64,000 nucleotides of DNA from Gammaproteobacteria bacterium (GTDB lineage: Bacteria > Pseudomonadota > Gammaproteobacteria > Arenicellales > Arenicellaceae): positions 1 to 64,000 of the forward strand of contig JAKVBA010000029.1 of the NCBI GenBank assembly GCA_022447525.1. The letters run 5' to 3'. Each line of letters begins with the position of its first letter. The stretch's first letter is position 1. The position numbers and the translations under genes are program-made. Shown here piece after piece: positions 1 through 64,000 of the stretch. The notes beneath the pieces were generated by a model. It was not told where the DNA came from, searched no databases, and worked only from the letters and a program-made list of their open reading frames with translations.

Positions 1-359
1 TTTTGAGAGGTATGCACATGTTCGGATTCTTGAGGTTGTTTTGACTCAATTGGCTTTGGCTTAACGGATTCGCTTTGGTCTGCAAGTTCGGCTGCAACAC
101 TCCCTGGTGAACAGAGCGATGTCGCTCCAAGCGATAGGTGCTCATATAGATCTTGGTATTGCTCAGTCATGTTTTGAAACTTTTTGGATGTTTCTTCAAA
201 ATGCTCCTCCACTTGACTTCGGTAATCGTCATACTCTTGTTTTACACCGGCCGCCGAAACCGAACCGCTGCGTGCTTTGTTAAAAATCAACATTGCAATT
301 ACTGCGGTAAGTAATCCGATGCCAAAACCAATTGCAATTTGTAAAAAATCAAATTCCAT
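1..359 (-). CDS. zapG: ZapG/YhcB family inner-membrane protein, partial
   Basis: The reading frame runs off the left edge, so only about the first 119 residues are present and the ORF track misses it. The protein starts MEFDFLQIAIGFGIGLLTAV, a single N-terminal membrane helix, followed by a hydrophilic, coiled-coil-like stretch (YDDYRSQVEEHFEETSKKF) and a Gln/Glu/Pro-rich region. This is the layout of the DUF1043 family (YhcB/ZapG), an inner-membrane protein of Gammaproteobacteria linked to cell division and envelope synthesis. The segment SLGATSLC after the coil also fits the family. It is divergent from prc across about 260 bp. Family assignment is from pattern memory, not a search; the start codon is the first ATG after an in-frame gap and is likely right. 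Confidence 0.8.
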   Translation of the reverse strand, partial: MEFDFLQIAIGFGIGLLTAVIAMLIFNKARSGSVSAAGVKQEYDDYRSQVEEHFEETSKKFQNMTEQYQDLYEHLSLGATSLCSPGSVAAELADQSESVKPKPIESKQPQESEHVHTSQ

Positions 360-616
360 AGTGCCCTGCAGGTCATTTATCACACAAAAGAATGACGCAT
401 TGTAACGTAGAATGAGATCTCTAGAATGCAAACAAGTGATTAAGGTTTCGTTAGACAGGGCCTAATTCGCCGATTGCTCTTGCTCTATTGAGTGGGTAGG
501 AGTAGTTTTAGAGGCTCGGCTGGTTAATATTTGTCGTTGGATAGGTCAAATTTTTCCACCAACCGAATGGGTCAACGGGGTTAGTAGTAGTATTTCTTTT
601 ACATGGTTTTATAGTT

Positions 617-2779
617 ATGACAACAAAAAGTGCTCTCAAACGCGCGACATCCAATGCTGAACCTTGCTCGTCGACTCCTCTCATTGAGGTGAACAAGCTT
701 AGAAAAGCACTTTCCATCATGGCAGTCTCGTCGTTGATCGCTTTCAGTACAGCCCATCCATGCTTAGCTGAAGTCAAGGAAGTACCAGAATCTGAACTCA
801 CGATGACTAAAGATCTAAGTTTTGATATCCACAAGACGCTCTACTATCTACGTTATCTCCATTACTCACCCAAGAATTTAAATGACGACTATTCATCAAA
901 GATCTTCGATGGCTATTTGAAGATTCTAGATCCAAACAAACTGTACTTTAATAAATCAGATATAAAAGGATTCGAGAAGTATCGAGACAAGATAGATGAC
1001 TTTTTGATGCAGCGCGATGCTGAAATTGCTTTTGATATATTTAAGGTATTTCGCAAACGCCTCGAACAAAGAACCAAGACAATAAAAGAGTTTATCGAGT
1101 CTGATTTCAACTTCGGAGTCGACGAGGAGCTCAACATAGACAGAGACAGCTATGTATGGAAGAGCGAATCGGAAATTAACAACGAATGGCGTAAACGCAT
1201 CAAAAATGACACACTGCAGCAACTGATGGCAGAAACTCCAATCGATGAAGTGCGTGCCAATCTACTGAGCCGATACAATCGTCAAAGAGACGTTATTTTT
1301 CAACTTAAGGGCGAAGAGGTATTCGAGTGGTTCATGAATTCGTATACTTCAGAGTATGGTCCGCACACCACCTATATGTCACATGTGACCGCGGAAAACT
1401 TCAATATCAGCATGTCATTATCTTTACAAGGAATCGGTGCAGCGCTCAACACGGATGAAGACTACACCGTTGTTAATAGAATAATCAAAGGTGGACCAGC
1501 AGAGAAAAGTGGTGCGATAAAAGCACAGGACAAAATAGTTGCTGTGGGTCAAGATGGCGAAGACATGGTTAACGTAATAGGCTGGCGCTTAAACGACGTG
1601 GTGCAAATGATCCGAGGCAACAAGGGCACCAAGGTTAAACTTGACGTTGTATCTGGAGATGCTGCACCAGGAACGCCACCATCTAGAATAGAACTAGTTC
1701 GCGATATTATTCAGTTGGAAGATCAAGCTGCTAAACTTTCTTATGTCGATATTCCTGAAGGCAAACGAACCGCCAAATACGCTGTAATCAGCATACCCAG
1801 CTTTTATTCTAATGCCCGTCAAGTTGGTCTAGGAGGCGGCAAATACGTTGCTACTACGCATGATGTGGCGAAACTCATCAAAGAAGCTCAGGCTGAGGGC
1901 ATAGACGGGCTAGCACTGGATTTAAGAGGCAACGGTGGTGGTTACCTAAATGAGGCTGTATCACTAACTGGACTCTTTATTGACCAAGGGCCGGTTGTGC
2001 AAATTGTCGGATCCAGACCAAATCAACGATCGGTCGAGAAAGACTTAGATAGCAACATTGCCTATGACGGTCCACTAGTGGTAATGATCGATCGCTATAG
2101 TGCATCTGCTTCAGAAATATTCGCTGGAGCCATGCAAGATTATGGACGAGCTTTGATTGTCGGTGAACGTTCCTTCGGCAAAGGCACAGTGCAAAGACCA
2201 GAACCCTTGCGCGGCGGCGATCGAAAAAGCACCATCAAGTTCACCAACGCTCAGTTTTTTAGAATCAGTGGCAGCAGTACTCAACACAAAGGGGTGATCC
2301 CCGATTTAAAATTAAATTCAGGCCAAGAGGATCCCGAATTTGGAGAAAGAGCATATGACAATGCCTTGCCATGGACGCAAACTCAGGCCGCTGACTACAA
2401 GCCGTCTACTTTACCCTCGGATCTGGTTGCGTCATTGACTGCCAAGCATCTCAATAGATCAGAGCGATCTCCGGCCTTTGAATTTTTGCGAAGAAATTCC
2501 GAGCGAGTCTTTGCAAACAAAGAAATAAAATCGATCTCGTTGAATTTAAGTACTAGAAAGGCCGAAAGAGATACTCGGGAGGCTCGAGCTCTCAAAGAAT
2601 TAAATGATTACCGACGTGCACTCGGTCTTGAAACAGTGACTTCCGAAACGCGTAAAGACAACCCTCTGCCCGGTGAAGAAGAACATTGGAACAACGTTTA
2701 TCATGAAGAGGCAGCGAGAATTTTACACGACTATCGAAAGTACAATGCTTCGCTCGTCACCAAGAGAACCGAAAAATAA
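617..2779 (+). CDS. prc: tail-specific (carboxy-terminal processing) protease Prc
   Basis: 720 aa, periplasmic S41 protease that degrades or trims proteins from the C-terminus. A hydrophobic export signal ends near HPCLA (about residue 50). A PDZ domain lies around residues 270-350 (ALNTDEDYTVVNRIIKGGPAEKSG), followed by the S41 core. The Ser-Lys dyad is visible: the middle Ser of YSASASE (about S497) and the Lys of ERSFGKGTVQ (about K522), 25 residues apart as in characterised C-terminal processing proteases. The C-terminal region matches the long Prc form rather than the short CtpA form. Start is uncertain: the ATG at 617 has no clear ribosome site and gives a long hydrophilic leader, while an in-frame GTG at 689 would give a more usual signal peptide (NKLRKALSIMAVSSL). 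The next gene follows by 31 bp. Confidence 0.93.
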   Translation: MTTKSALKRATSNAEPCSSTPLIEVNKLRKALSIMAVSSLIAFSTAHPCLAEVKEVPESELTMTKDLSFDIHKTLYYLRYLHYSPKNLNDDYSSKIFDGYLKILDPNKLYFNKSDIKGFEKYRDKIDDFLMQRDAEIAFDIFKVFRKRLEQRTKTIKEFIESDFNFGVDEELNIDRDSYVWKSESEINNEWRKRIKNDTLQQLMAETPIDEVRANLLSRYNRQRDVIFQLKGEEVFEWFMNSYTSEYGPHTTYMSHVTAENFNISMSLSLQGIGAALNTDEDYTVVNRIIKGGPAEKSGAIKAQDKIVAVGQDGEDMVNVIGWRLNDVVQMIRGNKGTKVKLDVVSGDAAPGTPPSRIELVRDIIQLEDQAAKLSYVDIPEGKRTAKYAVISIPSFYSNARQVGLGGGKYVATTHDVAKLIKEAQAEGIDGLALDLRGNGGGYLNEAVSLTGLFIDQGPVVQIVGSRPNQRSVEKDLDSNIAYDGPLVVMIDRYSASASEIFAGAMQDYGRALIVGERSFGKGTVQRPEPLRGGDRKSTIKFTNAQFFRISGSSTQHKGVIPDLKLNSGQEDPEFGERAYDNALPWTQTQAADYKPSTLPSDLVASLTAKHLNRSERSPAFEFLRRNSERVFANKEIKSISLNLSTRKAERDTREARALKELNDYRRALGLETVTSETRKDNPLPGEEEHWNNVYHEEAARILHDYRKYNASLVTKRTEK

Positions 2780-2810
2780 ACACTAGGCTCATGCCTTAAT
2801 AATTCCTTAG

Positions 2811-5636
2811 ATGAACATAGTTACTTTGCGGACATTAAAGCTCCGCAACCTTGGCTTACTGGCCGGTAGTATATCAATACTAACCGGTCATTTTTATTTT
2901 GGTCCGACTGCAAACGCTCACACAGCGGAAGCAAAATTGGGTCAATATGGGCAAAACTCAGAAGACTTTCCTGCCATCACTTCCAGGGATGGCAACGTAT
3001 TTGAAGTTCAAATCAAACAAATCACCGAAGACAATGTAGATATCTACCAACGAGAGGGACCAGATGCAATCGGCGGAATAGGAGATTGGTTCATAAGTAA
3101 TGGGACGATTTGCGGTATTGTTTCAGATGTCGAACATGAAGGCGAGTTTTCCACCAAGGGGGGATCTCTGGTGGACTTGGGGGTTTGCGGAAAAAGTGAC
3201 GACCATTTCAGTTTCACCCACGACATGATCAATGGCAGTCGCAAACGGGTTTTGAATACAGAATCTATTAGTGTGGAACAACACGAGGAAGTTATCAGTT
3301 TGGTTGTCAAAGGGCAGAGTCTTGGGACATCACTGTTAACTCGCTATTACTTCGACCCTGATGCTCCACTGCAATTACAGATAAGCAAAACCTACTCCAA
3401 ATCAGGTGGCGACGATTTTAATTTTGTTTCCCCACTCAACTTTAATCTCAGATCACTAGAACCATTTATTTTTAACAGCAAAGATCCAACTAAGAATTCG
3501 GGCTTTAAAAAGGAGGACTTTGTAAAACGCGGTATCAGCGCTATACGTAAGGCCGCGCGACTAGCAGATACCATCATACTACCAGCACCAAAACATACCG
3601 AAAGCCCAGTAAGCTATGGATGGCATCTAAGAAGTGCACAGCGAATTGAAGACAAAGAGCGAATTGAAGTCCCATTTTTCATGCTGGCAGACAACGACAG
3701 TACCGCTATGATGATCTTGTCAGATACCTTTTACCTGGGTAAAAATACATCTTTGGGGCTCGCTCAATTAGCACAAATTCCGTTGCTTGACTTAGATGAT
3801 GGTGCAAAACTAGAAACACATGAGGTTGTTTTTGTGGGTGAGGGCGGCGATGTTGCGTCAATCACTGATCAATTTTTCCCTAATGGACAATTGATTCGTG
3901 GCCAGCTGGATACTAATGACAGCGCTATCCATGTTTACCAAGAAAATGGTGCCATAATGACTCATGTGAGGCCTGATCCCTTGGGTCGATTTGCCTTCAA
4001 GCTCCCAGAGGGCAAATACTCGCTAGAGGCAACGGGCTATGGAGGTAGGGAGTATAAACTTCAGTTTAACTCCAAAGGGAAGAATGCGCTGGGGCTTGGC
4101 AAAATCGAGTTATCTGAAGCAGCCAAACTATCACTCCCACAAGGCCACCCAATGCGCTTAGTTTTTGTAGGTTTAGACGGCACACCAAATCCTGATTTCT
4201 ATGGTGAACTTTCTGGGTCTTCGGTAGCCTACGATAATCATATCGAAGCAAAACCTCCGATTTCATCAATCTTCTTGGCAGGCGTTGAAACTGACCGAAA
4301 ACAAGTCGATATAGCCCCTGGAAGTTATAGAGTCTACTCAACTAAAGGCCCTGAACACTCGCTTGAATTCACGGACATTGAGCTCAGCAAGGGCGACCAC
4401 AAAAAATTGCTTATCGCGATACCAAGACGTGTAATTGAAACACCAAATTACATCGCCAGCGACCTGCATGTGCACTCGGGATTAAGTTTTGATAACGCAT
4501 TCGCTGAGTCAGAACGAGTTAGATCGTTTGTCGCTGAACATGGCGAAGTGATGGTAGCGAGCGAGCATGATCTGCCAACGGATTATTCACCCTATATCGA
4601 TGCTCTTGGTGTCGGTAAAGCAATCGTTTCAATTCCTGCGGTGGAGGCAACTAGTATATTACCCACCGATCTGAACCCGCACACTGGCGGGCATGCCAAT
4701 ATCTTTCCGTTTGAACCCAGGCCAAAGGAATATCGCAACGGCATGATTGCACATGAAAACAAACGTCTACGCGACTTAATTTATGCAACCAAACAAAGAC
4801 ATCAGGACGCTGCTATTCAGCTCAATCATCCCAGACAAAATGGGATACTGGCTCAGAAGCGTCTTCCCAATGATTGGAAAGACAAGATCGACGATGGCAA
4901 TTATCTAGACCATATGGGCACTGCGGGCTATCCATACAACGCTTATAAACCACTGACTAACGACCAAAATGTAGTGCTAATTGAACCACATCCTGAAACC
5001 GGCACGCGAGATCTTGATTTTGATCTGATAGAGATACTCAACCCTGGCGGAAATGATCCGGATGCACGAAGAAACGCAGTGAGGCAAGACTGGCTCTCAT
5101 TTCTTTTACAAGGAGAAAAGATCGTTGGCACAGCAAATAGCGACTCACACACAGCGCTTGAGCAAGTAGCTCTGCCACGAACCATGGTGGCTATTTCTAA
5201 CGATTCGGTTGAAGAGTTCGACACTACAGAATTCGTTGCGAATCTCAAAGCAGGTGATGCTTTTGGCACCACAGGGCCCATGATTGAAATTACGCTTGGG
5301 GAAGCGAAGATGGGGCAGACTTTCAAGGGCATTAGAGGCAACTTGCGGGTTAACATCAGCAAAGCACCCTGGATTAACGTGCATACGCTGGATGTTCAGG
5401 TGAACGGAAAGTCTGTGGCTCAGCATTCTTTACTGGATAAAGTAAATCAAATTATTCAAATACCGATTGAGTTTGACCGCGACTCATTCGTTACCGTGGA
5501 AGTTTTTGGAGAGGCCGGAGAATCTTATACTCACATTTATCCGGGTCAAAATCCTTATGCGTTTAGTAATCCAATCTTTGTTGAATTCGATGGAGATAAA
5601 ATCTGGACACCGCCAGGACTTGAGTCAATTAACTAG
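2811..5636 (+). CDS. exported CehA/McbA-type PHP-domain metallohydrolase
   Basis: 941 aa. The N-terminus has a positively charged, hydrophobic export segment (LRNLGLLAGSISILTGHFYFG). Residues about 40-540 are beta-rich, with carboxypeptidase-like turns near 390-420 (GRFAFKLPEGKYSLEATGYGG). The catalytic PHP-like domain is C-terminal: DLHVHSG with H553 and H555, SEHD near residue 585, and the late NSDSH motif (D778, H780), all metal-ligand motifs of CehA/McbA-family phosphoesterase or ester hydrolases. Substrate is not readable from sequence; characterised relatives include carbamate-pesticide hydrolases, but most are uncharacterised. It lies 31 bp after prc and may be co-transcribed, although function is probably unrelated. 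A C-terminal sandwich-like domain (residues 830-930) follows the PHP core. Confidence 0.75.
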   Translation: MNIVTLRTLKLRNLGLLAGSISILTGHFYFGPTANAHTAEAKLGQYGQNSEDFPAITSRDGNVFEVQIKQITEDNVDIYQREGPDAIGGIGDWFISNGTICGIVSDVEHEGEFSTKGGSLVDLGVCGKSDDHFSFTHDMINGSRKRVLNTESISVEQHEEVISLVVKGQSLGTSLLTRYYFDPDAPLQLQISKTYSKSGGDDFNFVSPLNFNLRSLEPFIFNSKDPTKNSGFKKEDFVKRGISAIRKAARLADTIILPAPKHTESPVSYGWHLRSAQRIEDKERIEVPFFMLADNDSTAMMILSDTFYLGKNTSLGLAQLAQIPLLDLDDGAKLETHEVVFVGEGGDVASITDQFFPNGQLIRGQLDTNDSAIHVYQENGAIMTHVRPDPLGRFAFKLPEGKYSLEATGYGGREYKLQFNSKGKNALGLGKIELSEAAKLSLPQGHPMRLVFVGLDGTPNPDFYGELSGSSVAYDNHIEAKPPISSIFLAGVETDRKQVDIAPGSYRVYSTKGPEHSLEFTDIELSKGDHKKLLIAIPRRVIETPNYIASDLHVHSGLSFDNAFAESERVRSFVAEHGEVMVASEHDLPTDYSPYIDALGVGKAIVSIPAVEATSILPTDLNPHTGGHANIFPFEPRPKEYRNGMIAHENKRLRDLIYATKQRHQDAAIQLNHPRQNGILAQKRLPNDWKDKIDDGNYLDHMGTAGYPYNAYKPLTNDQNVVLIEPHPETGTRDLDFDLIEILNPGGNDPDARRNAVRQDWLSFLLQGEKIVGTANSDSHTALEQVALPRTMVAISNDSVEEFDTTEFVANLKAGDAFGTTGPMIEITLGEAKMGQTFKGIRGNLRVNISKAPWINVHTLDVQVNGKSVAQHSLLDKVNQIIQIPIEFDRDSFVTVEVFGEAGESYTHIYPGQNPYAFSNPIFVEFDGDKIWTPPGLESIN

Positions 5637-5744
5637 GTTAAAACTGTCTCAGGTCTCAAAGGTTTGCGCTTTAAAAGAGCTAACACTATAGATCTGTCGC
5701 TGTTGACACTAAGCTAAGTCTGTATTGTGGTTTTACCTCTGTAG

Positions 5745-7013
5745 CTAGAGGGATGGCTCGCTAAACCGCTGATCGAAACTCGCCTGCATATCACCCACAC
5801 TCTGGTGTAAAGGGTTTATGTCTTTAAATACTCTTAGTATAGACTTCGAGCGGCCAAACTTGCCCAACTTAATAGCTAAATCAAACTCGGCTTTCAATTC
5901 AGCTAGCACTACCTCAGCACGTTCGTCAGCTAGGTCTCCTAGCTGATCAGCCTCTAGCGCCAGCCGATAAAAATACCAGGCACTGCTGCCGTCTGGACCA
6001 ACTATGTAGCCTTTTTTCAACGCGCTTCTGGCTTTACCCAATATTTCCTCTTGAACCTCGTCGAACAAAGGTTCTGGCTCATTCAACAGAACTTCGAAAC
6101 TGTCGATTTCAGAATCATCGACCTCAATTTGCGGATCTAATTGAGGAATGACTTTTGATTCCATTACTTCTTTCGCTTTTTTCGTATCTGCCTCCAAAGG
6201 CAACGCATTTGTATTGTCGTCACTATTCACATATCCATTCAGCAGAGGTTCTTTTGAGCTTATTTTTTCTACTGTATCTGGACTCGATAGTGTTGGTTGA
6301 AGAACGACTTCTGTTGAAGTGATATACCAATAAAAGACCGCGATTATTGCAACTATGACGCTAATTAAATAACGATAATCTATATCGCTAGTTTTACTAA
6401 TCACGTCATTGTCCGCCAAGAGACTAGAATTAAATACGTAGTTTAGGGCTGGCATTATTTCTGTTGCCAGCAACGGCAACGGAAACTCACCGTCTACAAC
6501 TTCATTAATAACGTCATCGCTCATCAACGTAACTAAATCTTCTTTTTCACCGATCAAAAAAATCGAATGAGTTGGTTCCTTAGTTTTTATCTTAGCAACG
6601 GCTTCTGCGACACGGCTGCTATTTTGACCAACCATGGATATATCCAGAATAGAGGCAGCACAAACATTATCCATACTAGATACTGAAGTTTGCTGAATTA
6701 CCACGTAATCGATTTCAGGATAAGTTTGGTTTTTTCTAGATAACACTTCAGATATTGACTTAACTATCTGCACGTCGCGACTGTAAACCGCAATTCCTAT
6801 TGGAACGCTTTGATTACCGCTAAATCGATATAATGATGACATAAAACCCCACTTATTAGATGCCACAGTCACAATTTGACTGTGTCTGTGGCTAATATCG
6901 AATTGAAGTGCTGCGCCCACCCACACTCTCAACCCGAAAGAATGCATGTTGTCTTGTCGACAGTACTGCGCACTTAGAACCTTTAGCACGTGCGATCTAA
7001 GTTTCTGGTTCAT
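5745..7013 (-). CDS. unrecognised single-pass membrane protein with receiver-like N-terminal domain
   Basis: 422 aa, not recognised. Residues about 70-195 alternate hydrophobic strands and helices in a way that recalls a response-regulator receiver fold (IGIAVYSRD, YVVIQQTS, SIFLIGEKED), but the usual acidic pocket and phospho-Asp are not evident. One clear transmembrane helix is at about 214-231 (YLISVIVAIIAVFYWYI), followed by an acidic linker and a helical C-terminal domain of about 100 residues (ALKKGYIVGPDGSSAWYFYRLALEAD) that looks TPR-like. The start is uncertain: the ATG at 7013 has a TAGG upstream, but an internal ATG at 6842 (MSSLYRFSG) directly precedes the first structured region and has GTGGGG upstream. 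It is convergent with the PHP hydrolase and divergent from dsbD. No function is proposed. Confidence 0.7.
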   Translation of the reverse strand: MNQKLRSHVLKVLSAQYCRQDNMHSFGLRVWVGAALQFDISHRHSQIVTVASNKWGFMSSLYRFSGNQSVPIGIAVYSRDVQIVKSISEVLSRKNQTYPEIDYVVIQQTSVSSMDNVCAASILDISMVGQNSSRVAEAVAKIKTKEPTHSIFLIGEKEDLVTLMSDDVINEVVDGEFPLPLLATEIMPALNYVFNSSLLADNDVISKTSDIDYRYLISVIVAIIAVFYWYITSTEVVLQPTLSSPDTVEKISSKEPLLNGYVNSDDNTNALPLEADTKKAKEVMESKVIPQLDPQIEVDDSEIDSFEVLLNEPEPLFDEVQEEILGKARSALKKGYIVGPDGSSAWYFYRLALEADQLGDLADERAEVVLAELKAEFDLAIKLGKFGRSKSILRVFKDINPLHQSVGDMQASFDQRFSEPSL

Positions 7014-7277
7014 ACAAACCTAAAGATCAAAATCATGAGCATTTAAGGCCTTTTCTGCATAAGCTTTTTAAAAGTATCACGGTTACTCCACAAAATACTA
7101 GCGACAGAGCGAGCATGTGATACTAAGTTACTCATTATTTTAGGGAAACGATTCAATCAACACGGATCCTCTGGCACAATTGACGATGCAAGAAATAACA
7201 CCACCTCTGGGTCTTTTACTCTAAGCTTAAGTTCGCTCTTAGCTCTTATTAAAAACTGATTTTTTCACCTCATTATC

Positions 7278-9092
7278 GTGATGCTAAAACACAAAGCCCA
7301 CCTAAATTTTCTACTGCTCGCATGCACATTGTTATTGAGTTTTGCCGCCCAAGCACAATTTTGGAAAAAACAGACCCAATCGTTATTGCCTGATGATCAA
7401 GCTTTTATCGAATCTGCAATAATCGAAAAGCAGACTTTACTGGTTCGTTGGCAAATTGCTGAAAACTATTATATGTACAGAGACCAATTTTCGGTCGTCT
7501 CATTGACAGAAGGTGTCACCCTAGGTCAACCTTCATATCCGGAGGGCATAATAGAGGAAGATCCCGAGTTTGGGGAGGTCGTCGTATATTTTTATGAGGT
7601 TGAATACAGACTGCCGATATTAAAAGCACCTGCGGATCTCGAGAGTCTTTCTTTGCAGCTCAAGGCTCAAGGTTGCAACAAACCAGTGGGCGTTTGTTAT
7701 GCGCCAATGGTTAGAGAGGTTACTCTCGATTACTCCCAACCAGAGGGTCGAGATACGCAAACTAGCAATGATAGAGTTGCACAAAAAGAAGTCCCTCAAG
7801 ATACCTCATCAACAAGCCAAAAGTTATCTACCGAAAAGACCTTTTTGGGGTACCTATTTACAGCTTTTGGAGCGGGTTTATTGCTCAGTTTTACACCTTG
7901 TGTTCTCCCTATGATTCCTATTCTAGCGGGGCTGATAGGTCGTCAGGAAGATATTAGTAAAATTAGATCTGGATGGCTAGCAGTGTGTTACGTGCTAGGC
8001 ACGGTGGTGACCTATGGCCTAGCTGGTTGGGTTGCGGGGGCGTCTGGAACACAACTTCAAGCCCACTTTCAAAGCCCTACAGTTATTGGCGCGGTATGTA
8101 CGATACTGGTTCTTCTGGCATTGTCTTTATTCGGTGCTTATAAGATCCAACTACCGAGCAGCATTCAAACCAAACTAAACAGCACCTCGATTAATACTCG
8201 ATCTGCAAGCTTTTCAAGTTTCGTACTGGGTCTTATCTCTGCGCTAGTCGTCGGTGCTTGCGTTTCACCGATATTAATAATCACTCTGGGAGCCGCGATA
8301 TCACAGGGGGACCCCGTGTTAGGAGCTGGCATTATGAGTTCGATGGCACTGGGAATGGGTGTATTGTTAATTACTTTTGGTTTTGGCGCTGGTTGGTTAT
8401 TGCCCAGAACAGGGCCGTGGATGAACCAAGTCCAAGTATTATTTGGCTTCATGGTTTTGGGTGTGGCGATTTATTTAATAAGTTTCGTTGATAGCGTGTT
8501 TGTTATCTATTTATGGGCAGCTTTGCTACTTTGGATGGGCGCCTACCTTCTGCGATTTGCAAAGCAAGTAAGCAGCGATCTATTCATTTCCTTACTTAGA
8601 GCTTTTGGTATCGGCTCGATGCTATGGGGAAGTCTGGCGCTAGTCGGCGCCAGCAACGGCGGGAGAGACATACTCAACCCTATTGGGTCTTTGAATGTTT
8701 CCGGCGGTTCGCAGTTAAATGAGAGAACCGTGCCTTTTCAGGTTGTCACTACCTTAGAAGAAGCTGAGTCGTTGTTAAAGTTGGCGCGTGAAAATAATCA
8801 GCCAGCTTTAGTAGATTTCTACGCTGACTGGTGCCTAGATTGTAAAAGAATGGACAAAACCACTTTCACTGACGCTGGCGTTTATGACGCATTACAACCA
8901 TGGCAATTGATTAAAATAGATGTAACAGAAACCAATCAGCAATCGGAAGCAGTGAAACGATTTTTTGAGGTTTTTGGACCGCCAGCGACTTTATTTTTCA
9001 GTTCTGACGGCAATGAAAGACAACATTTGAGACAGTACGGGTATCTTACAGTCGATCAACTTCTTCAATTGGCAAATCAGGCCTCAAGCTAA
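7278..9092 (+). CDS. dsbD: thiol:disulfide interchange protein DsbD
   Basis: 604 aa, carries electrons from cytoplasmic thioredoxin across the inner membrane to periplasmic disulfide isomerases and cytochrome c maturation proteins. A signal peptide (LLLACTLLLSFAAQAQ) leads into the periplasmic alpha domain with its cysteine pair (C133 and C140 in GCNKPVGVCYAP). Then come about eight membrane helices with the two buried cysteines (SFTPCVLPM and VGACVSPIL), and a C-terminal thioredoxin domain with C519-LD-C522 in FYADWCLDCKRM. All three redox domains and six cysteines are intact. Start is either GTG at 7278 or the adjoining ATG at 7281; neither has a strong ribosome site. The TlpA-like gene follows by 17 bp and is functionally matched. 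Confidence 0.95.
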   Translation: MMLKHKAHLNFLLLACTLLLSFAAQAQFWKKQTQSLLPDDQAFIESAIIEKQTLLVRWQIAENYYMYRDQFSVVSLTEGVTLGQPSYPEGIIEEDPEFGEVVVYFYEVEYRLPILKAPADLESLSLQLKAQGCNKPVGVCYAPMVREVTLDYSQPEGRDTQTSNDRVAQKEVPQDTSSTSQKLSTEKTFLGYLFTAFGAGLLLSFTPCVLPMIPILAGLIGRQEDISKIRSGWLAVCYVLGTVVTYGLAGWVAGASGTQLQAHFQSPTVIGAVCTILVLLALSLFGAYKIQLPSSIQTKLNSTSINTRSASFSSFVLGLISALVVGACVSPILIITLGAAISQGDPVLGAGIMSSMALGMGVLLITFGFGAGWLLPRTGPWMNQVQVLFGFMVLGVAIYLISFVDSVFVIYLWAALLLWMGAYLLRFAKQVSSDLFISLLRAFGIGSMLWGSLALVGASNGGRDILNPIGSLNVSGGSQLNERTVPFQVVTTLEEAESLLKLARENNQPALVDFYADWCLDCKRMDKTTFTDAGVYDALQPWQLIKIDVTETNQQSEAVKRFFEVFGPPATLFFSSDGNERQHLRQYGYLTVDQLLQLANQASS

Positions 9093-9109
9093 TATAACCT
9101 AAAATTACT

Positions 9110-9640
9110 ATGTCAAATCAATCAAAAATCTTACTGATATCGGTAGCTGTAGTAGCGTTTATTGTAGGGCTGGGAATTAATAAAGCCGTTCTCAGTGATG
9201 AAATCAAAATTGAAGAGCTTTTGAATGCAAAACTGATGACTTCAGAAGGAGAATCGAAAATTGTAAAGTCCAACCTGGGTGACCTAACTCTCATTAATTT
9301 TTGGGCAACCTGGTGCACTCCATGTAGACGAGAGATGCCACTTTTTGAAACCTTTTATCAAAACAATAAAGCCAACGGGTTCCAGATCATTGGTATAGCC
9401 ATTGATAATCAAGCGAACGCTCAACCGATGCTTGACTCAATGGGAATCACATACCCGATCTTATATGCTGAACAAACGGGTATAAAACTGATGGAATTGA
9501 GTGGCAATCAAAGCGGTGGGATGCCTTACTCTATTCTGGTCGATAAAAAAGGCACAGTAATCGATCTAAAGCTTGGACAAGTGCATGAACCTCAGTTAAA
9601 TGATTGGGTAAAGGGCGCTCGATACGAGGGCGATCAATGA
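9110..9640 (+). CDS. TlpA/ResA-like membrane-anchored thioredoxin
   Basis: 176 aa. An uncleaved N-terminal anchor (ILLISVAVVAFIVGLGI) places a thioredoxin-fold domain in the periplasm. The redox motif is WCTPC (C69 and C72) in NFWATWCTPCRREMPLFE, and the cis-Pro region is GGMPYSILVD, typical of the AhpC/TSA-Redoxin TlpA/ResA group. Such proteins reduce apocytochrome c or other periplasmic disulfides. DsbD, just upstream, is the natural electron donor, so the pair likely forms one reducing pathway; that pairing is inference from context. The stop codon overlaps the prmA start (ATGA). Confidence 0.88.
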   Translation: MSNQSKILLISVAVVAFIVGLGINKAVLSDEIKIEELLNAKLMTSEGESKIVKSNLGDLTLINFWATWCTPCRREMPLFETFYQNNKANGFQIIGIAIDNQANAQPMLDSMGITYPILYAEQTGIKLMELSGNQSGGMPYSILVDKKGTVIDLKLGQVHEPQLNDWVKGARYEGDQ

Positions 9641-10527
9641 CTTGGAAACAAGCCACGTTTGTTGTCGACCAAAGTGAGGTAGAAAAACTAACCGGGCTAT
9701 TGGAAGCATTTTTAGCCGCGGCTGTAACAACAGAAAATGCAGGCGATGATGAATTTTATGAAGTTGCATTTCCAGGTATTCCTGACTGGGAAAAAGTCCG
9801 AGTAACAGCCCTTTTTGATGAACGAATCGAGCTGGGGCCAATAGTTGATTTTATTCATAATCAGTACCCTGACCAAGAGATACCAACAGCAATTAATAGG
9901 TTAGTAGAGCAAGATTGGGAACGCGTTTGGTTGAGCTCTTTTACACCAATTGAGGTTGGTCAAGAACTCTGGGTATGCCCAACATGGTGTGAACCCGTTG
10001 AACCCACTTCAAGGAACATCTTCCTCGATCCAGGCCTAGCTTTTGGCACTGGCACTCATGCCACTACTTTTATGTGTCTCACTTGGCTTTCTTCACAAAA
10101 TCTTTCAGAACAAAAGATTTTAGACTACGGCAGTGGATCCGGCATACTGGCTATCGCTGCCCTTATGTGTGGTGGGATGCATGCCGATGCAGTGGATATC
10201 GACCCTCTTGCTGTAAATGCATGCTTTGAAAACGCTGAACGAAACCACTTATCTTCTAAACTTGAGGCTTATCTTCCAAACCAACTTCCATCGGAACACT
10301 TTTACTCCTACGATTTGGTAATCGCTAATATCTTAGCTGAAGTAATTATTGAACTACGAGATACCTTACTGCTACATTTGAAACCCGGCGGCACTCTTTT
10401 ACTAACTGGAATTCTAGAATCTCAAGTGGATAGAGTGCTGCGACACTATGGGTCTGATTTTGAAGTAGAGTTGAATCAACAAGATCAGTGGGCTTTGTTA
10501 GTCCTAAAATCAAAATCAGTAAAATAA
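9637..10527 (+). CDS. prmA: ribosomal protein L11 methyltransferase PrmA
   Basis: 296 aa from the ATG at 9637, which overlaps the upstream stop in an ATGA junction and has GAGGG at suitable distance; the ORF-track start at 9604 adds an unlikely basic leader. PrmA trimethylates lysines and the N-terminus of ribosomal protein L11. The N-terminal substrate domain (MTWKQATFVVDQSEVEKL) is followed by the linker and class I methyltransferase core: FLDPGLAFGTGTHATT, SAM-binding DYGSGSGILAIAAL and the catalytic NILAEVI segment. Length matches the family. In many gammaproteobacteria accB-accC precede prmA; here a thioredoxin gene takes that place. Confidence 0.96.
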   Translation: MTWKQATFVVDQSEVEKLTGLLEAFLAAAVTTENAGDDEFYEVAFPGIPDWEKVRVTALFDERIELGPIVDFIHNQYPDQEIPTAINRLVEQDWERVWLSSFTPIEVGQELWVCPTWCEPVEPTSRNIFLDPGLAFGTGTHATTFMCLTWLSSQNLSEQKILDYGSGSGILAIAALMCGGMHADAVDIDPLAVNACFENAERNHLSSKLEAYLPNQLPSEHFYSYDLVIANILAEVIIELRDTLLLHLKPGGTLLLTGILESQVDRVLRHYGSDFEVELNQQDQWALLVLKSKSVK

Positions 10528-10548
10528 GCGGTAACAAACTTCTGGAAC

Positions 10549-11823
10549 ATGGCTTTTAAGCAAGTACAATGTCCGAATTGCTTCACGGAATATGCGATTC
10601 CTGAGGAGCAGCTCAAGTTGGCAGATGGAATTATTCGCTGCGGTACTTGTCGTGGCCAATATCGGGCTATCGTTCTTAGTGAAGACCACACCCCTGCTCA
10701 ATTTGACCCTCGAGATGTGTTTATAGAACCAATGAGCAATCCTTTGGAAGAGGATGCCACAACGGAACTAGAATTTGCGGAACATCAAGAACTCTCTTAT
10801 GTTGACTACCAACAGCAACCTAAATCCCCAAAATCAAACATCGAACTTGTGAGCTCTCATGAATTCGACGATCGAGGACTGTCTGATGACGCAGGAGCCC
10901 GTGAAGAACTCGGCGAGCCCTATGGGAACAGTGACGAGCTGTCGACATCTGAAATTCTAAAAAACTTGAGGAAAAAATCGCGTGATCCTGAACCACAGCT
11001 TGAACTTACAATCGATGATCAGGTTCGCGCTTCAAGGGGGATCAAACAACCGCCAAGCACGGAGATTAAACAATCCGCAGCCATGGACACAAAGCGTGAT
11101 GACGAGCTGATCAATGAAGTGGACAGATTAGTCGATAAAAACCTGACTAGCGATAAAAGAAAGACCAAAAATTCACAACCCAAAATAAAATTAAAAGAAC
11201 AAACCCAACTCAAAGCACGAGGAAAATCCCATTTTGATGATGATGACTTTTTAGTAGAGCCCAAAAGGAAAAGAGGCAAACAACTTAGCCTACCAGCGCG
11301 TTTGCTATTCTCGACCATTCAGCTCATCGGTGTATTGTTCTTAGTCATGGCGCTTGCGTATCAGCTCTGGCTTAAACAGGTTTTCGACATTCCAGAGCAA
11401 GTTAAAACGTTTGAGCACCCGGTTCTAGACAAAATTTTTAAACTATCAGAACCATATTGGTTGAGTGCTATAGATCTCGCTGGCAACTATGGGCTCACAC
11501 TTCCAAAAAGAAAAAATCTAGGTATGTTGGAGCTGGTATCAGCTCAAACCGAACCGCATGCGACTCGAAACAACACGATACTATTAAAGGTAAGCCTAAT
11601 TAATCATGCTCATGTTTCTCAATCACTACCATGGTTGGAAATGAGTTTGATGGACTCACAAGGTAGTCTAATAGCAAGACGAAGTTTGTCTCCACAAGAC
11701 TATATTTATAACAACAGAACCGATACCTCAATCGGATCGAAAGAGCTAAAAAAGATCACTGTGGAGCTTTTGTCTTTCCCGAAAAATGCCAGCGGTTATG
11801 AAATAAAAATAGTAGATCACTAA
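10549..11823 (+). CDS. MJ0042 zinc-ribbon/DUF3426 single-pass membrane protein
   Basis: 424 aa. The N-terminus holds a zinc ribbon, CPNC near residue 9 and CGTC near residue 32, of the MJ0042/zinc_ribbon_5 type. A long acidic and Lys-rich disordered linker follows to about residue 240. A transmembrane helix (LLFSTIQLIGVLFLVMALAYQLWL) spans about 248-271, then a DUF3426 domain (LLKVSLINHAHVSQSLPWLEMSLMDSQGSLIARR). This gene regularly sits between prmA and dusB in Gammaproteobacteria and its function is unknown. It begins 21 bp after prmA. The domain order, cytoplasmic ribbon and periplasmic C-terminal domain, suggests envelope sensing or assembly, but that is inference only. Confidence 0.85.
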   Translation: MAFKQVQCPNCFTEYAIPEEQLKLADGIIRCGTCRGQYRAIVLSEDHTPAQFDPRDVFIEPMSNPLEEDATTELEFAEHQELSYVDYQQQPKSPKSNIELVSSHEFDDRGLSDDAGAREELGEPYGNSDELSTSEILKNLRKKSRDPEPQLELTIDDQVRASRGIKQPPSTEIKQSAAMDTKRDDELINEVDRLVDKNLTSDKRKTKNSQPKIKLKEQTQLKARGKSHFDDDDFLVEPKRKRGKQLSLPARLLFSTIQLIGVLFLVMALAYQLWLKQVFDIPEQVKTFEHPVLDKIFKLSEPYWLSAIDLAGNYGLTLPKRKNLGMLELVSAQTEPHATRNNTILLKVSLINHAHVSQSLPWLEMSLMDSQGSLIARRSLSPQDYIYNNRTDTSIGSKELKKITVELLSFPKNASGYEIKIVDH

Positions 11824-11990
11824 CACCAGCATTGGCTCGTAGCGAATTAAAAACGAGTACAATCAAAAGATCTGGCCCTATCATTCAATGTCGAGCTCCC
11901 ATTGAAAATCCTATACTAATGAAGACAAGGTTCACTTGATTAGAGATAGGGTTTGTATATTCCTTAGCCCCGACGAGTAGCTCGCCTCAA

Positions 11991-12027
11991 CGATTGCTTA
12001 AAAAATACGCAATTTTTTAAGCAATCG
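11991..12027. repeat. perfect 16-bp inverted repeat upstream of dusB-fis
   Basis: CGATTGCTTAAAAAAT is followed by a 5-nt spacer (ACGCA) and its exact reverse complement. It lies about 75 bp before the dusB start and 168 bp after the preceding gene. The outer arms are G+C-containing and the inner arms A/T only. On the plus strand it is followed by TCTTTACGGTTTTTG, so it could end read-through from the prmA side; it could also be an operator or cruciform at the dusB-fis promoter. Confidence 0.85.
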
Positions 12028-12101
12028 TCTTTACGGTTTTTGTACGTATCGGTATCATTCCACGCCCTGAACAACCAACTTCCTTTGATGCCACAAATAC
12101 A

Positions 12102-13097
12102 ATGCAGATTGGTCCATACAAATTAGCCAACCCTGTTATTGCTGCTCCTATGGCTGGTGTCACAGATAAACCTTACAGACAAGTCTGCCGAGATTATGGC
12201 GCTGGGTTGGTGGTGTCTGAAATGATCACAAGTCAAGCGGGTTTGCGGGATACTGCGAAGACAAGATTTAGATCAGATCTAGACGGCGAACCTGAACCAG
12301 TAGTCATCCAAATAGTAGGAACAGAACCAGATCAATTGGCTGCAGCGGCGCAGTTCAACGTGGCTAATGGCGCCCAGATTATTGATATTAATATGGGCTG
12401 TCCTGCTAAAAAAGTGTGCAAAAAAGCAGCGGGGTCAGCCTTGCTGGCAGATGAACCGTTAGTAGCAGACATCCTCTCTACTGTAGTTCGATCGGTCGAT
12501 GTTCCGGTAACAGTAAAGATCAGAACAGGCACAAACCCGAATCAAAAAAATGCCGTATCGATAGCGCAGATAGCAGAACAATCTGGAATTCAATCAATTA
12601 CGGTTCATGGTCGCACTCGAGAGTGTAAATTTGCAGGACAAGTTGAGTACGATACCATCGCTGCTGTTAAGCAAGCCATAGACATTCCTGTTGTCGCAAA
12701 TGGCGATATTTGCACACCTGAGCAAGCTTCAAAGGTTCTAGAAATTACCAAGGCTGACGCTGTTATGATCGGCCGAGCGGCACAAGGCCAACCATGGCTA
12801 TTTGGTCAAATAGCTGACTTCTTAAGAACAGGTACTCACAGCACTATCCCAAGTAGAGAAAAACGCTTGGACACGATCGTGAATCATATAGAAGCGATTC
12901 ATAAATTTTACGGAGCAAGTCTGGGAGTTCGACTGGCCAGAAAGCACATCAAATGGTATCTGTCGCACTGGAATTCCGCAGTGGATTTAGATTCTCGCCT
13001 TGCCATAAGCACAACCGCAGATACATCAGAACAATTAAGACTGCTGGTACACACATTGCGTAGCTACATGCAAAGCAGTGATATCAAAGCGGCCTAG
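12102..13097 (+). CDS. dusB: tRNA-dihydrouridine synthase DusB
   Basis: 331 aa. A TIM-barrel flavoenzyme that reduces specific uridines in the tRNA D-loop. Seen: FMN-site start ANPVIAAPMAGVTDKPYR, SEMITSQA, the catalytic Cys in INMGCPAKKV, VTVKIRTG, SITVHGRTREC, VVANGDI and the phosphate-binding AVMIGRAAQGQPWLF. The sequence follows DusB rather than DusA or DusC. It is the first gene of the conserved dusB-fis operon; the fis start lies 25 bp after the stop. The two extra cysteines in KKVCKKAAG and VCRDYGAG are not diagnostic. Confidence 0.96.
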   Translation: MQIGPYKLANPVIAAPMAGVTDKPYRQVCRDYGAGLVVSEMITSQAGLRDTAKTRFRSDLDGEPEPVVIQIVGTEPDQLAAAAQFNVANGAQIIDINMGCPAKKVCKKAAGSALLADEPLVADILSTVVRSVDVPVTVKIRTGTNPNQKNAVSIAQIAEQSGIQSITVHGRTRECKFAGQVEYDTIAAVKQAIDIPVVANGDICTPEQASKVLEITKADAVMIGRAAQGQPWLFGQIADFLRTGTHSTIPSREKRLDTIVNHIEAIHKFYGASLGVRLARKHIKWYLSHWNSAVDLDSRLAISTTADTSEQLRLLVHTLRSYMQSSDIKAA

Positions 13098-13122
13098 GAA
13101 GAAAAAAGAACTAGCAAGAATA

Positions 13123-13359
13123 ATGACAAAAAACGATCCTCTTTCTGTTTGTGTAACTCAAGCAGTCGAAACCTACTTTGAAGATTTAAATGGCCAAGAG
13201 CCGACTAATCTTCATCACTTTTTTATCAATGAAGTAGAAAAGCCGTTTCTGGAAGTGGTAATGAAGCAAGTAAATGGCAATCAGACCAAAGCATCTGAAA
13301 TTTTGGGCATCAACCGAAATACGCTTCGCAAAAAACTTAAAACGTATGACCTTTGCTAA
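13123..13359 (+). CDS. fis: DNA-binding protein Fis
   Basis: 78 aa from the ATG at 13123; the ORF-track start at 13078 overlaps dusB and adds an off-family basic leader. Fis is a nucleoid protein that bends DNA and activates stable RNA promoters. The C-terminal helix-turn-helix is clear (NGNQTKASEILGINRNTLRKKLKTYDL), and the N-terminal helices carry the dimerisation region (LHHFFINEVEKPFLEVVMKQ). The protein is shorter than the 98-residue enteric Fis but is the usual length for many other Gammaproteobacteria. Co-transcribed with dusB by position. The gene ends 73 bp before purH. Confidence 0.93.
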   Translation: MTKNDPLSVCVTQAVETYFEDLNGQEPTNLHHFFINEVEKPFLEVVMKQVNGNQTKASEILGINRNTLRKKLKTYDLC

Positions 13360-13432
13360 AACTGATTGATTTAGCGCTCTCTTTAATCCGAAATGCTCTG
13401 CATTTCACTCTTATATTACTAATGGCCTAACG

Positions 13433-15010
13433 ATGACTGATTTTAATTCAGACTCTCGAATTCTTCCAAAACGCGCTCTTATTAGTGTTTCCGATAAGAC
13501 CGGTGTGCTCGATTTTTCTAAAGAGTTACACACCGCTGGAGTAGAGATACTTTCTACAGGTGGCACAGCAAAATTATTAGCTGATAATGGGGTACCAGTT
13601 ACCGAGGTGTCCTCATACACTGGCTTTCCAGAAATGATGGACGGGCGGGTAAAAACGCTTCACCCAAAAGTCCATGGTGGCATATTAGGCCGTCGGGGCA
13701 CCGATAATGAAGTTATGCAAGAGCATGGCATAGATCAAATTGATATCGTTGTTGTAAATCTCTATCCGTTTCAGCAGACAATCGCTGACCCCAATTGCGA
13801 CCTACCAACTGCAATTGAAAATATTGATATTGGCGGACCAACTATGGTTCGATCCGCAGCGAAAAATCACCAAGACGTTGCCATCGTTGTAGATAGTGGC
13901 GACTATTCGGAACTGATTGAACAAATCAAGCAAGGTGGCCTTACTTATGCTACCCGATTTAGGCTCGCCACCAAGGCATTTGAGCACACAGCACAATATG
14001 ATGGTGCAATTGCAAACCATCTAGGACGCATCAACGAAGTCGGTGAAAAAGACGAGTTTGCGAGAACTTTTAATGTTCAATTTAAACATCAACAAACAAT
14101 GCGATACGGTGAAAATCCGCATCAAAAGGCCGCTTTTTATGTCGAAGAAAAACCACCAGTTGGCATTTCAAGCGCTACTCAAATTCAGGGCAAGGAGCTC
14201 TCGTATAACAATATTGCTGATACCGACGCCGCCTTGGAGTGCGTTAAACAGTTTGACGGTGCACCGGCCTGTGTGATCGTCAAACATGCCAACCCCTGCG
14301 GTGTGGCTGTGGCCCCAAGTCTGTTAGAAGCCTACCAAAAGGCTTTTTCCACTGACCCCGAGTCTGCGTTCGGCGGCATTATCGCCTTTAACCAAGAGTT
14401 GGATGCTCAGACCGCTGCATTGATCGTGGACAAGCAATTTGTTGAAGTGATCATTGCACCTTCTGTATCTCAAGGTGCGATTGATGCGGTAGCAAGTAAA
14501 AAGAATATCCGTTTGCTGGCTTGCGGTAATTGGCAAAAAAATTCGTTTAATGATCTAGAGTACAAACGAGTCAACGGTGGTTTATTAGTACAAGATAATG
14601 ACCTTGAACTGATAAATAAGCTTGAGGTTGTAACAAAGGTAGCGCCAACGGAGCAGCAAATGTCAGACCTAAACTTTGCATGGAAAGTAGCTAAGTTTGT
14701 TAAATCAAATGCCATCGTATACGCCAATCAAAACATGACAATAGGTGTTGGTGCGGGTCAAATGAGTCGAGTAAACTCAGCCAGAATCGCCGCGATCAAA
14801 GCAGAACACGCCGGGCTGACGGTCAACAAATCAGTAATGGCGTCTGATGCATTTTTTCCGTTTAGAGATGGCATTGATAATGCAGCGGCAGCGGGTATTT
14901 CAGCCGTTATTCAACCTGGTGGTTCGATGCGAGATGAGGAAGTGATTGCCGCAGCCGACGAAGCTGGTATAGCGATGGTCATGACCGGCATGCGTCATTT
15001 CAGGCACTGA
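13433..15010 (+). CDS. purH: bifunctional AICAR transformylase/IMP cyclohydrolase PurH
   Basis: 525 aa, performs the last two steps of IMP synthesis. The N-terminal IMP cyclohydrolase domain begins [17 protein letters not shown] and includes [15 protein letters not shown] and NLYPF. The C-terminal transformylase domain includes [11 protein letters not shown], the catalytic Lys-His pair in [22 protein letters not shown] and the final [15 protein letters not shown] with [11 protein letters not shown]. Length is standard. purD, which often follows purH, is absent here; a terminator and a LysE gene come next. purE and purK are about 29 kb away. Confidence 0.97.
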
Positions 15011-15038
15011 TCGATATCGATATCACGTGCCAAATAAC

Positions 15039-15066
15039 AAGCCCGATACTGTGTCGGGCTTTTTTG
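15039..15066 (+). terminator. intrinsic terminator after purH
   Basis: AAGCCCGA, a short loop (TACTGTG) and TCGGGCTT are followed by a run of T. It begins about 29 bp after the purH stop. The left arm side also has some A, but the T-run favours the plus strand. Confidence 0.9.
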
Positions 15067-15072
15067 TGGCTA

Positions 15073-15705
15073 CTAGAAAATAATTTCCCAGAAAAGCTTA
15101 CAGCCCAAAGCAGTCAGTAAAATCGCAGCAAAACGATCAAAGTAGCTTTTAGTCTTTTTGTAGAACTTCTTACTCGATTCCTTAGAAAGGCTCAACGCAA
15201 CCAAAGCATACCAGGCAAAATCGATCACAAACGCCATCATAGTTACGAGTAATGCGGTGTACAAGGGTGGCTCACTAGGCATCACCGCACTAAAAATACT
15301 GGCAATAATAAACACCGTTTTTGGATTGCTAACCTGAACAGCAAAACCTTTTACTAGACTGCTGCGTAAATTGGATTCATTGGCTTGATCAAGACCTGAA
15401 GATGAGGCAAGAGGCTGAGTTGCTCCTACCCAGATATTGTAAGCTAAGTAAATCAGGTACAGTCCACCAGCTAGTCTAAATACAAAATAAATGGTCGGAG
15501 TTTGCTCCAACAAAGCGGTTACCCCTAGGCCAGCCAATAAGGCGAAAAAACCCGCCCCTAAACCGGTACCAATTGCTGTCACCACACCATGTAAGCGTGA
15601 CTTAGATAGCGAATTCTGCGCCACCACCAGAAAGCTTGGCCCAGGACTCATAGCCCCGCCCAACAGTGCAGCGGCAATGGCAAATAAAAATGAATACTCG
15701 TTCAT
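15073..15705 (-). CDS. LysE/RhtB-family amino-acid exporter
   Basis: 210 aa, about six membrane helices. The N-terminal part (FAIAAALLGGAMSPGPSFLVVAQNSLSKSRLHGVVTAIGTGLGAGFFALLAGLG) has the LysE-family signature PGPSFLVVAQNSL, and LIYLAYNIWVGA and FAVQVSNPKTVFIIASIF are the second and third family motifs. Family members export amino acids or homoserine lactones; substrate cannot be assigned. It is transcribed toward purH, divergent from the amidohydrolase at 15752 with a 46-bp gap, and may share a control region with it. Confidence 0.9.
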   Translation of the reverse strand: MNEYSFLFAIAAALLGGAMSPGPSFLVVAQNSLSKSRLHGVVTAIGTGLGAGFFALLAGLGVTALLEQTPTIYFVFRLAGGLYLIYLAYNIWVGATQPLASSSGLDQANESNLRSSLVKGFAVQVSNPKTVFIIASIFSAVMPSEPPLYTALLVTMMAFVIDFAWYALVALSLSKESSKKFYKKTKSYFDRFAAILLTALGCKLFWEIIF

Positions 15706-15751
15706 TCAAATAGTATAAGGTTTGTTCTACTTATAAAAAACTGCCTTTTTA

Positions 15752-17020
15752 ATGATGCGAATTTCAACCACAATATTTTTATTTTTCATAAGTTTTTTGT
15801 GCGGTGCGCAAACCGTTATCGTTGCCGACGCTATGTTCGATAGCAAAACAGCAACGCTCAAATCTCAACCCAGAATAGTGATTGAAGAAAGTAAAATTTC
15901 TACCATAACTTTTGGCGGAGCAATTCCCGATGGCACTTTAGTTGATCTGTCTGGGCATACCATCATGCCTGGGTTCATTGACATGCATACACATCTCACT
16001 TCCAGCCATACTGAGCACGGTTACCGACGTCTGGCGAGCTCCACAGCAAGATCAGCGCTGAGAGGCGTAAAGCACGCTCGACAGACTGTTTTAGCTGGTG
16101 TTACTAGCGTCAGGAACCTTGGTGCTTCTGGCTTTACTGATGTTGCTTTAAGAGATGCCATTAACGACGGCGATTTCATCGGCCCGAGAATGTTTGTTTC
16201 TGGTCCATCGCTGGGTATTACTGGGGGCCATTGCGACAATAATTTACTCTCCTATGATTTTAAAGCTATAAGTGAAGGTGTAGCCGATGGACCGTGGGAA
16301 GCTGCCAAAGCGGTGCGTAGAAATATCAAGTACGGAGCCGATGTTATTAAAATCTGTGCGACCGGCGGCGTTCTTAGTAAAGGTACCAAAGTAGGGGTTC
16401 AGCAATACTCTCTGATAGAAATGCAAAGAATTGTTGAAGAGGCACACAGACGGGATCTAACTGTAGCTGCTCATGCACATGGCACTCAGGGCATTTACGA
16501 GGCAATAAAAGCTGGAGTGGATTCGATCGAACATGCCAGTTTCATCGACGAGCAAGGCATAAAGCTAGCAAAAGAAAAGGGCACGTATCTATCAATGGAC
16601 ATATACGTAACCGAGTTCATTTTGAACGAAGGTAAGGCCGCGGGCATATTGGAAGAAAGCTTGGCAAAAGAGAGAAAAACAGGAAGCCTTCAGCGTGACA
16701 ACTTTCGCAAAGCAGTTCAATCAGGGGTGAATATGGTAATGGGCACGGACTCGGGAGTGTATCCGCATGGGCACAACCTAAAGCAATTATCACGTATGGT
16801 GAAGTTTGGAATGACTCCAGCAATAGCTATACAAACAGCCACCTACAATGGCGCCAAGTTGCTGCGCAAAGAGGATCAAATTGGCCAACTTAGACCTGGA
16901 GCCTACGCGGATATCGTAGCGGTCCAAGGCAATCCATTAAGCGATATTTCTTTACTCGAAAATATCGATTTCGTAATGAAAAACGGCGAAGTCTTAAAGC
17001 AAAATGGCAAAGTCTTATAG
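15752..17020 (+). CDS. exported amidohydrolase (imidazolonepropionase/Xaa-Pro dipeptidase-like)
   Basis: 422 aa. A signal peptide (ISTTIFLFFISFLCGAQT) shows export. The metal-dependent hydrolase core has HxH in GFIDMHTHL, the bridging Lys region GADVIKICATGGV, His motifs TVAAHAHG and SIEHASFID, and the catalytic Asp in MGTDSGVYPHGHN. The C-terminal barrel cap ends in GQLRPGAYADIVAVQGNPL. This layout belongs to the secreted amidohydrolases often annotated as Xaa-Pro dipeptidase or imidazolonepropionase-like; biochemical substrates are usually cyclic amides, dipeptides or lactones. It starts MM; either Met can serve. A strong bidirectional terminator follows. Confidence 0.85.
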   Translation: MMRISTTIFLFFISFLCGAQTVIVADAMFDSKTATLKSQPRIVIEESKISTITFGGAIPDGTLVDLSGHTIMPGFIDMHTHLTSSHTEHGYRRLASSTARSALRGVKHARQTVLAGVTSVRNLGASGFTDVALRDAINDGDFIGPRMFVSGPSLGITGGHCDNNLLSYDFKAISEGVADGPWEAAKAVRRNIKYGADVIKICATGGVLSKGTKVGVQQYSLIEMQRIVEEAHRRDLTVAAHAHGTQGIYEAIKAGVDSIEHASFIDEQGIKLAKEKGTYLSMDIYVTEFILNEGKAAGILEESLAKERKTGSLQRDNFRKAVQSGVNMVMGTDSGVYPHGHNLKQLSRMVKFGMTPAIAIQTATYNGAKLLRKEDQIGQLRPGAYADIVAVQGNPLSDISLLENIDFVMKNGEVLKQNGKVL

Positions 17021-17044
17021 AAAAATTTAAATTGGTCAAAAGAA

Positions 17045-17069
17045 AAAGGCCGGGTAATACCCGGCCTTT
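17045..17069. terminator. bidirectional terminator between convergent genes
   Basis: AAAGGCCGGGT, loop AAT, ACCCGGCCTTT. It has 11-bp perfect arms flanked by A-rich sequence on the left and TTTGTTATT on the right, so it can end both the amidohydrolase (+) and the TonB receptor (-). Confidence 0.92.
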
Positions 17070-17101
17070 GTTATTGACGGTTTAAAAGGAATAACCTTGC
17101 G

Positions 17102-19528
17102 TTAGAAATTATAATTAAACCTTACGCCGAAGGTCATTGGCCTTAAAACGTTGGTCACAAAGCTTCTAACCGTAGCACCATTAATTGTTTGGCTGATTAG
17201 TGGCGTACTTTGCACACCCGTTTCTGCAAATTCATCAAATACATTATTGATGTAACCAGTCACACTCCAGTCATCGCTTTGGTAAGTAGCACGTATGTTA
17301 CCGACCCCAAAACTAGGTAAGGTGTAACTACCTCCTCTGGCTCCCGTGCGTGACAAAATGTCACCTTGCCAGGCGTAATCACCACTCAGAACAAGCTCAG
17401 CACCATTGTTCATAGGCATGGTATAGGATGCCTGCAATGCGAACTGATTCTCTGGAGATCCTGGTAGCCTGTCTCCAGACAAACCGTCCTCAAATCGAGT
17501 ACCAAATCCTGGAGGGCTGATTGTCCGAATCAATGAGGGAACGTCGGCCGACAATTCGCTCTTTGTGTAACTGTACATTGCTTGAAGTCTAAGCGCATCG
17601 GAAACCAACCAATCTACAGTGGTTTCCAAACCAGTAGACTCAGCACCGTTAGCGTTAATCGTAATCGGAATCGAAGCATTTACTGTAGCCGAACTGAGCT
17701 GGTTATCTTCCCACTCAACGTAGTATAGCGCTCCATTCCAGGTGAGTTGACCTTCGAGCCAAGTGCTCTTAAAGCCAATCTCATGATTACGTGTGGTATC
17801 TGGGCCAAACGCACGCTCGTCGAACTGAGCAAAATCATTAGGCCCCGGTCCAAATTGTTGTCCCGGTGCCAAGTTGCAGTTACCTTGCGATGCATTAGGA
17901 TCAAAAGCTGGGCAAGGCCCACCACCATTACTTCCACCAATACGGAAACCTTCACTGACCGTTAAATAAGCCATGAAGTCGTCCGTAAAGTTATAAGAGG
18001 TATTAAACTTGAATAGAGTGCCGTCGTCTTCTTGAGCCAAGTTTGGGTCAAATGGACGCGATTCAATTTCTTCTAAGCTTGCTGCTATAAAGCCTGGGTC
18101 AAATAGAGGAAAATCTACAGTAGACTGAGATTGAATCTCGTAGTCATACAATCTACCACCCAAGGTGACCTGCCATTGGTCGGTAATCTGGTACTGTAAT
18201 TCTCCAAACAAAGCACTTTCCTCAACCTTAGCAGAACCAGCAGAAAAATACTCTAGGTTGTCGGGACGATTGAAGCCTGCGAACTGAGCGTAACCTGGGG
18301 TGAACTCAGATGATGATGAAACGCTCTCAACCTTACTGTAGAAACCACCAACGATCCAGCTAAGGGCCGAATCACTGGTCGATACCAAGCGTACCTCTTG
18401 GGTAAAGGTTTCTTGTCTCTCATCCTCTAATGTGAAAGCGGTAAAGGTTGGGAAAGTTTCATAAGAATATTCAAGCGAGATCAATAAATCTGTTTGATCT
18501 CGCTGGCCAGTCTCTTCATATTCAGACAACCCTGTTGCCGAAGTCAACTCGGCAAAACCAAGGTCAGCGGTTACCTCTAATGCGAGTAACTGTGTGTCTT
18601 CTTCATTTGGCTCGAGCACACGCTGTGCATTTTCGTACTCGGCTGTTGGCAATGCACCACGGAGACTCGAAATACTTCTGCCTTCGTTGTCTTCTGCTTG
18701 ATTGTAGTAAGTTAAGTTAGCGTCTACCGATTCCGAGGGCTTCCATCGCAATGCTAGCTTAGCGGTCACTGATTCCTGGCCGTTGACGTCTTCTGCCGGT
18801 GCGAAATCGTCACTTCCACGAGGCGCATCAGGCTCTGACACCCCTACTTCGCGAACCACAAAAGGTTGATCAATAAATCCTGGATCATAGTAAGAATCTA
18901 CAGCGGCTCTGAAAGCTAGAGATTCACTAATAGGCGCATTCCAGGTGAAACCGAAGTCAGTTCCTATGTCGTCGCTTTCTGCGTTTTTAAAGGCGTCTCC
19001 GCGAATAGAAAATTCGGTTTCCTCTAATTGCGGTCGCTTGGGAATGTATCTTATAGCTCCACCCAAGGTGCCAGCTCCATAAAGCGTCCCTTGAGGACCA
19101 AGCAAAACTTCTAATCGTTCCAAATCAGAGATGCGCAAGTCTACCGCCAAAGGAATATCACCTAAGTAGGTTGAAACCGTGCCGCCTTGTTCATTTCCGT
19201 CACCCTGACCAAGGGGATCAGCATTCAATCCACGTACAATCAATGGATTACCATTACGTCCGCCTTGGTCTATCGCGACGATACCGGGCACAAATCTTAA
19301 TACCTCTGAAATATCCCCTAAACCTTGACGTTCCAGCTTATTACCATCAATGGCGGCAATATTAATGGGTACATCTTGCACTGTTGAAGCTCGGCGTGTT
19401 GCTGTCACCACTACCTCTTCGAGCTCTTTTTGCTGTGCGAATGCTGGCGCAGCCAAAGCACCACTCATTGCTGACAGAGCAATCGCTCTAGCGATACTTG
19501 TCGGTTTAAAAAACCTTTTATTATTCAT
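17102..19528 (-). CDS. TonB-dependent outer-membrane receptor
   Basis: 808 aa. The N-terminal signal peptide ends near AAPAFAQQ. The TonB box and plug follow (ELEEVVVTATRRASTVQDVPINIAAIDG, LRFVPGIVAIDQGG, IVRGLNADPLG, LERLEVLLGPQGTLYGAGTLGGAIRYI), then a 22-strand-type barrel to the terminal aromatic residue (FGVRFNYNF). The plug style, with VVVTATRR and GPQGTLYG, is that of iron-siderophore-like receptors common in marine and oligotrophic Proteobacteria that also take up other small molecules; no substrate is assigned. It is divergent from a TPR-sulfotransferase, a pairing seen repeatedly in such bacteria. The promoter must lie in the 320-bp gap above it. Confidence 0.95.
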   Translation of the reverse strand: MNNKRFFKPTSIARAIALSAMSGALAAPAFAQQKELEEVVVTATRRASTVQDVPINIAAIDGNKLERQGLGDISEVLRFVPGIVAIDQGGRNGNPLIVRGLNADPLGQGDGNEQGGTVSTYLGDIPLAVDLRISDLERLEVLLGPQGTLYGAGTLGGAIRYIPKRPQLEETEFSIRGDAFKNAESDDIGTDFGFTWNAPISESLAFRAAVDSYYDPGFIDQPFVVREVGVSEPDAPRGSDDFAPAEDVNGQESVTAKLALRWKPSESVDANLTYYNQAEDNEGRSISSLRGALPTAEYENAQRVLEPNEEDTQLLALEVTADLGFAELTSATGLSEYEETGQRDQTDLLISLEYSYETFPTFTAFTLEDERQETFTQEVRLVSTSDSALSWIVGGFYSKVESVSSSSEFTPGYAQFAGFNRPDNLEYFSAGSAKVEESALFGELQYQITDQWQVTLGGRLYDYEIQSQSTVDFPLFDPGFIAASLEEIESRPFDPNLAQEDDGTLFKFNTSYNFTDDFMAYLTVSEGFRIGGSNGGGPCPAFDPNASQGNCNLAPGQQFGPGPNDFAQFDERAFGPDTTRNHEIGFKSTWLEGQLTWNGALYYVEWEDNQLSSATVNASIPITINANGAESTGLETTVDWLVSDALRLQAMYSYTKSELSADVPSLIRTISPPGFGTRFEDGLSGDRLPGSPENQFALQASYTMPMNNGAELVLSGDYAWQGDILSRTGARGGSYTLPSFGVGNIRATYQSDDWSVTGYINNVFDEFAETGVQSTPLISQTINGATVRSFVTNVLRPMTFGVRFNYNF

Positions 19529-19848
19529 GGTTAGACTCCAATAAAATTAAACTCTCTCTACCAACACATACTCTGGATTTAAAGTATATTGTCCAAAGAA
19601 AATGTGACTCATTACAAGGTGATTCAAAACACCACCAAAGTAGTTGTGAAGGCAGACAAACACTATTCCAGATGGGGAGTAGACGTTTTGTCCTTAAACA
19701 AGGAAAATACCAAAATCCGCGCAATAAGCTGGAGAGTTGGTGTTTAACCTAACTGTGATCGGTGGGGCTTTGCATCATTGCCATGTAAGTTTGGGCAGAA
19801 CCGAGCAATTTGTCAATTACGATTTTCAAACTCAAAAAAGCAGATGCC
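19529..19848. other. intergenic region, divergent promoters
   Basis: No convincing gene is present. The region should hold the promoter of the TonB receptor (minus) and that of the sulfotransferase (plus). The TTG at 19810 used by the ORF track is not needed because an ATG follows at 19849. I see no clear operator palindrome or Fur-like site. Confidence 0.6.
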
Positions 19849-21432
19849 ATGAATAAAACATCCTCAACCACATCGGCAGTAATCGAGCGAAGTCTTTTAA
19901 GGTTGGGGGAAGGCAAATATGAAGAGGTTCACAAAGAATGTATCGCCCAAATCCATCAAAATATTAATGATCCGGTGCCATACTTACTGCTCGGACAGCT
20001 TGCTTTTGACCATAAGAATCACAGAAAGAGTCTCGAGCTATTTAACAAAGCGATACAACTCGCGCCTGATAATATCTATTGCCTTGCTTACTATGCTCAA
20101 GCTTTAAGCCTCTTAAAAAAGCAAAAAGACGCAAAGGAGATTGCCGATAGAGCCAATAGAATTAGCCCAAAGACCGCAAACCTGGCCGATCTGATTGGTG
20201 TCGTTTATAGTCGGTCGGGATTTCATGAACTGGCAATTGCCTGTTTCCAAGAAGCAGTTCTACTCAATCCAACGCCGGCAAACTATCATTACAATTTGGC
20301 AGCATCATTACAATTTACTGGAGACTTTAGTGCTGCCGAAGAATCATACAAAGAAACATTAAATCGAGAACCCGAAAATTATCGGGCACTGGCATCGTTA
20401 GTTGGTTTGAAAAAGCAAACGATCGAGAACAACAATCTTGAATTGTTGCATGCAGAATTTGCTAATCAGCAAACCAACGAAGACGCTGCCCTGCATCTAG
20501 GACATGCACTTGCTAAAACCTATGAGGATCTGGGGGACTATAAATCTAGCATGCGTTGGCTTCGCAAAGCCAAAGTCGCAAAAATAGAACAAAGCGGCAC
20601 AATAGACTACAAAGCTATCTTCGAGGCCGCCAAAAAAACCACAGCTGCGATCCAATCGCCCAGAGTCCAGACCGCTGACAAAAATGCTCCAATATTTATT
20701 GTTGGCCTCCCCAGAACAGGGACCACTTTAGTTGATAGAATTATATCGAGCCACTCAGAAGTGGTCGCTGCCGGTGAACTTAATGTATTCGCCAACCTAG
20801 TCAAGGAAGCAGTGAATTCCCCATCAAATCTGGTAATGGATGAGACCACTTTGCTAAAGAGCCAGCAGGTTGACCTAGAAAAGATTGGCTCGGCCTATTT
20901 ATCTAGCACGGCAGATCTACGACGGGGTTCAAAGCGGTTTACCGACAAAATGCCCTTAAATTTTTTCTATGTGGGATTGATACACCGTGCACTTCCTGGT
21001 GCCAAAATCATAGCTCTTAGGCGGGGTGCCATGGATAGCTGCTTGAGCAATTATCGACAATTACTCACGGCGGACCAAGCCTACTATAACTATACATACG
21101 ATCTATCAGCCACTGCTAAATTTTATGCTATGTTCGATGATCTAATGAGTTCATGGCGTGAACAGTTGCCTAAAGAATGTTTTTATGAGATCAAATATGA
21201 AGATGTCGTATTTGACCAAGAGCATCAGACTAGAAAACTGTTAGATTTTTGTAACCTTGAGTGGCAAGAGCGATGCTTGGATTTCCACTTAAATGAAGCC
21301 CCAGTATCTACAGCAAGTTCGGTTCAAGTCAGGCAACCTTTGTACTCTGGATCGATTGATAGGTGGAAAAGATACGACCCTGAGGATCTAAAAACATTAG
21401 TAATGGGCCTAGCAGATTTAGCAGAAACCTAA
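19849..21432 (+). CDS. TPR-repeat sulfotransferase-family protein
   Basis: 527 aa from the ATG at 19849. Residues about 1-250 are tandem TPR repeats (for example YLLLGQLAFDHKNHRKSLELFNKAIQLAPDNIYCLAYYAQAL and ANYHYNLAASLQFTGDFSAAEESYKETL). Residues about 280-525 are a sulfotransferase-3-like domain with the PAPS 5-phosphosulfate loop in PIFIVGLPRTGTTLVDRI and the 3-phosphate region in ALRRGAMDSCLSNYRQ, and a late RWKRYDPEDLKTL. It is expected to transfer sulfate from PAPS or to be a degenerate relative; the acceptor is unknown. The 21-codon-shorter start than the TTG is chosen because it is a normal ATG at the edge of the first helix. Confidence 0.85.
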   Translation: MNKTSSTTSAVIERSLLRLGEGKYEEVHKECIAQIHQNINDPVPYLLLGQLAFDHKNHRKSLELFNKAIQLAPDNIYCLAYYAQALSLLKKQKDAKEIADRANRISPKTANLADLIGVVYSRSGFHELAIACFQEAVLLNPTPANYHYNLAASLQFTGDFSAAEESYKETLNREPENYRALASLVGLKKQTIENNNLELLHAEFANQQTNEDAALHLGHALAKTYEDLGDYKSSMRWLRKAKVAKIEQSGTIDYKAIFEAAKKTTAAIQSPRVQTADKNAPIFIVGLPRTGTTLVDRIISSHSEVVAAGELNVFANLVKEAVNSPSNLVMDETTLLKSQQVDLEKIGSAYLSSTADLRRGSKRFTDKMPLNFFYVGLIHRALPGAKIIALRRGAMDSCLSNYRQLLTADQAYYNYTYDLSATAKFYAMFDDLMSSWREQLPKECFYEIKYEDVVFDQEHQTRKLLDFCNLEWQERCLDFHLNEAPVSTASSVQVRQPLYSGSIDRWKRYDPEDLKTLVMGLADLAET

Positions 21433-21450
21433 CTAGCCGCACATTTCCAC

Positions 21451-22593
21451 TTAAACACTGCGGATAGGAATTCCAGCAGCTTTTGCAACGCTATCCAACA
21501 CCTCTATCGCGTGTTCTGGTCGAATATTTTGATACAGCGACCAATATTGGTCACTATCGACTTTTAGCGATTCATTGACCTGTGCTTGCTCTGATTTTGT
21601 GAGCTCGCTGACATCGTCCCATTCGACTCCTTGATGCAAAGCACTCTGACTGGCTAACCACTCGGGCTTTTTCGCGCGCGGCGAGAGAACGACAGCACTG
21701 GGCAGACCACAAGCTTGCGCTAAGTGTCTGGGTCCACCTTCATTTCCGAAAAATAAGTCACAGTGCGACATAAGTGCGGTTAATTTGGACAAACTATCAG
21801 AGTTGATCCTGGGGTAAATATCGGGATGCTCACCTAATGCGGAATAAAACGTTTCTACTTCATTTTGTTCTTCATCGGAGCCCGAGAATAATACCAGCTG
21901 GGCATTATAAGCATCGATAGCATATTGAGCCCATGCTTGCATTTTAGAGAGTTCCCATCGCTTGTTTTTTTCCTTGGCGGTAACAGACATCAAAAATACA
22001 GGGCGCTTAAAATCAACGCCCGCGGCCTCCATGCTGACGCGCATTTCGTTCTTCAACGTCATAGCTGTATTTAATACGAAATCAGTGTCTCGTTTGACAT
22101 CAAAGCCTATTGCGACCAAAGGTTCAAGCAACCTCAAACGCTCAGTGATTTTATTTCCGCCACCCGCTTTGGCATCTACTTTGTTGGTGTAGAAAAAGCC
22201 TCTTCCTTTTTTAGCTCGACCTATACAAATAGCTCGTTTGCGGGCCAACATCGCTATGAATTCACTCTTATTTGTCGACTGCGCATCAACAACTAGATCA
22301 TATTCTGCGGAAGTAATCTGCCTAATCTTGCGCCAATATTTAAAAGGATTTTTACGCTCCTCTTTACTTAGACTGATCACATTATCAATATACGGATGAT
22401 TTTCAAACAGCCCAGCACTAACTTCATGTACCAAATAGTCAACTTGGGCTTTGGGAAACGTCTTTTTTAAGGAGTTACACAAGACCGACGACAAAACCAC
22501 ATCGCCAATAGCCATAAATCGGATTACAAGTATTTTTGCGGTTTCAGCAGTGGGTGTATTTAGAGGAGATGTTTGATGATTATACGCGTTCAT
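21451..22593 (-). CDS. family 9 glycosyltransferase (heptosyltransferase-like)
   Basis: 380 aa, GT-B fold. N-terminal ILVIRFMAIGDVVLSSVLCNSLKKTFPKAQVDYLVHEV matches the acceptor-binding start of ADP-heptose:LPS heptosyltransferases, and FFGNEGGPRHLAQACGLPSAVVLSP is the donor-binding segment with the conserved GGPRHLA (usually DTGxxHLA). It probably adds a sugar in LPS core or a related glycan at the inner face of the membrane. The first motif is intact; the changed second motif and the absence of other LPS genes leave the sugar open. It is convergent with the sulfotransferase (19 bp apart). Confidence 0.85.
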   Translation of the reverse strand: MNAYNHQTSPLNTPTAETAKILVIRFMAIGDVVLSSVLCNSLKKTFPKAQVDYLVHEVSAGLFENHPYIDNVISLSKEERKNPFKYWRKIRQITSAEYDLVVDAQSTNKSEFIAMLARKRAICIGRAKKGRGFFYTNKVDAKAGGGNKITERLRLLEPLVAIGFDVKRDTDFVLNTAMTLKNEMRVSMEAAGVDFKRPVFLMSVTAKEKNKRWELSKMQAWAQYAIDAYNAQLVLFSGSDEEQNEVETFYSALGEHPDIYPRINSDSLSKLTALMSHCDLFFGNEGGPRHLAQACGLPSAVVLSPRAKKPEWLASQSALHQGVEWDDVSELTKSEQAQVNESLKVDSDQYWSLYQNIRPEHAIEVLDSVAKAAGIPIRSV

Positions 22594-22995
22594 TACTTAT
22601 CTTTTTTCTTCTAAACGCTGCAGTGTACTAACTAGCATTACAACAATATGACGTCGGTTCGTTTGTTCGCAAACGAGCTTTCGAATATACGCCTTTTTGA
22701 ATTAAAAAGCTGCATAAACATGCCACATTTTCCAAACCAGCTTGCCTAGCAAGCATATCTCCCTGTACTTATGAATCTAACAAACAAAAATAGAGTTATA
22801 TCAACCCCTTGGGCGATGCGCTAATTCAACAGCATCCTGATCAACCTAGTCCACTATAGCCCCTAAACCTAGCAAGGGTTTGCGTTTTAACATCCTCCTA
22901 ATCAAAGGGGGTATACGCTTGCTAAATTGTTGTTTCGATCACTAAGGGTTGACACCAATTACTACATAAAGACTCACATGCAACCACCTTTTCTG
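22594..22995. other. intergenic region with short UUCG-type hairpin
   Basis: About 400 bp with no convincing gene. A small perfect hairpin, TCGTTTG-TTCG-CAAACGA at 22659-22676, lies some 65 bp upstream of the glycosyltransferase start and could sit in its leader RNA. It has no T-run, so it is not an obvious terminator. The rest is A+T-rich and shows nothing else I can support. Confidence 0.55.
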
Positions 22996-23355
22996 TTATG
23001 TGGATCTTTCTGCGGACAAATACTCATCTATCTCTAGCTGTAAATCCTCCAACATATCCAACACACCGAGAAATTTACTACCAAATTCCGTAACACTGTA
23101 CTCTACTCTAGGAGGTACCTCGTTAAATATTTTCTTCTCAAGAATACCGAAGTCTGTGTTCCTGCGTAAGCATTGATTCAAGACTTTAGTAGTTAAACCT
23201 TCTGTATTGCGTACCATTTCACCGGGCCTGTTAATGCCGTCAGCCAGTAGTTGATAAATTGTCAATGACCACTTACAGCCGTAAATAGTCTCCAGCATGC
23301 GGGCGCTTTCTAGCGGTGCTGATTTTCTCGAAAATTTTTTTCCTTTATCTTTCAT
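22996..23355 (-). CDS. HxlR-family transcriptional regulator
   Basis: 119 aa winged helix-turn-helix protein. LETIYGCKWSLTIYQLLADGINRPGEMVRNTEGLTTKVLNQCLRRNTDFGILEKKIFNEVPPRVEYSVTEFG is the typical HxlR core, with the GCKW start of the first helix and the final wing PPRVEYSVTEFG. HxlR proteins often respond to aldehydes, quinones or disulfide stress and control neighbouring oxidoreductases. A Cys in YGCKW is present but whether it senses anything is unknown. It is divergent from an SDR gene, which is the likeliest target. Direct repeats AGTACCTAC lie between the two start codons. Confidence 0.9.
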   Translation of the reverse strand: MKDKGKKFSRKSAPLESARMLETIYGCKWSLTIYQLLADGINRPGEMVRNTEGLTTKVLNQCLRRNTDFGILEKKIFNEVPPRVEYSVTEFGSKFLGVLDMLEDLQLEIDEYLSAERST

Positions 23356-23370
23356 AAAAATGGACCAAAA

Positions 23371-23398
23371 AGTACCTACCTAACCAATTAGTACCTAC
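23371..23398. promoter_or_regulatory. candidate HxlR operator: two AGTACCTAC repeats
   Basis: AGTACCTAC occurs at 23371-23379 and again at 23390-23398, 19 bp apart start to start, in the 107-bp gap between divergent HxlR and SDR genes. The flanks AAAAAGTA and TACTTTTT also make an outer inverted arrangement. HxlR-family operators contain GTAC/TACT half-sites, so the repeats are a plausible binding site; this is inference. Confidence 0.5.
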
Positions 23399-23462
23399 TT
23401 TTTTTCTGATACTCAATGCTCTAGATTTTGCTCAATAACTTATCACAGACTGGAGAAGAAGC

Positions 23463-24230
23463 ATGAGTAATTCTAAATTGGCAATTATCATTGGTGGCTC
23501 AAGTGGTATGGGCTACGCAACTGCTGAGAACTTAGTTAAACAAGACATTGACGTCTATATTCTAGGTAACAACCAAGAAAAATTAATGAGCGCACAGCAG
23601 ACTCTGATAGAGATGTCAGGGGCGAGCGTGACCACAATACAAGCCAACCTTTACAACGAAGAGGATGTCAGCAGAGTAATAAAAAATATAGATGCTGAGC
23701 AAAGACATATTCAGTTTTTAGTCAATGCGGCGGGCTACTTCAACCCCAAACCATTTCTAGAGCATAAGTTGAGTGACTACGATATTTATATGGAATTGAA
23801 CAAAGCCATATTTTTTATCAGTCAAGCAGTGGTAAAGAACATGGCCAAACATGGCGGGGGTTCTATCGTGAATATTGGGTCGATGTGGGCTAAACAGGCG
23901 ATCAAGGCGACCCCTTCTTCGGCATATTCCATGGCCAAAGCAGGCTTGCACTCTTTAACTCAACATATGGCGATGGAGCTTGCTGATTACAACATAAGAG
24001 TCAATGCCGTATCTCCAGCGGTAGTTAAGACGCCTATCTACGAGGCTTTTATCGATCCTGACAACATAGACGAGGTCATAGACGGGTTCAACGACTTCCA
24101 TCCAATCGGCAGAAGTGGTACACCAGAGGACATATCGAAAAGCATAAACTTTCTTTTACAGGATGATAGCAATTGGGTCACGGGAGCAATTTGGGACGTC
24201 GATGGAGGCGTAACCGCTGGTAGGAATTAA
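23463..24230 (+). CDS. short-chain dehydrogenase/reductase
   Basis: 255 aa classical SDR, NAD(P)-dependent. It has the Rossmann motif GGSSGMGYAT, the NAG-equivalent (VNAAGYF), the catalytic Ser region SIVNIGSMWA and the Tyr-Lys pair in YSMAKAGLHSLT, then a PG-like loop (AVSPAVVKTPIYEAF) and WDVDGG near the end. Substrate unknown. The start has a good ribosome site (GGAGAAGAAGC). It is divergent from HxlR, so is probably regulated by it. A 10-bp hairpin separates it from the cupin gene. Confidence 0.92.
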   Translation: MSNSKLAIIIGGSSGMGYATAENLVKQDIDVYILGNNQEKLMSAQQTLIEMSGASVTTIQANLYNEEDVSRVIKNIDAEQRHIQFLVNAAGYFNPKPFLEHKLSDYDIYMELNKAIFFISQAVVKNMAKHGGGSIVNIGSMWAKQAIKATPSSAYSMAKAGLHSLTQHMAMELADYNIRVNAVSPAVVKTPIYEAFIDPDNIDEVIDGFNDFHPIGRSGTPEDISKSINFLLQDDSNWVTGAIWDVDGGVTAGRN

Positions 24231-24239
24231 AATTTTCTC

Positions 24240-24264
24240 GAGAAAAGGACCCGTTCCTTTTCTC
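24240..24264 (+). terminator. hairpin after SDR gene, likely terminator
   Basis: GAGAAAAGGA, loop CCCGT, TCCTTTTCTC. It has a perfect 10-bp stem followed by ACTTCTTTTTG. It sits 9 bp after the SDR stop and may reduce read-through to the cupin gene. Confidence 0.7.
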
Positions 24265-24318
24265 ACTTCTTTTTGCTAATTCATATAATCTTACAAACAT
24301 AGAGCACAGAGAAAAACC

Positions 24319-24987
24319 ATGACAACCCGACTTAATGCAGATTTCTCAGAAAAAGTAGTGATCCTGCCGCAAGACTATCAATGGGTAAATTCTCCGATGC
24401 CCGGAGTAAAACGTATGATGCTTGACCGAATTGGTGACGAGGTGGCGCGAGCCACCTCGATCGTTAGATACGAACCCAACAGCGCTTTTTCGCCACATTG
24501 TCACACTGGAGGCGAAGAATTTTTTGTCCTCGAAGGTGTTTTTGCTGATGAGCACAGTCAATATCCAGCAGGAAGCTATGTTCGCAATCCGATTGGGACG
24601 TCTCATCAACCTCAAATTGGTGATGAAGGTGCAACTATCTTTGTAAAACTGCATCAATTCAATGCTAAAGATACTAAACCAAAAGTGATAGACACAAACA
24701 AAACCGAGTGGCGTCCGGGCCTAGTGGAGGGCCTAAACGTCATGCCATTACATGATTTTGAAGGGGAGCATGTAGCTTTGGTCAAATGGGCACCAAATAC
24801 ACGATTCAATCCACACAAGCACTGGGGAGGAGAAGAGATTTTAGTATTAGAGGGCACGTTTCATGATGAGTACGGCTCGTATCCGAAAGGCAGCTGGTTA
24901 CGCAGTCCACATATGAGTCAACATCAACCTTTTACCAAAGGTGATGGGGCGCTAATCTTTGTAAAAATAGGGCATATCCCAGACTAG
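24319..24987 (+). CDS. double-cupin protein, ChrR-like
   Basis: 222 aa with two related cupin domains in tandem. The first has HCHTGGEEFFVLEGVFADEHSQYPAGSYVRNPIGTSHQP and the second HKHWGGEEILVLEGTFHDEYGSYPKGSWLRSPHMSQHQP. Each has the metal-binding His-His-Glu and a late His. This is the ChrR-type cupin, found as anti-sigma C-terminal domains and as stand-alone proteins; there is no anti-sigma N-terminal domain or sigma gene here, so it is probably an enzyme or metal-binding protein in the HxlR/SDR region. Duplicated cupins within one chain are normal for this group. Confidence 0.85.
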   Translation: MTTRLNADFSEKVVILPQDYQWVNSPMPGVKRMMLDRIGDEVARATSIVRYEPNSAFSPHCHTGGEEFFVLEGVFADEHSQYPAGSYVRNPIGTSHQPQIGDEGATIFVKLHQFNAKDTKPKVIDTNKTEWRPGLVEGLNVMPLHDFEGEHVALVKWAPNTRFNPHKHWGGEEILVLEGTFHDEYGSYPKGSWLRSPHMSQHQPFTKGDGALIFVKIGHIPD

Positions 24988-25250
24988 TTAGGTATTTTAT
25001 ATACCTTCTTAATGGCAATCTCCATCATCATTTCAGCCCTCGACATGGCACCAGAGCCGATTTGCTTGTAGAGACTATGATTATCGGCCTTGGTGCACAT
25101 AAATCTTATTAAAGCCCATAGCTCTTGATGATTTACTATGGTCCTAAACAATATCTTGCTTAAATTTTTACCTAGATCGGACAAGCACGCGAGGGTGGCT
25201 GCAAAGGTAATTGTACGAACAAGTTTTTTTGCGTTTGATTGATCAAACAA
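24984..25250 (-). CDS. doubtful small ORF
   Basis: 88 codons beginning with TTG, between convergent cupin and PhzF genes and overlapping the cupin stop by 4 bp. Translation (FDQSNAKKLVRTITFAATLACLSDLGKNL) looks plausible but matches no family I know, and there is no clear ribosome site. Internal ATGs would make it very short. It may be the remnant of a gene or not coding at all. Confidence 0.25.
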   Translation of the reverse strand: MFDQSNAKKLVRTITFAATLACLSDLGKNLSKILFRTIVNHQELWALIRFMCTKADNHSLYKQIGSGAMSRAEMMMEIAIKKVYKIPN

Positions 25251-25280
25251 AATCTAAAATATATCGATATAGTAATCGCT

Positions 25281-26081
25281 TTAATCTATGATTATCTTCC
25301 CAACCAAATAGTCAGCGGCTTTTCCTGAAAGGATCACTCGATCTCCTTTGAGATGACAAAAGATAGTCCCTGTACGCTTAGATAACTGTTTGGCGACTAG
25401 CTTTGTTTTAGCAAGTTTCTCAGCCCAGTATGGTGCCATTTGGCAATGGGCTGAACCAGTAACTGGGTCTTCATTGACTCGATATTTTGGATAAAAACAA
25501 CGGCTAACAAAGTCTACGGCGTCTCCTGCAGCTGTCACTATTACACCACGGCGATCTAACTTCGCCATGACACTAAAATTTGGACTAACCGCTCTTACCT
25601 CGGCTTCGCTAGGCAATACAACTAGGTAATCTTGAGCAGCTCGCACGCCAAGTACTTCAGATTGACTGACACCCAGCGAAGACAATAATAAGTCAGATGT
25701 CTCAACAACACTTGGTAATGATGCAGGGAAGTTCATATCATACATCTGTTCGCAGGCACTCGATTTACTGACAATTAGATCACCACTTTTTGTAAAGAAG
25801 TGAATCTGCTTCGACGAGAACTGTTGATGCTCAAATAGTACGTGAGCTGTCGCAAGTGTTGCATGACCACATAGATCCACCTCATGCTCGGGTGTAAACC
25901 ATCTCAGCTCTATTCCTTCATCAACAACGACATAAAATGCCGTCTCAGATAGATTATTTTCCTCTGCTATTTGCTGTAACCGCTCATCATCAATCCATTC
26001 ATCCAACTGACACACGGCCGCTGGATTACCTGAAAAAGCTCGATCTGCAAAAGCGTCGACTTGATATAACTGAATTTCCAT
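25281..26081 (-). CDS. PhzF-family isomerase
   Basis: 266 aa from the ATG at 26081 (the track starts at an upstream TTG). It has the diaminopimelate-epimerase-like two-lobed fold: QVDAFADRAFSGNPAAVCQL, the catalytic Glu region NNLSETAFYV, TPEHEVDLCGHATLATAHVLFE and the late VNEDPVTGSAHCQMAPYWAEKL. PhzF relatives isomerise small cyclic or amino compounds; there are no phenazine genes here, so the substrate is unknown. Gene order suggests it is the last gene in the operon with MAPEG, GFA and DCC genes. Confidence 0.92.
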   Translation of the reverse strand: MEIQLYQVDAFADRAFSGNPAAVCQLDEWIDDERLQQIAEENNLSETAFYVVVDEGIELRWFTPEHEVDLCGHATLATAHVLFEHQQFSSKQIHFFTKSGDLIVSKSSACEQMYDMNFPASLPSVVETSDLLLSSLGVSQSEVLGVRAAQDYLVVLPSEAEVRAVSPNFSVMAKLDRRGVIVTAAGDAVDFVSRCFYPKYRVNEDPVTGSAHCQMAPYWAEKLAKTKLVAKQLSKRTGTIFCHLKGDRVILSGKAADYLVGKIIID

Positions 26082-26105
26082 TTGGTACAAATTTTATGGG
26101 TAGAT

Positions 26106-26498
26106 TTAAGAATTAATTTTTTGTTTTCTCAGCGCCCAGAGTAAACAGGTTCGACCAAAGCGAAGTAGCGGATACAGTAAGGTTGAAGCTCGCTTGGAAC
26201 GAAATATAGAAGCTTGTAGTCTATTAAAAATTCCAGAATTTGTGCTCATTAAGGCAAGCACATGCAAAGCATCGGCACCCCAATAAATCTGCTCATTAAC
26301 TTTTAGTATCATTCCCTGGTCTAAATCATATCCAGCTTGCTCTGCCTCGGATCTTGCTGCGTCGCTTTCTCGGGCGTTGATTAATTCTAAATTACCTACA
26401 TCTTCGCGGATTCTGAGCATTGTGGAGTAGCGCTTGCAAACTGGACACTCGCCGTCATAAATCAATATCAATCGCTGGTGCTTAGCAATATCACTCAT
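26106..26498 (-). CDS. DCC1-like thiol-disulfide oxidoreductase family protein (DUF393)
   Basis: 130 aa from the ATG at 26498, which overlaps the upstream stop by 8 bp (ATGAGTGA). The signature LIYDGECPVCKRYSTMLRIRE, with CPVC as the redox or metal-binding pair, defines the DUF393/DCC group. These are thioredoxin-like small proteins of unclear substrate. A late basic, hydrophobic segment (STLLYPLLRFGRTCLLWALRK) may contact the membrane. Sits between a GFA gene and a PhzF gene, so probably works in thiol or aldehyde handling; inference. Confidence 0.85.
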   Translation of the reverse strand: MSDIAKHQRLILIYDGECPVCKRYSTMLRIREDVGNLELINARESDAARSEAEQAGYDLDQGMILKVNEQIYWGADALHVLALMSTNSGIFNRLQASIFRSKRASTLLYPLLRFGRTCLLWALRKQKINS

Positions 26499-26907
26499 TA
26501 TCAACGACCGCATCGGCTGGATGGTTTACGCCATCATAGGTTGGTATATCGTCTATTTTCAATGGATTAATGCCCTCTAGACAGGCGACATTGAAACCAT
26601 ATTGAGTTGGATTCGAACGACGCTGATGATGAGTGTATATCCCGCATTCTCTACAAAAGTAATGCTTCGCGGTGCAAGTGTTGAAGGTATATTGTTTTAT
26701 ACTGGCTTCGCCCTTAACTATCTTTATACCACTTAAGGGGACAGACGCAGCCACCGCCCCGCGTCGTCTACATAACGAGCAATCACAACGTCTGATATCT
26801 ACCAAACCGTCGGGCAAGGTCAATTCAATTTCTACAGCGCCGCAATGACAGCGAGCCAGATGATGTTTTTTTACTTTTACGCCGTCAACCTCAGTCAGAA
26901 TAATCAT
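26491..26907 (-). CDS. GFA-family (Mss4-like) zinc protein
   Basis: 138 aa. The cysteine pattern of glutathione-dependent formaldehyde-activating/CENP-V proteins is intact: RCHCGAVEIEL, then CDCSLCRRRGAVAASVPLSGIKIVKGEASIKQYTFNTCTAKHYFCRECGIYTHHQ, which gives the structural Zn (CxC and CxxC) and the second Zn site. True formaldehyde-activating activity is proven for few family members. Located between MAPEG and DCC genes in a tight operon. Confidence 0.9.
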   Translation of the reverse strand: MIILTEVDGVKVKKHHLARCHCGAVEIELTLPDGLVDIRRCDCSLCRRRGAVAASVPLSGIKIVKGEASIKQYTFNTCTAKHYFCRECGIYTHHQRRSNPTQYGFNVACLEGINPLKIDDIPTYDGVNHPADAVVDNE

Positions 26908-26922
26908 ACCTTTCTCTTTATC

Positions 26923-27366
26923 TTAAAACGACAGAGCAGCCAACGCGTGATAAGCCAAACTACCAAATAGATAAAACACTATTAAGTATCCAGGCAAAGT
27001 AGCAAAATATACTCTCTTTGTTTGCATTTTCGATACTTCACTTCCAAGTAATATCGGATACGAGGCTCGTATTAGGACATAAATAAGTCCTAACAGAGTA
27101 GCCACGGACACCGATACAAAAATCGCATGTAACCACAGGGACACCAGAAAGGGTACCATTTGTTCCTGAGTATTTATAACCGCACGGTCAGCCGACAACA
27201 TTTGCTTGTCTTGGCCAAAATACCGATCAAATTCTTGACCTTGGTTTTCATACTTTTGTTTGAGACGATACTTGGTTCCTCTTTGCACCACTAATAAGAG
27301 GTAGTACCAAAATAAAAAGTATAAAACCGTGACAAGAGTCGGACCAGAGTAATCTGTTATCGCCAT
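26923..27366 (-). CDS. MAPEG-family membrane protein
   Basis: 147 aa, four membrane helices. It has ERAVINTQEQMVPFL-like helix 2 (ADRAVINTQEQMVPFLVSLWLHAIFV), the MAPEG glutathione-binding helix, plus YPILLG and a C-terminal hydrophobic helix. MAPEG proteins are membrane glutathione transferases or related enzymes. It is the first gene of the four-gene operon running to PhzF, spaced 15 bp from the GFA gene, and divergent from yqhD. Two further MAPEG genes lie at 42.8 and 56.8 kb. Confidence 0.85.
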   Translation of the reverse strand: MAITDYSGPTLVTVLYFLFWYYLLLVVQRGTKYRLKQKYENQGQEFDRYFGQDKQMLSADRAVINTQEQMVPFLVSLWLHAIFVSVSVATLLGLIYVLIRASYPILLGSEVSKMQTKRVYFATLPGYLIVFYLFGSLAYHALAALSF

Positions 27367-27646
27367 AAATTTGTGGAATAGTTAAATAAACAATCCCATA
27401 TTTTCATTGTTTGTTCCATAAGCATTATCTAGCGTTTTATTCAATCCTGTAAACTAAATGCTGAACTCGTGTTGTGATGTCGTTAATATCGCCTCAGGTA
27501 AAGTACGCACATTGTATTTAGAGCTGGTCGGAACAACTAGCCAACAATCTAAAGTTGTTGTTTGCAGGCAAGAAGACACGGCTTTTATTAGTTTTAATTT
27601 TTGGTTAGGCAGTATCATGCATATATCCAAACAAAAGGTGCCAACT

Positions 27647-28804
27647 ATGCAAAATTTTGATTTCTACAACCCAACTCATATTATTTTTGGTCAACAGCGT
27701 TTAAACGAGCTGGATAAACTAATCCCTTGTGATGCTAAAGTCATGGTCTTGTATGGCGGTGGCAGTGTGAAGAGAAATGGTGCATTAAATCAAGTACTGG
27801 AAGGTTTGGGGTCTCGTAAGGTAGTTGAGTTCAGCGGTATAGAACCCAATCCACAATTCACAACTTTAATGAGAGCAGTAGACAAAGTTCAAAGTGAAGA
27901 TATTGATTTTCTCTTGGCTGTTGGCGGAGGCTCAGTGATGGATGGCACTAAATTTATTGCGCTAGCATCTAAAATTGAAGAAAACCATGAAAGTCTATTG
28001 TTCAGAGGTTTTGTGTCACCAACCCAGCATTCAGCATTACCACTTGGATGCGTTGCGACATTACCCGCCACCGGCTCGGAAATGAACATGAGCAGTGTGG
28101 TTACTTACCAAGACCAAAAATACCCGGTGATGTCGCCTTTAACTTATCCGAAATTTTCGTTTCTAGATCCAACCTTTACTCAGACTCTCCCACAAGAACA
28201 GATTGCCAACGGCATTGCTGACGCTTTCGTTCACGTTGTCGAGCAATACATCACATATCCTGTCAACGCCAAGGTCCAAGATCGTATCGCTGAAGGCGTG
28301 TTACAAACTCTCATAGAAGAGGGGCCAACCACCTACGCAAATAACGATGACATCGAGGCTCGTGAAAATTTCATGTGGTCTGCAACAATGGCGCTCAATG
28401 GCGTAATAGGCAGTGGCGTTCCACAAGACTGGGCCACGCACATGATTGGCCACGAACTGACAGCGATGTATGGTATTGCTCACGGTCGCACACTCGCCAT
28501 CGTTCTGCCTTACTTACTCAGAGAGCGCAAAAAACAAAAGCGTGCGAAACTCTTGCAATTTGCTGAACGAGTTTGGCAAATCACAGAAGGGTCTGATGAC
28601 GAAAAAATCGATCAAGCAATTGATCGCACCGAGGCTTTTTTCAACAGCTTAGACATTGTGACCAAACTGTCTCATTACAATATAGACAATGACGGCATAA
28701 AAACGGTGGTACAGAATATGGAGAAGATGGGACTGACTGCGTTGTCTGAAACAAGAGACCTCGGCCTTGATACCGTTAGCAGAATTCTACGATCAGCTAG
28801 ATAG
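27647..28804 (+). CDS. yqhD: YqhD-like NADPH-dependent aldehyde reductase (iron-containing ADH)
   Basis: 385 aa from the ATG at 27647, which has AAGGTG upstream; the track start at 27458 adds 63 residues that do not match the family. MQNFDFYNPTHIIFGQQRL is the YqhD start. Cofactor loop YGGGSVKRNG and VGGGSVMDGTKF, ATLPATGSEMN, and metal ligands in IADAFVHVVEQYI, DWATHMIGHELTAMYGIAHG are present. YqhD reduces short-chain and glyoxal-type aldehydes to alcohols with NADPH. It is divergent from MAPEG/GFA, which fits aldehyde detoxification; that link is inference. Length is standard. Confidence 0.95.
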   Translation: MQNFDFYNPTHIIFGQQRLNELDKLIPCDAKVMVLYGGGSVKRNGALNQVLEGLGSRKVVEFSGIEPNPQFTTLMRAVDKVQSEDIDFLLAVGGGSVMDGTKFIALASKIEENHESLLFRGFVSPTQHSALPLGCVATLPATGSEMNMSSVVTYQDQKYPVMSPLTYPKFSFLDPTFTQTLPQEQIANGIADAFVHVVEQYITYPVNAKVQDRIAEGVLQTLIEEGPTTYANNDDIEARENFMWSATMALNGVIGSGVPQDWATHMIGHELTAMYGIAHGRTLAIVLPYLLRERKKQKRAKLLQFAERVWQITEGSDDEKIDQAIDRTEAFFNSLDIVTKLSHYNIDNDGIKTVVQNMEKMGLTALSETRDLGLDTVSRILRSAR

Positions 28805-28832
28805 TGTCGTCGCTTACAGACACTTAAAAACA

Positions 28833-28868
28833 AGACTGCACACGCTAATAACCTTGTGACTGCAGTCT
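28833..28868 (+). terminator. possible terminator after yqhD
   Basis: AGACTGCA at 28833-28840 pairs with TGCAGTCT at 28861-28868, and CAC/GTG inside can extend the stem with a bulge. TAAGCTTCACACTTTTTAAAG follows. No strong T-run directly after the stem, so this is tentative. Confidence 0.4.
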
Positions 28869-29073
28869 AAGCTTCACACTTTTTAAAGATCAATTACCAA
28901 TTGATATCATGCTTGGCCAGTGATCAATTTGATTGTTCCAATCAATATTACAGCTTCTGCACCATTTGAATTTCGCTATTAAAGTTGATTCGGCACAAAC
29001 AGAGTTTACTTAACTAGCGTCACTTTAATTCCAAGCCGTAAGCTGATTTGGCCAACCTATAATCAAAAAATAT

Positions 29074-29119
29074 TTGCATATAGTTGCATTTACAACTAAT
29101 ATAGTTGCTATAGCAACTA
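29074..29119 (+). promoter_or_regulatory. hppD promoter with two tandem 18-bp palindromic operators
   Basis: TAGTTGCATTTACAACTA (29081-29098, imperfect) and TAGTTGCTATAGCAACTA (29102-29119, perfect) lie 21 bp apart start to start, two helical turns. A candidate -35 TTGCAT (29074-29079), 17-bp spacer and -10 TAATAT (29097-29102) put the first operator in the spacer and the second across the likely start site, a repressor geometry. The hppD ATG is at 29135 with GAAAGGT upstream. The cognate regulator is not in the window; the half-site would suit a MarR-type factor, but this is inference. Confidence 0.75.
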
Positions 29120-29134
29120 ATAGAAAGGTCTCTC

Positions 29135-30214
29135 ATGTCAGATTTATTCGAAAACCCAATGGGTCTATGCGGATTTGAGTTTATTGAGTTCGCTGCAACT
29201 GAAGAAGGTACGCTTGAGCCAATTTTAGAAATGGCTGGCTTCAGCAAAGTAGCCGTGCATCGATCCAAAAATGTGCACCTATATCGCCAAGGAGGTATTA
29301 ACTTATTGCTCAATTATGAGCCGAACAGTAACGCCTATTACTTTGCACAAGAACACGGGCCATCAGCGTGTGGCATGGCATTTCGAGTAAAAGACGCACA
29401 ATTCGCATATGAGCGTGCTCTTGAGTTAGGCGCTCAGCCAGTTGAAATACCGACGGGACCAATGGAACTTAGATTGCCAGCCATCAAAGGCATTGGTGGC
29501 GCACCACTGTATTTAATTGACCGGTTTGAAGAAGGCTCGTCTATTTATGATATTGATTTCGTATTTCTAGAAGGTGTTGATCGCAATCCAGTTGGATGCG
29601 GCTTTAACGTTATCGATCATTTAACCCACAATGTGTATCGTGGTCGAATGAAGTACTGGGCCGATTTCTATGAGCGATTGTTTAACTTCAGAGAAATTCG
29701 CTATTTCGATATCAAGGGTGAATATACTGGCCTGTTGTCAAAAGCGTTGACTGCGCCAGATGGAATGATTCGCATTCCATTAAACGAGGAAGCTTCTAAA
29801 GAAACAGGACAGATTGAGGAGTTCCTGATGGCCTACAATGGCGAGGGGATTCAACACATCGCTTTCTCTTGCGACAATCTGTTGGAGTGCTGGGATAAGT
29901 TAAAAGCGCGCGGCATGCCCTTTATGAGCGCACCACCCGACACTTACTATGCCATGCTAAATGAACGTTTGCCCAATCATGGTGAGCCAGTGGAAGAACT
30001 TCAAACTCGTGGTATTCTGTTAGATGGCTCAACTGAGAATGACGATCCTCGTCTATTGTTACAAATTTTTTCAGACACATTAATAGGCCCAGTATTCTTT
30101 GAATTTATCCAAAGAAAGAAGGATGATGGTTTTGGTGAAGGTAATTTCAAAGCTTTGTTTGAATCAATTGAAAGGGACCAAATCGAAAGAGGCATCATTG
30201 CCACCGACGTATAA
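29135..30214 (+). CDS. hppD: 4-hydroxyphenylpyruvate dioxygenase
   Basis: 359 aa. Turns 4-hydroxyphenylpyruvate into homogentisate, using Fe(II) and the substrate's own keto acid. Two VOC-type halves are seen; the iron ligands are H162 (VIDHLTHNV), H241 (GIQHIAF) and E323 (FFEFIQRK), exactly one residue off the Pseudomonas enzyme numbering. The C-terminal helix [17 protein letters not shown] is intact. It begins a seven-gene operon for Phe/Tyr breakdown and follows a two-operator promoter. All catalytic residues are present. Confidence 0.97.
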
Positions 30215-30260
30215 TTAGATACATCAAGCCAAATAGGCAAAATAGGTAAGAGGTCAAAAT

Positions 30261-31577
30261 ATGTTAGTACTCAATGAAACCCACAACCCTGAATTGAAAA
30301 GCTGGGTAGCGTCTGCCAATGGCACCAGCACTGAGTTTCCGATTCAAAATTTACCTTTTGCAATTTTTCGTCGCAAGGGGCATGACGAAGCATTTAGAGC
30401 TGGGGTTGCTATCGGAGAGCACATTGTAGACCTACGTGCGGCACACAAAGCAGGGGTTTTCCCAATGGAACTCACCCCTATTTTAAAAACGCTCTATAAA
30501 CCGCGCTTAAACAAGTTTATGGCACTCGGAAAAGAATCATGGTCGGCACTGCGTCTCGCTTTATCAAGGGTGTTGCGTGAGGACTCTGATAAAATAGTGC
30601 AATTGGAAACATGTTTAATTCCGCAAGCTCAAGCCGAGTACAAGTTACCAGCACGGATAGGTGACTATACTGACTTTTATACCTCAATTCATCACGCCAC
30701 CAATGTAGGTAAGTTGTTTAGACCTGACAATCCACTTTTACCAAACTATCAATGGGTACCAATCGGCTATCATGGCCGCAGTTCGTCAATCAAAGTGTCA
30801 GGCCATGAGTTTCATCGCCCCGTCGGACAGCTGAAAGCGCCAGACGCCGATCACCCAACACTTGCTCCTTGTAAACGTTTAGACTACGAACTCGAAGTAG
30901 GTATTTACATCGGCACAGAAAACGATCTTGGTGAATCAATCTCGATTGAAAAAGCCGAAGATCATGTGTTTGGCCTATGTCTATTTAATGATTGGTCGGC
31001 GCGCGATATCCAAGCTTGGGAGTACCAGCCTTTGGGGCCATTTTTGTCCAAAAGCTTTGCGTCAACTGTATCTCCTTGGATCGTTACTATGGAGGCACTT
31101 GCGCCTTACAGACAACAATGGAGTCGACCAGCTGATCACCCACAGCCGCTGGACTATTTAGACTCACAAGAACTAAGAGATCGTGGCGCCGTGAATATGC
31201 ACCTCGAAATCTATATTCAAACTAAAAAAATGCGTAAAGACGGAGACGCAGCAGAGCGCATTGCCATAAGTAACTTTAATCAATCTTACTGGTCAATCTC
31301 ACAAATGGTAACGCATCATAGCGTGAATGGATGCAATCTTAAGGCCGGCGACTTGTTCGGTAGCGGCACTATGTCGGGCCCAAGTGAGGACAGCGTTGGA
31401 GCGCTCTTAGAGGCTACAGAGGGCGGTAAAAAACCAATCACTCTAAAAAATGGAGAAACCCGAACTTTTCTAGAAGACGGTGATACAGTGATTTTGAAAG
31501 GACATTGCCAAAGCGATAGCGCCCCCAAAATCGGCTTTGGTGAAGCTTCGGCGACTGTATTAGCAAGTAAGTACTAG
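30261..31577 (+). CDS. fahA: fumarylacetoacetase
   Basis: 438 aa, cleaves fumarylacetoacetate to fumarate and acetoacetate, the last ring-derived step of Tyr breakdown. N-terminal SH3-like domain (FAIFRRKGHDEAFRAGVAIGEHIVDLRA) then the catalytic FAH domain: DYTDFYTSIHHATNVGKLFRPDNPLL, YHGRSSSIKVSG, DYELEVGIYIG, LFNDWSARDIQAWEYQPLGPFLSKSF and GSGTMSGPS. The catalytic His and the metal-binding Asp/Glu residues are all visible. Long, eukaryote-like form, as usual for this pathway. Confidence 0.97.
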   Translation: MLVLNETHNPELKSWVASANGTSTEFPIQNLPFAIFRRKGHDEAFRAGVAIGEHIVDLRAAHKAGVFPMELTPILKTLYKPRLNKFMALGKESWSALRLALSRVLREDSDKIVQLETCLIPQAQAEYKLPARIGDYTDFYTSIHHATNVGKLFRPDNPLLPNYQWVPIGYHGRSSSIKVSGHEFHRPVGQLKAPDADHPTLAPCKRLDYELEVGIYIGTENDLGESISIEKAEDHVFGLCLFNDWSARDIQAWEYQPLGPFLSKSFASTVSPWIVTMEALAPYRQQWSRPADHPQPLDYLDSQELRDRGAVNMHLEIYIQTKKMRKDGDAAERIAISNFNQSYWSISQMVTHHSVNGCNLKAGDLFGSGTMSGPSEDSVGALLEATEGGKKPITLKNGETRTFLEDGDTVILKGHCQSDSAPKIGFGEASATVLASKY

Positions 31578-31591
31578 GAGGGAAATAGAAA

Positions 31592-32131
31592 GTGAAAATT
31601 GATCGAATTCATCATGTCGCTTATCGGTGTCATGATGCCAAAGAAACGGTTGAATGGTATGTTAAAAATTTAAAGATGGATTTTCAGCTCGCTATTGCTG
31701 AAGACCAAGTTCCTTCTACCAAAGAGCCCGATCCGTACATGCATGTTTTCCTGGACGCTGGTCACGGCAACGTTTTAGCTTTTTTCGAACTACCGACTAA
31801 ACCAAAAATGGGAAGAGATGAGAATACGCCAGAATGGGTACAACATATTGCTTTCAAAGTCCAAGACATGGAGACCCTCAAGGCTTATAAAGAGCATCTC
31901 GAAGCAAATGGTATTGAAGTTCTTGGTGTAACCGATCATTCGGTATTTCACTCGATTTATTTTTTTGATCCCAATGGACATCGCTTAGAACTAGCCGCAC
32001 CTGACTCAGCCGAAAAAGAAAAACTTGAGCGACTAAGCGAGGTAAAGTGGGATATGCTCAATGAGTGGGCTGAAACTAAAAAGGCACCCCGTCACGCTGA
32101 CTGGATGCATAATAAAGAGTTTGACTCATGA
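31592..32131 (+). CDS. VOC-superfamily protein in Tyr-catabolic operon, function unknown
   Basis: 179 aa, GTG start, AGGAGGG upstream. Two beta-alpha-beta-beta-beta modules: RIHHVAYRCHDAKETVEWYVKNLKMDFQL and WVQHIAFKVQDMETLKAYKEHLEANGIEV. Candidate metal ligands in glyoxalase-like order are H8, E66 (FFELP), H85 (QHIAF) and E133 (LELAAP); H85 and E133 with H8 would suit a type I extradiol dioxygenase. A charged tail of about 40 residues follows. The gene lies between fahA and maiA (overlapping maiA by 4 bp), and no hmgA of the usual family is in the operon, so homogentisate cleavage is one possible role. A lactoylglutathione-lyase-like or isomerase role is equally open. Confidence 0.88.
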   Translation: MKIDRIHHVAYRCHDAKETVEWYVKNLKMDFQLAIAEDQVPSTKEPDPYMHVFLDAGHGNVLAFFELPTKPKMGRDENTPEWVQHIAFKVQDMETLKAYKEHLEANGIEVLGVTDHSVFHSIYFFDPNGHRLELAAPDSAEKEKLERLSEVKWDMLNEWAETKKAPRHADWMHNKEFDS

Positions 32132-32781
32132 GTGAACAAATCACGCTCACCACCTATTTTCGTAGTACCGCTGCTTATCGTGTTCGAATTGCTCTCAACC
32201 ACAAAGGAATTGATCACACTTTGTTGCCTGTTAATTTATTGACAGGAGAACACAAGGAGGATTCATTTTTAGCTCACAATCCTCAAGGTTTATTACCAAC
32301 ATTGAAGATAGATGACGCCGTAGTGACTCAATCTATGGCTATTTTAGAGTACATAGAGGAAACCTATCCGCAGTCAGCTCTCTTACCTGATGATGGTTTA
32401 CAACGTGCTGCAGTACGATCGTTGGCACACAGTATCGCATGCGATATTCACCCGCTAAACAATCTTAGAGTTTTGAAGTATCTAGTCAACGAAGTGAATG
32501 TGGACGAAAGCGGCAAGCTAAAATGGTATCACCATTGGCTTGAACAGGGTTTCTCAGCCATTGAGAAACAATTAGCGCATAATGCTGATAGAGAAAATTT
32601 TTGTTTTGGAAGTTCAGTAACTATGGCGGATGTTTGTCTGATCCCTCAGGTCTACAACGCCAATCGTTTTAATTTCGATTTAAGTAATTATCCGTTGATT
32701 AGTGAAGTTAATGAGCATTGCCTGCAGTTACCCGCATTCGCTAAATCAGCTCCAGAACATCAACCAGATTTTAAATCTTAA
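32128..32781 (+). CDS. maiA: maleylacetoacetate isomerase (zeta-class GST)
   Basis: 217 aa, isomerises maleylacetoacetate to fumarylacetoacetate with glutathione. The N-terminal thioredoxin-fold start [20 protein letters not shown] is the zeta-class signature (the usual Cys of SSCxxRVRIAL is Ala here, common in bacteria), then [13 protein letters not shown] and [15 protein letters not shown], and a helical C-terminal domain with the [18 protein letters not shown] motif. Start overlaps the VOC stop (ATGA), so translation is coupled. Confidence 0.95.
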
Positions 32782-32837
32782 AACCAAGGAAGCCTCTGCT
32801 CAATCTGAGGTTACCTAATAATGAACAGGAGCTAACC

Positions 32838-33539
32838 ATGGCTGGGTTCGATAAAGTAGTAACAAGTTACACTGAGGCTATGGCTGGCCTTGAAGATAAT
32901 ATGACTATCGTCGCTGGCGGCTTTGGCCTGTGTGGTATTCCTGAAAATTTAATCAAGGAAATAAAACGCAAAGGCACAAGGGGTTTAACCATCGCTTCCA
33001 ATAACGCAGGTGTTGATGGTAAAGGCCTTGGTCTTCTTCTTGAAGACAAACAAATTAGAAAAATGATCGCATCTTACGTTGGTGAAAATGCGCTCTTCGA
33101 GGCGCAAATGATGAGCGGTGAATTGGAAGTTGAGCTTACACCACAAGGCACTTTAGCCGAAAAAATGCGGGCTGGCGGAGCCGGCATACCCGCTTTCTAT
33201 ACTGCAACTGGCTACGGAACACCGGTGGGAGAGGGCAAAGAGGTACGTGAATTCAACGGTCGACATTACATTCTCGAAGAAGCAATTCAGGGCGATTTCT
33301 CGATCGGTAAAGCATGGAAAGCCGATCGACATGGCAATTTAATGTTTCGAAAAACGGCAAGAAACTTTAACCCGATGGCGATCACAGCAGGAAAAATTTC
33401 AGTAGTTGAGGTCGAGGAAATTGTTGAGGTAGGTGAATTAGATCCGGATGAAATTCACCTACCAGGCATCTATGTCAATCGATTAATCAAAGGCACTTTC
33501 GAGAAGGCCATTGAACAACGCACCGTAAGAAACGCATAA
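32838..33539 (+). CDS. scoA: 3-oxoacid CoA-transferase subunit A
   Basis: 233 aa. [58 protein letters not shown] and [19 protein letters not shown] are the CoA-transferase family I alpha motifs. With ScoB it moves CoA from succinyl-CoA to acetoacetate, so the product of FahA enters central metabolism. The GTGxxxG-like glycine loop and length match SCOT-type enzymes. Good ribosome site before ATG (AGGAGC). Confidence 0.94.
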
Positions 33540-33554
33540 ACCGGAGGAGCAGAT

Positions 33555-34211
33555 ATGGCACTTACAAGAGAACAGCTTGCACAACGCGTTTCACAAGAGT
33601 TTAAAGATGGTTACTATGTAAATCTTGGTATCGGCATACCAACGCTAGCGGCAAACTACATACCTGACGATATGGAAGTATTACTGCAATCGGAAAACGG
33701 TTTGTTAGGGATGGGCCCGTTTCCGTTGGAGGAAGAAGTCGATGCCGATTTAATCAACGCTGGCAAACAGACAGTGACAATGAAGACAGGCGCTTCAATT
33801 TTTTCGTCTGCTGAGTCATTTGCGATGATAAGAGGTGGTCACGTAGATTTAACTGTACTCGGGGCCTTTGAGGTTGACTGCCAGGGCAACATCGCGTCCT
33901 ATATGATCCCCGGCAAACTCATCAAAGGAATGGGCGGAGCGATGGATTTGGTTGCCGGGGCGGACAACATCATCGTAACCATGACACACGCTTCTAAATC
34001 TGGACAGTCTAAGCTGCTTAAGGAATGCACATTGCCACTAACCGGCAAAGGCTGCATTAAAAGGGTTCTAACAGACCTTGCTCTAATGGACATAGAAGAT
34101 GGAAAATTTATACTGCGCGAGCGCGCACCAGGCGTTAGCGTAGAAGAAATCCTTTCACTGACTGAGGGCGAGCTAGTAGTGCCTGATCATGTTCCAGAAA
34201 TGCAGGTTTAA
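33555..34211 (+). CDS. scoB: 3-oxoacid CoA-transferase subunit B
   Basis: 218 aa. YYVNLGIGIPTLAANYIP, the catalytic Glu in LLQSENGLLGMGP, INAGKQTVT and GGHVDLTVLGAFEVDCQGNIASYMIPGKLIKGMGGAMDLVAG are the beta subunit motifs. Starts 15 bp after scoA with GGAGGAG. The pair is intact, so acetoacetate from Tyr can be activated. Confidence 0.95.
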   Translation: MALTREQLAQRVSQEFKDGYYVNLGIGIPTLAANYIPDDMEVLLQSENGLLGMGPFPLEEEVDADLINAGKQTVTMKTGASIFSSAESFAMIRGGHVDLTVLGAFEVDCQGNIASYMIPGKLIKGMGGAMDLVAGADNIIVTMTHASKSGQSKLLKECTLPLTGKGCIKRVLTDLALMDIEDGKFILRERAPGVSVEEILSLTEGELVVPDHVPEMQV

Positions 34212-34241
34212 TTACTCTCATTACTTTATATACCTACTGCA

Positions 34242-35972
34242 ATGATTTCACAGCAAGACGTTATAACCAGCCTGCCAGAGCATTTACAGCCCTTTGTTGC
34301 GATCCAGGACTATTCGCAGTACACACCGCGTGATCACGCGATTTGGCGTTTTCTATTACATCAATTGAAATTTAGCCTATCTCGTAGTGCGCACCCGACC
34401 TACTTCGATGGCCTGGTAAAAACAGGTATTGGATTAGAATCAATACCTCGTATCGAAGAAATTAATGCGCGTTTAAATGAGCTGGGTTGGCAGGCTGTGG
34501 CAGTTGACGGATTCCTCCCTCCAGCGGTGTTTATGGAATTTCAAGCACGAAAAGTTTTAGCCATCGCGCTAAATATTCGTTCTTATGAGCACATGCTCTA
34601 CACACCCGCACCCGATATTATTCACGAATCGGCGGGTCATGCTCCTTTTTTAGTAGATATTGATTACGCAGAATTTTTACAAATGTTTGGTGAACTGGGC
34701 ATGCGAGCCGTGGCGAATCAACACGACATGGACACCTATGAGTCAGTAAGACAGCTGTCGATAGTCAAGGAGAGTAATTCATCGACTCAGGCAGATATTG
34801 ATTCGGCTCAAAAGCGTGTTGAAGAACTACAAAACACCAAGGTTTTACCATCTGAAGCAAACTTATTAGCGCGTTTACATTGGTGGACTGTTGAGTATGG
34901 TTTGGTAGGTGATCTGGACGACTACACCATTTATGGAGCTGGACTTTTATCTTCTTTATCAGAGAGTCAAGGGTGTCTAGACGACACTTCGGTTAAAAAA
35001 ATCCCCTTGACCTTAAATGCGGTAAAGACCAGCTACGATATTACCAAACCTCAGCCACAACTATTTATCACCGAGTCTTGTCGACATTTAAGTCAAGTGC
35101 TTGCAGAGTATGGGCATCATATGTGTTACTCACGAGGTGGTGCCAGCGCTCTGAACGAAGCTATCGAGAGCGGCAGTATCAATACGGTTTGTTACAACTC
35201 AGGCCTTCAAGTTTCGGGACGAATCCGTCGCGTCATCACAGATGCCGTAGGGAACGCAATTTATCTAAATACCGATGGCCCAACTCAACTTGCGTTTCAA
35301 AATCAAGAATTGTCGGGTCACGATATTAATTATCATGCTCAGGGTTTTGGTTCACCCGTCGGCAAGTTAAGAACAATGGAACGTTGCCTGTCCGCTTACA
35401 CTGTTGATGAGCTGAAACGTCATGGTATCGAAATAGGTAAAAGTGCAGAGTTAAATTTTCTTTCCGGCATCAAGGTTGTTGGCGTATTAACCAATATTGA
35501 TCGGCGAAATCAAAAAAATATTCTTTTTACATTTACAGACTGTACAGTGTCAGATGTAGATGGAGATATTCTTTTTGATCCAAGCTGGGGGGTATTTGAC
35601 ATGGCAATTGGTGATTCAGTCACCTCTGTATTTGGTGGCTCTGCTGATCAAATTAAATTTCCCATGTATGAGGCTCCCTCACAAAATGTAACTGCAGCAC
35701 AAACCTATGACAAAGAGACTTTGGATCAATTCGAGGTGTACAAAGAACTTAGAGTGGCTCGGGAAACTGGACTAGGCATAGAGCAAATCATTAGCAAGGT
35801 AAGTCTACTCAAAAATTGTGATTGGCTGCTTACTTTTGAGGCCTTGGAATTGTCAATCGGTCGAGTTAACGACGACGGCGTGAATCAAGATTTTAAACAA
35901 AGACTGGCTAAAGAGACCGGCAATGAGGCGACATTGATTGCCGAAGGCTTTAAGCGTCTGGGCTTATCCTAA
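34242..35972 (+). CDS. phhA: phenylalanine 4-monooxygenase, long form
   Basis: 576 aa. Converts Phe to Tyr with tetrahydropterin and Fe(II). Iron ligands seen: H128 and H133 in PDIIHESAGHAPFL and E218 in HWWTVEYGLV. The gap between H133 and E218 is 85 residues, about twice that of short bacterial enzymes, because of a Gln/Glu-rich helical insertion (about 150-200). A C-terminal region of about 230 residues (340-576) follows the catalytic core and is of unknown role. Such long aromatic-amino-acid hydroxylases exist in several phyla. phhB (pterin dehydratase) is not in the window. No clear ribosome site at the ATG. Confidence 0.92.
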   Translation: MISQQDVITSLPEHLQPFVAIQDYSQYTPRDHAIWRFLLHQLKFSLSRSAHPTYFDGLVKTGIGLESIPRIEEINARLNELGWQAVAVDGFLPPAVFMEFQARKVLAIALNIRSYEHMLYTPAPDIIHESAGHAPFLVDIDYAEFLQMFGELGMRAVANQHDMDTYESVRQLSIVKESNSSTQADIDSAQKRVEELQNTKVLPSEANLLARLHWWTVEYGLVGDLDDYTIYGAGLLSSLSESQGCLDDTSVKKIPLTLNAVKTSYDITKPQPQLFITESCRHLSQVLAEYGHHMCYSRGGASALNEAIESGSINTVCYNSGLQVSGRIRRVITDAVGNAIYLNTDGPTQLAFQNQELSGHDINYHAQGFGSPVGKLRTMERCLSAYTVDELKRHGIEIGKSAELNFLSGIKVVGVLTNIDRRNQKNILFTFTDCTVSDVDGDILFDPSWGVFDMAIGDSVTSVFGGSADQIKFPMYEAPSQNVTAAQTYDKETLDQFEVYKELRVARETGLGIEQIISKVSLLKNCDWLLTFEALELSIGRVNDDGVNQDFKQRLAKETGNEATLIAEGFKRLGLS

Positions 35973-36083
35973 CCGTGCGTGGTCGTTCTAGGGTTGTCAT
36001 CGATTGACAAGGATGAGACACCCCGATAATTGAGCAATCGCCTTTGTGGTTCTAGATCAGGGCAACTTGAAAAAGGGTTTTAC

Positions 36084-37838
36084 CTATAACGGTCTTTTTT
36101 GTCCATCGATTACGACACCCCAAATCCCTATTTGGGGCCATTTTTCAGGGACTGTTTCCAACGGGTTTCGATCTAAAATTGTTAAATTAGCCCTCTTGCC
36201 GGACTTAATCGAACCTATTTCGTCCTCCAGTCCCAGCGTCCATGCTGCATTTATAGTGATTGCCGCCAAACCTTGTTTTGCAGTCAAGCGCTCACTTGCG
36301 AGCATTACGTCACCTTCACGAGTAAGTCGCGTCATATGCACCGATGCGGCTTGTAACGGAGAAAGAGGCGCCAGCGGCGCATCTGAATGAAGGGTTGCCG
36401 GTATGCCCGCTGCCAACGCCGAAGCCATGGGCGTAATGTGATTTGCCTTATCACCCAATACTTGCTGATACTTTTTGCCCATATAGTGGACATAGTGACT
36501 TGCCGCCGACACCCCGCCAGACATTGAGGCAACGTTGTCTAGGTCATTCGGGGATAGCAAACCGCCGTGTTCAATGATAAATCTTTGGCCTTCTTTACGG
36601 CCGCTGGAGATGATAAAACGCATAGCCTCTAAAGTTGCTGATTGCGATGCATCGCCGTTAGAATGAATGTGAAAGTCTAGTCCCGCTTTCCAATACGGCA
36701 ACATTTCCACCTTCAGAATGTCCGGATTTGTTGCCCATACACCATGAGAGTGATTGCAGGCATAGCCCGGTGGTAAAAGTTTCATCGTCTGCGAGTAAAA
36801 TGCTCCATCGCTAAAAAACTTTACCCTTGGTAATACCCTAGGATCACCTCGGCTCCATGCAACTTTTGACAATTCGAGGATTTGGTCGGCAGATCGGTCG
36901 CCATATTTGTTCTTAAACGCCCTATGCTCGGGTATCAGATACAAGTCATAAGGATCGTCTTTTTTGTACTCCAGCCAGTAGTAAAAGTCCTCCAATCTCT
37001 TTCCAAACAATCCATAACCCAATTCTGCTACGGCGGTTACACCATTTTCAGTGATTAACTTCTCATAACCGTCAAAGCCCTTTGACACGTTTGCCGGGGT
37101 AAAGAGCTCAAACACTAATTTCTTCAGCAGGTGTTTAGGCGCATCCTCCACTAAACGACCAGTCAGCTCTCCCTCGGAGTCTAATTCGATGCCTTGGTAT
37201 GTTTTTAGTAGTCTCTTATCGACCTCAGCCCAGTCTAGAGCCTCGCTATTAAGGTAAAAATCATGACCCGAGTAATGCCAAACCAAAATTGGTCTATCTT
37301 TAGAAATTTTGTCTAAGTCATGTCTATCGATGGCACCATGAACAAGATTGTGATAACCATAGACAATAAGCGGTCCATTGCCTTCTGTTTCACCTTCAAG
37401 TTTAGCCAGTGCCGCTAAAAATTCTTCTTTATTTGCTAAGCCCTTCACCAACCCACTGGGGGTTTGCATATCCCATGGCGGCAAAAATGGTCTTGAATAA
37501 ATTAGAGCGCCCAAGAGCATATGAATATGAGGGTCAATAAAACCCGGCACAATTACTCTCTCAGCAAATTCTCGATCGATGTCGTAATTAGGGTATCGAG
37601 CTATCAGAGACTCAAATTCACCAACGGCTTTAATTTTACCTTTATCGATTGCTATAGCATTAACATAAGAGTCGCCCGACTCCATGGTAATGACAGCACT
37701 TGCTAACAGTATTTTGCCGTCTGATTGGTCGCCACAGCCAGATATGACGGCCACCACACACAAGCAGTAAAGGCTTCGAAATAATCTCTGCAACCAAGTT
37801 TGTAAGAACTTAGATTTTTGCTTTAAAACGTATACCAA
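36084..37838 (-). CDS. lipoprotein amidohydrolase, YtcJ-like
   Basis: 584 aa. A lipobox (CVVAVISGCGDQ) marks it as a lipoprotein. HxH in GFIDPHIHMLLG, FFSDGAFYSQTMKLLPPGYACNHSHGVW, HIHSNGDASQSATLEAM, HGGLLSPNDL, TLHSDAPLAPLSPLQAA and GSIKSGKRANLTILDRNPLE match the amidohydrolase_3 family. The lysine seen in many relatives is not evident, as usual for this branch. Substrate unknown. It is convergent with phhA and ends about 110 bp from it, with no strong terminator. Confidence 0.85.
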   Translation of the reverse strand: MVYVLKQKSKFLQTWLQRLFRSLYCLCVVAVISGCGDQSDGKILLASAVITMESGDSYVNAIAIDKGKIKAVGEFESLIARYPNYDIDREFAERVIVPGFIDPHIHMLLGALIYSRPFLPPWDMQTPSGLVKGLANKEEFLAALAKLEGETEGNGPLIVYGYHNLVHGAIDRHDLDKISKDRPILVWHYSGHDFYLNSEALDWAEVDKRLLKTYQGIELDSEGELTGRLVEDAPKHLLKKLVFELFTPANVSKGFDGYEKLITENGVTAVAELGYGLFGKRLEDFYYWLEYKKDDPYDLYLIPEHRAFKNKYGDRSADQILELSKVAWSRGDPRVLPRVKFFSDGAFYSQTMKLLPPGYACNHSHGVWATNPDILKVEMLPYWKAGLDFHIHSNGDASQSATLEAMRFIISSGRKEGQRFIIEHGGLLSPNDLDNVASMSGGVSAASHYVHYMGKKYQQVLGDKANHITPMASALAAGIPATLHSDAPLAPLSPLQAASVHMTRLTREGDVMLASERLTAKQGLAAITINAAWTLGLEDEIGSIKSGKRANLTILDRNPLETVPEKWPQIGIWGVVIDGQKRPL

Positions 37839-37914
37839 TATTCTCTCGATTTTTGAGTTTTAACCTTGTCAAGACCATGGCCGATTTGCCACCGATAAAC
37901 CAGTACTTCTGATA

Positions 37915-39522
37915 TTAGCAATCAAGAACTCTAGCGATTAACGCCTCTGTTGAGGGGTCAAAATTTGCTTCTCGTAATTTGGCGGTTTTTTGCAAATACG
38001 GTTGCACTTCTTTTGCTAAGCGTTTACCCAGTTCGACACCCATTTGATCAAACGAATTAATATCCGTGAGCACGCCACCGAAGAAAGTTCTGTGCTCATA
38101 GAAGGCTAAAAGAGAGCCCAGTGCTGCGGGGGTCAGACGTTCGACTAATACCGTAGAAGAGGGGCGATTACCTGCAAATATTTTAGCTTTCTTAGTCGCC
38201 TCGGTTAAACCCTCATCACCATGCAACCTTTCGATATCCTCCAGAGATTGGCCTTCGAGTAACGCGGCCGTTTGGGCGATACCATTGGCCAATAAAACAT
38301 CATGATGCTCAGTATATTTGTGGTCCGGCTGTTTGACTAAAATAAATTCAGCTGGAATGAGGCTAGTGCCTTGATGCAACATTTGGAAAACGGAATGCTG
38401 CACATCAGTTCCTACCCCGCCCCAAACCACGGGCGATGTTTTATACTCTACTGGTTCACCATTTACATTACGATCTTTGCCATTGCTCTCGGTTTCTAAC
38501 TGCTGTAAATAATCTACCAAAGAGCGCAATCTGAAATCGTAAGCAAAAATGGCTTTTGAGCCGCTACCTAAAAAGTTAACGTAGTAGTGATCGAGAGCCG
38601 CTGCCAAAAAGCATACATTTTTATCTAGTTTAGTTTGATAAAAGTGTTGGTCTATTCGAGCTGCGCCCTTTAGAAATTCATCAAACTTATCTTTACCCAA
38701 GACTAAAGCGGCTGATAAAGAAACCGAAGACCAAACGGAATAGCGACCACCAACCCAGGTTGGAAAACCAACAACATTTTCCTCAGGTATACCGTACTGC
38801 TGTGCTCTCTCAGGAGCAGACGTAACACCGATGAATACATCCTTTGGTGACGCCACTCCGGCTTCGATAAACCATTGCTCAATGGTGTTCAAATTTTGTA
38901 ATGTTTCGGCCGTGGTGAAGGTTTTAGAGACACCGATAACAAGTGTAGAATCAACCGAACATTGACTCAAAACATTGGCCAATTGATGGGCGTCTATGTT
39001 GGCAACAAAATGAATCTTTTGCTTGGGATGGTTACCACTCAAAGCCTCGAAGAGAAGCTGTGTTCCAAGAGAGGAACCGCCGATACCGACGTGAATAATG
39101 TCTCTTACTGGTATCGTCCGTTTTTCCATTGACTCAGCGAGTGCTTTGCATTGCTGATCAAAGTCTTGCTTTGCTTGTTGTGCTAATTCCAATACTGACG
39201 CATTTTTCATTTCAATGCCTTGGTTGTCAGCATCTCGCAAAAGCGCATGCAAAACAGCGCGATCCTCTGAGTTGTTAATATGTTCACCGCTAAGAAAAGC
39301 ATGACGCTTTTCAACAAGACCAATGTCGTTAGCGTAGTCTAAGTAGCACTCAAGTAGATCAGCATCAATATGAGTTTTACTAAAATCTATAAACACATCT
39401 TCAGTGGCCTGAAAAGAAAACGTATTAGTTCTATTCTTATCTTCTTCGAACTTAATTTTAATACCGTTTTGAAGATCTGCTTCAGCCTTGGAAGCTAAGG
39501 CCGTTTTGAAATCGTTATTCAT
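37915..39522 (-). CDS. pgi: glucose-6-phosphate isomerase
   Basis: 535 aa. The signature IHVGIGGSSLGTQLLFEAL, VIGVSKTFTTAETLQNLNTIEQWF, VGGRYSVWSSVSL, the catalytic Glu in SNGKDRNVNGEPVEY, and PVVWGGVGTDVQHSVFQMLHQG are present, with the late Lys near INSFDQMGVELGKRLAKEV. Interconverts glucose-6-phosphate and fructose-6-phosphate. Long N-terminal form, standard for bacteria. Confidence 0.97.
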   Translation of the reverse strand: MNNDFKTALASKAEADLQNGIKIKFEEDKNRTNTFSFQATEDVFIDFSKTHIDADLLECYLDYANDIGLVEKRHAFLSGEHINNSEDRAVLHALLRDADNQGIEMKNASVLELAQQAKQDFDQQCKALAESMEKRTIPVRDIIHVGIGGSSLGTQLLFEALSGNHPKQKIHFVANIDAHQLANVLSQCSVDSTLVIGVSKTFTTAETLQNLNTIEQWFIEAGVASPKDVFIGVTSAPERAQQYGIPEENVVGFPTWVGGRYSVWSSVSLSAALVLGKDKFDEFLKGAARIDQHFYQTKLDKNVCFLAAALDHYYVNFLGSGSKAIFAYDFRLRSLVDYLQQLETESNGKDRNVNGEPVEYKTSPVVWGGVGTDVQHSVFQMLHQGTSLIPAEFILVKQPDHKYTEHHDVLLANGIAQTAALLEGQSLEDIERLHGDEGLTEATKKAKIFAGNRPSSTVLVERLTPAALGSLLAFYEHRTFFGGVLTDINSFDQMGVELGKRLAKEVQPYLQKTAKLREANFDPSTEALIARVLDC

Positions 39523-39657
39523 CTGCTTTTGAGCTAGGTAGAGGATTGTTTGTACTGCGAAATGGTGGCGGTATTTTAAGACACTTGACTAATAATTTCT
39601 CCAAAAATGTACAATGATGAGGCAATTACTACATGGGCGTATCGAACCTTGGCGCCA

Positions 39658-40323
39658 TTACCAGGGTAGAATTTCACCATTTGAATGCCAAAATGAACCA
39701 GAGTTTTGTAGATTTAGTTCTGTAATTCTCGTTGCCAAACGCACTGCCGCTTGGTCCGGGGTAATATCACCGAATCCTCCTATCATTTCCGTACCCACTA
39801 AACCCGGATGAAATACACCAACACTGATTTGACGCGAGGCAAGATCATGAGCGAGAGAAACCGCCGCTATATTCAGCGCTGCCTTTGACATTCTGTAACC
39901 ATAGCGCCCGCCGCTAGTGTTATCGGCGATCGAACCCATGCGGCTGGTAATCATGGCCACTTTCGAACCGTCTACTAACTGAGGTTCTAAGGCTTCCGTG
40001 ACCCTCAGTGGCCCCAGAGCATTAACGGTAAACTGCTGCTCAACTGTCGCATAATCAATATCGCCCAAAACCTCATTACGTAAGATACCGGCATTGTTTA
40101 CTAACAAATCAATTTGCTCTGAGCCCAACCCGATCTTCAGCTTTTCGCCCACTTCAGGGCTAGACACGTCGACTCCTTCAATCACACGAACATTTAGTTC
40201 ATTCAACGCGCTCGATGCCTGCCGACATAGGGCAAAAACGGTATCGCCTCGTTCAGATAATAGTTTGGATAAAGACAGCCCAATTCCTCGATTGGCACCT
40301 GTGATTACTACATTTTGTGACAT
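39658..40323 (-). CDS. short-chain dehydrogenase, C-factor-like
   Basis: 221 aa SDR. VVITGANRGIGLSLSKLLSERGDTVFALCR is the cofactor site, LLVNNAGIL the NNAG motif, and MITSRMGSI ... YGYRMSKAAL the Ser-Tyr-Lys catalytic set, followed by VGVFHPGLVGTEMIG. It is closest in appearance to the CsgA/C-factor group of short SDRs. Starts 12 bp after the M14 pseudogene, so likely one transcript with it and the CorB-like gene. Confidence 0.9.
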   Translation of the reverse strand: MSQNVVITGANRGIGLSLSKLLSERGDTVFALCRQASSALNELNVRVIEGVDVSSPEVGEKLKIGLGSEQIDLLVNNAGILRNEVLGDIDYATVEQQFTVNALGPLRVTEALEPQLVDGSKVAMITSRMGSIADNTSGGRYGYRMSKAALNIAAVSLAHDLASRQISVGVFHPGLVGTEMIGGFGDITPDQAAVRLATRITELNLQNSGSFWHSNGEILPW

Positions 40324-40335
40324 AAAAGCCTCCGC

Positions 40336-41258
40336 TTAGATATGTTCAGCAGCAAATTCTAGGGCAGCACACACCGCGACCACTTGCGCTCGTATGCAAT
40401 TTTCCTCATCTACTTTTGGACTATCGGGGTACACCTCAGTGGTGGTATTTAATTTTGCCTTAGTAAAACCGGTACAGAGACCTAGCTCACTTGTAGCGTA
40501 ATTTATGACGCCTGTTTGTTCTATTGGCTCGCCAATGATACGGCCGCCGTCATCGCTTGGAGCTATGTGGGTCACCTTACTAACAGCGTCGATTATGTGT
40601 TTTTGAAACTCAGGACAGGGGTTTGAGGTATCCCCAACCAAATAGAATCCATCGGGGATTTCCCAAAATTCGTGATAAACATTATCGCGCGCCGATAAAG
40701 CAGGTCGAAATTCTGTGTTGTCTGTGTCGGTTGTCTCATGAAGATCCACGTGAACGTCAATCTTGGTTGGCAAATTACTAATATGGCGCATAACCAAACC
40801 AGACTCCTCGGCAGGACTGTTCTCAATAAAAGAACGGTTTGGATCAACAGCCTTGGGATTCCAACGATTAGTAGTTTCGTAGGCCCATGGACTTATACAT
40901 GGCATCACCACCACATTAAAACGATCTAAAAACTCTTTTGCATCTTCCAAAAGAAACCTTAGTGCACCTTGCACACCACTAGTTTCATAACCATGCACGC
41001 CACCAGTTACCAGTGTCGTTGTTTAGTCAAATCAAATTGATGAGATTGAGCAACATACAATGGGTAACGTTCACAGTCATATTGCAAGGCACCGTATTTG
41101 ATTAGGTCAAATCTCTGATCTACACCTGATAGTAAATCCAATACCTGTTCTTTGTAACTGCGCTTGACTAGTTGCTCATTAAGCCACTTGTTACGCTCAG
41201 CTTCGCCCCATGGCTCGCCCGCGACGCCTATGTGATAGGCCGGTTCTTGATCACTCAT
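40336..41258 (-). pseudogene. M14-family zinc carboxypeptidase/deacylase, frameshifted
   Basis: Two adjoining frames encode one protein. The 5' part (41258 to 41007) ends LYVAQSHQFDLTKQRHW and the 3' part (40998 down to 40336) begins HGYETSGVQGALRFL. In the DNA between them, ACT AAA CA ACG ACA CTG GTA ACT GGT GGC GTG CAT reads TK-x-TTLVTGGVHGYE in the second frame, so one base is missing next to the AAACA (about 41028). The zinc motif HGYE and later DVHVDLHETTDTD and TGFTKAKL segments are intact, typical of M14 aspartoacylase-like enzymes. Single-base loss suggests either a recent pseudogene or an assembly error. The start overlaps the upstream CorB-like stop by 8 bp. Confidence 0.8.
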
Positions 41259-42360
41259 CGATTTTATTTTGTGCTTCCATCATTGGTTCTTCAACCTTGG
41301 CTTCTAGCGCTCCCAACACCTTTCCACGCTTTTCTCGTAAAGTCTGTGCTAGCTCTCGCATATCGGTAGTGGTGTCAGTTTCATCAACGATTTCCATGCC
41401 TAGTATGGTTTCAATAACGTCTTCCATGGTGACAATACCCGCCATGCCACCGAAATCGTCTAAAACCACGGCTATATGCTCCTTTCGTTGCATTAGGGTC
41501 GTGAGCAAATCGGTTAACTCATAATTTTCACTGACGGCAACAATATCTCGCTTTAAGTTGGCCAGCGGTTCTTTGCCACGATCCTCAACCATGGCTTCCA
41601 TCACATCAACTTTTAAGATGTATCCAGTTATATGATCTTTACTGTTTTGTTCGAAAGTTGGGATCCGAGAGAACTGATTTCCCTTTCGCTTATCATAGTA
41701 TTCGCCGATCGTTTGTTGCTCGGCCGTGGCCGCTACAACGGTGCGAGGCGTCATCACATCACTGACGGTAACTCCTTTAAAGCGAAGCATACTACCCAGC
41801 ATTTGCGATTCGGTATCTTGAAAAATACCTTCTTCAGCACCCATTTCCGCCATCGCCATAAAATCACTACGACTCAAGATCGGACCATGACCTTCACTCT
41901 TGAGGGTTCGGGTTAAAAGTTGGCTCATCCAAACCAAGGGTGCCAAAACCAGCAGTAAAAAGCGTAAAGACGCTACAGTAAACCCAGCCAGATTACGCCA
42001 GTAAAGTGCACCGATTGTTTTAGGAACAATTTCAGACAGTAACAATACAGCTAACGTCATAACAGCGGGAACCAGCAAACGAGTGATCAGTGGATTGCTC
42101 TCAGACCATAACGCCGCTGCTTGCTCACCAACACCGAGTGCTCCGACGGTATGCGCGATAGTGTTTAGAGTGAGAATCGCTGAAAGAGGCCTATCTATAT
42201 TTTGCTTAAACTCCTGCAGATACTTACCTGTGGCAGTACCCTCTTGATCCTGAATTCGCGCGTAGGTTGGAGTAATACTGAGTAGAACCGCTTCCCACAA
42301 CGAACACATAAAAGAAAAGAAAATCGCGAGCACGAAAAACGAAATAAGTAATGAGTACAT
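41251..42360 (-). CDS. CorB/CNNM-like membrane protein with CBS pair
   Basis: 369 aa. DUF21 membrane domain (LLISFFVLAIFFSFMCSLWEAVLLSITPTYARI, then ILTLNTIAHTVGALGVGEQAAALW and MTLAVLLLSEIVPKTIGALYW) followed by two CBS domains (VTVSDVMTPRTVVAATAEQQTIGEYYDKRKGNQFSRIPTFEQ and DLLTTLMQRKEHIAVVLDDFGGMAGIVTMEDVIETILG). This group exports Mg2+ or is required for Mg2+/Co2+ efflux. It lacks the C-terminal transporter-associated domain of E. coli CorB, so the short form. First gene of a likely operon with the M14 and SDR genes. Confidence 0.92.
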   Translation of the reverse strand: MYSLLISFFVLAIFFSFMCSLWEAVLLSITPTYARIQDQEGTATGKYLQEFKQNIDRPLSAILTLNTIAHTVGALGVGEQAAALWSESNPLITRLLVPAVMTLAVLLLSEIVPKTIGALYWRNLAGFTVASLRFLLLVLAPLVWMSQLLTRTLKSEGHGPILSRSDFMAMAEMGAEEGIFQDTESQMLGSMLRFKGVTVSDVMTPRTVVAATAEQQTIGEYYDKRKGNQFSRIPTFEQNSKDHITGYILKVDVMEAMVEDRGKEPLANLKRDIVAVSENYELTDLLTTLMQRKEHIAVVLDDFGGMAGIVTMEDVIETILGMEIVDETDTTTDMRELAQTLREKRGKVLGALEAKVEEPMMEAQNKIDE

Positions 42361-42819
42361 AACCTGTGTATAAAAGCCCTCTTGTAGGCTTTAGTCTAAC
42401 GTGTTTATTATTATTTAGCTGCAATTCGGTGTTCAAATTTACAAATTGACTACCAACCACACCATTGATTAGGGCGCTGTAAGCCCTCCTCTGAGGTAGT
42501 TGTCCTCAAACCAAGAGACTCAGTCAAAGCTTTTTATCGATATTGGCAACGACCGCCTTTTCAAAATACCCTTTTTTCGCCAAGGCGTGGATAATCATTT
42601 TTTAAATGGTCGTAAGGCCTATTTCGATGATTTCATCAAACGGATTTGTTGTAGCCTGTGATTAACTTGAGGGCTCTCAGACTGCCTATGTAGATTGTTT
42701 GCCTGTACGTTGGTCTACTACCTGTACCTTGGTCTACTAAATAAACATCATCTGCCTCTATTTTTACCTACTCCAGTGCTCATCCGTATTTCATACTTTG
42801 AAAGCTTGGTAGTTTATGG
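42361..42819. other. intergenic region with short tandem repeats
   Basis: About 460 bp with no convincing gene. A 19-bp unit CCTGTACSTTGGTCTACTA occurs twice in exact tandem at 42702-42739 with one mismatch. Several short palindromes are present but none has a clear role. Promoter for the CorB-like gene should lie near 42361-42460. Confidence 0.6.
42702..42739. repeat. 19-bp tandem repeat, two copies
   Basis: CCTGTACGTTGGTCTACTA (42702-42720) is followed directly by CCTGTACCTTGGTCTACTA (42721-42739). One base differs. No gene overlaps it. Confidence 0.9.
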
Positions 42820-43248
42820 CTATGCGACAAAAATAAGTAGGGATGCTCTGACGATCATCACCATAAGCACTACCCATGATGCAATAAACAAATAGAAACG
42901 AAGAACTACAATGTCAATAAGACCTTGAACTAGGGTATGACAAACCCTAAATGCAACAAAACACCAAGCTGCATAAACAAAGAATGTATCAGTAAAACCC
43001 AACACCGCTATTGATATACAAACAGCATAGAAAAGAGTAGGCTGTTCAAAAAGGTGATTATAGTTATTCGAAACTCTATTAACCTCATGAGGTAGATACT
43101 CTCTAAGCTCGCGTGTATCTTGGCCCTTTTGGGGATGAATCTTTAAACGAACCATGGCAGGTATACGAGTAAATAACATCCAAATGGCTACTGCCATCGT
43201 TAGTAATGCCATCGCAAAAACTGGCTTCAAAATATCTAGACTATCCAA
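42820..43248 (-). CDS. MAPEG-family membrane protein
   Basis: 142 aa, about four membrane helices. EVNRVSNNYNHLFEQPTLFYAVCISIAVLGF is the conserved helix with the Glu-containing NNYNHLFEQP signature, and AWCFVAFRVCHTLVQGLIDIVVLRFYLFIASW is the second signature. MAPEG enzymes use glutathione in the membrane. No paired gene suggests a function; stands alone between intergenic regions. Confidence 0.88.
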   Translation of the reverse strand: MDSLDILKPVFAMALLTMAVAIWMLFTRIPAMVRLKIHPQKGQDTRELREYLPHEVNRVSNNYNHLFEQPTLFYAVCISIAVLGFTDTFFVYAAWCFVAFRVCHTLVQGLIDIVVLRFYLFIASWVVLMVMIVRASLLIFVA

Positions 43249-43593
43249 AAGATCTCTCCATCATTAATTAAGGAAGAATACACTATAATCCTGACCACCG
43301 TTGTGCTTCGTCACCCAATGCTGTTTCGAATTGATCAATAAACAAATTGTTCCATCTTTGGCTAGCAGGTTCTAGCAGGTTATTGTTATCGATTTGCTTA
43401 ACTCTCTTCGACTAAGCGGTAGTTAGAGGGGGGACATCCATCCGACATTGATCGCCGCATTAACCAACTTATATCTAGTATAAATTTGGTTTCGATGATT
43501 ACAAAAAAGGCGAATTTAATGTGCCTGTTCGTCCTTGTTAAAAATTTATATTGCTACTTGATAAGTGTATTGAGCTTTGCCACTTATGCATGA
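43249..43593. other. intergenic region downstream of purK
   Basis: About 345 bp. CTAGCAGGTT is present twice in tandem at 43362-43381. No gene or strong terminator is evident. Confidence 0.5.
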
Positions 43594-44709
43594 TCAATCC
43601 TTAGACATTTTCGCAAGGCCATCTTCGCCCACTAGTTCTAACAGCGACACGAGCTGTTCCTCAAATTGTTCAGTAGTAGCCTTTTTTGCGGTCAAGTTAA
43701 TATGACCTAATTTTCGCCCAGGACGCTCAGACTTACCATAAACATGCGAGACGCTGCTTGGATACTTCTGTACCTGTTCACCATCGGGCAGAGTTCCTAT
43801 CAAATTCACCATTGCTGCAGGCGCTAGCAACTCAGGTTTAACTAAATCCAAATCACACACAGCTCTCAGGTGGTTTTCAAACTGACTGACGTTGGTACCA
43901 TCCTGGGTCCAGTGTCCTGAATTGTGTACTCTTGGGGCAATTTCATTTGCCAATAACGCGTCGCCTTTTTGAAAAAGCTCAAGCGCTATTGTACCGACAT
44001 AGCTTAAATGCTCGGTTATTTTACGCACCATATCCTCTGCCTTACTTTGCAGTGGCTCTTTATCTAGGCATAGTGAAAGACGCAAGATCCCTTCTCGGTG
44101 ATGATTCTCGGTGAGCGGAAAGAATTCTATATCACCGTTTGGTTTTCGGCTGGCTATGATCGAAACCTCTCGATCAAAATCCACCATCGACTCAAGTATG
44201 CAGGGCACCCCTAATAGGGTGTCCCAAGCCTCAGACAAATTCGTATTATCGCGGATGACAACCTGCCCCTTACCATCATAACCATCCGAACGCGTTTTTA
44301 AGATTGAGGGCCTACCAATGGTTTCAATTGCCTTTTCCAAATCTTGCAAGCTGTTGATGGCTCTGTAGTCAGCGGTACCGATACCCAAAGCGTTAAACAT
44401 GGTCTTTTCAGACATGCGATCTGCGGCGGTAGCTAGGGCTCCTGAGGGGGGGTAAAGCGTACTACTTTGCTCTAGCTTGCGAACCATATCGGTTGGGATA
44501 TTTTCGAACTCATAAGTGATGACATCAGCCCAATCGATCAGTTCTTGATGGGCTGACTGGTCATCGTAAGCCTTTCGAATTTGCTCTGCATAGCGCGACG
44601 CACAAGCGTGCTCATCTGGGCAGATGAACTTAAACTTCAGGCCAAGATCTTTACCGGCCTGAGCCAACATTTGAGCTAATTGGCCGCCTCCTAATATACC
44701 AACTTTCAT
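43594..44709 (-). CDS. purK: N5-carboxyaminoimidazole ribonucleotide synthase PurK
   Basis: 371 aa ATP-grasp enzyme; turns AIR plus bicarbonate and ATP into N5-CAIR in purine synthesis. VGILGGGQLAQMLAQAGKDLGLKF is the N-terminal motif, YEFENIPTDMV and RPSILKTRSDGYDGKGQVVI the ATP-grasp body, and LLANEIAPRVHNSGHWTQDGTNVSQFENHLRAVCD the catalytic C-terminal motif. Follows purE by 34 bp in the same operon. Length is standard. Confidence 0.96.
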   Translation of the reverse strand: MKVGILGGGQLAQMLAQAGKDLGLKFKFICPDEHACASRYAEQIRKAYDDQSAHQELIDWADVITYEFENIPTDMVRKLEQSSTLYPPSGALATAADRMSEKTMFNALGIGTADYRAINSLQDLEKAIETIGRPSILKTRSDGYDGKGQVVIRDNTNLSEAWDTLLGVPCILESMVDFDREVSIIASRKPNGDIEFFPLTENHHREGILRLSLCLDKEPLQSKAEDMVRKITEHLSYVGTIALELFQKGDALLANEIAPRVHNSGHWTQDGTNVSQFENHLRAVCDLDLVKPELLAPAAMVNLIGTLPDGEQVQKYPSSVSHVYGKSERPGRKLGHINLTAKKATTEQFEEQLVSLLELVGEDGLAKMSKD

Positions 44710-44743
44710 TCGCGTGAACCGTTTTAAATTAGTTTCTATTCAA

Positions 44744-45247
44744 TTATGGCCTAGGGTCGGGATCTGATAGAACTCGATCGGTTTGTTGTTGACGCCAATC
44801 GTTTAATGATGATTTAACTACAGGATATTTATTTCCCAGTATACTTGCGGCCAGGAGTGCGGCATTAGTAGCACCAGCCCTGCCAATAGCCAAGGTGCCA
44901 ACGGGTACTCCAGCTGGCATCTGAACGATCGATAGTAGTGAATCTATGCCGTTTAAAGTAGATGACTTTACCGGTACTCCCAAGACCGGCAGGCTCGTCT
45001 TAGCTGCTACCATACCAGGTAGATGGGCAGCGCCACCAGCGCCGGCGATAATCACTTGGATACCACGCTTTTCGGCTTCTTCGGCATAAGCATATAGTTT
45101 ATCCGGAGTTCTATGTGCTGAAACGACTTCGGCTTCATGAGGAATACCGAGCTTTTCCAATGTCTCTACGCAGTGTTCGAGTGTGCTCCAATCGGATTTT
45201 GAGCCCATTATAATGCCAACCAACGGAGTTGAGGGTAGCGATGCCAT
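44744..45247 (-). CDS. purE: N5-CAIR mutase PurE
   Basis: 167 aa from the ATG at 45247, which has AAAGGT upstream; the track's 45292 start adds a leader that no PurE has. [85 protein letters not shown] is the complete family signature ([20 protein letters not shown]). Converts N5-CAIR to CAIR after PurK. The C-terminal [11 protein letters not shown] is intact. Confidence 0.96.
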
Positions 45248-45478
45248 TGTTTTACCTTTTTGCTTAATGGTGTTTTGTCGCGTTTCACGCAAAATTTTTA
45301 GGCCCAGTACTTTAATCGATTACGTCGGTTTCTCCAATCATCTTAAGACCAACAAGTGTAAAAGTTTATACAGAACATCGGTTTGCCTGCTCATGTTAAT
45401 AACATCGGCATTGAAAATCAGCAAAACAATGCCATATCTTAGTCATTGAACCACAAATTTAGTCAAGGAGAAGCCTCT

Positions 45479-45814
45479 ATGAGCAGCATCGTTTCCAGTA
45501 ATAGCGACCAGAAGATACACGCTCTTATCGCTTACATTTTGATGTTGCTAGGCCTGTTTACAGCCATACCTGTGTTCATCGGAGCTTTGTGGGCAATGTT
45601 CACCCGAAGTGGCTCACTTGGTAGCGTGTATCACAGCCACTATACTAATCTAATCAGAGTATTTTGGTGGTCGGTATTTTGGTGCATTGTCGGTCTATTT
45701 CTTTCGATTATTGGGATTGGCTTTTTGATCTGGGGTATAGTTTGGTTATGGGCCTTGTATCGTATGGTATCTGGACTGGCCAAAATTGTGGCTGACGAGC
45801 CTTATCGTTTGTAA
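45479..45814 (+). CDS. small membrane protein, DUF4870-like
   Basis: 111 aa from the ATG at 45479, preceded by AAGGAG. Three to four membrane helices (IHALIAYILMLLGLFTAIPVFIGALWAMF, VFWWSVFWCIVGLFLSIIGIGFLIWGIVWLWALYRMV). The pattern HALIAYILML then VxxGLxxIVxDEPY resembles DUF4870/TIM44-like small membrane proteins of unknown role. Divergent from purE, 231 bp apart. Function not assigned. Confidence 0.75.
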   Translation: MSSIVSSNSDQKIHALIAYILMLLGLFTAIPVFIGALWAMFTRSGSLGSVYHSHYTNLIRVFWWSVFWCIVGLFLSIIGIGFLIWGIVWLWALYRMVSGLAKIVADEPYRL

Positions 45815-45847
45815 TCAAAGTAAGTTAATGGACTAATTATAGAGATA

Positions 45848-46591
45848 ATGTGGCAACTCTTGGTCGGCGTTTTATTGGCCCCCATACTAATAGTTCAGGG
45901 CTTGTCCACTCGCTGGACCACTGAGCGTTTGCCGGAGCCAGAGGGTAATCGTCGAGGGCGCAGCGGCAGCGGGCCCCTTTTGAGAGTGCTCATCGTTGGT
46001 GACTCTGCCGCCGCTGGAGTAGGTTGCGAGCATCAACAACAAGCCCTACTCGGCCATCTAGTAAGGCTACTCTCACCCCACTTTACGGTTGAATATCAAT
46101 TAGCAGCCTTCACAGGCGACACCTCGAAAGACTGTCTTGAAAAACTAAATGCACGGCCTGTTTTTGAGTGCGATGTCGTGTTGACCTCTCTGGGCGTTAA
46201 CGACGTCACATCGGGGTGCTCCGCTGGTAAATTTGAACAGCGTCAAGATCAGCTAGCGTCACTACTTCAAAACAAGTTCGGTGCAACTCAAATCATACTG
46301 AGCGGCTTGCCGCCGATGGGATACTTTCCAGCCTTACCACAACCGCTGCGTTGGTTTCTTGGCTCACGAGCAACCGTACTAGACTTCAGATTACGTAAAA
46401 TAGCGACCGAACGAAATCTTGATTACATAGAATTTGAATTTGATGGAGACACTAGTGTGGTAGCTTCAGATGGTTATCACCCTGGCCCAAAGGTCTATGA
46501 ACACTGGGCTGGTTTAGCGGTCGAACTAATCCAAACTCACCAAAATAATAAATCTAATGCTTCTTTTGACTACTCTCTTGGAGATAAATAA
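45848..46591 (+). CDS. SGNH/GDSL hydrolase
   Basis: 247 aa. The family blocks are in order: VLIVGDSAAAGVG (nucleophile Ser), the Gly/Asn pair in SLGVNDVTSG, and the final Asp-His in SDGYHPGPKVYEHWA. An N-terminal hydrophobic segment (LLVGVLLAPILIVQGLS) may anchor or export it. Such enzymes are esterases or lipases, often acting on acyl groups of lipids or glycans. It starts 33 bp after the small membrane protein and may share its transcript. Substrate unknown. Confidence 0.9.
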   Translation: MWQLLVGVLLAPILIVQGLSTRWTTERLPEPEGNRRGRSGSGPLLRVLIVGDSAAAGVGCEHQQQALLGHLVRLLSPHFTVEYQLAAFTGDTSKDCLEKLNARPVFECDVVLTSLGVNDVTSGCSAGKFEQRQDQLASLLQNKFGATQIILSGLPPMGYFPALPQPLRWFLGSRATVLDFRLRKIATERNLDYIEFEFDGDTSVVASDGYHPGPKVYEHWAGLAVELIQTHQNNKSNASFDYSLGDK

Positions 46592-46818
46592 TTTGTTTTA
46601 GTTCTGGTCTTTGGTCGTCGCAATTAACTAAGATCAAATCACTAACCATGCCAAGGCGCTGCAAAATGAGCATAATCTGGCTCCCAATGACCTTTATCAA
46701 GGTAGGCCAATCAAATTTAACCCTTCCTTGACTGGCATTGCCTCCCTATTTTCTCACTCCCTAGATGTGAGCACTAATATCGCTGTCGTTAAGCGTAGAT
46801 GCCTCCTCTAAGCGGTTT

Positions 46819-47691
46819 TCATATTTTTAATCCAATTTGTTTTGGGGCCCTGGCGAGAAGTCGCGGAAGATGATTTTTTGATGGAAGGTTATCGTATTTA
46901 AGTAGCTCATAATGCCCATAAGAAAAAGGCGTCAGATATAAAAGATCGCATACATGGCTACAGACTCTTGCCAACCATGCAGGCACGTTCAAGCGCCATC
47001 TGGTATTACCTCCTTTTAAAAGATCCAAATACTCAAAGATACCCACTACATTTCTACCGCCCAACTCAATCTCACGATACTCCGGGTTTATTTGAGGTGC
47101 CAAAGCCACAACCGCGATTGCTTCTGCTAAGTCTTTGACATGAATAGGACGCAACAGACCTTTAGAGTTGGCCGGCGCAAAATGAACTGGCCAACGAGTA
47201 ACTCGGCGAAACCATTTAGCTCCATAGCCACCATCGCCATCGATGATAGAGGGCCGTACAATGACCCAATCAGCCCCAGAACTTTTAAGTGCCAGTTCGC
47301 CATCATTTTTACTGATTAAGAAGCGACTCAGAACTGGATTATTCAAACCCAAAGCGGATATATGGATAAATCGGATTCCACTAGCAGCACAAACCTTTGC
47401 TGCACGATCAACGAAATGATGGTGCACATCATCATAGCTTTCACCAAACCTCTCTCGCAGAATTCCGACGGTATTAATCACTGCATCGAGGCCCTCCATT
47501 TTACGTTTCAATTCACTGATATTGTCCTTGTGGGCGATAACGTTGATAGCGTTTTTCATTTGACTTGATTTGCGGGTGCTGACGACCACTTTGTGTCCCT
47601 TACTTCTTAAATACTCAGTGACATATCGACCAATAAACCCAAAGCCACCCAACACTAAAATAGATTTTTTTGTATTGCAGCTATCAATCAC
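46819..47691 (-). CDS. NAD(P)-binding atypical extended SDR (NDUFA9-like)
   Basis: 290 aa. SILVLGGFGFIGRYVTEYLRSKGHKVVVSTRKSSQM is the GxxGxxG Rossmann start, followed by GLDAVINTVGIL, FIHISALGLN, ADWVIVRPSIIDG and RPIHVKDLAEAIAVVAL. The YxxxK pair is replaced by a different pattern, as in atypical extended SDRs similar to mitochondrial complex I subunit NDUFA9. In bacteria such proteins act on quinone-related or unknown substrates. Stands alone. Confidence 0.85.
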   Translation of the reverse strand: MIDSCNTKKSILVLGGFGFIGRYVTEYLRSKGHKVVVSTRKSSQMKNAINVIAHKDNISELKRKMEGLDAVINTVGILRERFGESYDDVHHHFVDRAAKVCAASGIRFIHISALGLNNPVLSRFLISKNDGELALKSSGADWVIVRPSIIDGDGGYGAKWFRRVTRWPVHFAPANSKGLLRPIHVKDLAEAIAVVALAPQINPEYREIELGGRNVVGIFEYLDLLKGGNTRWRLNVPAWLARVCSHVCDLLYLTPFSYGHYELLKYDNLPSKNHLPRLLARAPKQIGLKI

Positions 47692-48093
47692 AGTTCACCT
47701 CCTAAATAATTCAAGGACAGATTAATGCGAAAACAAGTGGTTTACCTCCAACTCTATAAAAGCAAAACAAAAAAAATTTTAATTGAAAAAAATCAATAAC
47801 ATAAAACTATTCTAATTTATAAATAGAGAAAAACTGCGCGCGGGCAGATCAAACTGACAGCAGGCTGCTACTGATTTGAGTCCTTTCAACATGCAATATC
47901 TTGAGCCTAAAAAGGCCACATCGAGGTCTTCAGAAAACTTTGTGACCATCTACGATGGCCACAAGCTGAGTCTTATAATATTCATTTCCATTGTTGGTTT
48001 TAGTCCACATCGTCACGGAGGGCGGTGTAAACACCATGACGAGATTAGTCTTTAGAAACAATGAAATTTATAAAACCAACACGCTAGGATGGA
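47692..48093. other. intergenic region, A+T-rich
   Basis: About 400 bp without a convincing gene. It is very A+T-rich at 47750-47830. TCGTCA (48010-48015), GGTG-TAAA-CACC and TGACGA (48037-48042) form an interrupted inverted repeat 50 bp past the outer-membrane protein's stop; it could be a terminator-like structure but has no T-run. Confidence 0.5.
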
Positions 48094-48684
48094 TTAAAAG
48101 TGAAGACGAATACCCGCACTGGTAATATCCACCTCGTCAAAAGTGTCATAGCGAACTTGTATGCTGAGATGATTGTTCAATCGAAAATCTGCAGAAGCAC
48201 CAACAAATGCAGCTGTCTCATCTTCAACTTGATCTGAAATACCAAGTTGTGAACCGATTTCTGCATCGGCATTTGCGGCTCCAACTCTGGCCGACAAAGA
48301 AAATTTGTCCGTAAGGGGTGCGCTGACTACGAAGCTTGCGTAGGTATAATCTATTTCGGCAGTTGCGGATACTGTGAGACCGGCAGCAGTAACACTGGCC
48401 GCGTATTCGCCCATATCAACATAACCCAATTCCAATCCTAAAAAGCGATTAAAATTGTATCCCGCATTAATACTCAAGGACTTGTCAGAATCATCGTCGA
48501 CCGCGCAAGTTAAAGGAAAGCCACCCACCAAGATATTGTCTTCGAGTAGATCATCACAAGCGTCGTTAAGAGCTCTAAACTTAGTCGTACCAGCATTTAG
48601 ACCGACAAAAAATTCACCAGCATCGGCTTGAAGACTCAAGACGACAAGTGAAACTAATGTATGAAATATGAGTATGTTTTTCAT
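48094..48684 (-). CDS. small outer-membrane beta-barrel protein
   Basis: 196 aa from the ATG at 48684; the ORF-track start adds 23 residues that do not form a signal. MKNILIFHTLVSLVVLSLQADAGEFFVGLNAG is a signal peptide and first strand. Alternating strands follow (SLSINAGYNFNRFLGLELGYVDMGEYAA, YASFVVSAPLTDKFSLSARVGAANADAEI, AAFVGASADFRLNNHLSIQVRYDTFDEVDITSAGIRLHF) to an aromatic C-terminus, an OmpA-like 8-strand barrel. Two Cys (CDD and TCA) are present in the first loop. Role not known. Confidence 0.85.
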   Translation of the reverse strand: MKNILIFHTLVSLVVLSLQADAGEFFVGLNAGTTKFRALNDACDDLLEDNILVGGFPLTCAVDDDSDKSLSINAGYNFNRFLGLELGYVDMGEYAASVTAAGLTVSATAEIDYTYASFVVSAPLTDKFSLSARVGAANADAEIGSQLGISDQVEDETAAFVGASADFRLNNHLSIQVRYDTFDEVDITSAGIRLHF

Positions 48685-48831
48685 GATTATTACTGCACTT
48701 ATAAAAAGTACTTTAGTTAGGTTAGGGTAAAAGAGAGTATAAGGAGCAGGCACGAACTTACGAGAGATATTACAAAGCTGCCATGCTGGATTTGTGAATC
48801 CACCTTAGAGTGTAGCAACACAGTGGCGATT

Positions 48832-49425
48832 CTAGTTGGCCGACTCGTCCCCAGCATACACACTCTTAAAGTGCTTTCGGCAAAGCGATACATAACGATC
48901 GTTGCCCCCAATTTCCACTTGGGAACCCTGATGCAGTGCCATGCCGTTTTCATCTACTCTAACGACCATAGTTGCCTTCTTCCCGCAGTGGCATATGGTC
49001 TTGAGTTCATGCAATTCATCAGCCCAAGCAAGTAACCATTGACTACCCGCAAACAACTCTCCTTTAAAATCTGTCCTAATTCCATAACAGAGTACAGGTA
49101 TCCCAATCTGATCGCACACTTCACTCAGCTGCCATACTTGATCTTTATTTAGAAACTGTGCTTCATCAACCAAAACACAATCCACTGTCTTCGCTGTGTT
49201 TCGACGAATCACATGTTGAAACAGGTTCACGTCTTCATCAAATAAATCAGCTTCCTGTTCAAGACCGATCCGAGACGCGACCTTGCCTTTGCCATATCGA
49301 TCATCTAAAGCAGCCGTCAACAGCAATGTGTGCATACCCCGTTCTTGATAGTTAAAGCTCGACTGTAATAATGTAGTCGATTTACCTGCATTCATCGTTG
49401 AATAGTAAAAGTAAAGCTTTGCCAT
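48832..49425 (-). CDS. tdk: thymidine kinase, type II
   Basis: 197 aa, phosphorylates thymidine to dTMP. P-loop [16 protein letters not shown], the magnesium/switch [15 protein letters not shown], lasso region with [17 protein letters not shown] (zinc ribbon part) and the C-terminal [16 protein letters not shown]. Preceded by the nucleoside hydrolase at 25 bp, so likely the last gene of the nucleoside operon. Standard length. Confidence 0.96.
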
Positions 49426-49450
49426 TGGGTCTACTAATGAGGTTCTATTT

Positions 49451-50419
49451 CTATGGTTTAAAGTGCTGTATCAGGGTGCTGGTAAAGTGGTTTAACACTT
49501 GTTCAGATTCCACCTGCGCTGCCCACTCGATAGGCGGCAAATTCTGCCAATGAGGTAGTAAATAATTTTCAGACAGAGACGCTGAAATCAATTGCCCCAT
49601 CGCAACACCAGAGGTCACTACACGTGCTACACCACTATTCATTTCAAATAGCTCGGGGTTAGTAAGATAAACTAAGGCGCTCGCGTCATGCATTGCACAA
49701 GCTCGTTGACTTGATATTGGTATCGGTAACGAACTGTAAAAGTCTACATAGTATCGACTGCTTTGCCACAAAAACTCACCCACACCTCCGGCTTGCTGTT
49801 GCAGCTCTTCAAAATGCCAGTCTGTTAACGCTATCTTCATTGTAACGTCCAAACCGACTATCGAAAGGGGCCAATTTTGCGAACACACAATATCAGCGGC
49901 ATGTGGATCGTTAATAAAATTTGCTTCAGCCACTGGGCTTACATTGCCGGGAGCCAAAACCGTACCTCCCATAACAATCAATCTTTTTAGTTTAAGCGGC
50001 AATTGTGGATCTAGACTCAGAGCTTTAGCGATATTAGTTAACGGCCCTATCGCCACTATGGTTAACTCACCATGGTGTTGATTTGCCGCCTCCACTATAT
50101 ACTCGGCTGCACTCAGTTCATTTTCTATTAGTTGCTCAGGCGCTATGTCTAGATTGCCCATACCATCATCTCCATGCACAAAATCTGGAGACGCAAACCT
50201 GTCTATATGCAACGGGCTTGATGCGCCCCTAGCCACATCTACATCCAGGGCATCGAATTTTTCTAGAACAGCCAAGGCATTGCGAGTCGTGATTTCAATG
50301 CTCGCATTACCAAACACCGTCGTGAGTGCTATCAACTCTAATTGTGGGTGTGCTATTGCATAGGCAATGGCTTGAGCATCATCTATTCCAGGATCAGTAT
50401 CTATTATTAGCTTACCCAT
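49451..50419 (-). CDS. nucleoside hydrolase, Ih/uridine-preferring family
   Basis: 322 aa. [21 protein letters not shown] is the calcium-binding DxDxxxDD motif, [20 protein letters not shown]-like [10 protein letters not shown] and the final Asp region [15 protein letters not shown] are the other motifs. Hydrolyses a nucleoside to base and ribose. Overlaps the ribokinase stop by 8 bp, so the two are translationally coupled. Substrate base (uridine, inosine, thymidine or other) is not readable. Confidence 0.93.
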
Positions 50420-51305
50420 CTATTTTTGCTTTGACCTCTTTTTGACTCGGGATCGCATCGATAGCACCAAGTCTGGTGGTAGTAATTGCAGCAGCAGCAG
50501 AGGCATTTTTCATTGCTACCTCAATAGGGAGACCATTGGCAATCCCGGCTACTAAAAAACCAACGTATGTATCGCCAGCGGCTGTGGTATCTTGTACTGT
50601 TACTGAAAGAGCCGGTACGTGTTGAATGCCATGCTGGTTCAAGAGCGTCGACCCCTTTGCTCCTTGAGTAATAATTACATTAATGTTCGGACAATCATTT
50701 TCAAGCCTTGATTTAATATCTATTAGCACACGAGTGCCCCAAAGCTGCTGAGCTTCAACCTCATTAACAATCAAGATCGATAACTTACTCAATGAAAGCT
50801 CTAACACATCTTGGCTCATTGGTGCAGGATTGAAAACAACGTCGATACCTAAACCATTTGCCAAATCGATAGCCCCGAGGACATCGTTACACTCATTTTG
50901 CAGAACAAGATAAGCGACGTCTGATTGCTGACGTAAACATTTATCAAGATCAGTCAACAAGCATGTCTGATTTGCTCCTCCATGAACGATAATGGCGTTT
51001 TCACCTTGTTTGTTTAATTGAATAATAGCGTGTCCACTTGGCTCCGCGACGAATTTAATATACGACGTTTCTACCCCAAAATCAGTCAGTGCTTTTTTAG
51101 CCCATAGATCTGCAACACCAAGTTGACCGACGTGTATAACCTTGGCTCCGGCATTGGCCATTGCTACGGATTGGTTTGCGCCTTTACCTCCCAGACCGGT
51201 AAGCAGGCTCTCGCTGGCCAACGTTTCACCCGGCGCAACGAAATGATCAACTTTATAGACATGGTCAATGTTAATTGATCCAAAATTAACTATCTGTCGC
51301 TTCAT
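50412..51305 (-). CDS. rbsK: ribokinase (PfkB family)
   Basis: 297 aa from the ATG at 51305 with AAGGGG upstream; the track's upstream start overlaps the oxygenase. QIVNFGSINIDHVYKVDHFVAPGETLASESLLTGLGGKGANQSVAMANAGA is the ribokinase N-terminus with the GGKGANQ motif, and VQDTTAAGDTYVGFLVAGIANG holds the catalytic Asp of AAGDT. Phosphorylates ribose released by the next gene's nucleoside hydrolase. Adjacent gene overlap suggests one operon. Confidence 0.94.
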   Translation of the reverse strand: MKRQIVNFGSINIDHVYKVDHFVAPGETLASESLLTGLGGKGANQSVAMANAGAKVIHVGQLGVADLWAKKALTDFGVETSYIKFVAEPSGHAIIQLNKQGENAIIVHGGANQTCLLTDLDKCLRQQSDVAYLVLQNECNDVLGAIDLANGLGIDVVFNPAPMSQDVLELSLSKLSILIVNEVEAQQLWGTRVLIDIKSRLENDCPNINVIITQGAKGSTLLNQHGIQHVPALSVTVQDTTAAGDTYVGFLVAGIANGLPIEVAMKNASAAAAITTTRLGAIDAIPSQKEVKAKIDG

Positions 51306-51312
51306 AAGCCCC

Positions 51313-52224
51313 TTAAAACCCGATCTCTTTGAGTCTTTGCTGGTGATAGTCTCCAGCCAGAATATCCGCATATTGCTTTGGCCGCTCCTTACTACAACAT
51401 TGCGGCAAACAAGCAAGCGACATATCAGGGTCAGGGTGAACAAAAAATGGCATTGAATAGCGACTTTGATAGGCTCGTTCACCCCTAGGGTTAACTACTC
51501 GATGCGTTGTTGAACGCAAAATTCCATTGCTAAGTCGTTGTAACATATCACCAACATTACAAATGATGGTTCCCTCTATCATATTAATCGGAACCCACCG
51601 CTGGTTCAAAGTTAAAACTTCTAGGCCCTCTTGTTCTGAACCAACTAAAAGGGTGATCAAATTAATATCTTCGTGTGCTGCTGCTCGGACATTAGGTGAA
51701 CTTTGATCCTTGATCGGAGGGTAATGGAGAATTCTCAATAAGGCCTCACCTGACAGCACACTAGCTTGAAAATAGTGTTCTGGGAGCTCCAAAAATAATG
51801 CGGTAGCTCTCAACACCTTGAGCGAAAGTTGGTCCAATGCGTAATGTAAGTCAATGTATGCAGATTTAAACTCTTCATTTGTAGGCCAGATATTTTCCTC
51901 GTGCCCCACCGCAGAATCTCTTCCTAAATGGTAAAACTCTTTTAAGTCAGCATGGACAGAGTCTTTTGCTTTCTCTACACCTTGAGGCACATATCCACGA
52001 GACCATGATTGGGGATGTTTCAAAGAATTCTTTATCTTTATAGGCTGATCGAAGAACCATTTAGCCGCCTCCATAGCCTTAGCAATAATATCTCGGTCAA
52101 TCCCATGCCCAACAATACCGGCAAAACCCCACTGGCCATAGGCTCGACCAAAACATTCGATAAAGTGTCGCGGCCTCGTATCGAGTTCTGATATATCCAG
52201 TATTGGTACTAGATCACTACTCAT
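51313..52224 (-). CDS. isopenicillin-N-synthase-like Fe(II)/2-oxoglutarate oxygenase
   Basis: 303 aa. N-terminal DIOX_N domain (VPILDISELDTRPRHFIECFGRAYGQWGFAGIVGHGIDRDII) and a double-stranded beta-helix with metal motif HED in RAAAHEDINLITLLVG, the distal His in RSTTHRVVNPRGERAYQSRYSMPFFVHPD and the 2-oxoglutarate-binding RYS. The family includes thymine hydroxylases and desaturases. It is first in an operon with ribokinase (7 bp gap), nucleoside hydrolase and tdk, so a pyrimidine base or nucleoside is a likely substrate; that is inference. All iron ligands appear intact. Confidence 0.9.
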   Translation of the reverse strand: MSSDLVPILDISELDTRPRHFIECFGRAYGQWGFAGIVGHGIDRDIIAKAMEAAKWFFDQPIKIKNSLKHPQSWSRGYVPQGVEKAKDSVHADLKEFYHLGRDSAVGHEENIWPTNEEFKSAYIDLHYALDQLSLKVLRATALFLELPEHYFQASVLSGEALLRILHYPPIKDQSSPNVRAAAHEDINLITLLVGSEQEGLEVLTLNQRWVPINMIEGTIICNVGDMLQRLSNGILRSTTHRVVNPRGERAYQSRYSMPFFVHPDPDMSLACLPQCCSKERPKQYADILAGDYHQQRLKEIGF

Positions 52225-52926
52225 TACTTTACGTCCTCACAGTTTACCGCGTAGTTTAATAAATTGAGATTATTTTGATTGTTTACCGAATCATAGTTGA
52301 TGCTAAACTTTTTCAGTAAGAAATTGTAGTTTTACCAAAACTTTCAACCAAAAAGCGAACGTTACAGGTTTGATTTATATTGGTGCTTTGTTGTTGGCTA
52401 GGATGAAGCAACGGATAAACTCATAAGCGATGCCGGCGATAGACCTTCGAAACCATGAATGGTCTCTCTATTATGGCGGAAGACAAGGTAGTTCCCTATT
52501 TGTTTAAAAATCATAAGATCGAGGCTATGGTTGGCTTGCGAAGCTTTGATAGAGTAGCCAGATCGGTGGACCATTGAATAGAACCTAAATCCATTACCGC
52601 AACTGCGACTTGTCTGTGCTTTTTGGATACTAGCTTATGAATCGATGAATTAGTCGACATTATCGACAGATTTGATCATGTATAAATCCCCGATCGGAAT
52701 TGAGCTTTTCTTCAAGACAAACCAAAAAATGCTTCGCAGATTGTTAGTTTCTTTTGCCTTTTGCCAGACCCTACTATTTGACGATCTACCAATAATAAGC
52801 TCGCCGGTGGAGCAACGGGTTATGGTGAGAGAAGCAATCTAAATTTCGAGGCATGACGTCTACGCTTGCTAGAATAGCGCTTTCTAGAATACTGATCGTA
52901 TTTTATCTAGGCGTCTACGAAGCGGC
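52225..52926. other. large intergenic region, nothing certain
   Basis: About 700 bp. Two short plus-strand ORFs, 52455-52577 (40 aa) and 52678-52842 (54 aa, MYKSPIGIELFFKTNQKMLRR), lack clear ribosome sites and match no family I know; they may be decayed genes. The oxygenase promoter should be within 100 bp of 52225. No strong hairpin is seen. Confidence 0.5.
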
Positions 52927-53358
52927 TCAGCTGCCAGTTTGAGCTACTTCGTTTTTTTCGGTGTATTGCTGGTTTAACGTCCACTGAATTTTTTTAACGC
53001 CACTTAAATAAGAGGTGGTATGGAGTTTTCCATCTCGCTTGAGTGAAAACCGAACCTTTCGTTGTTTACCTTTATCATCAATTTCAAACCCACGCCATTT
53101 TTTTTCCGCGGTCTGAACCACACCAACATAAAGAGTTCTACCTTTTCGCTCTGGACTCCAATCTGCTCTAGTGATCTTAGCTTCATAAACCGGATTAAGT
53201 GCACTGTGGTTTTCAGCTTTGACGAAGTCAACGTGCATTGATTCTTTTCTATATTCCCAACTTCCCTGCAGATCTGCAATTACGTCCTGGGAGTAGGCTT
53301 TAGTGCAAAAAAGTAACGACGATACAAAAACAAATGAAAGTAATCTTTTAGTCAACAT
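52927..53358 (-). CDS. small exported protein, unrecognised
   Basis: 143 aa. Signal peptide RLLSFVFVSSLLFCTKAYSQDV, then a compact beta-rich domain (DLQGSWEYRKESMHVDFVKAENHSALNPVYEAKITRADWSPERKGRTLYVGVVQTAEKKWRGFEIDDKGKQRKVRFSLKRDGKLHTTSYLSG) with Trp-rich strands; this resembles DUF2147-type small periplasmic proteins but I am not certain. Function unknown. Confidence 0.7.
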   Translation of the reverse strand: MLTKRLLSFVFVSSLLFCTKAYSQDVIADLQGSWEYRKESMHVDFVKAENHSALNPVYEAKITRADWSPERKGRTLYVGVVQTAEKKWRGFEIDDKGKQRKVRFSLKRDGKLHTTSYLSGVKKIQWTLNQQYTEKNEVAQTGS

Positions 53359-53606
53359 GGGCTATGCTTTTATCCTGATTAATCGAGCCAAGGTCAAAAA
53401 CAAAAATCGATCCGGCCGATAACCTAATCAATAATGGCTTCATTTCGCCCGAAGGAAAAATCAAAAACAAATTACTTTTAGTTATCTGATTTATTGCTTA
53501 AATTTATTACTGATCAAATAATTTACGTCTATTTGTAAAGCGATTTAAAAATTTCCTTTAAATTTCAGTCGGTTTCATAAAAGATTTTAAAAATTAAGGT
53601 TGGAGC

Positions 53607-53645
53607 AAAAAAAAAGTCCCTCGCGAGTATCCACGAGAGACTTTT
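53607..53645 (-). terminator. terminator after ppa
   Basis: On the minus strand AAGTCTCTCG pairs with CGAGGGACTT (one G-T) and is followed by a long T-run (AAAAAAAAA on the plus strand at 53607-53615). It ends 23 bp past the ppa stop. Confidence 0.85.
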
Positions 53646-53667
53646 AGAATCGCGTTTCTAAAAAGAA

Positions 53668-54204
53668 CTAGGCCTCTGCTTGATTATAGCGTTCTGCTGA
53701 ATCTAGAATCTCTTTGCGAGCCTCTTCTTTTCCAGCCCATCCACGAACCTTTACCCACTTACCTTGCTCAAGATCTTTATAGTGTTCAAAGAAATGAGCA
53801 ATTTTGTCTAACATTTCTTGTTGTACATCGCGAAACGTCGACACGTTGTTATAGAATTTGGTCAGTTTTTCAACTGGAACTGCTAATATTTTAGCATCTT
53901 CACCGGCCTCGTCTTCCATTTGCAACACACCAATTGGTCTTACACGAACGACTGATCCCGTCACTAGTGGAAACGGCGCTAACACCAAAACATCAACTGG
54001 GTCGCCATCATCAGATAGGGTTTGAGGCACGTAACCATAATTACATGGATAGTTCATTGCGGTAGACATAAAACGGTCTACGAACATCGCTCCTGTGTCT
54101 TTATCCACTTCGTATTTAATTGGATCGCCGTAACGCGGTATCTCGATAATGACGTTAACGTCATCAGGCAGTGATTTACCTGGGCCTACATTGTTTAAAG
54201 ACAT
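53668..54204 (-). CDS. ppa: family I inorganic pyrophosphatase
   Basis: 178 aa, soluble enzyme that hydrolyses PPi. [56 protein letters not shown] is the catalytic core, with the acidic cluster [10 protein letters not shown] and the later [14 protein letters not shown]. Followed by [13 protein letters not shown]. Next to, and divergent from, the membrane PPase hppA, so the cell has both PPi-hydrolysing systems here. Confidence 0.97.
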
Positions 54205-54534
54205 CTTGATCAGCTCCGAAAAATTGGTCTTGAAAATTTGGCTGTATTATACTGATTTAGCGGCGTTTAACAGCCGTAGCAAACTAAAAAACGATAACAA
54301 TTTGTTAGACCCATATAAGGTTAAATTTGGTAGTAGAGGGCAGACCAATCTAAAGTAGTTTTGTTTTAGTTTAATCAATAGATCCGAAAGGCAAAAATGT
54401 TCTCTGCGCTATGATGTTTTATCGTGTAAACATAGAGGTCTAGGACCGTGGCTAAGCAGTAAGTCACTAGATTAAATGCCTGCCTGTCGATACACCTTGT
54501 TCACCAATGATGGGGAACCACAGGAGGAGACTCT
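54205..54534. other. intergenic region, ppa and hppA promoters
   Basis: About 330 bp. hppA has a strong ribosome site (AGGAGGAGACTCT before ATG). No clear operator, riboswitch or hairpin is evident, so shared control of both PPases remains possible but unsupported. Confidence 0.55.
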
Positions 54535-56544
54535 ATGTCTGTACAAGCAGTACCAGCGTTATTCGGGGTTGTTGGCTTAATCTTTGCCTTCATTATTTAT
54601 CTAAGCATCGCGCGCACTTCAGTCAGTGAAGGTAAGGTAGCCCAAATTGGCCATCAAATTCATATTGGAGCAATGGCCTTCATGAAGCGTGAATACACTA
54701 TTTTATTTGCGTTTGTTGCCGTTTTGGCCATCTTAGTAGCCATATCTGATCTAGGTTTAAAAACAATGTACGCGTTTCTATTAGGCGCGTTTTGCTCTGC
54801 ATTTGCTGGTTATATTGGTATGTTTACCGCCACCAAAGCAAACACGAGAACCACTACCGCTGCCCATGAAAAGGGGGCAGCAGCAGCATTGATAACGGCC
54901 TTTAATGGCGGATCGGTAATGGGCCTAACGGTCGCATCGATGGGCTTATTTGGATTGGGGCTTCTTTATTATTTATACGGCGCCAATGCTGAAAGCGCTC
55001 ATACTATTCATGGCTTTGGAATGGGCGCGTCTGTCGTTGCCTTATTTTCCCGTGTCGGTGGCGGAATCTTTACCAAGAGCGCCGATGTCGGAGCCGATTT
55101 AGTGGGTAAAGTAGAAGCCGGAATTCCGGAGGATGACCCTAGAAATCCAGCCGTAATTGCAGATAACGTCGGCGATAATGTTGGCGATGTTGCCGGTATG
55201 GGCTCAGATATTTTTGAATCCTATTGTGGCTCCATGATTGCAACAATAGCTATCGCCTCGACACTTAGTGTCACTGCGTTGGCTGCATTAGGTGGCAAAC
55301 AAGAAGCATTGATGGGATTACCTCTAGCTTTATCATCAGTGGGCTTAATCTGTTCCGTTCTTGGAATACTGTTGGTAGCCTTGATGAGCGGCAATTCAGC
55401 GGAGAAGGCCCTCAGAGCTGGGACTATTGGCTCCTCAATTTTGTTTATTGTCGCGTCTTACTTCCTGGTAAATAAGTTCGGCATAGCCAACTCGGTTTGG
55501 TATTCAGTTGTGATTGGTTCTGTTGGCGGCATTATCATTGGACTAGTTACCGAGTACTATACCGCTAGCTCTCCAATACGTACCATCGCAGCATCGGGTG
55601 AAACTGGAGCTGCAACAGTCATTATTTCCGGTCTCGCAATTGGTATGCAGTCTGTGGTAGTGCCCATACTCACCTTGTGCGGAATAATTTACTTTTCTAG
55701 CAGCTTCGCTGGCTTGTATGGGGTAGCGATTGCCGCAGTTGGTATGTTGGCTACCGTCGGTATCACTATGGCAATAGACGCCTATGGTCCAGTGGCAGAC
55801 AACGCTGGCGGCATTGCCGAAATGGCCGGCCTGGGAAAAGAGACTCGCGAAATAACGGATTCATTGGACGAAGTTGGGAATACCACGGCTGCCATTGGTA
55901 AAGGGTTCGCCATTGGGGCCGCGGCACTCGCTGCTTTAGCAATAATCTCTGCGTTTATTGAAACAGTATCTTTGAAAATTGACGATTTCAGCCTACAAAT
56001 CAATAACCCAGAAGTGCTGGTAGGAATGTTTATCGGCGGTATTTTTCCATTTTTGGTCTCCAGCTTAACCATGACAGCCGTGGGTGACGCAGCATTTGAC
56101 ATGATCAAAGAAGTACGTCGACAGTTTAAGGAAATACCAGGTTTATTAGAGGGTGAAGCTGAGCCAGACACGGAACGATGTGTAGACATTGCCACCACTG
56201 CCGCATTAAAGCGAATGGTATTGCCTGGTGTGTTGGCAGTAGCAGCACCAGTAGTGGTTGGGTTTGGAATTGGCGCAGAAGCACTCGGCGGCATGCTGGG
56301 CGGCGCCTTACTTGGCTGTGTGTTATTAGCCATCACTATGGCCAACGCCGGTGGTGCCTGGGATAATGCAAAAAAATACGTCGAACGTGGCAATCATGGC
56401 GGCAAGGGCTCGGATGCACACGCTGCCGTTGTTGTAGGTGATACCGTAGGTGATCCATTCAAAGATACATCAGGTCCGTCAATGAATATTTTGATCAATG
56501 TGATGGCTATCGTAAGCTTAGTAATAGCACCGCTACTCACTTAG
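54535..56544 (+). CDS. hppA: membrane-bound ion-pumping pyrophosphatase
   Basis: 669 aa, about 16 membrane helices. Uses PPi to pump H+ or Na+. PPi/Mg2+-site motifs are intact: [63 protein letters not shown], and [17 protein letters not shown]. The motif [14 protein letters not shown] has Ala where K+-independent enzymes have Lys, so it should be K+-dependent; whether it pumps Na+ or H+ cannot be decided by eye. Strong ribosome site, then a terminator 36 bp past the stop. Confidence 0.96.
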
Positions 56545-56579
56545 TGTTGTAGATAACACTCTACGCAAAGTCGTAGTAT

Positions 56580-56616
56580 AAGGCTGGTAGCTCGCTAAGC
56601 TACCGGCCTTTGTTAT
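56580..56616 (+). terminator. intrinsic terminator after hppA
   Basis: AAGGCTGGTAGCT, loop CGCTA, AGCTACCGGCCTT with one G-T/mismatch position, followed by TGTTATTT. It starts 36 bp after the hppA stop. Confidence 0.85.
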
Positions 56617-56806
56617 TTAAATCTTATTTTTCTTACAGCATCCCTGCTTATTTAAAACCGCGATCACTTACCCGCGCTCACATACATCTCCAATCAACGA
56701 GATCGATTAATAGCAACCGGCCTCAGCTTATAACTAATTTTTTCTAGGTTATACGTGGAGTCCCTTAGTTGAGCATTTCCAACCAACTCTATAGGTCAGC
56801 TAAAAA

Positions 56807-57211
56807 TTACCACCAGGCGGATACACCAGCCGCAAACAGTACTATTAATGAGAGCATAGATATACCAAATATTACTGAACGCATTAGTTGAAAATTGGCG
56901 TAGTAGCACACAGCATACAAAACTCTTGCCATCACATAAGCCGCTGCCGCAGCTTCGGTCACAAGCGTAGAGGCCTGCACAACAATACAAAATATGCTGG
57001 CGAGAATAAAAATTGCGATCGTTTCATTTGTATTAGCAAAAACCCTTGAAGCCCTAAATAAAAAGCTATCGTGATTTGCTGCAATCGTCGATCCTGGTTT
57101 GTGCTTAGTTATAATTCCACTGATATCAAGCACGATAAATTGAATGATATGCAGTAGCGTCAGCAGCCCTATAATGGTTATGAGGTTTGGGTAGTTTTCT
57201 AAGAGGCTCAT
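56807..57211 (-). CDS. MAPEG-family membrane protein
   Basis: 134 aa, four helices. FLFRASRVFANTNETIAIFILASIFC matches the MAPEG helix-2 signature (RVFANTNE), and AAAAAYVMARVLYAVCYYANFQLMRSVIF the helix-3/4 signature. Third MAPEG gene in the window. No partner gene is adjacent; function unknown beyond possible glutathione chemistry. Confidence 0.85.
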   Translation of the reverse strand: MSLLENYPNLITIIGLLTLLHIIQFIVLDISGIITKHKPGSTIAANHDSFLFRASRVFANTNETIAIFILASIFCIVVQASTLVTEAAAAAYVMARVLYAVCYYANFQLMRSVIFGISMLSLIVLFAAGVSAWW

Positions 57212-57355
57212 ATTTTTATAAAATACTTGATTAGATTGTTGGTAAAAAAGTGAGCGAATAGCGCTAGTAATTACATTTCAATACACCAACATCATTGTCG
57301 ACGGTAAAAGCTGTCACTACTGTAACTCTGTAGTTCTAGCATTAGTAAGTTGACC

Positions 57356-57895
57356 CTACTCGACTACACTCCATGTTTTTAGTTTCGACATCGTTTCGTT
57401 ACAGCTTGTCAGCAGCAATGGGCGCTTTACCCAAGGGCCTGCAGCTTGAGTCTTTGCCGCTACGCTGATACATCTAGATTGATCTTCAAATAAACGAAGT
57501 GTTCGATCATCAGATTTGTATACAAACTTTTGACGTGGATGATCATTGCACTCTAATAGCGCAAATACTGTTATCTCGTTCGCTATAAGCGCTTGCATAC
57601 AAAAGCCGCTAAAAGCAAACGAAGTTATTCTTCCGGTATCGACATCATAGGAAAATCGGGTATCGTTATCTCGATCATTACGAGGTCGATTCGCTTTTTT
57701 GGGCTTACATGTATGGGTATGAAGTAGGTCTGTCTTACCGCGAGCGGAGGTATCAATACAAAAACCATAACCGTTGGGTTCATCTTGATTGTCACTCAGA
57801 ACGATATAAGGTGGTGCACTTGGTACAACAGGAGGCGATGCATGTACAATTGATACCATGCAAAGCAGTAAAAATAAGAAAATTAGTTTAATCAC
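57356..57895 (-). CDS. secreted beta-trefoil-like protein
   Basis: 179 aa. Signal peptide KLIFLFLLLCMVSIVHAS, then repeats resembling ricin-B trefoil lobes: GYGFCIDTSARGKTDLLHTHTCKP, GFCMQALIANEITVFALLECNDHPRQKFVY and SRCISVAAKTQAAGPWVKRPLLLTSCNETMSKLKTWSV; the three CxxA/S repeats with QxF/W-type endings are visible. Ricin-B-like folds bind sugars, but binding is not shown. Cysteines probably form disulfides. Role unknown. Confidence 0.7.
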   Translation of the reverse strand: MIKLIFLFLLLCMVSIVHASPPVVPSAPPYIVLSDNQDEPNGYGFCIDTSARGKTDLLHTHTCKPKKANRPRNDRDNDTRFSYDVDTGRITSFAFSGFCMQALIANEITVFALLECNDHPRQKFVYKSDDRTLRLFEDQSRCISVAAKTQAAGPWVKRPLLLTSCNETMSKLKTWSVVE

Positions 57896-58029
57896 AATAA
57901 CAAATAGCCTCCCCTGTAGTTTTAGTCTGTTGACAACTAGTGCAATGATCTACACACTTTTGTACTTTCGGTGTTTTGCCGCATATTGCATCTTAACCTT
58001 TTTATTTAAAAGGCAAAAACACGGTATCG

Positions 58030-58431
58030 TTATGGACTAATTTTTACAGCTTTCGCATTGCAAGTAGCTGAGGCCCAACAGCTTTTAGCCCAGTTCACCC
58101 CTTCTCGAAAACATTCCTCGCCGATAACAGCATCTGCTTCAAGCATGGCGGCTTTGAATCTTAAATCATCTTGAGCTGATTTCATGATTAAAGATTGCAG
58201 CTCACTAGCATCGGCTCGCTCGAGCTTATAAGTATTGCGAAAACAAAAGTACCCTTCAACATCGCCAATTACCCTATATCTCTTTTCGTCTATCAATACC
58301 CCGTCTATATCGTTTGAGATTATGTTTTGATATGAATCTTGTTCAGTAGGAGTTAAATCTGATAACTTTAAATGAGTTGTGCACGCTGTCAGACCTAGAA
58401 GAGATATAAATAGCGAGATATTGATTTTCAT
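58030..58431 (-). CDS. small lipoprotein, unrecognised
   Basis: 133 aa from the ATG at 58431 (MKINISLFISLLGLTACTT), with a lipobox LTAC. The mature part has four or more Cys (CFRN, CFREG, CWASATC) and an EECF segment, likely disulfide-bonded. The track start adds eight residues before the signal and is less likely. No family is recognised. Confidence 0.75.
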   Translation of the reverse strand: MKINISLFISLLGLTACTTHLKLSDLTPTEQDSYQNIISNDIDGVLIDEKRYRVIGDVEGYFCFRNTYKLERADASELQSLIMKSAQDDLRFKAAMLEADAVIGEECFREGVNWAKSCWASATCNAKAVKISP

Positions 58432-58564
58432 ATTTTTTAATTTAACATCGTCCAAACGAATCTTAAACGTCTATTAAAGGTAGTTTTGGTGACCTACAAC
58501 AAAGGCAAAATACTTATTTTTGTCAGAGAAAAGCGACGGTTATTTGATCAAAACGGATATTGGT

Positions 58565-59131
58565 TTATAGAAATTCAACCAGTCCATCCAAGAAAAATTC
58601 ATTTACCAAGATTAAGCCTCCCTCATACTCATAAGGAGTTCGTCGGCCATAGATCCCTTCGACACAAGCAAATTCTCTTCTAGACTTTTTCATTATTCCA
58701 TCTTTAAAAAGCAAATGCCCCAGAGGTTTAGAGCCTAAGCTAGCTAAACCTGTTTCTGTTCTCTTGGTGAGATCATAGGGAATCACGCTTCTGGCAAACA
58801 CAACAGGCTTTTCAAATATGCATAATTGGACCTGACGAACGGTGGCTTCTTTACTTTTATCAAGGCCAAGTCTGCTTGACTCAGACAAATAGGGCACCTC
58901 CAGTCGCTCTTGGATAACTTCGACCTTGAAACTAGTGCTTCCGATATTTTTTAATGCAGTAGTTAGAGATCCCCTGTCGGACATTATAGTCAAGAGCTCA
59001 AGAGGCAAACTCTCAAGCACTGTTTCAGACTCTTCTTCCCAGTTCGCGCGCTCAATAGCAGCACGCCATTGGAGTGAATGATTATCGATCAAAACTTTAG
59101 ACAGCGGTTTGCAACATTGGAAGGGGCACAT
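58565..59131 (-). CDS. ubiC: chorismate--pyruvate lyase UbiC
   Basis: 188 aa by the ORF track. It makes 4-hydroxybenzoate from chorismate, first committed step of ubiquinone synthesis. Family motifs are in order: LLTIMSDRGSLTTALKN, RQVQLCIFEKPVVFARSVIP, LASLGSKPLGHLLFKDG and IYGRRTPYEYEGGLILVNEFFLDGL, with the conserved Arg of ARSVIP and the late Glu of NEFFL. Its ATG overlaps the M48 stop by 35 bp; a TTG just after that stop (codon 14) would avoid the overlap, so start is unsure. ubiA is not next to it. Confidence 0.82.
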   Translation of the reverse strand: MCPFQCCKPLSKVLIDNHSLQWRAAIERANWEEESETVLESLPLELLTIMSDRGSLTTALKNIGSTSFKVEVIQERLEVPYLSESSRLGLDKSKEATVRQVQLCIFEKPVVFARSVIPYDLTKRTETGLASLGSKPLGHLLFKDGIMKKSRREFACVEGIYGRRTPYEYEGGLILVNEFFLDGLVEFL

Positions 59132-61070
59132 GAATCAGAGCACAGATTACTCGCATCATTTCCTGCTCTTCAGTGATAAACTGTTTATCGTCTAAAACGG
59201 TAGTAGCTAAAGCTTTAACTACGGTCGCTTTCTCTGTGGCGGATAGCTCGTCTAGTTCACCCAAAGCATGATCAAGCTTTTGTTGCCAATCATCGTCAAA
59301 GCTTAAATTTTTATGTTGAATACCGGCAGAAGCCATCCCGGCTTTAAAAGCTTTTTGAGCGAATTGTAAGCCCTGTGCGCTTATTGAGTTTTGTCCATGG
59401 GAAGCAAGAATGCTCACCACCATGGCTAGTTCATCTATGCAATTTTTGACCTTTTTGTTGCCATGTATCCGCGTACGATTCGGTATATGAGATTCCCTCA
59501 TGTATTGTTGGATCAATCTCGAAAGTAAATACTCGAATGAGTCTATTTTATTATCCACTTTAGACATTTTTTCTATGGTGGATAGTAATTTTTCAACATC
59601 AGATACCGGACGTCTTTTTAATGACGGATACGCTATCTCCATTAAAGGTAGTCTGTGATCGACCTTGATTAATCCATTAGTAGTTAAAAGGTGACGTATC
59701 TTACCCTCGCTAAGATCTCCCATTTCCTGTGTAACAATCAGCAATTGTTGCTCGCGAAGTGTTTGATCAGAATCCAGCAAGCAGTACATCAATACCTCGG
59801 GTGACCACTCTGTACTATGAGCTGCGTGTCTAAGACCATCACCGATTTCTTCAGTAAGTAAAGCAGCTGCTACGATCCTCCCCGTGCTTGGGCTTCCTAT
59901 ATTACTGACGATATCATCTACATCAAATATAAAATCGCGCTTTTTGCTCACCTTTGGGGTATCAAGCTCTTTGGCCGCTTTGTCTGCTTGGGCATGCTCG
60001 CGACGCTCCTGTGCCTTTAATTTTTTCGCTAATTGTTCAATTTCTCCAGCATTAAAGCTCTTTTCTATGCGTTGAATTCGTTGTTCTAACGGAGGGTGTG
60101 TGGCAAACATTAAGGACTTAAAACCAGACCCAAAGAGCATATGGCTCACTTCTTCTGAATCAACATGAAGATACGAGGCGTGGCTGTAAGCGGCAATTTT
60201 TTTTAGGGCGCCAGAAATACCCTCCGGGTCTCTGGTGTATTGGACAGCGGAAGCATCGGCTAAGTATTCTCTCTGCCTAGATAGTGCTGCTTTCATCCAT
60301 CTTGCAAAGAAAAGACCAACGTAGCCAACAATCATCAACGCTCCACCAATGACTAGAACGGCTCCAGCATTATTGTTCCGACTCGAAGAACGAGCATATC
60401 GAGTGGAATGAAGAAAACGTCGGCCAACGATGGCTATGACCATTATCCCAAAAATGATGCCCATCAAACGAATATTGATGCGCATATCCCCATTAAAGAT
60501 GTGGCTGAACTCATGAGCTATAACACCTTGTAGTTCAGCACGATTCAATCTTTCTAGGGTTCCTTGCGTTACAGCCACCGCTGCATCGGCTGCTGAATAA
60601 CCAGCGGCAAAAGCATTGATACCTGGTTCACTTTCCAATACAAATACATCTGGCACAGGTGTGCCAGATGCGATAGAAATTTCCTCAACCACATTGTAGA
60701 GACGTCTCCTTAATGGATCTCTAGTATCCGCTGTGACAAGTGTACCACCAAGACTGGCGGCCACTTTTGCACCCCCAGATCGTAGGCTAGCAATTTTAAC
60801 TAAGCTTGATAGACCAATTACCGATGCTGTTCCTAGGCTTACCATTGCCAATAAACCAGCATTAGCGGATATACTCTCCACACTAAATAAGGATAGTGCT
60901 TGCTGTGGTTCCATCGAAGAAACACTGGTGGACAACGGTATCTGAGTTCCGATAGCTAGCAAAACAATTGCATCGATAACTAACACTATAAGGAGGGTAA
61001 CACCTACAAAAGCGGCAATTAACCACTTAGACTGTTTGCGTGCTTTTTCTTGTTGTTGAAAAAAGTTCAA
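59097..61070 (-). CDS. M48 metalloprotease with long TerB-like C-terminal extension
   Basis: 657 aa. Two N-terminal membrane helices (WLIAAFVGVTLLIVLVIDAIVLLAI at 16-40 and LLAMVSLGTASVIGLSSLV), the zinc motif HEFSH at 186-190 with ELQGVIA before it, further helices near 200-250 and the third ligand Glu in REYLADASAVQ, as in HtpX-like proteases. Residues about 370-657 are an extra helical, acidic domain (GELDELSATEKATVVKALATTVLDDKQFITEEQEMMRVICALIHVPLP) like TerB domains. lemA lies just upstream; LemA-M48 pairs are common. Probably handles membrane-protein quality control; the extension's role is unknown. Confidence 0.88.
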   Translation of the reverse strand: MNFFQQQEKARKQSKWLIAAFVGVTLLIVLVIDAIVLLAIGTQIPLSTSVSSMEPQQALSLFSVESISANAGLLAMVSLGTASVIGLSSLVKIASLRSGGAKVAASLGGTLVTADTRDPLRRRLYNVVEEISIASGTPVPDVFVLESEPGINAFAAGYSAADAAVAVTQGTLERLNRAELQGVIAHEFSHIFNGDMRINIRLMGIIFGIMVIAIVGRRFLHSTRYARSSSRNNNAGAVLVIGGALMIVGYVGLFFARWMKAALSRQREYLADASAVQYTRDPEGISGALKKIAAYSHASYLHVDSEEVSHMLFGSGFKSLMFATHPPLEQRIQRIEKSFNAGEIEQLAKKLKAQERREHAQADKAAKELDTPKVSKKRDFIFDVDDIVSNIGSPSTGRIVAAALLTEEIGDGLRHAAHSTEWSPEVLMYCLLDSDQTLREQQLLIVTQEMGDLSEGKIRHLLTTNGLIKVDHRLPLMEIAYPSLKRRPVSDVEKLLSTIEKMSKVDNKIDSFEYLLSRLIQQYMRESHIPNRTRIHGNKKVKNCIDELAMVVSILASHGQNSISAQGLQFAQKAFKAGMASAGIQHKNLSFDDDWQQKLDHALGELDELSATEKATVVKALATTVLDDKQFITEEQEMMRVICALIHVPLPMLQTAV

Positions 61071-61093
61071 AGTTTGCTTCTACCGTTAGAAAA

Positions 61094-61681
61094 TTAGAAC
61101 TGTACTTTAGGTACTTGTTTTATAGATGCGTCCTCAAGTTCTAAAGGAGCCGCTTGTGTAAAAGTAAACCAGCCTGCTATTAGGTTGCTTGGAAATTGCT
61201 CTATTAGATTGTTGTACATCATCACACCGTCGTTAAACGCTTGTCGCGCAAAAGACAGCTTGTTTTCAGTAGTTGTTAATTCTTCTGATAACTGCATCAT
61301 GTTTTCGTTTGCCTTCAGATCTGGATAAGATTCAGATAGAGCGAATAACCGACCTAGAGCTCCCGATAGACCACGCTCGGCCTCTCCTAGTTTTTGTAGA
61401 GCAGCTGGATTAGTCGGGTCAGACTTAACATCACCCAAACCTGATACAGCCGAATTTCGAGCTTGAATAACAGCTTCCAAAGTTTCCTTCTCATGGGCCA
61501 TATAGCCCTTAGCCGTTTCGATCAGGTTTGGGATTAAATCATGGCGACGAGTAAGTTGTACATCGATTTGAGCAAATGCATTTTTATATCCGTTTCTTGC
61601 CGCCACCAATCGGTTGTATAGCGATACTCCATAGAAGATCACGCCAAAAAATACTATAAGTAAAACGGTGCCTGTTCCCAT
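61094..61681 (-). CDS. lemA: LemA-family membrane protein
   Basis: 195 aa. One N-terminal helix (TVLLIVFFGVIFYGVSLYNRLV), then the LemA coil: RNGYKNAFAQIDVQLTRRHDLIPNLIETAKGYMAHEKETLEAVIQARNSAV, FALSESYPDLKANENMMQLSEELTTTENKLSFARQAFNDGVMMYNNLIEQFPSNLIAG. The signature DVQLTRRHDLIPNL and NxxxxxxPxxLxAG are present. Located 23 bp before the M48 gene, the typical pair. Biochemical role is not known. Confidence 0.94.
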   Translation of the reverse strand: MGTGTVLLIVFFGVIFYGVSLYNRLVAARNGYKNAFAQIDVQLTRRHDLIPNLIETAKGYMAHEKETLEAVIQARNSAVSGLGDVKSDPTNPAALQKLGEAERGLSGALGRLFALSESYPDLKANENMMQLSEELTTTENKLSFARQAFNDGVMMYNNLIEQFPSNLIAGWFTFTQAAPLELEDASIKQVPKVQF

Positions 61682-61817
61682 ATTAAGGACCTCAGATTGG
61701 TTATATTTCGCTCATTGTAACTCGGCGAAACCATTCCCGTCAGCTTATTATTTTGCTGTTAATTATCAATGAGATTAGTAAATTAGAGTAAATCTAGGGT
61801 TATAAAAGGGGGAACTC

Positions 61818-61949
61818 ATGTCTAGTTTTGTTAGCGTATTAGCCAATTTCAGGGCTCTAGATATCTTTAATTCCGGACCGCTTAGCGCGCTTAATGGAGC
61901 TGTCACTGGTCACCCGCTTAAGGAGACCACAGTTAACGACGAAAGATAG
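61818..61949 (+). CDS. possible small protein
   Basis: 43 aa (MSSFVSVLANFRALDIFNSGP ... NDER). A strong ribosome site (AAAAGGGGGAACTC) precedes the ATG, and TATAAA just before it could be part of a -10 element. It has no recognised family and is too short for the ORF track. It may be real or chance. Confidence 0.35.
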   Translation: MSSFVSVLANFRALDIFNSGPLSALNGAVTGHPLKETTVNDER

Positions 61950-62202
61950 TTAGTCCAGTCTCGAGTATTACCGATGAGGACCAAAATGGGTGATAGACAC
62001 CTGCACAGAGTCTGTTTTTACTCGTCTTGATAGACTTAGTTAAAATCAATACTGAACACGATTTAAAAAACACAAGGATCTACTAAATAAGTCCTACTTA
62101 ACGCGGACTTAAATAAATGATTGGCCACATGGCCTTGTTCTATGAGGTTGATAGGTAAGGCTTTGTGTATTTTTGCCTTAGGTGATCTGTGCAAGCATAA
62201 AA

Positions 62203-62231
62203 AAGCCCGTTGATCAGTAACCAACGGGCTT
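62203..62231 (-). terminator. terminator after atpC
   Basis: On the minus strand AAGCCCGTTG pairs with CAACGGGCTT around a 9-nt loop, followed by TTTTTTATGC. It marks the end of the atp operon and lies 22 bp past the atpC stop. Confidence 0.93.
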
Positions 62232-62253
62232 GTATCTCTGATCAATAGGACGC

Positions 62254-62673
62254 TTACCGACCTTTTTTAACCATTTTCTTTAAAGCTTGTAATTGCGCAG
62301 CGGCCTGAGCTAATTCAGCTTTAGCACGCGCATAATCTATATCAGCCTTACTATCTTTCAATGCTTGTTCAGCCTTGCGTTGCGCCTCTAAAGCGGCGGC
62401 TTCGTCCAAATCGTCAGCACGAATAGCCGTATCAGACAGGACAGTCACTTTCTTTGGAGTTACCTCTAGGATACCGCCAGAAACATAGATTACTTGCTCT
62501 TCACCGTCAGCAGTTTGCACCCTAACATCACCAGGCTTCAGATTTGTCAACAGGGGAGTATGATTTGGGTATATACCAAGCTCTCCGTTGATGGCTGTGG
62601 CAATTAACATTGAGGCTTGGCCAGAGAACAATTCGTTTTCTGCACTAACCACTTCAACTTGCATAGTACTCAT
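62254..62673 (-). CDS. atpC: ATP synthase F1 epsilon subunit
   Basis: 139 aa. [49 protein letters not shown] is the N-terminal beta domain, with [26 protein letters not shown] at its end, and a C-terminal helical hairpin ([44 protein letters not shown]). It regulates F1 rotation. Last gene of the atp operon. The gap to atpD is 193 bp, larger than usual. Confidence 0.96.
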
Positions 62674-62866
62674 ATTACTTTCTCTTTATTCGTGCCAGCC
62701 GCTTTTTATCAAAGCTGGAGCTGACAAATAGCGCTACATCTGACGTTCTTAATGAGGCAGATTTAGTTCAGAACGAGGCGCCAGCTTGCGCAGGGGAGGA
62801 AGCGTATAATAATACGTGACCGACCTGAGCAAGCTAGCAACGAAGTCTCTGGACTAAATATGTCCC

Positions 62867-64000
<1,134 letters not shown>

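Follow-up and report, generated by a model that had tools for sequence, protein, structure and literature searches.

The cleavage of homogentisate is usually scored by the presence of the cupin enzyme HmgA. The closest described systems to the locus reported here come from Acinetobacter, where the corresponding gene of A. baumannii, A1S_3416, is annotated in transcriptome tables as glyoxalase/bleomycin resistance protein/dioxygenase (PMC3758355), and the same gene bears the name hmgA in one review (PMC7273844). Fonseca et al reported a pigmented A. baumannii strain without an hmgA homologue, and the ring-cleaving-dioxygenase-like protein beside hmgC was judged inactive because the pigmented strain carries it (PMC7646211). 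Zhao et al mapped Tn2006 in the "hmgA" of the pigmented (pyomelanin) strain DETAB-R21, in which a plasmid copy of "hmgA" abolished the pigment, and gave the target-site duplication as CATTTTTTT (PMC9431530). A PDB entry released on 2025-07-23 (9u42) is titled "Crystal Structure of Homogentisate 1,2-Dioxygenase from Acinetobacter in Complex with Zn ion" and its molecule name is "Glyoxalase". Our literature search found no paper on 9u42, and the enzyme name is taken as the depositors' claim; it likewise found no paper or enzyme assay on a VOC homogentisate dioxygenase. Upstream of ring cleavage, MhaA of Pseudomonas putida U together with the small coupling protein MhaB (60 aa) converts 3-hydroxyphenylacetate to homogentisate (PMC3053370). 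Here, a VOC-fold protein (the window protein) was analysed in a 64,000-nucleotide stretch of an Arenicellaceae genome (the window).

The VOC gene and its operon

The genes hppD-fahA-VOC-maiA-scoA-scoB-phhA form a same-strand run in the window (Table 1). The names proposed in the first-pass annotation for hppD, fahA, maiA and phhA were borne out by curated models over their cut-offs, and those of scoA and scoB were assigned solely from the ORFs and their order. The VOC-fold ORF called in that annotation is real: it starts with GTG 14 bp downstream of fahA, an AGGAGG ribosome site lies 10 nt before this codon, and the product of the ORF matches the Pfam Glyoxalase/VOC family (E = 1e-15). Its reported position between fahA and maiA and its coupling to maiA were also seen, the VOC stop codon and the maiA ATG at 32128 sharing a 4-bp ATGA overlap.

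Table 1. Features of the tyrosine-catabolic operon, with positions in the window.
Feature	Position	Strand	Basis
hppD, 4-hydroxyphenylpyruvate dioxygenase (makes homogentisate)	29135..30214	+	TIGR01263, 390.8 bits vs cut-off 277
fahA, fumarylacetoacetase	30261..31577	+	TIGR01266, 543 bits vs cut-off 375
Ribosome-binding site region (AGGAGG) of VOC gene	31572..31591	+	
VOC-fold homogentisate 1,2-dioxygenase (predicted), 179 aa	31592..32131	+	Pfam, residue conservation, catechol 2,3-dioxygenase alignment, 9u42 match
maiA, maleylacetoacetate isomerase	32128..32781	+	TIGR01262, 280 bits vs cut-off 171
scoA, acetoacetate:succinyl-CoA transferase subunit A	32838..33539	+	ORF, translation; identity from first-pass annotation, order, spacing
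scoB, acetoacetate:succinyl-CoA transferase subunit B	33555..34211	+	ORF, translation; identity from first-pass annotation, order, spacing
phhA-like aromatic amino acid hydroxylase, 576 aa	34242..35972	+	NF010657 PRK14056, 658 bits vs cut-off 346

The Pfam scan of the window protein returned VOC-type families and one sub-threshold chance match, and since HgmA_N and HgmA_C were not among its matches, the protein was discarded as a cupin HmgA. No specific curated NCBIfam model was matched over its cut-off. The NCBIfam glyoxalase-like and Fos models were far from being reached (for example, 35.5 vs 171 bits for FosB), and an identity as glyoxalase I or FosA/FosB was therefore rejected.

The source genome assembly has 222 contigs and is 96.5% complete. 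Genome-wide domain searches with HgmA_C (PF04209) and HgmA_N (PF20510) gave no match in it, and both domains were detected in the positive control Caulobacter vibrioides, in agreement with the earlier observation that the usual cupin-type HmgA is missing. The gentisate dioxygenase model TIGR02272 also had no match in the source genome, and of 17 further genomes of the genus, seven of them at least 98% complete, none had HgmA_C. All other steps of the pathway are encoded in this one operon, and together with the absence of HmgA from the genome this supports reading the window protein as a homogentisate dioxygenase.

Predicted fold and active site

The AlphaFold model of the window protein (48 sequences) has a mean pLDDT of 93.5, and its best PDB match in Foldseek is 9u42 (69% identity, TM 0.87/0.92), the sequences matching over residues 3-177 with E = 8e-81. 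The crystallised protein is about 95% identical, over 176 residues compared, to the A. baumannii protein encoded at a fahA-maiA-VOC locus. The single-domain L-DOPA dioxygenase is one of the more distant structural matches, and FosB and glyoxalase I folds are among the closest solved structures beyond the family itself.

Residues H8, E66, H85, E133, H116 and Y123 are each invariant in 43 orthologues, and these include all four ligand candidates (H8, E66, H85 and E133) proposed from the sequence in the first-pass annotation. In a profile match, H85, H116, Y123 and E133 correspond to H214, H246, Y255 and E265 of catechol 2,3-dioxygenase, in which we take H214 and E265 to be metal ligands and H199, H246 and Y255 to be catalytic residues. 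H8, H85 and E133 are predicted to be the metal ligands of the window protein, with H8 assigned as the first His of a 2-His-1-Glu site by its place in the fold and not by alignment, and H116 and Y123 are predicted to be catalytic. E66 lies where glyoxalase I presumably has an extra Glu ligand, and it is possibly a fourth ligand or a second-sphere residue. The 2-His-1-Glu set and the catalytic His/Tyr pair of type I extradiol enzymes have counterparts here, and the acid-base residue His199 lacks a conserved one, as the aligned column 72 varies.

Distribution of the VOC gene and hmgA

The source genome and 60 relatives were searched, and HppD was over the cut-off in 20 of them. The close VOC gene, which is what was counted as VOC in this sample, was present alone in 14 of the 20 and hmgA alone in five; none had both, and one (G010) had neither, its fahA hitting a contig end with the next gene outside the assembly. 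A class-wide sample of 232 genomes contained 37 with HppD, among which hmgA was found in 19, VOC in six, neither in 12 and both in none (p = 0.008 for zero overlap; 0.035 with the source genus counted once). Mutual exclusion of VOC and hmgA holds in the genus and the order. The order hppD-VOC-fahA, or a VOC gene that follows hppD by 34-36 bp, is seen again in other families, as in G258 and G125, where the VOC start is 34-36 bp from the HppD match.

VOC paralogues of about 35% identity (L018-L030) were excluded as a separate family. This second family is present in the order, is about 30-36% identical to the window protein, has H7, H8, H51, H85, H116, Y123 and E133 in common with it, and occurs together with hmgA in G031, G036 and G057. 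At three loci of another family of the order, f3 (L157, L158 and L016), VOC is found near a PF18288-type FAH protein, and two of these loci also have a MetE-like (PF01717) protein nearby; neither hppD nor hmgA was over the cut-off in these genomes, and the VOC gene of these loci likely belongs to a different pathway.

The best 80 named relatives of the window protein (71-83% identity) come from Alphaproteobacteria, Burkholderiales, Arenicella, Colwellia and some Acidobacteriota. Two contexts dominate in the family: VOC with hppD and fahA, with or without maiA, and VOC with fahA or maiA beside an MBL-fold protein and an FAD monooxygenase of the PRK08132 group, sometimes also with a DUF2783 protein and an IclR regulator. 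We infer that the FAD monooxygenase and the small protein of these modules are MhaAB-like. In some Burkholderiales (L159-L162), hmgA-fahA comes after the FAD monooxygenase, in most cases accompanied by IclR and MBL; in Burkholderiales without hmgA (L112, L122 and L143), VOC and fahA lie inside the IclR-MBL-FAD monooxygenase module, and in a Sphaerotilus plasmid (L164; plasmid sequence alone) VOC-fahA is in an FAD monooxygenase module. These arrangements support the view that, in hmgA-less operons with an MhaA-like hydroxylase, the VOC gene occupies the ring-cleavage position. An Acinetobacter plasmid carries the FAD monooxygenase with a 61-aa protein, an IclR regulator and fahA-maiA-VOC-CoA transferase A and B-thiolase, a gene set that implies acetoacetate release and therefore fits homogentisate and not gentisate. 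Between transposase genes of the Enterobacter plasmid pJBIWA005_2 (L165:7992-11799) are found VOC, an MFS transporter, a short FAH-family hydrolase and maiA; this locus is a mobile island of catabolic genes, whose substrate may be another hydroquinone.

The first-pass annotation held that a VOC gene next to hmgA in many relatives would speak against replacement. This was seen mostly in Alphaproteobacteria and not in the genus and order, where there was no overlap. Of 50 genomes of the named collection that carry VOC and were tested, 29, mostly Alphaproteobacteria, also have hmgA; the VOC enzyme would thus replace HmgA in some lineages and accompany it in others. In many Alphaproteobacteria hmgA, fahA, the FAD monooxygenase, VOC and maiA form one cluster, and at many of the loci L074-L126 (for example, L105:1188-8292) the MBL-fold protein is clustered with them. 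These alphaproteobacterial clusters hold two unrelated candidate homogentisate dioxygenases near each other.

In the family tree, the window protein falls inside a 67-row family separated with 100/100 support from four paralogues of about 35% identity. The hmgA-present and hmgA-absent states are mixed on the VOC tree, with 10 changes and no two-clade split, and the tree thus does not point to a separate VOC paralogue in hmgA-bearing genomes; one alphaproteobacterial VOC clade is hmgA-positive in 19 of 19 cases. It is conceivable, though we consider it unlikely, that Alphaproteobacteria retain VOC beside hmgA for a second, distinct job, such as cleaving the product of the adjoining FAD monooxygenase or another hydroquinone, and that the substrate of the family is broader or different in that lineage.

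In A. baumannii, fahA-maiA-VOC was found together with an IclR regulator gene and hpd in three chromosomes, none of which matched HgmA_C; the VOC orthologue is 66% identical to the window protein. Three A. baumannii entries of 3.7-4.1 Mb (NZ_CP064203.1, NZ_CP077849.1 and NZ_CP104448.1) are filed as plasmids and have chromosome-like content. Within the fahA-maiA-VOC-IclR-hpd block, the duplication reported for DETAB-R21 occurs in the VOC gene only, at the same place in the three chromosomes. As a 9-mer of this kind is expected by chance 1.3 times per 12.5 kb, the match alone is moderate evidence, suggesting that the "hmgA" of DETAB-R21 is the VOC gene; unless the strains differ here, the position of the duplication argues against Tn2006 having hit maiA, fahA or hpd. 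The "hmgA" of another study (PMC11945678) was not used as evidence because its reference measures 633 bp, exactly as long as the maiA of A. baumannii; that reference is probably maiA, and the hmgA-mutation statements made there need care.

Proposed function and comparison with known enzymes

The window protein is, with high confidence, a VOC-superfamily, non-cupin homogentisate 1,2-dioxygenase standing in for HmgA. This reading draws on the gene order, the hmgA absence, the conservation, the predicted fold and the co-occurrence observed here, together with the pyomelanin genetics and the depositors' name for the Acinetobacter orthologue from the literature and the PDB. Among the options raised in the first-pass annotation, replacement of HmgA fits best with the exclusion of hmgA, the operon slot, the Acinetobacter genetics and the name of 9u42. 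In the proposed mechanism, homogentisate made by HppD would bind at a mononuclear site whose metal, probably Fe(II), would be coordinated by His8, His85 and Glu133; O2 would be activated at the metal and the ring cleaved to give maleylacetoacetate, with His116 and Tyr123 probably handling protons like their type I extradiol counterparts. MaiA and FahA would then convert maleylacetoacetate to fumarate and acetoacetate, and the CoA transferase would activate the latter. We infer the activity of the window protein itself, its exact chemistry, the ligand set and Fe(II) from these relationships.

That many Alphaproteobacteria and some Burkholderiales have both VOC and hmgA, and that FosB and glyoxalase I folds are among the nearest solved structures outside the family, could be explained if the protein were an accessory or detoxification enzyme of the homogentisate pathway, acting for example on maleylacetoacetate, quinone products of homogentisate or a glutathione adduct, while an unrecognised enzyme elsewhere cleaved the ring. 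This is very improbable, given that hmgA is absent where VOC is the only spare operon gene, in several lineages and plasmid islands, that disruption gives pyomelanin in A. baumannii (the "hmgA" matched to VOC by the duplication), and that 9u42 is named a homogentisate dioxygenase. The Enterobacter plasmid layout, with VOC, MFS transporter, short FAH hydrolase and maiA, presumably resembles gentisate clusters, and the f3 VOC gene adjoins a PF18288-type hydrolase with no hppD over the cut-off; both would be expected if some members cleaved another hydroquinone, such as gentisate, with homogentisate as a secondary substrate. The window partners hppD, a true fumarylacetoacetase and the acetoacetate CoA transferase fit homogentisate instead, and we regard this alternative, too, as very improbable. 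The function as a homogentisate dioxygenase is thus preferred, and the VOC family very probably does homogentisate cleavage in Arenicella-like bacteria, Acinetobacter and some Burkholderiales.

The VOC homogentisate dioxygenases are a known but poorly annotated type. As 9u42 already contains the idea, and the work on pyomelanin in A. baumannii does so less clearly, the window protein adds to an enzyme type already known and its novelty is modest. Family members are mostly annotated as "VOC family protein" or glyoxalase, and the family has no curated NCBIfam model of its own over the cut-off; the GapMind papers returned by our literature search make no mention of homogentisate. Where scoring depends on HmgA and a VOC enzyme has taken its place, the catabolism of tyrosine, phenylalanine and 3-hydroxyphenylacetate would be called broken although it is complete. 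A VOC dioxygenase also explains the pyomelanin mutants of Acinetobacter in a simple way, if it acts as proposed, and why many Alphaproteobacteria keep both enzymes becomes a testable question.

Compared with known systems, 9u42 is of the same family as the window protein at near full length; the organism differs and the crystal metal is Zn. A. baumannii A1S_3416/"hmgA" has the same pathway neighbours, and the three chromosomes searched also lack a cupin hmgA; the genes are arranged differently, as fahA-maiA-VOC with hpd encoded on the opposite strand, compared with hppD-fahA-VOC-maiA in the window. The VOC fold is common to the window protein and the type I extradiol dioxygenases such as catechol 2,3-dioxygenase and L-DOPA dioxygenase. 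Two ligand positions and the catalytic His and Tyr of catechol 2,3-dioxygenase are kept, although that enzyme has about 300 aa and the window protein is a single short domain, and although type I extradiols cleave catechols whereas the proposed substrate here is a para-diol. The cupin-type HmgA (PF04209/PF20510; about 440 aa) shares the proposed reaction and the place in the pathway but has an unrelated fold, which makes this a clear case of two unrelated folds for one pathway slot.
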